Made by a program: the position numbers and the translations under genes | In this document: positions 1 to 64,000 of the stretch, one piece after another | Position numbering within the stretch: the first letter of the stretch is position 1 | Layout: each line of letters opens with the position of its first letter | The notes under the pieces: generated by a model | Databases searched by the model: none | Seen by the model: only the letters and a program-made list of their open reading frames with translations | Told to the model about the DNA's origin: nothing | Source: Apostichopus japonicus | Lineage: Eukaryota > Echinodermata > Holothuroidea > Aspidochirotida > Stichopodidae | Assembly: GCF_037975245.1 (NCBI RefSeq) | Contig: NC_092576.1 | Span: 2,971,501 to 3,035,500 of the forward strand | Direction: 5' to 3' | DNA length: 64,000 bases

Positions 1-141
1 AATTCTATTCTGCTTAAGTAAAATACAATTCTACTTAAGTGGAAATGTTGATATGTGGCTTAGATATAAATACAATTTAGGGTATTGTTCGTCGTAACGC
101 ATTCAATTGCTCATCACATATGATGATTTAGTCGATCCTCG

Positions 142-399
142 TTGCACGTGTACATCATGGCTACGGCTAATCATTCACATCTAACATTGGTGGAATGCGA
201 TCAAATAATTGTTGTTGTTAGAGACACAATTCGAAGTGTTGTTTCCTCACTTGCACAGGGGAGCAATCAGTATGATGCACAACAGAAGCGACTTACATCT
301 TGTTTAAGTAATATAGGCAGAATTCGTAACTTTTTAGATAGTGAAACTTTTGACGAAATAAAAGATTCCATCCAAAACCCAAAATCCACAAAAAAGTAA
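142..399 (+). CDS. Hypothetical 85-residue open frame
   Basis: An open frame with two early methionines (positions 1 and 6) and a stop at 397-399. The composition looks protein-like: a predicted helical stretch with VVRDTIRSVVSSL, then a polar segment with IGRIRNFLDSETFDEIKDSI, and a lysine-rich end. I do not recognise the family. It lies just upstream of the palindrome array and about 1.8 kb upstream of the decayed SAM/C2H2 gene on the same strand, so it could be a leftover 5' exon of that locus or chance. There is no splice or expression evidence. Confidence 0.2.
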   Translation: MHVYIMATANHSHLTLVECDQIIVVVRDTIRSVVSSLAQGSNQYDAQQKRLTSCLSNIGRIRNFLDSETFDEIKDSIQNPKSTKK

Positions 400-660
400 A
401 ACGTTTTCTTGTCCTTGTCAATGCGTTTTCGGCGGTAGCTCCAACCACTTATAATGTATTTGCCATGGCTTTATTTTGGTAATGGTATTCGTCAGGTACG
501 TACGTACACACCTTGCACGGATGTTAAGTGCTAGCTGGATCCCGATGGACAGCCGATATTCATTGTGCACATATCGACACCACGAACGTACGTACACGTA
601 TCGCGGCAAGTTGTTTATAATGGCGCGCAAAGGCATGGGCAAAGTTTGGCGGTAAATGTA

Positions 661-1111
661 CTAGCCAATCACATTCCACTTAAGTGGAATAGACTAGCCA
701 ATCACATTCCACTTAAGTGAAATAGACTATCCAATCACATTTCACTTAAGTGGAATGCATTTCGACTTAAGTGGAATTGTATTCCACTTAAGTGAAATAG
801 ACAGGACATTCCACTTAAGTGGAATTGTATTCCACTTAAGTAAAATACAATTCCACTTAAGTGAAATGCATTTCCACTTAAGTGGAATACAATTCCACTT
901 AAGTGGAATGCAATTCCACTTAAGTGAAATAGAATTTAGCTTAAGTAAAATGCAGTGACAAGTTGATGAATTCAGCTTAAGTAAAATACAATTAAGCTTA
1001 AGTGGAATGGTATTCCACTTAAGTGAAATAGAATTCCACTTAAGTTAAATAGTATTCTGCTTAAGTGAAATTGAATTCCACTTAAGTGAAATGTATTCGA
1101 CTTAAGTCGAA
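661..1111. repeat. Array of CTTAAG-centred palindromes
   Basis: About 19 copies of an 18-bp self-complementary unit (consensus ATTCCACTTAAGTGGAAT, some arms changed to GTGAAAT or GTAAAAT) sit roughly every 20-30 bp. Two more lie at 1-42. The first three are part of a ~34-bp tandem unit that also carries TAGCCAATCAC. The 67-residue reading frame across 755-958 is only the repeat read through (a repeating HLSGI/HLSEI pattern) and is not a gene. Each unit can form a hairpin. The core CACTTAAGTG also holds two overlapping, opposed TTAAGTG sites, the type bound by NK2-class homeodomains; that reading is inference. Confidence 0.9.
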
Positions 1112-2180
1112 TTGCGAGGTAAATGTTAAAACGGCTTGCCATAAGGCCGACGGATAAGGCTAGGTTAGAATGTTTAGCATAGCCAGACCCAGCTTGCTGA
1201 GACTGTATGCGAAATCCTATGAAGGAAAGTAAGGAGGATTTCTTACAGTTATACCGCCAACTTTGTTGTTGTTTGCAGGAAGATGGTACCTGAATTATTC
1301 TAACATAACTGTGTGTGCTAGCTAGGTCTTGGCTATATGAATTTGTTATGGCACTGGGCTACATTTAAGTTAGTTGCTGAGTGTTAACACAATTGTCATT
1401 TATATATTGACCTTCCCTATTGAGAATGAGGCCACAAATAACTAAGCCACTGCTAAGCCCGAGTAAATCATATATTGGTTACAAAAGGTGACATTACCGG
1501 CTATGGCCAGGCCCGTATAAGCCTTTGGAGCTTATGCCAGCTTGAACATATAGGTATTCGCTAGACCAACTTCAAATGTGCTGCTTTACACCATGCATGT
1601 TATGGGGTTTGTTGATGATGGTGTGTTGATAGTTGATACATCGTCTGTGGTTACTTAACGTACATGAAACTAAGTTTCGGTTTGAAGCTTAACAATATGT
1701 AAATAAACAAAGGGTTGCTAGAATATAGAGGTCAACAGAGAGAACGTATATTGAAATGTGGAATGCTTTTGGAGAATATACTGCATGTAGATATTAAAAC
1801 GCAAAGTAGTTGTACATGTTTTGCTTAAACAGAAATTACAGTAAATGAAAGGAAAATGTAAATCAGGCCAATTAGAGAATCGACCTGGGCAATAGACCTC
1901 AATCAAAAACTTGGTGGAGTGCAAAAATATTAAATACATTTGAACAAACAAGTTGAAATCTGATTAAGAATTAAGTTTTGCGTAAAGTAGATGCATATGT
2001 TTTGCTGTGAGATGATCTTAGCAGTTCACAGAAGTACGCAATAAAAGTCGCACCTCGCTCTATAATGCACTATGGAGTGAAATTTATGGAAGCGATTTTT
2101 GTTTGTAAATTAAACATGCCTACTTAATGGAGGAATTTACATGAAGTCAATTCACAAACAGTACTGTTTGCATAAACTTT
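1112..2180. other. No recognised feature
   Basis: AT-rich sequence between the palindrome array and the pseudogene. I see no coding pattern, repeat pair or RNA gene. Confidence 0.5.
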
Positions 2181-2184
2181 GTTT

Positions 2185-5020
2185 TTCAGAAAATATATTT
2201 GATGATGAATCTTTCTGCAATCTGCAAAAGGATGATATAAAGCAGCTGATTCCAAACATGGAACCAAGATTAAAGTTCTTGACTTGGTAGATATGCTTAT
2301 CTCGTTAGATACTGGAAATTAAGTACGGTGGATTAGTTTATTTTTGTTCATTCAAGAATATTTTTTTTCAAGAATAAATTGTTTGGAAAGTTTGCCAAAC
2401 TATATAATTCAGTCTTTTTGTCATTTCTGTCAGCAAATTTAGAATCATAAGAATTTTTTTCATCTGGTTATTGTACAGAATGTTTACGCAACAAACAATT
2501 CTGCAAGCTCTACCAATGGATAACTGCACCTGCTGTACATGCTTAAAGACAATTGCAGGTGGACTCGGGATTTGTCTGTTATTTAAAACTAGTTCATTAC
2601 ATATTGACTAGTACCTCAACAAAACTTGTTTGTCCAGAGGATGGATGCAAGGAATTCTTTCCAGGGGCTCATGATACTTACTGACATGTCACCCAGATAG
2701 GACAGATATTAGACCACACATAGAAGCTAGGGAGAACATAGAAAGCTGCTACAATTTAGATGAGCATGATTCTGATGGTAATATTGACATAAAACCAAGC
2801 TGAATCTAAACCAAGGGCATGAACATATTATTGTTACCAGTGGCGGAGCTAGGGGTATTGGTCAGGAGGGGCGAGAATGGTCTGTAGGGGCGTCATCGAC
2901 ACTATCAGAGCTATATACGGCTCTGGACACTATCTAAGCGGAGCGCCACCACTGGTTGGCGCGTAGAGTACAGAAATTTTTTGAGTAAAGATACTCCCTA
3001 GATCGCGGAAAATGACCCTTTCCGGGCCTGGCTAATTTGTAGATAAACGAAGAATAAATAGATGTCATCGCCACATTACACAAACAAAATGTGACAAATG
3101 TCAATAAGTAGAGGTCAGTTTTTTTTTAACGTATGCATAATTATTCAAATCCAACTTCAGTTTTCTTCTCTACGATTCAAGAATGCAATGGACTAGTGGA
3201 AGCATTGTCAGTCAAGCTCTCCAAGAAATAAACGATGGTAAACTGTGGACAAGACTGATGGAGTTGAGAGTCTCCTTGAAAGCCTGAACTCTCGATTCAA
3301 TGAGTTTGAAACAGAATATGTGCAGAACAAATACTGACATAAAAATGGTTGTATAGTATAACCTGTTGAGCAAAAACTAGGAAGATCGTTCAAAGTTAAC
3401 ATTGATAGATTCACAGGGAGAAGTTATCAAGAGGAATGCTATCAGTCCATTCAGTACATGCCAATGTAAGAAACAACAAAACGGGTTTCTTGAGCAACCC
3501 GAAGTAATGGAAAGTATCTGGAAAGTGCATGCCTCACAAAATTGTCGTTTTACTTCATATCTTGATGGTGAAGATTTCCAAAAAGTCAAAGACAATAATG
3601 CTGGTGTACGTGTTCTTCCCATATTACTATATGTTGACGATTTTGAAACTGCCAACCCTTGAAGTTCCAGAAAAGACTGTTTCACAAGCTATATGTAAGT
3701 TTTCTTTGTCTGCTTTCAAGTGACCTGGAAATGTCCAGAATATGTTACTGGATGCATTAGCCCCAGCTACACTAGTATCTGACGTTGGAATTGATAGTTT
3801 ACTATCTGTCATCTCAACTGAAATTGAGGATCTTGAAAATGATGGAGTCGAATCTCAAGCTCTATTTAATTTTTAGGTCTGGTTAAACCAAAGTTATTCC
3901 AAGTGATGGGAGATAATTGAGCGCTTAATCAAGTGTCGGGTAACGTAAGCAGTATTTCAGAATCATACTGTTGTCGCTTGTGTAAGACGCATGAAAGTGT
4001 AGCTGGTTTGGCCCCTACAGAGAAGATGTAAATCTCAAGAGAAGGAAGGAAATGAAACTGGTACTTGGTAAATTCAACAGAAAGAAAATTGTTTAATTAA
4101 TAATCAATTAAATTCATGGTTTGTAGACAAGAAGAACTGTCCAAGTCTAGAATTGCTACCACATCTAAATAATCTGTCCGGTGCTAGTGAACCAAAAGCT
4201 TCACAAATGAAATGCCTTGATTTGGTTATGCCACTCATTTTGGGAGATAAAATAAGCAAAGGTTTACTGGACGTTTTGAAACCAATTTTGGCACATAGAA
4301 TCATCATAGATGTTTCATACCTGTTAAAGTAAAAAAAAAATGAAGATGTTCCCAGACAGGAAACTAACACCCAAACAGCAACTTTGCACATATTATCCAA
4401 GAGCACTGGGATTGCTAGGACCACTTGTCCAATACACAACTATTCGATTAGAGGGAAAGCACAAGCAACTGAAAGGCTGGAATAAAACATGTATCAACAA
4501 CATTAACATTTCTTAAAACAATAGCCAAGAAACATCAGCAAACTCATGGTTTCGATTTTTGATGATCCAGTGGCTAGATATGCGTAATGTGGAAATTAGA
4601 ATCCAAACTGATGTCTCAGTATCTTCGCTGACCAATGCAGATCAGGTTTGTGAAGTACTAGGGTGCCTAAAGAAGGCTGACATAGTGTTAGTGAGCTCTG
4701 CACAGATCAATGGATATGTCTGCAGAGCAAGTATCATGATATTGTCAAATTGAGAATATCATCTCCACTTTGAAAAGGTGGAACATGTTTTTGTGGTTTG
4801 TTCTGCTGTAAAGCTTCTTATTCGACCTTGTAACACCAGGTTTTACCATGATTATCATACAAACTGTCTCTAATAATTCCAGATGATTTGTTTCATTACA
4901 AACCATTGCATGCTGTTGACTGTTATGACCTTAGGGCACAGTCTAGTATGTGGTCACACCTTTCAGTATTGCTTGATGACCAATACAGGGTTCTACCTGC
5001 ATCAACCTTTTTCAGTCCCA
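2185..5020 (+). pseudogene. Decayed copy of an uncharacterised SAM-like/C2H2 multicopy gene
   Basis: Scattered coding pieces in the same strand and order match a family I know only as long uncharacterised proteins, present in many copies in fish and invertebrate genomes. At 2188-2290 a SAM-like segment reads DDESFCNLQKDDIKQLIP. Around 2620-2690 is a half-broken C2H2 finger (CPEDGCKEFF, then a stop before the histidine). At about 3614-3660 is the family hallmark LPILLYVDDFETANP. At about 3900-4010 a QVMGDN...CRLCKTHESV segment appears, at about 4400-4480 LLGPLVQYTTIRLEGKHKQ, and at 4700-5015 a C-terminal region with EHVFVVCSAVKLL and VDCYDLRAQS. Stops and frame changes separate all of them, and a small transposon interrupts it at 2838. 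It is certainly not functional as one protein. Function is unknown; the family may be transposon-derived. Confidence 0.6.
2838..3125 (+). mobile_element. Non-autonomous DNA element fragment (CAGTGGCGGAGC terminus)
   Basis: It starts with CAGTGGCGGAGCTAGGGG, like the CAG(T/G)GGCG termini seen elsewhere in the window. At 2930-2963 it carries the conserved module CTATCTAAGCGGAGCGCC...TTGGCGCG that is shared with several other elements here. The right end is not clear. It sits inside the SAM/C2H2 pseudogene, so it inserted after or during that gene's decay. Confidence 0.55.
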
Positions 5021-5908
5021 GCTTTGCCCCAATATGTGGAACTGGATTATCTAATTACTTTCAACCACTTTTTTTACTACACCACTTACTACACTTACTT
5101 TTTACCAGCAAACACTGTAATTTTGGAATGTGCAAGTGCAATTGTTCACAGTCGTCACTCAACATCCTTTCACCGTTGAATTGGAATTTAGGTGACTTAA
5201 CTTCCGAGGAAGACATTGTGGAACATCCACAAGAAAGCCAAGTTCAAGTGAAAACAATGGTCCTAGTTTTGTAAGTACGTTGTCTTAATTTAATCAGACG
5301 TTGCAAAAACCAAAAGTTGATTTTCGTGTTGTAGTGGAATATGTGCACTACCTTAAAGCAAACATTTTACAGGCCTCAGAACACACAGATCGAAATACTA
5401 ATTTGTTTAAAGCCAATTGTGTTGAAATAGACTGATATATTCGTTTACTGTTATTTTTGGCGTCTTGGCGTTCCAAGGAGAGACGAGCCATTTTTTGAGA
5501 AACGCTATCTTGTTTTGTTATGTTAAGAATGCGCTTGCGTAAGAAAGTAAGACCAATTTTTCAATATTAATGATATCAGTTACCCTCCATTCCTTTTTTT
5601 ATAATGAAGTGGAGTAAGGACTTTTCGTGCAGGTTACTGAACAAAACTCTGCTCTTTCCTATATATATTATATGTCAGCAAAGCAGTTGACGCGTGGACT
5701 CTTTTAAATCAATTTAAATGACCATACATTTCATCCTGGTAAAGGTTATTGAAAAAGGAGTGTCAGCGGTCGCGCAGATTTGATAAGACAGGTTCAAGTG
5801 CAGTTTCGAAAACACATAGAAATCACATTTCAGAATTGTCAGAATCCACTGTTGCAAAATGAAAATTTAGTTCTGCTGTCATACCAATACCAATTATTTC
5901 AGTATATC

Positions 5909-6565
5909 TGTAGAGTCAACAACATTGCCGGATTTCTGGATAGCGCCATCTTTTTTTTCCCTGGACAACGGGTTACGAAAGAGAAAAACAACACGTTTTT
6001 CGGTGTAGAAAATAGTGTATTTAAAAAGCGTACTTACGTGCTCCATTATTAACCAATCATTACGGAAGTTTGATTAGGACTTACCTAAAAATCGCAAGGA
6101 ACATTATATATCGTACGTACCAGTGTTATATTACATATTTTATCGTTTATTTGTGAAGAGAAGTTCCACATCTTTACGAACTTCGGCTAAGTAGCCTACC
6201 AATTAAATCGCGTTACCTATCAGCATTAGGCTGCTGTGTAAGGCCTATACTTCATTCCATTTCTCCGCGGACCGCGATATTTATTTGTGTTGAGGATAGA
6301 ATCATCCAGTTCATCACTATTCACCTTTATGTTGGATGCCACGAGCCCGTGAACTTATTCTATTATTATACATCCAGTTCGGATTCCGGCATATCTATAT
6401 TTATATTTCATCTTAAGGAATTACGTTTCACCAGCAGTGTAATTCTGTCTGTCGCCCTCACTCCTGTCGTGAATACGACTTACGTGCCGGCGAAGCAGAT
6501 TCCAGACTCCCCAACATAAGGAATAGGTAAGAACTTTTATTATAGTATTTAAAACCGCCTCAACA
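5909..6565 (+). repeat. 5' LTR
   Basis: 657 bp, TG...CA, matching the 3' LTR except for four substitutions and one base in a T/C run. TATTTAAAA near 6018 could be a TATA box, and a second TATTTAAAA lies near the right end. The LTR is followed after three bases by the primer binding site. Confidence 0.95.
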
Positions 6566-6568
6566 AAT

Positions 6569-6587
6569 TGGTGATCCCGACGTGATT
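6569..6587 (+). other. Primer binding site (tRNA-Trp type)
   Basis: TGGTGATCCCGACGTGATT begins three bases after the 5' LTR. It is complementary to the 3' end of metazoan tRNA-Trp as I recall it (…TCACGTCGGGGTCACCA) with one mismatch. Priming by tRNA-Trp is a reported feature of CsRn1-type elements. Confidence 0.75.
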
Positions 6588-6644
6588 CTTAGGTTCGAAC
6601 AACTGAGAATGGAACATAAAATTTCACTGTAAAATATATCACTG

Positions 6645-7370
6645 ATGTCTACACTTTGCAAATTAATTTTTGTTGCTGACTCAAGAGCACATTCATTTCA
6701 AAAATATTCTAAACCACAACATTACAACCATAGAATTAAATACATTATAAGGAGGGGTGCTAAGGTGAATGATCTGCTTCAACCCACTTTGGAACAAGTA
6801 AGACACTGCAGCAATCGCTGTTACCCAGTGGTCAGAGTGGCTGCAGGGATAAATGACCTCCTAGAATTAAGACCAGTCAAGGACACAACCAAGCCGAAAA
6901 TTATTTATCCATCTACTATCACCTCGGAGGAATTAATATCTACTTTAGAGTTTTTCCGCAGTAAAGTCACAGAAGTCCACCCCAAAGCTATAGTAATCTT
7001 TACCACTATACCCCCCGCAAGCATCCAAAAGTTCCAACAAAATCGTGGGGTCGTCGCACACAGTCAGAGCGAAATCAAGGACATTCAGACCAATTTCAAC
7101 GACAAGATCGACAGGATCAATGATGCTATATATGAATTAAATAATAAGGAGCAAGTTGGAAGAAAATTCACAACCTTAGCCTGGCACGTGTCGATACGCA
7201 AAGCAACCAAACGTACTAACACCCGCACAGGGAAGAAATATAAAGCCAGGGTAAACAATTTCAAAGAACTGTATGACGGCCTGCACGGTACTTCTCGGTG
7301 CAAACTAAAGTGGTTTAACCTAATGCATGAACATTTCTCTAGAGATTTAGAAATAATAAACACCATTTAG
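6645..7370 (+). CDS. SGNH-hydrolase-like ORF of the retrotransposon
   Basis: An intact 241-residue frame between the primer site and gag. All the landmark blocks of the SGNH/GDSL esterase fold are present in order: block I FVADSRAHS with candidate nucleophile Ser13; block II Gly38 in RRGAKVNDLL; block III AAGINDLL with Gly68 and Asn70; block V YDGLHGT with Asp211 and His214 spaced as in DxxH. The usual GDS is ADS here. A beta-strand-like AIVIFTTIPP (115-124) lies between blocks III and V. Esterase domains are known in ORF1 of some LINEs (CR1/L2 type); I do not know of one as a standard part of CsRn1-type elements. Gag starts 29 bases after its stop in another frame. Substrate unknown; a role in lipid or membrane interaction or particle handling is only inference. 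It could also be a catalytically dead RNA- or protein-binding fold. Confidence 0.7.
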   Translation: MSTLCKLIFVADSRAHSFQKYSKPQHYNHRIKYIIRRGAKVNDLLQPTLEQVRHCSNRCYPVVRVAAGINDLLELRPVKDTTKPKIIYPSTITSEELISTLEFFRSKVTEVHPKAIVIFTTIPPASIQKFQQNRGVVAHSQSEIKDIQTNFNDKIDRINDAIYELNNKEQVGRKFTTLAWHVSIRKATKRTNTRTGKKYKARVNNFKELYDGLHGTSRCKLKWFNLMHEHFSRDLEIINTI

Positions 7371-7399
7371 TATCTTATTGTCAAAACGATACAACAAGA

Positions 7400-8257
7400 A
7401 TGTCGGAAGGAGACGACGAACAAAAGAAAGTTAAGGAGCACCCGAAACAACATACAGCCACCATGTCAGCAGTCTCCATCAAACTACCCCCCTTTTGGCC
7501 AAACGACCCGGCCATCTGGTTTGCTCTGATAGAGGCCCAATTTCAAACTAAGGGTATCACCGCTCAAACGACAAAATATGCCTACGTGGTAGCCGCCCTA
7601 CAGCCCGAGGTAGCAGAGGAAGTCCGTGACCTACTACTGAAACCACCAACAACAGACCAATATGACAACATCAAGGCAGAGCTGATATCGCGTACATCCA
7701 CCTCAGAGCAAAAACGCCTCCACCAGCTTATCAACGCAGAGGAATTGGGAGATCGCAAGCCCAGTCAACTGTTGCGGCGCATGCAACAATTGTTGGGAGA
7801 CAAGAAGTTGGAGGAAAGCATACTGAAAACCCTATTCTTACAACGACTCCCAATTTCTGCACAAACCATACTGGCGACCAGTGATTCTCTGGACATTGGG
7901 CAGCTTGCGGTCATCGCAGATAGAATTTTAGAGGTTAACCAAACACCAACCATAGCACCCGTACAATCCCAGGCAAGCGCAACTGCCTCCAGTGAGATTG
8001 AAGAACTACGGTTAATGGTATCTACCTTGAGTGCTCAAGTCAAAGAATTGTCAGATGGGTTAGCACGTAGAAGCAGGTCCCCAAATAGGTCAGTTTTCAA
8101 CACCGGCAACCGCCAAAGGTCATCCTCAAGGCGACGATTCGACCAAAAGGGGAGTCTGTGTTATTACCACTGGCGATTCGGGAAGGAGGCAAAGAAATGC
8201 CAAGATCCTTGCAAATGGAAAGCAAACCAGACGCCAAAAGACAACACCAGCGCCTAG
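7400..8257 (+). CDS. gag: Gag polyprotein (CHCC zinc-knuckle type)
   Basis: 285 residues. Residues ~26-180 contain the capsid-like region typical of invertebrate Ty3/gypsy Gag: KLPPFWPNDPAIWFALIEAQF, then a helical region with YDNIKAEL and ELGDRKPSQLLRRMQ. A heptad-like segment near 196-222 precedes a basic Ser/Arg stretch (RRSRSPNRS...SSSRRR). The C-terminal zinc motif is C254-x2-H257-x9-C267-x3-C271 inside [14 protein letters not shown], the CHCC form that marks the CsRn1/Kabuki clade. The frame ends in TAG, and the protease frame overlaps it in the -1 direction, suggesting ribosomal frameshifting. Gag would form the particle and bind the element RNA. Confidence 0.92.
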   Translation: MSEGDDEQKKVKEHPKQHTATMSAVSIKLPPFWPNDPAIWFALIEAQFQTKGITAQTTKYAYVVAALQPEVAEEVRDLLLKPPTTDQYDNIKAELISRTSTSEQKRLHQLINAEELGDRKPSQLLRRMQQLLGDKKLEESILKTLFLQRLPISAQTILATSDSLDIGQLAVIADRILEVNQTPTIAPVQSQASATASSEIEELRLMVSTLSAQVKELSDGLARRSRSPNRSVFNTGNRQRSSSRRRFDQKGSLCYYHWRFGKEAKKCQDPCKWKANQTPKDNTSA

Positions 8258-8418
8258 CGGCGACAGGGACGTCTGGTGCACTATTAGGTCGTCAATTTTA
8301 TGTAAGAGACAGGCGCATTGGGACCAGGTACCTAGTTGATACTGGGGCAGAAGTAAGTGTTTTCCCAGCAACGCTAGACGACAAAAAGAAAACACACACA
8401 CACACTACAGGCAGCTAA
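8158..8418 (+). CDS. Pol N-terminal part: aspartic protease, truncated by frame break
   Basis: This frame is -1 relative to gag and overlaps its last 100 bases. It contains the aspartic protease active site DTGAEV (Asp codon at 8338-8340), preceded by GTRYLV. It then runs into the AC tract at 8392-8405 and terminates at 8416-8418 without the rest of the protease. The remainder (ending [10 protein letters not shown]) continues in a different frame, from 8378 onward. The real start is probably by frameshift from gag, not an AUG. The AC dinucleotide run is the likely site of the indel. Confidence 0.8.
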
Positions 8419-8452
8419 CAACACTGTAATTACAACTCATGGTCAACGATCC

Positions 8453-11446
8453 ATGACACTAGATCTTGGATTACGCCGTATGTTTTCCTGGGTGTTCATA
8501 TTAGCCGACATAAGGACTCCAATCATTGGGGCAGATTTTCTTGCTAACTTTTCTATTTTGGTAGATGTCAGGAACAAGAAGCTAATAGATTCACAGACTA
8601 CTTTACATGTCAACGGAAGTGGATCGAAAGCAAACCCACTTAGCCCAAGAGTCAACATAGCTAATAGTCAAGCGTACGTCACGAAGTTACTTCATGAATT
8701 CCAAGGTATCACAAAGCCGGACTACCAGGAAACTGCATTAAAACATAATGTCACTCACAGCATCATCACCAAAGGTCATCCTGTCACCGCAAGGCCACGT
8801 AGGCTCCATGCAGATAAACTGCAAACAGCAAAAGATGAGTTCAATCACATGTTGCAACTCGGCATCATACGCCCGTCCACCAGTAATTGGGCGTCGCCAC
8901 TACACCTTGTCCCGAAGAAATCTGGAGACTGGCGCCCTTGCGGCGATTACAGGGCTCTTAATAACATTACGGTGCCCGACCAATATCCAATACCACACTT
9001 ACAGGATTTCTCAAACGTACTGGCAGGGAAACAGATATTTTCAACCATTGACCTCGTCCGTGCTTATCACCAAATACCAATCCAACCAGAAGACATACCA
9101 AAAACCGCAATCACAACCCCTTTCGGCCTCTATGAGTTCGTCCGCATGCCTTTTGGCCTCAGGAACGCGGCTCAAACCTTTCAGAGGTTCATTGACCAAG
9201 TTTTAAGGGGATTACCCTTTGTATTCACCTACATCGACGACCTACTCATAGCAAGCAATACCAAAGAGGAACATGAGCAACACCTGCGTGCAATTTTTGA
9301 AAGACTCCAAGACCACGGCGTTGTAATCAACCCCACGAAATGTGTTTTCGGAGCAGATTCAGTAGATTTCTTGGGACATCATGTGACTTCCCAAGGCATC
9401 AGTGCCCTCCCAGAGAAGGTTACAGCAATTCAAGCCTTCACAGAACCAACGACTCTCAAGCAACTAAGAGAATTCTTGGGCATGTTCAATTTTTACCGAC
9501 GCTTTGTACCTCATTGTGCAGACCTATTGTTACCATTAACAGACATGCTAAAAGGGGAAAGGAAAAATGCAAAAATCACATTAAATGATGCTCAACAAAA
9601 AGCATTCAGTCAGGCTAAAGAGACCTTAGCAAAGACAACCTTGTTAACACATCCCCGAGCTGATGCACCAATCCATGTGTCAACCGACGCATCGGATTTC
9701 GCTGTCGGAGGTGTCCTTCATCAAACTATTGAGGGTCAACAACAACCAATCGCTTCCTTCTCAAAGAAGCTGCAACCTGCAGAAACAAGGTACAGCACTT
9801 TTAGCAGAGAACTCCTTGCAATTTATCTCACAATTCGCCACTTCCGCCACTACCTGGAAGGACGTACCTTTTTCGTCCTAACGGATCACAAACCCTTAAC
9901 GTTTGCGTTGCAAGCTAAGCCTGACAAACATTCGCCAAGGGAAATCAGACAACTAGACTTCATTTCGCAATATACAACTGATATCAGACACATCAAAGGC
10001 ACCGAAAACCTCGTAGCAGACGCACTTTCGAGGTCACGATTGGAACATATTTCAACATCATCAATACCAACCACTGTTGTCGACACCGATAACATAGCGT
10101 TAACTCAAACGACGGATGACGAGCTGGAAAGCTTACGAAAATCATCGTCGTTACAATTTTTAGATGTTCCAGTACCAATGACTGAGCGAACCATCGCATG
10201 TGACATTTCCACGGGCATTCCACGACCATATATTCCGCAATCATACCGCAGACAGGTATTCGATTCGGTCCACTCATTAGCACATCCAGGCACAAGGGCA
10301 ACTAGAACGCTAATCAAAAAACGATATGTCTGGCCATCCATGAATCACGATATCGCCAAATGGACACGGCAGTGTGCCAGGTGCCAACAGGTGAAAGTAC
10401 ACCGCCATACCAAACCAGTTTTGTCAACAATACCACCGGCGAACGCACGTTTCAAGCAACTGCATATAGACTTAGTAGGTCCATTACCACCTTCTAAGGG
10501 TTACATATACCTCCTGACCATTATGGACCGTTATACGCGATGGCCAGCGGCATTACCACTAACAGATGCTACCGCGAGCACTGTGGTCAACGCACTACTT
10601 CACCACTGGATTGCAAATTACGGAATCCCAGACACCATAACTACTGACCGTGGGGCACAATTTGAAGCCCATTTATTTCAACGCATCAGTGACCTTTTTG
10701 GATTCAGAAGAATTCGCACTACCTCCTACCATCCAGAGGCAAATGGTATGATAGAGCGGTTTCATCGCCGATTAAAAGAAGCCATAAAAGCAACAGACAA
10801 CCCGTCTGCTTGGTATGATTCCTTACCAATTATCATGTTAGCTCTACGGAACAACCCTAGAAGAGATACAGACTGCAGCCCAGCAGAACTACTCTACGGT
10901 GAACCACTAACAATGCCTTGTGATCTAATTACCGAACAGAAACCCCAAGGGTGTTTGGACCCTAGCGATTTTGTCGACAGGCTGCGACAGCAGATGTCAA
11001 GGTTACAGCCAATCCTAACAAGGCCAACTAAACGTGCAAGCTACCTACCAAAAGACATCAACAGCTGCTCACACGTGTGGATTCGCATCGACCGTGTGAG
11101 AAAACCACTCGAAGCACCCTACTCAGGACCTTATAAAGTTTTGAAACGAACGGAGCATTACTTCACACTCAAAATGAAAGACAAGGAAGACACCGTCAGC
11201 GTCAGTAGACTTAAACCAGCATATCTGGAAGACGACTTCCACACCATCAACCAACAACCAACGTGCTACGAGGCAGCACCAAACACCCCGAGTACTACAA
11301 CAAACAAACATCCAACACACACCAACAAAAATGCTACAACAAACAAACAAACGAAAGTTACATTTTCAATACCACAAAAACAAACTCGTTCAGGCAGAAA
11401 AGTCCACCGACCGACAAGGTTTATTCAAACATTGAATCCAGAATGA
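8453..11446 (+). CDS. pol: Pol polyprotein: protease end, reverse transcriptase, RNase H, integrase
   Basis: 997 residues from the first Met; the frame is open from 8378, so this Met is not the true start. The N-terminus holds the end of the protease (IIGADFL). Reverse transcriptase follows, with [25 protein letters not shown] and the catalytic YIDD at 260-263. RNase H is recognisable by [11 protein letters not shown] and the TDHKPL and ADALSR motifs. Integrase has a zinc finger H607-x3-H611-x29-C641-x2-C644 and the catalytic D673, D732, E768 (D,D35,E spacing). A GPY/F-like motif (YSGPYKVL) lies near 890, and the C-terminal tail is Thr/Asn/Lys-rich. All catalytic residues are present, so this part looks competent; the defect is upstream in the protease frame. 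There is no chromodomain that I can recognise. Confidence 0.95.
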
Positions 11447-11503
11447 ACAGGAAAGGCATTTTAGACTACAATATCGATTTTCATGTTTTTCAACCCTCAA
11501 TCT

Positions 11504-11511
11504 GGAGGGGG
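11504..11511 (+). other. Polypurine tract
   Basis: GGAGGGGG four bases before the TG of the 3' LTR, the normal position for plus-strand priming. Confidence 0.7.
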
Positions 11512-11515
11512 CTAA

Positions 11516-12173
11516 TGTAGAGTCAACAGCATTGCCGGATTTCTGGATAGCGCCATCTTTTTTTTCCCCTGGACAACGGGTTACGAAAGAGAAAAACAAC
11601 ACGTTTTTCGGTGTAGAAAATAGTGTATTTAAAAAGCGTACTTACGTGCTCCATTATTAACCAATCATTACGGAAGTTTGATTAGGACTTACCTAAAAAT
11701 CGCAAGGAACATTATATATCGTATCTACCAGTGTTATATTACATATTTTATCGTTTATTTGTGAAGAGAAGTTCCACATCTTTACGAACTTCGGCTAAGT
11801 AGCCTACCAATTAAATCGCGTTACCTATCAGCATTAGGCTGCTGTGTAAGGCCTATACTTCATTCCATTTCTCCGCGGACCGCGATATTTATTTGTGTTG
11901 AGGATAGAATCATCCAGTTCATCACTATTCACCTTTATGTTGGATGCCACGAGCCCGTGAACTTATTCTATTATTATACATCCAGTTCGGATTCCGGCAT
12001 ATATATATTTATATTTCATCTTAAGGAATTACGTTTCACCAGCAGTGTAATTCTGTCTGTCGCCCTCACTCCTGTCGTGAATACGACTTACGTGCCGGCG
12101 AAGCAGATTCCAGACTCCCCAACATAAGGAATAGGTAAGAACTTTTATTATAGTATTTAAAACCGCCTCAACA
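11516..12173 (+). repeat. 3' LTR
   Basis: 658 bp, TG...CA, about 99.4% identical to the 5' LTR. TATC follows directly and matches the four bases before the 5' LTR. Confidence 0.95.
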
Positions 12174-12800
12174 TATCTACCCTGTAGAGCATAGATATTC
12201 TACAATGTTGATGTGAAACTACTGCTCAGTACCTTGTTTTTAACTCGAGATATGGTTGTTTGAAACGTTTTCTTCTTTCCAGTAACCCTTCCTTATTGAA
12301 TGCAGTTGATCACAGTAGGTGATCTGTGTTGTCATCAATGAGGTACGCAGATATTTCATACAATTCGGTCGTATTTACTACTTCACGTGAATACGCAACG
12401 TTTTCATTTCTTTGCACACATGAACGATGACTTCCTTTACACATGTATTCCCTACTCCAGGTTTATTTTTCTGGTGTTTAATATTTGTCTATAGTATAAT
12501 AAAGGAGTTTTCCAAAGATTTTCTAGTTTACGCATGACTCCATACATAAACGATTCCGTGACAATGACGGCTTCAACCCTGTAGTTCCCATTCCAAGGCT
12601 TCAACGCGTGTAGTTCCCATTCCAAGGTTATTTTTTTCCCGGTGTTTAGCTTTTTTCTTTACTATTAAGAGTTTTCATAAGACTTCTATTTAACGCATGA
12701 CCCCCTGGAACTATGTAAGGAGACCGACAACCCAATCAAGGTTATTGTTTGAAATAGCGTTATGTTGTTGTGCTTCCATTGAATAAACAGATAACAACAT
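12174..12800. other. No gene recognised
   Basis: Flank of the retrotransposon. A phrase TAGTTCCCATTCCAAGG occurs twice close together near 12,580-12,630. Nothing else stands out. Confidence 0.5.
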
Positions 12801-12806
12801 ACTGAA

Positions 12807-13439
12807 TATATATATATGTAGATAGATAGATATATAGATAGATAGACACATGCATACATAACTAGCTAGCTAGCTAGACACATGCATACATAACTAGCTA
12901 GCTAGCTAGCTAGCTAAAAAGATAGATGGATGGATGGATGGATGGATGGATGGATGGATGGATGGATGGATGGATGGATGGATGGATGGATGGATGGATG
13001 GATGGATGGATGGATGGATGGATGGATGGATGGATGGATGGATGGATGGATGGATGGATGGATGGATGGATGGATGGATGGATGGATGGATGGATGGATG
13101 GATGGATGGATGGATGGATGGATGGATGGATGGATGGATGGATGGATGGATGGATGGATGGATGGATGGATGGATGGATGGATGGATGGATGGATGGATG
13201 GATGGATGGATGGATGGATGGATGGATGGATGGATGGATGGATGGATGGATGGATGGATGGATGGATGGATGGATGGATGGATGGATGGATGGATGGATG
13301 GATGGATGGATGGATGGATGGATGGATGGATGGATGGATGGATGGATGGATGGATGGATGGATGGATGGATGGATGGATGGATGGATGGATGGATGGATG
13401 GATGGATGGATGGATGGATGGATGGATGGATGGATGGAT
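12807..13439. repeat. GATA/CTAG runs and a pure (GATG)n microsatellite
   Basis: Short TATA, GATA and CTAG runs (12,807-12,924) lead into about 128 uninterrupted GATG units (12,925-13,439). The tetramer encodes Met-Asp-Gly-Trp in every frame, so long open frames appear in all three; they are artefacts. Confidence 0.98.
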
Positions 13440-14329
13440 AGGTAATATCTTTATTAGTTCACCTCGTCATTTAAACAGAATGAGGTGTGAGTCAACAAAA
13501 ATATACCTGAATAGTAGCCTAGTGTTAGGATTGCAGTACATTCTATGCTTGTATCTGTTGCGCGAGTAGCTACAGTAGACTGGAGTAACGCTATTTATCT
13601 ATACTGAATCGGTGTAACAGTGGGACTGTCGGTACATTTAATTAGAGCTGTGTGTAAATGAGGAAACAGGTGGTGTAAGTCACTGACGGAAATTGATGAC
13701 AATGGGTGTAACTCGTATAAAAATGATGAATTAATCACTCAAATTAATTGTGACCGCGAAGACTACAATACCTAGACCAAGGTTAATTAATTTAAGAGTT
13801 AGCCTAACCATACCTAAGGATTTTTGCCAATGTTTAATGTCATAGTGCCACTTGGGATGGTGGGGGGGGGGGCGATATAATGTATCTTTTGGTGTCCTGT
13901 CTCCTTTTCAATGTGAATGTAAATAGTTCAATAAACAAATACCAGCTTTATGACAAATTAAAACATGCAAACGCCAGCTCGTTTCCACTTAAGACTTCCT
14001 CCAGTCTTCAATTTCATGTATAAATAAGCGTTAAAAATGTAACATCTCCCTAAAGAATTACGGTTTCTCTTAGCTGTTGGCGGCTTTGCTCATCACGAGC
14101 ATTACTCTAGCCTTAAAACTACCTTTTTTCTAGCTAAGTAATGCCTAGTTACATAGTTGAAGGTCACATACTTTAACATGAAACTTTGGAAGGTACTAGC
14201 ATAGTTTATACTTAAGTAGTTATTTTGCTACAAAGGACGAAGAAGTGGGGGGGGGGGGGGCGATTAGACCGAATTACTAGAAAATCTGTATAGCAACTCT
14301 TAATACTGTCTTGCCAAATCAATTAATGA

Positions 14330-15310
14330 AGGATCTTTTACGATTTATCAAAAAAAAATTGCTTCTTCATTGGCTGACACAATTTCTTCAAGGATGGCCC
14401 AGACAAGTAAGGTTGGATAAAGGGTTATCGGAAATATTGGAAATAAAGGTTGGTGTGCCTTGGGGGGGGGGGGGTTGTCCATCATAGGCTATATTATTTA
14501 CTATATATACTGATGAAATTAGGTCAAACTCACACATTTCTATAACAAAATATGCCGATGATACTGCTGTATCATGTACAATTCATAAGAGCTCTGTTGA
14601 AACTGACCAATGAAATTTTCATTGTTCTGTAAATGACATAATTCCAACATGTGACCGCAAGACTTCATTGCGTAACTCCCCCCCCCCCCAAAAAAAAAAA
14701 ATATAGAGGAAATTCGTTTTTGAAAATAAACCATAAAACATGAAGGTCTCATTCTATCAAGGTCGCAACGTATTATTATTATTATTATTATTGAGGGATC
14801 TGATGTGGCTAGAACCTCCAAAACTAAGTACTGGGAGTATACAGCGACGACAGTTTGACCTTTTCTTGCAAAGCATCATTGAAGGTATTAAAAAAGTATA
14901 TTATATAGTATCTAGTGTGGATTACGTTGTGTCTTACTTTAAACAAAATGCTAATGAAAATGTTTTCAATACTATTCAACCTGGCACATGTGATCTATGC
15001 AGTTCCTGTCTGGTACCATTTTACATAAGCAAAGAAAAGAAGAATGAAGTTTATGATATACACATCAGCTATATTAATTTAGAATACAATATACTTTTAG
15101 AAAAAGTAAATGCTGCTGAAAGACCTGAGTTTACAAGAATAGCTAATGAGATTTACAGTGATCAGAATAACCCTTTGTATACTGTAATAAAAAGTCACCT
15201 GCACAAATCGTGCAGAAATCTAAGAAATCCACACAAAATACCGAACGTAAGTTTACAGCAACTCATTTATTTACCGTGCTGCTTTATACATTCCATTCGA
15301 GCACTTAGAA
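14330..15310 (+). pseudogene. LINE (non-LTR retrotransposon) remnant
   Basis: Coding debris of a LINE reverse transcriptase. Around 14,370-14,465 reads HWLTQFLQGWPRQVRL...KVGVPWG, the RT segment before the active site. At about 14,535-14,575 reads TKYADDTAVSC, with the catalytic YADD. Between them a long G run and a frame change break the protein. Downstream, an open stretch (roughly 14,770-15,310) carries the typical LINE C-terminus: PEFTRIANEIYSDQNNPLY and SCRNLRNPHKIP. The Met-plus-leucine start near 14,740 comes from an ATT microsatellite and is not real. Missing segments and stops make it dead. The clade is uncertain. Confidence 0.7.
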
Positions 15311-15711
15311 TGTTTGTTGTAGTCTGTTTGTTATATCGTTTTATGTATTTACTTTTGTATGTGTAGATGTATTTTATATGATATCCTATCATCTTGACAA
15401 TTTCTCCCTTTTTATATTAGTTATTGTTGGACTGTTTGGTATCCTATCATCTTAAAAAAAAACTTTTATATGAGTTATTCTTCTTGTTGAGGTATTATAT
15501 GACTCCTCTCTATAAATTTTATATGTATACTGGAAGGAAAAAAAAAGAAGGAACAACATACTACAGTACAACTTGAAAACACTTGAACAATGGCACAGTT
15601 GTTTCCTTCTTTAAATCTGAGGATTCACACGAGGTTTGGTTGGATATTATGAATGTGCCTGTGAGCGTAAGTATACTGGAAGGAAATAAAACGAAGGAAC
15701 AACATACTACA

Positions 15712-16519
15712 CAGGGGCGTATGCAGGATTTTCTAACCCCGGGGGCGCGAATTTCTATCTAAGCGGAGCGCCACCATCAGTTGGCGCGCAGCGTACAAGA
15801 AAATTTCGGGTTTGATACCCCCCAGATCACCGGAAATGGCACTTCTCGGGCTTGAAATGACCAACCAAATGTACACTTTTGCCTGAGAACCAAGAATTTC
15901 CGAATAGTTTTTTTTTTCCATCCATAACCTTTTTCAAGATTGTCACCGGTCACACATCATGTTCGACCTCATCGCATCTCCTGTGGTTCATTGTTTTTGT
16001 AGGTGATTCTACGTCGCGGCCCACAATACCCGTCAGCCCCACTTTTCAAGGTTTTAAGCCCATTATTTGTTCAGAATTTAAAATTCACAATTCTCGTGAA
16101 TAAATTCACTTCAAAAAATACCCATAATGTTGCACAAAATTTCATCTATGGACACCAATATAGAAAAACCTCCTTCAACCCCTAACAGACCGGTCAAAAT
16201 TGCACGAGTAGAGGGAAGTATGATGAAGAATGGTGGTCAGGGAATTTTCAAAAATTCAGACACAGTTAATTTATTGGTGTACAAGTATTAAACCTCTTAT
16301 AACGGCTACTATAAAACTTCGTTGAAGGAAATTAAAATATACCAGATATTTCCGGAACCGAACACTACGCACATCTACAGTTTTGAGGCTGTTTATCCCG
16401 GAACGCCATTTTCATGTTCACTGATATCATGTGATATCTGCAGTTTGCTTTTAAAAATCGAATAACTGAAATGAGACTGAAATAAATGACTATTATCTGT
16501 TTATTGTGCAATGCTCTAC
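15712..16519 (+). mobile_element. Family A hAT-like non-autonomous element, copy 1
   Basis: Begins CAGGGGCGTATGCAGG and carries the shared module CTATCTAAGCGGAGCGCCACC...TTGGCGCGC at 15,755-15,796. Other copies lie inverted at 42,637-43,436 and 28,540-29,796. No transposase frame is present. It directly abuts family B at 16,520, as in the 42-43 kb copy. Confidence 0.75.
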
Positions 16520-16942
16520 CAGTGCGTAACGATGGGCCTGGGGGGGGGGGGCTCCTGGCCCAAAAATCCCCCTACCAGGAGGCCTAGCAAGGGCGTCCGC
16601 AGAAATGTAGTACGAGGGAGGGGGGGGGGGGGGGTCAGTAGGTCATATAGGTGTAACACACTACTTGATACTATCTAAGCGGAGCGCCACCATCAGTTGG
16701 CGCGGAGCGTACGACGATTTCTTTGCCAAAAAATATTCCTAGATCGTCGGAAAAGACACTTTCCGTTCAAGTTGCATTGACACATCGGTTATTTTGAGAT
16801 CTCATGTCTTAGGATTTTGACTTTCAATAATGTCAGTAATGCATTATGGGTCAGTATGCAATGAACATAACTAGAGAACTGTTGGTTAGAAGAAATCATT
16901 GAAATGTCAAATGCTTAATTTTTTTTTTTTTTAATTTTCCAG
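16520..16942 (+). mobile_element. Family B non-autonomous element, copy 1
   Basis: Starts CAGTGCGTAACGATGGGCCT; the copy at 42,252-42,636 starts CAGTGGCGTAACGATG on the other strand. It carries the shared CTATCTAAGCGGAGCGCC module at 16,671-16,712 and two long G runs. It ends near AATTTTCCAGG, matching the other copy. Confidence 0.7.
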
Positions 16943-17160
16943 GGGTGGGCGTAGTTTTCATGCAGATGGGAACAATCTCAAGAAGCGGTGGGTGCGTCTT
17001 TTTCTCCTTTTTTCTTTTTCTTCTTTTTCTTTTCCCTTCCTTCCTCTCCTTCCTCCTCTTTCCCCCCTCTTTTTTCCTTTTTTCTCCTCTTTTTTTTCCT
17101 CTCCTCTTTTTCTATACCCGGGGGGCGCGCGCCCCCAACGCCCCCCTGGATACGCGCCTG
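16938..17160 (+). mobile_element. Family C repeat with polypyrimidine tract, copy 1
   Basis: Begins near GGGCGTAGTTTTCATGCAGA, has AACAATCTCAAGAAG, then a ~120-bp C/T tract, and ends in GGGGGGCGCGCGCCCCC...GGATACGCGCCTG. The same end occurs inverted at 25,891 and 41,346; the front part recurs inverted at 28,217-28,275. Open frames through it (Phe/Ser-rich or Glu/Lys-rich) are composition artefacts. Confidence 0.7.
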
Positions 17161-17477
17161 CTATAGTACAACTTGGAAACACTTGAACAATGGCACATTT
17201 GTTGGGTTGGATATTATGAATGTGCCTGTGAGGGTAATAAAATTTCACATTCCGTTTAAGGGGATAGTATAGTGGAAAAGCTTCCCAAAGCGTTTGAAGG
17301 ATACTTAGAAATTATTGTCAGAGACATTTCACGTATTACACTAACTTGAAAATGAAGAATTGCACACAATTTTTCGTAGTCTGTGTGCTTTATAAGAGCT
17401 CCGACTTAACAGATTATGCCATTAGAACTATTATTATTGCAACTGCATGTGTTCACATTTCATCATATACCTTAACT

Positions 17478-17928
17478 ATTTTATACATTGTAGAAAATGG
17501 TTGGGGTTCTTTAAAATAAATAGGACCAATATATCACCCTTTCAGCAGCCGGCTCTCCTTGCCCTCGCTACCTCAACATCTCTCTATCCGACACCCTCCA
17601 TTTCACCCAAGAAAAACATACTAAAACACTTACATCCGCCTATAACCCATACAAATTCCGTGTCTATTTTATACATTGCAACAAAACGTGGGCGTTCTTT
17701 TTAAAAATTAATAAGACCAATATACCACCATTTAAACAGCCGGCTCTCCTTGCCCTATATACCACCTCCCCTCGTCATATCCGACTCCATCCATGCCACT
17801 CAAGAAAAACATACTAAAACACGTATGTTGATACCTGCGTATAACCCATTCCTTGTCTATTTTATACATTAAAGTAAACCGTGGACGTTCTTTTTAATAT
17901 TAATCAGACCAATGTACCACCCCTTCGA
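17478..17928. repeat. Tandem repeat, ~190-bp unit, 2.4 copies
   Basis: TTTTATACATT starts units at 17,478, 17,667 and 17,860. Each continues with a GTTCTTT stretch and GACCAATAT; the two full copies share GCCGGCTCTCCTTGCCCT and AAGAAAAACATACTAAAACA. The third is partial. Confidence 0.85.
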
Positions 17929-19700
17929 TTATTTTCTTCTTTCGTTAGGTTATTCAACCTACCCCCTTCCTCTCCGCATGTGACAGTGAACATTCACGTT
18001 GTACCCTATGGCTACTACACACAAAAGTGACGAATACAAGTCTGTGACAGGACGAAACTTCAAAATTTAGTTCTAGCATTGTGACGAATGTGTGACGAAT
18101 GTCTTAAATTAACTGAAAATGACATGACATAACGACGAATACACTAAATTTACTACTTTGTAAGAAATTTTTAGATCAGCAACAAACATGAGAACTCAAA
18201 GTTATATTTGTTATATTTAAAATATTGACAACTTTCGGTACAAAAGATCCTTTTTGTAATTACGCTTTACTAAAGTCAAAATATACAAATCTTAGAGCGC
18301 GTTTTCTCAAAACTCACATTTTGAACATTCGTCACTGCGCCAGAACGGGGACGAAATGTAGCGAATACAGAGACTTATTGAATGTGAAAGGAAGTGTATC
18401 TAGAAACCCTTGTGGGCTTTTCTAGTGATATCCTCCCTGTACATGATGTAGTGTTAGTTCTATGAGTTTGGCTGTGTTGCCAATCTATGTTTAACACACA
18501 CACACAAAAAAAAATTCTGTAGAATACCAGCAGCCAGGACGCTTACGCTTAGACGGAATTTTACAGCAGTTTGTGAAAAACGGTGCAAAAAAAAAATACG
18601 CAGTGAACTTTCGTCGTTATTTTCGGTTCAATACCAACTCTAATGCAAAGGTTTCTTCTGTTATAGGGATGAATTTCTCTTACTTTTTCCTTTGTTAATT
18701 TGTCATTCATCGATAAGCATACCATTGCATTCAGAGGCTAACGGGTACTTTTCTTAAGAAAGGTGCCCAAGGAAGAATATGGTTACGAAAAACAAGCAAC
18801 TGACTGATCCGCTCTCAACCCCAGTTCGCTTGCATCGAGACTGTGATTGTGTGATCATTGTCAGGTGTGTATCACGATTCCCTACAAGATGAACATCATG
18901 CTACACATGTTACTTTTCATGAAAAGTCACCCAGGGAGGAACCTGGCCACTATAAACCAAGCAATGCACCAACTGATCCGCTCTTAACCACAGTCCGATT
19001 TCGTCGCGACTTTGTCTCTGTGATCTCGCTGGCGTGCATACGAACGCGCGCGATTGCAAACGTTACTGAGACTTCGGCATCGAAACCAAAAACGATCTAA
19101 AGCATTTTAGTAAATGGTACATTCTGATCGTGTCAAAGCTTCAAAGCAATAATGGAGATGTAGAATTGGTAATGATGTATTCCTAGAGCCCAAATCCGTC
19201 ACCAATTTGTACAATTCATAACAGTGCCCTCTATCACAATGACTACCATTTTAATCCACATCCCTAGTACACTCTGTAGTTTATATAGATGTGTTCATAT
19301 GCTTGCTTTAGATATACCATAACTGCGGTGTTATATCCACGTTAGCATACCATAAATGAGTTTAAAACTAATACTCTAAAATGATAATTAGGTGTAAAAC
19401 ATCAAAAGCAACAGAATGTATTCTTTTTCTTTCTTTAGAAGTGTGAATTTGATGAGACGATGTATCACTTGTTTGTATAGTTTGACTTCCTTCGATATTT
19501 TGCTTCCTCAAGAAAAAATTCAAAGACAACGTTTATAGTCAGTGTGTTGTTTTATATTGTAAAAAATTTATGTTGTTATTTGAATACTAAATCTAAAAGT
19601 AATTGGACTGCAAAGTTAATGGAAAAGTGCTCGGAGTTCATTCATTGTCCTAAAAAATACAATCATCATTACACGTTAGTTACACAGTACTGAGAACTTC
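17929..19700. other. No gene recognised; minor local repeats
   Basis: TGACGAA occurs repeatedly near 18,030-18,140. A phrase with CTGATCCGCTCT...CAGT recurs near 18,805 and 18,970, hinting at an old duplication. No coding signal that I trust. Confidence 0.5.
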
Positions 19701-19702
<2 letters not shown>

Positions 19703-19765
<63 letters not shown>

Positions 19766-19773
19766 CATATATA
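19703..19773. repeat. (TA)n microsatellite
   Basis: About 70 bp of alternating TA with a few ACATAT variants at the right end. Confidence 0.97.
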
Positions 19774-19993
19774 TAATATCCCGAATTATCTCCCGATTTA
19801 GGAAGGATATGATTGCGCCCTCAACCCAACCATAAAATTATACTATTCTTTTCAATGATGGAAATCCCGACCTATGATGCTATGGGATCAACCACGTTAG
19901 TATATATTTAAGAATTGTTACATACTGACTAAAGACAATCATACTTTCGATTGCTCTCTGACTAATATCTTCTCAATTATGGCGTTGGATACG

Positions 19994-20350
19994 GGAGTCC
20001 TAAGTGTACTTGTAAAAAACTTGCATCGTAATTATCGTCTTTATATTACAATATAAGTACATTTGTATCAGAAGAATTATCGGAAGGACGTTACGAACTT
20101 TAGAACATCAAACGTTCCGTAGTAATGTATCCAACATAAAGTAAAACAGTGCATTGAGGTGCATACGGTTTCACTATGGAATCCCCAAGTGTACTTGCAA
20201 ACAAGTTGCATCGTAGTTATCGTCTTTATATTACAATATAAGTACATTTGTATCAGAAGAATTATCGGAAGGACGATACGAACTTAAGAACATCGAACGT
20301 TCCGTAGTAATGTATCCAACATAAAGTAAAACAGTTCATTGAGATGCATA
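19994..20350. repeat. Tandem duplication, ~184-bp period
   Basis: Two copies of a segment containing AAGTGTACTTG, TATCGTCTTTATATTACAAT and CGTTCCGTAGTAATGTATCC, at about 19,994-20,177 and 20,178-20,350, roughly 90% alike. Confidence 0.9.
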
Positions 20351-22114
20351 AAGTTTGGATATGAGAGTAAAATCCAACAAAATATGAGAAATATATATGT
20401 ATTTTGCAGATACAAATTCTGTATTATATTTAGCTTGGAACTGAATTCACCCATACAGTTTGTTTTTAAAGGCACTTAGTGGCATGAACGATGCGTTTAT
20501 CTCTGTTGTTAGCTGCTTAACGTACGGTCAGTGGAGACAATATGAAATGTTTCCATCACAATTCAACACAGGGTAATACAACTGAAAGGGGAGTCTTTGA
20601 TGAGATCTATTTGTTTCAAATGGAATTGGAATGTGCATTTTAAGGTATTAAATTCTACGTGATTCGTTTTATTATTTTTATTAATCTAAATGGAATCTAT
20701 CCTGGCCATTCAAATTAAGTACCGTGAGTTCTGTTAGCTCTACAAGAAAAGCAATATTATCGCTAATTTGTTCATATAAAATGGGAAATTAAACCTCTTA
20801 CAATTCTTGTAGTGTGTATAATAGCCGTGTTTGGGTTATGACCATAGTTCTTCATGACTACATGTGAAAGTTGAAGACTGATTTGATGAGATGAGGTTTC
20901 TAAAATATGTAATACCTTGTGGTTACACGTTAATGAACGTTTAGATCAAAGGTCTAAGAAAGCAGAAACAAATATTGGAAAATTCATCCTTGCCATACTG
21001 TTACTGTCATAAATGTGTTTAAATGTATATTAATGTGAAGATTGAAAACCAATTGCAGCAAGTAAAGATAATGCTCTTCCAATCTCCCTCCCCATCCCCC
21101 CTTCACTCCCCAACTCATGTAGGTACCTTTAGCAACATGTTTATGTAATTATACGAGACCACTGGTAAAAATTTAAAAAAAACTCTACCAACTCTCCCTC
21201 CTTTTCCCCTCCTTTTCCCCTCCTTTTCCCCCTAAATTAACTAACCCGATACAAGTACTTCTGTTGACAAGTCTTTAATGCTGTTTGGCGTTTGACAACA
21301 CAGTGGCTTTGATAAATTTATTCACAGTGTAATTAAATTCAGATCAAGGTCTATGAATAATACTTTCAATATTTAACTTTTCCGCAAAACACCGAAACAA
21401 TTGCATATCGAAAATGAAAATATATGGAAGGCCTTAATGACTTGTAGGTCAGTAAATGAGCAGTCAGTAAATGCAATTATATAATTTTCGAAGTTTATCT
21501 TTTGCTTTTTGTGTATGTGTTAATTTATCTATCGAAATGAAATCAAGCTTCAACAACTTCCTCTTTCATTATAGCGTTTCCATGTAAAACAGTATTGGCC
21601 AGAAAATGTGTAAACTTAGCTACCAATATCATATAACACAAAGACAGAATGTTATAAGGGCTTCAATTCAAAATAGAACACTGTTGAATACCTAAATCAG
21701 TTAATTAATTTTATTTGTTTTCATCGTGCGTGATATTGACTCAGTAAATTATAACAAGGTGTGCGAACAACTGTTAGCAAACTGATATCTATGCGGCAAA
21801 AGGCCTATGTCGGTAAATACGTAAAGTAACGTTAACATTTAACTTGTAAAATGTATCTTGTCATTATGCGGTTCCTATTGGTCACCATCCAGTATGACGT
21901 GTATATATGCTTGTGCGTTGTTTGAAAAGTTGTCTAGGGGCGTTTTCAGTTTTGAAGAACTTTATGATGTTCAATCAAAACTTTTTATTTGGGCTCACAT
22001 ATACATTATAGAGTCTATTTACATCCGTGATCTCTCACTTTTACTTTTCTTTGCTGAGTTGAATGCTTTACCCAGTGCTCGAATGAACCCAGAATAGAAG
22101 TAGAGCTATACAAA
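20351..22114. other. Upstream region of the channel gene
   Basis: AT-rich and without recognised genes; a short CCTTTTCCCCT tandem occurs near 21,200. It should hold the promoter and 5' untranslated region of the channel, but I cannot place a transcription start. An in-frame TGA at 22,055-22,057 precedes the start codon. Confidence 0.5.
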
Positions 22115-55429
<33,315 letters not shown>

Positions 55430-56480
55430 CGTGTTAATTCTCACTTGACGACATAGATAAAGTATTCCAGAGTTAAAGATAAAACCGATCATCAACGATT
55501 CTTTCACCCTGTAAGATCAGAAATATTGAACATGTTGAAAACGTTCTGGAAAACAATACAGGTATCACGGCAGTCGTCCTCGGCGTCGCCTTAAGTCGTT
55601 TTGGATTTTTCCAGTCTTTTACGGATGTAAAACTATGACTTTATCACTCTGAGAGCAATTCGCTGTTCTTAGGTGTAAATCCCTTCTTAGATGTTGATAT
55701 TCATTCTTATAAGAATCAAATTTAACTTTCTTAAGAGATACATAATACATAAATTAACCCTACTTCATCTTTGAATTATAGACAGCAATTAGTAGTCATG
55801 TTCCAGCTAAATGGGATATGTATAAGAAATATTCGCGTTCTTTGGGGATAATTACACTGCGTCCTTGCATAATAGTAAATGCCCATTATAAGGATGGATA
55901 TATTTCTTTGCACATTGTAATCTGAAAAAGAAAACAAAATCAATAACATTACATTTTTGGTTTTTATACATTTATGTATACTTTTGACATTTTTGTAAAC
56001 TATGTTTGTAATAATGCACTTATGACTAGAAGCAAATTGTTTATTTACTATGCATTACACCAACATATATCAGGATATTTGAATCATCGCCGCATTTGAC
56101 GTGAGGTAATTAAATAACACAAGTAAATTATCTGATTATCCGGCGACGATGTAACTATAAGACCGAATCACTTCCGCGAGAAGCATGGAGACGGAGTTAC
56201 TGTGTTGGTTTCTTATAACAATATGTCTGTAATAAACTCATTAATACCTAATTAATGCCTATGACGTATCATTTATTCTGCTTACTGATAAACTATCAAT
56301 GTACTCTCTTCCGTGCAGGATGATACTTTATGTAGTGACTAGTCTTCTATATATATATACGCTTTACATATACATTACATAAAACTATTATGTACAACGA
56401 GAGGGGTGTGGGACTGTCTCCTACAATCTTGAAACATATAGCAAAGGATATTATAGCAGTATTGAGACTATTTCACCTAC
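55430..56480 (+). other. Likely 3' untranslated region of the channel and flank
   Basis: No other coding call. AATAAA occurs at 56,231-56,236, about 800 bases after the stop, and could be the poly(A) signal; there is no direct proof. Confidence 0.3.
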
Positions 56481-57007
56481 CTCCCGATCAAGTTCTTCGT
56501 CTGTCATCTGGCTGCCACTCGTGTGCTATAAAACGACACAGAAATTAGTTCAGTTTTCAAAGTAACGATGATATTTAACAGATTTGGTTAACTGAAACCT
56601 TCGTCTCCCGATAACTCAAGTGCATTTCCTAAAGCCATGGTTTGTGAATTTTTCGAAGTCATTTGTTAAAGTATTCCGTTTTACCATATGATTACTTTGT
56701 AGATGTTTTTTCTAGAATGTTGATATTACAATGTAAATATACCGTCACATACTTGCGATCCTTGATAAAGATGAAGACGACGTTTGTTCGTTCTTTTATA
56801 TACTTGTATGATAACTTGTTATTATTGGCAGTTCTAAAACATATGAATGAAAACCTAACAAAAGAGGTACAATGAAATGACATACAATAAATCTTGTACT
56901 TAAATACGTAATTATAGTGAGAAAATTTGTTTCCGGAATACAACTTACCTCCCAAAAACCAGTTTGCAGATTTAGACCAAAAGAGACGAGTGAAGGATAC
57001 CACAGAA
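56481..57007 (-). other. Possible short minus-strand exons (unassigned)
   Basis: Two segments have good splice borders on the minus strand and compatible phase: 56,949-57,007 (ends ...LQTGFWE before GTAAGT) and 56,481-56,525 (TATAG|CAC..., HTSGSQMTDEELDRE, then GTAGGT). I do not recognise the protein. They could be the tail of a minus-strand gene or chance. Confidence 0.25.
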
Positions 57008-58969
57008 CTACAAATTAATAGAAAAACTTTGACTTCATTATACGAGAGACACAAATATAACGATTAAACGTATGACACCGTATGATAACATCATTTGCAA
57101 ATAACAAACATGTATTCATTAAAGATTCTAAGCCTTCGGTCATGCTTTACTGTCAAAAGTTATCGCAGTAGCTTGTGTAGAGCTATTTATGCTGAAGTCA
57201 TCACAAACTATGACGATGTTACCATCCATCGACTCCTTCCCTTCAGGTGGTCCAAATGTGGACCATTGTTTTTAGAAAGTCATTACTCGAGATAGGAATA
57301 CACTAGAGAGCTTCCCATAGTTTTATTTTGCACATAAGACAGCCTGCATCAATTAACAACATTTTTCCGAGGGGGTCACATGGTCTTTTTTTTTTTTTGT
57401 CTTCAATGATTTGTTTACATTCAAAAAACCGGTCGTGTTGACTTTTTTTTTTTCAAAAAAATATTGAGAACAGTGAAAAATGTCAAGTCAACTGACCCTA
57501 TCTCATACAACTAGCTAAGACATACAAGGAATCAAATCAGGAGCCTCACAGGCATATGTAGAGAGATGGCTATACATTTGGAGAAAATATGTCAGAAAAT
57601 ACGTTTTTTGGTCTAAAAAACACGAACCTTTTTCCGAAATTATTTCTCCAGAATGCCTCACCCTACAGAGTAGATTTTTAGCTCTCCAGAAACGCCACAC
57701 TGAAACGCTGGGATATGTAGAAACAATTTAGCAATAGCGCCTCCACTTTGTGAGTAATCCCTAGCATTTCAACTCGAGCATTTCTACGGTATAGAATTTC
57801 GGTCAACCACAGTTGATATGCTTCGCGTAGTCAGGGTCAATGCAATCACTCACGTAATTGAAACGGTAACTATTTAGCACATATTATCATGGCTAAATAC
57901 TTCTAAGAGGCGTTAGACCTTCTTTTTATGGGCAATTTGACCATCCAGCCGTTGGAGAAGAAGATTCTGACGATGAAATTCTGAAATTCTGATATGGTAA
58001 GCCGCACAGTTGCACACTGTATGTACTATGTATTGTGTATACATGTACTGTCGTAGCGCAATTGGTATAGCCTATATGACTTACCGTTACGCGTGGCTAC
58101 CATTGTATAACATAATACAGTACTTTGGAGAAAGGGGGGGGGGAAATCAGTCATATTCCTCACATTCAAACATAAAATTATATTTTACTTATGAAATAAC
58201 ATGTCTTGAACTCATCAAACTATCAAAAGTCCAGCAGATTTCATCAAAATAATTTCAAATGGGCAAAAAAAGTACATTGTTTGTATCATAACCTCATTTG
58301 CATATTTACATATCTAATTAGCTTAATTATAAAAAAAAAAATTAAAAATTAGAACCTCACTTCAATACCTATTTGTCAATACTTGGGTCCCTATTGACAA
58401 AATGAACAGATTTTAAGTAATTACAATGTGTAAATATTTCCCCCCCCAGGGGGACAATTATATGATCACCATTGGGGAGTGCAAGGGTTATATTTTTTTG
58501 TAAATCTATGAAATATGGGAAATGTATTAACTTTAACACGATCTCATACTATTAACGATATACATTTCCTTCTATGGTTTTTCTCAGTTAGAAAATGTCG
58601 GTCGATAGTGCGATAGGCTTGTAATATGAACACGCGCAAGTAAGCAACATAGATCGTTAATCTAACAGCTTCGTTAAGGAACGTGTTATATTATTGGTCA
58701 TCTCCGTGGGTGCTGAAAACCTTGCATTACTTGCAGTTAATAAAAGAGTATTATATTGTTCTACGAGAGCATAAGCAAGAATTAATAATTAATTGAATTT
58801 GTAATTATCGTTATATTACGGAATCGAACACACGATTATGGATTGCTGAGCTCTGTGTTGTCTTTATACTTTCTAAAACTTTCCAACATAAGCTGATACA
58901 AACAACATTTTATAATTCTCTATAGCAAGGTCTGTGAATAAGCTGAAATTCTTGTAGCACACACTGATG

Positions 58970-59325
58970 AATTCAGTACTTGCGCGACTGGGCTTCAGAT
59001 TTCACAACTGTCTGCTTAAATTAATAGATCCTGTAAGTGTTGCACTGTCTAATTGTTTGCAGTCATCTCAATCCAGAGTTGACCGAGAGTAGTTTGAAGG
59101 TCGGAAGTAAATACAAATTCATTTTTAAAAATATCCATCGAGTCAATGACTTCATGCAGCATCAGACGTGATACTGTAACCTGAGATACAAAATACGAAT
59201 ATAGTACTTACGCGACTGAGCTTAAGTTTTCACAACTGGCTGCATAGATGAATAGATCCTGCAAGTTTTTTTCTGTCCAATTTGATGGCTTCATGCAGCA
59301 TTAAACGTGATTCTGTAACCTGAAA
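58970..59325 (-). repeat. Tandem duplication, possibly with minus-strand coding pieces
   Basis: Two copies share AGTACTTRCGCGACTG, TTTCACAACTG, AATAGATCCTG and CTTCATGCAGCAT. On the minus strand each copy starts after a CAG and could encode VT(V/E)SRLMLHE(V/A)I; one continues for ~40 residues before a stop. It lies downstream of the NACHT pseudogene on the same strand. I cannot name the piece. Confidence 0.5.
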
Positions 59326-59901
59326 TGCAGAAAATGTGTTATTAAGTAATATTCGAGGCTAATATTTCAGGTGTGTCCTCTACTATTATAACGACACTGA
59401 TCAGTATAACAAGGTTCCTACTTTTCTTTTGGAAGCTACCTCTATTATTTATCAATAACATCGTTCTTATATTTGAAATTAAGATAGGAAAATAACATTT
59501 ATGTAGAAGTTTTCTTTAATTCGTATCTCACAATGAGAAGCTATAGGCAGTATCTTTAGCGTTGACTGTCTACATGTGATAAATGGATTGGCTAAGAACA
59601 GAACCCTTTCACAGTTTCTGTACAAACGTGACTGCTCCCAATCTGCTCAAGGATACCGATAATTGTAAACTTTCGCTGCCTTCATATCTCGGAGTTAATA
59701 AATAATATGTTTAGCTACGTCCGGATATATTCCACAGACAAATCGATAAAGGTGCTGATAATCAGATGGATATAATTCCTCTAACAACTCAATTAAGTAT
59801 TCGTCATTAGAGGTTTCAAATTAACTGCCAAGACTTTCAATAACACCCATAACGTAAAGTGCTGCATACCACTCACAGAACACACTATTATTATATCTGA
59901 C

Positions 59902-60750
59902 CTTTCTTGAGTTAATTCTTGCCAATTTAGCGCTGCGTATTTCTTCTCAAGAACTTCAACAAAGATTCCAATACGTAAATATTGATGGAAAACTTCGTTC
60001 CCTAGAATTTACAGAGGTAATATCTAGTCCATGACTCAGTAGAATATCTTACAAAGTGTTCATAAGATACCTCGTTAAGCATTGGATGTTTGACTCCCCA
60101 TCAACGTTTGTATGCTGAATATGCTTGTGAAAATTTCTGTGAAATGATCGTGAAAATATGAAATCATGTGACGAAAGTAACCTGTCATGGTCGTATATCC
60201 TGACAAAGATTTCCAAGAATGGGATTATCCTGGAGAGATTCTCTCTGTCGCATCATCATCTTTCGCTACAACGAAGATACTTATCTCGATCTCCGGTACA
60301 TACGGTGAACGTGTTGTTAGCACAAAATTTCAAAGTTTGGAAACATTTCCTTTCAAAAATAGCCTTAAACGTCATTTTTACTCTACTTCCATCATCAATA
60401 TATTCATCGACATCATTCAAAACAAATAACACAGACGAAGTTTGGCAGAAAACCTCTTTAATGCTATTAACAGTTAGTTTTGAGTCAGTTTGTAACGACT
60501 GCTTAACATATACATAGATTGAAGTCACTCCTACCAGTTCACTAATTTTTACTACAATCAGAACTTTTACGTCCTTTAAACGTGATCCTGGTCCACCAAT
60601 GGACCAATCACAGGGAGTTGAGCAGTCAAGTTTGTCATGTCACATCCAGGTCTTGCCTGTATGATTCAATTCCACCTTCTATGAGGACATTATTCCCCGA
60701 TTTAACAGTTTGTGATGTGATTAGATGAGGTTGTGCGTAGAGGCTGTGGG
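59902..60750 (-). pseudogene. NACHT-domain (NLR-like) pseudogene
   Basis: Reading the minus strand from about 60,745 down: VKSGNNVLIEGG followed in another frame by HTGKT (a broken Walker A P-loop), then CDWSIGGPGSRLKDVKVLIV, then VLFVLNDVDEYIDDGS (Walker B and extended acidic motif, about 60,400-60,433). A shifted frame gives VLTTRSPYVPEIE (sensor-1 type). Further shifted pieces are followed by a winged-helix-like segment, GNEVFHQYLRIGIFVEVLEK and LNWQELTQER, ending at a possible donor near 59,902. Order and motifs fit the NACHT ATPase of innate-immune NLRs, which are expanded in echinoderms and amphioxus. At least three frameshifts and several stops make it non-functional. No CARD/death domain or leucine-rich repeats recognised nearby. 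Confidence 0.65.
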
Positions 60751-60759
60751 TGGAGAAAT

Positions 60760-61907
60760 TGGCAATCATAGAGATATTACCTAAAGTGATTCCTCTCTTC
60801 TAAATGTAAACTTCTCTTGCACACATATAGAAATTAAATCTTATGAACATCTTACGAATATTGGGACATGTATGTGGAATGTATTTGGTATTTGCCATAA
60901 TGAAATCGTGTACTTTTCATTAATCCTTTGTTCCAGGTATATATATATTTATGAGCTTCCTTGACATTGGCATATGCAGCCTGTTATCCATTTTCCTCGA
61001 ATAGGGCATCATCACTGCATCTGAGGGTAAGAATTAAGAAAATCAAAGAGTTAATATCTATAAATATTGAAATGACCATCTTTACACTGCATTTATAGTT
61101 CATTGCTTAAATCTTTCATTTGGAAAGCGGGTTTATGTCCAATTGAGTTGATGGAGCATGTAGGATCACGGACCCTCTGATTGAAGAATATCAATTCAGT
61201 AGCTCAACTTGGTCTGCAAATTGATTGTTCTGGGTTATAACAATGTATTTTATCTTATGTAAGACAAACATAAGTTGGATCTATTTGCTTTCAAGGAAAA
61301 CATAAAATATCAGACGTTTGAATAGTTGCATTGTAAACAAAGAGCACATTTAATTGAATACAGAACTGTAGGCTTGAATCGCATTGGAATTGGCATGTTA
61401 AGTCAACAATGATGTGTTGAATTGTTTTAGAACGAGTTAGGGTCAATAATTTGACAAAACATGTATTTTAAATCAATCCTTCTTTAGTCACAACACTACA
61501 AAAATCCAACTAAATATTAATATGAGCAATCCCAATATAAAGCATCTTCAATACTGAAAATTTGACAATTATCAAGATCAGTTCTACTTTAACCAGCAAA
61601 CTAAAACAAAATAAAGGATCATAGAAGATGCAGGAACTTATTGCAATGGCGTAAATTTTGCCAAACAAGTGAACTAGATACAAAAGGGGTGATGTGATAT
61701 TATGTATGCCTGTATTTCGTAATATCATTTTAGATACGGTGACACAGTAGCGCGAACGACCAAGTTATTTCATCAGCCAATACAACATACAATAACATAC
61801 CCCATATTAGAGACAATTAAATTTGCTTTACTTAACGTGTCAATCAATAATTTCCTGCTTTTTGTTTGTTCTGTATGTTTCTTTTTTCGTCGAACGGGCA
61901 GCCCAAA
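60760..61907. other. No gene recognised
   Basis: AT-rich sequence upstream of the NACHT pseudogene (on its strand); no N-terminal domain found. Confidence 0.5.
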
Positions 61908-62272
61908 GGCGTAGGAACCGAGGGGGCTGGGGGGGGGGGGGGCGCCAGCCCCCCAGTAAAAATATGGGGGGGGGGCGGAAGTATCATTCCGCCCCCCCCC
62001 CCCCCCCGCTCCGCAAGTCAGAAAACCCCTTTTTCATTTCCAAATGAGAAAAAAAATCTCATTTGGAGCACCAAATTGCATTTAAGGCCAGGTGAAAATG
62101 CAAAATACTTTACAAAATGGAGTGGGAGTTGAAGTGTGCTATATTGCACCAAATTGCATCTGAGGCCACCTGGAAATGCAAAAAAAATTCCCCTCCCCTT
62201 AGACCCCTCCCCCAGGCCGGCCATCAGTCTTCAGCCCCCCCCCCCACTCAAAAGTACCTTCCTACGCCACTG
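61908..62272 (-). mobile_element. Family D MITE, copy 2
   Basis: Both ends carry GGCGTAGGAA as an inverted repeat (61,911 and, on the minus strand, near 62,269). It contains the same AAATGAGA hairpin and TGCAATTTGGTGC phrases as 37,835-38,133 and several G/C runs. Frames through it are artefacts. Confidence 0.82.
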
Positions 62273-64000
62273 TGATGGGTCGTGATCCTGTTGGGCAGTC
62301 GTGAACTTTTGCTAGGCCTACATATATACTGTATAGACTCATGAAAGTGAAGTTTAACATTGTTCTTCCTACATTGGAGTCAGCTTCAACGACCTCAGGG
62401 CCGCACACCCTCCTTTATAAAATAATTGATTCCTCTCAGGCCCTTCTATAAAAGTTTATATCCTGCCGACATCAGACGGAAGAGAACCCACCCCCCCCCC
62501 CCCGACACCTCCCCTGTTCACAACACTGTTTCTAAGCAGACTATTGCCTACCGTAGCTGATTGTGGTTATTCTTTCATTGACCGCGCAATCTGATAGCTG
62601 TTTTATACCTGACTATAGGCTGACTGAATATATACCGACACACGTAAAGTGCAGACACTAGTTTGGAAAATATTTTACCGACGTAGCTGTTATCCGTTCA
62701 CCGCAAAGAACTTATCAAAGAGATTGAAATTATGCAAAACTCTCAACAAATTGTTACTGGCCGATAAGCAAAACATACATAAAAGCATAGAAATCTGCTC
62801 TTTGTTTATTGTTTTCTCAGTACTGACATGTGAATCCATGCAGTATCTACCATATATGCCTATGATTTGTAAGCAGCATACAGTACATTGTTGTAAATTT
62901 AAGTTCAATTGAATCCTGTACAAGAGGCATAGATACAACACTGACTGTTTTTAAACAAGACTGTTTGTTGTGTGGTAGGGTGGCAGGGTGGGGTGGGGGC
63001 GGATGGGGAAAAGGGTTGGAATCTTGCAAAATACAGAATATTTGCGCGACACCCCGATACTGTGCATTTGCGTGACGGCCGCACCTGGAAGAGAAGTTTT
63101 TTTACAGGTTTATGATATGAAAGTAACGACTTTACATGTTGCTATAGTAACGTCATAATTTTCATATATGTCATACACACAACCGCCATATAGGCAAGCA
63201 GCCCGTGAAATCTCTACTCCAGTTCATCTCGTTGATGATGTCAGGTTGACGTAGTCTAGTGACGTATATTGCCTTTTGTGAAGATTATTATCATAAGCTT
63301 GTCGTACATCCGAGTTAATCCAATTTCATCAAAATTTGAATTGTTTCCTTTTTCGTCAAATGTCTGTCTGTAAAATAATTATATTAACAAGGTCGGACAT
63401 ACGCGTACCATCGCTGTTGATGATATAACTGGATCCCTCCCCCCCCCCCCCCCAGCAATTCTAAACCACGAGGGAACAGAAAGAGATGCAGAGAAGCAAA
63501 CTGCCATGTAATCTATAATCTCTCTGAAAACCATTTTACGATTTTGGGTAAATTTGGCTGTAAATATATAGTTCGATATATGCGATTAATAAGGTCAATG
63601 CAAGTCGTTTATTTACGCTGTGGTTTCTCTATAGATACAGTACATCAATCTGCTTTGTCGTTGTGTGTCGGTTGTAATATGATTAAATACTGATACAGTT
63701 ACCGTTGTATTGGTTTAACATCATATATTTGGTATTTGTTGAAATGTTTGAGGCACAGGTGTAGTAACATAGTTTAGATAGAAGTGTTATCGAATGCATG
63801 CATTTATAACTAAGGGCGGATAGCGTGTGGAATCATCGTATTTGACATAAGCATGCATTTTGTACAGTAATAATAAGCTTTTATAGAATAAATGCACGGG
63901 GTGGAGGTTGTGGGTTCGAAATCCAATGAAGCTGACAGTTGGATATAGGTAAGGTATCGATATAAACTTGAAAAGGTGGCATGGCATATATGTAGACGCC
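62273..64000. other. No gene recognised
   Basis: C runs at 62,490 and 63,438. GGGTTCGAAATCC near 63,911 resembles a B box with one extra base but has no tRNA fold around it. Confidence 0.5.

What the first reader, a model, noticed from the sequence alone, without database searches (positions are those of the whole stretch)
6645..7370. SGNH-hydrolase-like ORF placed before gag in a young CsRn1-type retrotransposon
The 241-residue frame keeps all SGNH landmark residues (Ser13, Gly38, Asn70, Asp211, His214) and is uninterrupted in an element whose LTRs differ by only about 0.6% in substitutions. It lies inside the LTRs, after the primer site and before gag, so it travels with the element. Esterase domains are known in ORF1 of some LINEs; in this clade I know of no standard equivalent. 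It may be an independent capture of the same fold by an LTR element, with a role in membrane contact, particle release or nucleic-acid handling.
Basis: partly seen in the sequence, partly recalled or inferred. Interest (0 to 1): 0.8.

Follow-up and report, generated by a model that had tools for sequence, protein, structure and literature searches.

The report
Lipase-like gene inside an LTR retrotransposon
A family of jumping genes in this animal genome carries, ahead of its capsid gene, an extra gene for a lipase/esterase-type protein whose active-site residues are strictly conserved, so it is probably a working part of the element rather than an accidental passenger.

Summary
The 241-codon ORF at 6645-7370 is real. 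It sits between a tRNA-Trp-type primer site and gag in a Ty3/Gypsy element with CsRn1-clade hallmarks (LTRs 99.2% identical). Sequence profiles barely see it (Pfam GDSL_2, E 0.071), but AlphaFold2 gives a confident model (pLDDT 94.5), and 40 of its 44 PDB matches at E<=0.001 are titled esterase, lipase, PAF-acetylhydrolase or hydrolase. S13, G38, N70, D211 and H214 are almost invariant in 37 rows down to 25% identity. The same genome holds 70 matches; 15 are near-full-length open frames, in four subfamilies 35-44% identical to one another. In the 20 best loci gag always follows. Recent copies show excess synonymous change (28 S, 19 N; p 6e-8). Five copies of four related gag lineages lack the ORF. 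It is therefore a retained accessory gene, most likely an active, cytosolic, basic SGNH hydrolase; a lipid or membrane substrate is inferred, not shown. Precedents: esterases in LINE ORF1, Ngaro and bdelloid Vesta LTR elements (ORF3), and unrelated pre-gag ORFs in Drosophila MDG1. A pre-gag SGNH gene in CsRn1-type elements did not turn up in my searches: a new variant of a known kind.

The parts
5905..5908 (+). target-site duplication TATC, left copy
   Evidence: matches 12174-12177 directly outside the LTRs
5909..6565 (+). 5' LTR (TGTAGAG...CTCAACA)
   Evidence: 99.24% identical to 3' LTR over 658 columns, 4 mismatches, 1 gap
6569..6586 (+). primer binding site, TGGTGATCCCGACGTGAT, tRNA-Trp type
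   Evidence: motif in 20 of 27 loci scanned; tRNA-Trp PBS is a stated feature of CsRn1-like elements (PMC2582038); the match to tRNA-Trp itself is recalled, no tRNA gene of this genome was compared
6645..7370 (+). pre-gag ORF, 241 aa, SGNH/GDSL hydrolase fold; catalytic-type residues S13, G38, N70, D211, H214
7400..8257 (+). gag, 285 aa (Pfam DUF7041, E 1.4e-33)
8159..8212 (+). CHCC motif CX2HX9CX3C of gag (CYYHWRFGKEAKKCQDPC)
   Evidence: motif of CsRn1-like Gag per PMC2582038
8158..8418 (+). open frame with a protease-type DTGA motif (motif meaning recalled), not in one frame with the rest of pol in this copy
   Evidence: sister copy L022 open across this part
8453..11446 (+). pol: reverse transcriptase, RNase H, integrase
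   Evidence: Pfam RVT_1 3.4e-37, RT_RNaseH_2 7.7e-32, Integrase_H2C2 1.8e-17, rve 1.7e-14
11504..11515 (+). polypurine tract-like stretch before 3' LTR
   Evidence: sequence
11516..12173 (+). 3' LTR
12174..12177 (+). target-site duplication TATC, right copy

Best explanation
The ORF is an accessory gene of a group of CsRn1-type Ty3/Gypsy LTR retrotransposons. It encodes a small (about 240 aa), strongly basic, probably cytosolic hydrolase of the SGNH/GDSL fold with an intact Ser-His-Asp triad and Gly/Asn oxyanion-hole residues. Shown: fold (confident model), near-strict conservation of the catalytic residues, constant position between primer site and gag, young copies in four subfamilies, purifying selection on recent copies, absence from the related gag lineages sampled. 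Inferred: it is translated from the 5' part of the genomic RNA and gag is made downstream by reinitiation, leaky scanning or another internal start, because the two frames have no fixed relation between lineages (about 90%); it is a working ester hydrolase (about 85%); its substrate is a lipid or acyl/acetyl ester at a membrane, so that it helps the Gag particle or RNP bind, leave or cross a membrane, as proposed for the LINE esterases (about 40%).
Against: No sequence profile reaches its cut-off: GDSL_2 scores 14 bits against 32.9 and is only the third-ranked weak match of the window protein; Lipase_GDSL and GDSL_2 reach E<=0.1 in only 3 of 37 members each. No SGNH-named chain in PDB sequence searches with one sequence or with profile A2. 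No expression, translation or enzyme data. Start-codon context looks weak in two subfamilies (window, L031, Kozak rule recalled). The gag tree does not put the ORF-bearing elements together: 3 changes needed, 0% of 200 bootstrap trees with one change, though its well-supported branches do not rule one out. The RT support 80/88 is below the strict threshold. The five pairs of the selection test were picked by hand and are not strictly independent; single pairs go up to 0.88. Nothing here shows a lipid or membrane role; even for the LINE esterase, liposome binding did not depend on the active site (PMC3905857).
Confidence: 0.72

Rival explanations
1. The fold is used without catalysis: a basic SGNH scaffold that binds RNA, Gag or phospholipid head groups, acting as a chaperone or nucleocapsid helper. 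(Catalytically dead SGNH proteins such as Oskar exist; PMC3905857.)
For: All 37 rows are basic; many carry a basic hairpin (IRKxxKRRxRxG) just before the DGLH block.
Against: Catalytic Ser, His, Asn and Gly do not vary where a letter is present, in rows down to 25% identity, which a dead enzyme would not need; the basic hairpin is shortened in part of the family (P0012, P0013, P0022-P0026, P0028, P0034).
Confidence: 0.15
2. The enzyme acts on a host regulator or on Gag rather than on membrane lipids: removing acyl or acetyl groups from proteins or glycans.
For: Best structural matches include sialate O-acetylesterase and PAF-acetylhydrolase; the LINE paper names depalmitoylation and deacetylation as possible mechanisms (PMC3905857).
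Against: No substrate evidence of any kind; a fold match does not fix a substrate; [quoted passage not shown]
Confidence: 0.25
3. A host esterase gene fragment carried along passively by one family.
For: The window copy has a broken protease frame, so at least this copy is not fully intact.
Against: Same position in four subfamilies whose full-length pol hits are only 54-57% identical to the window's; purifying selection; relatives in other data sets, including two Holothuria leucospilota proteins.
Confidence: 0.02
4. An env-like or transfer function carried by a soluble protein.
For: Bdelloid authors call it formally possible for their enzymatic ORF3s (PMC5408684); Drosophila MDG1 elements have a pre-gag ORF linked to cell-to-cell transfer, though not yet by genetic removal (PMC11952523).
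Against: No membrane helix (hydropathy), and the protein starts with its first strand at residue 5, so no room for a signal peptide; the same bdelloid authors think lack of membrane and coiled-coil parts speaks against env-like use; MDG1 sORF2 is a short membrane protein, unlike this one.
Confidence: 0.1

Closest known systems
GDSL esterase ORF3 of bdelloid rotifer Vesta LTR retrotransposons (and GDSL ORFs of Athena Penelope-like elements); PMC5408684, abstract and passages
   Same: SGNH/GDSL hydrolase carried by an LTR retrotransposon, catalytic residues reported intact
   Different: ORF3, added to gag (ORF1) and pol (ORF2), not before gag; other LTR lineage; sequence relation not tested here
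ORF1p esterase of CR1/L2/RTEX LINEs (ZfL2-1, PDB 4c1b); PMC3905857, passages
   Same: SGNH fold, encoded upstream of the polymerase gene, basic putative membrane face
   Different: domain of a coiled-coil ORF1p in elements without Gag; here a stand-alone protein beside a full Gag in an LTR element
Hydro-SGNH ORF of Ngaro tyrosine-recombinase retrotransposons; PMC9210276, passages
   Same: extra SGNH ORF in a retrotransposon
   Different: placed after the recombinase gene; sequence relation not tested
sORF1/sORF2 of Drosophila MDG1-group elements; PMC11952523, passages
   Same: accessory ORFs between 5' LTR and gag of LTR retrotransposons, on unspliced full-length RNA
   Different: about 110 and 70 aa; sORF2 is a FAST-like membrane protein; no esterase (the words SGNH and esterase do not occur)
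CsRn1/PwRn1/AgCR elements; PMC2582038, passages
   Same: tRNA-Trp primer site, CHCC Gag
   Different: no such ORF in the passages seen

Membership tests
SGNH/GDSL hydrolase superfamily | three-layer alpha/beta/alpha SGNH fold | tested here: met
   model and fold comparison
SGNH/GDSL hydrolase superfamily | Ser, Gly, Asn, His (and Asp) in four blocks | tested here: met
SGNH/GDSL hydrolase superfamily | profile score over the curated Pfam cut-off (a detection threshold rather than a biological feature) | tested here: not met
   14 bits against 32.9; Lipase_GDSL and GDSL_2 each at E<=0.1 in 3 of 37 members
SGNH/GDSL hydrolase superfamily | triad atoms within reach of one another | not testable with these tools
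   model coordinates not at hand
SGNH/GDSL hydrolase superfamily | ester hydrolysis | not testable with these tools
   needs purified protein
CsRn1 clade of Ty3/Gypsy | tRNA-Trp primer binding site | tested here: met
   motif TGGTGAYCCCGACGTGAT in 20 of 27 loci scanned, L021-L047, ORF-bearing and ORF-less; not found in L023, L034 (one letter off), L038, L040, L041, L044, L045; link to tRNA-Trp from PMC2582038 and recall
CsRn1 clade of Ty3/Gypsy | Gag motif CX2HX9CX3C | tested here: met
   window gag CYYHWRFGKEAKKCQDPC; exact in 12 of 19 gag frames scanned; not in L023, L025, L027, L034-L036, L046, some of them cut or broken frames
CsRn1 clade of Ty3/Gypsy | reverse transcriptase grouping with CsRn1/Kabuki | not tested
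   no reference elements at hand
LINE ORF1 esterase | N-terminal coiled coil, no Gag, LINE polymerase behind it | tested here: not met
   first strand at residue 5; LTRs, gag and integrase present
bdelloid Vesta GDSL ORF3 | position as ORF3 | tested here: not met
   before gag
bdelloid Vesta GDSL ORF3 | common ancestry of the esterase | not tested
   no Vesta sequences fetched

The most novel reading that the evidence does not exclude
A distinct SGNH family, old within one branch of animal LTR retrotransposons and encoded before gag as the first product of the genomic RNA, serves as an enzymatic substitute for an envelope: by editing membrane lipids it lets Gag particles leave and enter cells (soma to germline, or between hosts), in parallel with the FAST-like pre-gag protein of Drosophila MDG1 elements.
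Probability: 0.12. Interest if true: 0.88.

Novelty: new variant of a known kind. Interest (0 to 1): 0.62.

Why it matters
SGNH esterases are known from LINEs, Ngaro elements, Penelope-like elements and bdelloid LTR elements, and appear here as a conserved pre-gag gene of CsRn1-type elements. Repeated recruitment of one fold by unrelated retroelements points to a shared, still unknown need, perhaps at membranes. This family is a good test case: small, soluble, stand-alone, with related lineages in the same genome that lack it.

Tried and rejected
One-off host insertion: rejected. Chance frame: rejected (relatives at 29-45% identity with an invariant motif). Origin from a known host SGNH gene: not found. 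Pfam GDSL_2 gives 54 matches in the genome, none at an ORF locus when I compared the two lists by eye; at these thresholds the sets do not overlap, which does not exclude distant kinship. Relatives with DNA context elsewhere: none in viral contigs or genome contigs, so gene order outside this genome is unknown. PDB sequence searches: no SGNH-named chain. Gag tree to count gains: unresolved, three changes. LINE esterase 4c1b is not among the 50 rows shown, which excludes nothing.

Counts that could mislead: of the 70 rows, about 33 rows at 17 places (by my count from frame lengths and ranges) look like one short broken type; the two of these examined (L040, L041) belong to a 5.3-kb repeat with 44-bp inverted ends and no gag or pol hit, not to LTR elements. 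L003 and L014 are one element. L035 and L036 share their flanks and are one insertion duplicated. L043 and L047 are near copies of one lineage.

Rows dropped: alignment A3 leaves out fragments P0010, P0014 and P0037-P0041, and P0042-P0050 found later. The gag tree used 15 rows and left out broken copies; the RT tree used 11 of 18 extracted rows. In one search rows L034-L036 were read from a few codons upstream of their ATG, in frame. The ORF-less copies were chosen because one search has no match there, and 5 of those copies were read, not all.

Full report
Observation. The ORF at 6645-7370 is open over 241 codons. It lies between a tRNA-Trp-type primer site (6569-6586) and gag (7400-8257) of a complete LTR element: TATC target duplications, LTRs 5909-6565 and 11516-12173 with 4 mismatches and one gap in 658 columns, RT, RNase H and integrase in 8453-11446. 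Gag carries CX2HX9CX3C, which with the tRNA-Trp primer site is what the PwRn1 paper gives for CsRn1-like elements (PMC2582038, passages). In this copy the protease part is out of frame with the rest of pol; a sister copy (L022) is open there.

It belongs to the element. In the window's genome (671.6 Mb, 35 contigs) there are 70 matches; 15 are near-full-length and open. In the 20 best loci gag follows in all, and the start of pol lies within the fetched flank in 18. In 21 longer stretches 19 have gag; L040 and L041 do not. Four subfamilies hold young copies: window/L022; L024-L030; L031-L033; L034-L036. LTR pairs were found in 13 of the 21 stretches and are 98.69-100% identical. Against the window, full-length hits of the other subfamilies are 36-44% identical in the ORF, 46-54% in gag and 54-57% in pol. 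Between subfamilies the ORF is 35-44% identical, synonymous sites are saturated, and codon positions differ by 0.48/0.40/0.65 (L021-L024). Within subfamilies five hand-picked pairs sum to 28 synonymous and 19 non-synonymous differences where neutrality predicts about 23% synonymous; p 5.7e-8. Single pairs range from 0.12 to 0.88 in dN/dS on few changes.

A natural control. The gag search gives 83 matches, among them copies with no ORF match. I fetched the stretch of about 1.3-1.4 kb before gag of five such copies from four lineages (L042, L043 and L047, L044, L045): none holds the ORF by an HMM of A3 (best score 2.1 bits). In L042 and L043 the same primer site lies 204 and 112 nt before the gag ATG; in L047 it also lies just before the gag frame; in L044 and L045 the primer motif was not found. 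A sixth copy, L046, keeps only about the first 55 ORF residues, and gag starts at that point in another frame: an internal loss. The RT/RNase H tree of 8 ORF-bearing and 3 ORF-less rows has the two groups on opposite sides of a branch, support 80/88, 79% of bootstrap trees. The gag tree of 15 rows does not: it needs three changes, and none of 200 bootstrap trees has one change, though its well-supported branches do not exclude one. One gain followed by retention is the simpler reading but is not shown.

How it probably works. In the copies laid out the ORF is the frame just before gag, so it should be the first product of the full-length RNA. ORF and gag are in different frames in the window and L031 subfamilies, and in the same frame but separated by a stop in L024 and L034; within the L024 group L026 differs again. 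So readthrough or frameshifting cannot be the common rule; leaky scanning, reinitiation, an internal entry site or splicing remain. The conserved triad argues for catalysis. [quoted passage not shown] liposome binding itself did not need the active site (PMC3905857, passages). Bdelloid Vesta elements carry a GDSL ORF3 with a suggested role in passing membranes; the authors say activity is yet to be shown and found no significant departure from neutrality in its evolution within the genome (PMC5408684, abstract and passages). Drosophila MDG1 elements show that pre-gag accessory ORFs are translated and that one is linked to cell-to-cell transfer (PMC11952523, passages). A lipid-directed step in particle traffic is therefore my first choice, at about 40%; protein or glycan deacylation and a non-catalytic binding role are the rivals.

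Novelty. Searches of the open library (one search was too broad, 20 of 2,094 listed) showed SGNH/GDSL ORFs in LINEs, Ngaro (PMC9210276), Penelope-like elements and Vesta, and an SGNH host gene moved by a Helitron (PMC4021074), but none before gag and none in the CsRn1 clade. The one paper with both 'CsRn1' and 'esterase' (PMC3286476, listing only, one occurrence of esterase) was not read. The annelid and mollusc LTR papers do not contain the word esterase, nor does a 2026 sea cucumber genome preprint. Listings were capped, and subscription papers and Repbase notes were not searchable, so an existing description cannot be excluded.

Host. Relatives in Holothuria, and the genome size with hits on contigs C1-C23, suggest a sea cucumber such as Apostichopus japonicus; this is inference and recall, not a test.

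Noticed in passing
L040:743-6028 and L041 (about 757-6032): A 5.3-kb repeat with 44-bp terminal inverted repeats (97.7%) and no gag or pol hit carries a broken piece of this ORF (residues about 5-177); some 33 short rows at 17 places look alike: perhaps a DNA-transposon-like element that captured part of a retrotransposon gene.
   Followed up: partly
G000, places: Other SGNH (Pfam GDSL_2) frames occur in repeat-like numbers: 10 rows with open frames of 449-481 aa and 19 of exactly 316 aa among 54, none at a locus of this ORF. The genome may hold two further TE-borne esterase families.
   Followed up: no
P0017, P0019-P0021, P0031, P0033, P0035, P0036 (alignment A3): A branch of the family has an acidic C-terminal extension with a conserved WKR near its end, perhaps a targeting or interaction signal.
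   Followed up: no
L046:890-1132: Copy in which only about the first 55 ORF residues remain and gag starts at that point: an internal deletion derivative.
   Followed up: partly
L035 and L036: Two copies 49 kb apart on one contig with the same flanks: segmental duplication of one insertion, not two insertions.
   Followed up: partly
P0027: A relative filed under a Sedimenticola MAG; possibly DNA of an invertebrate host in the bin, which would extend the family beyond echinoderms.
   Followed up: no
window 12717 to about 13540: Long array of an ATGG-type simple repeat, starting about 0.5 kb beyond the 3' LTR.
   Followed up: no
window 7400-8257: Gag of this element matches Pfam DUF7041, a domain of unknown function that could be named as CsRn1-type Gag; no paper of the library holds the word DUF7041.
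   Followed up: partly
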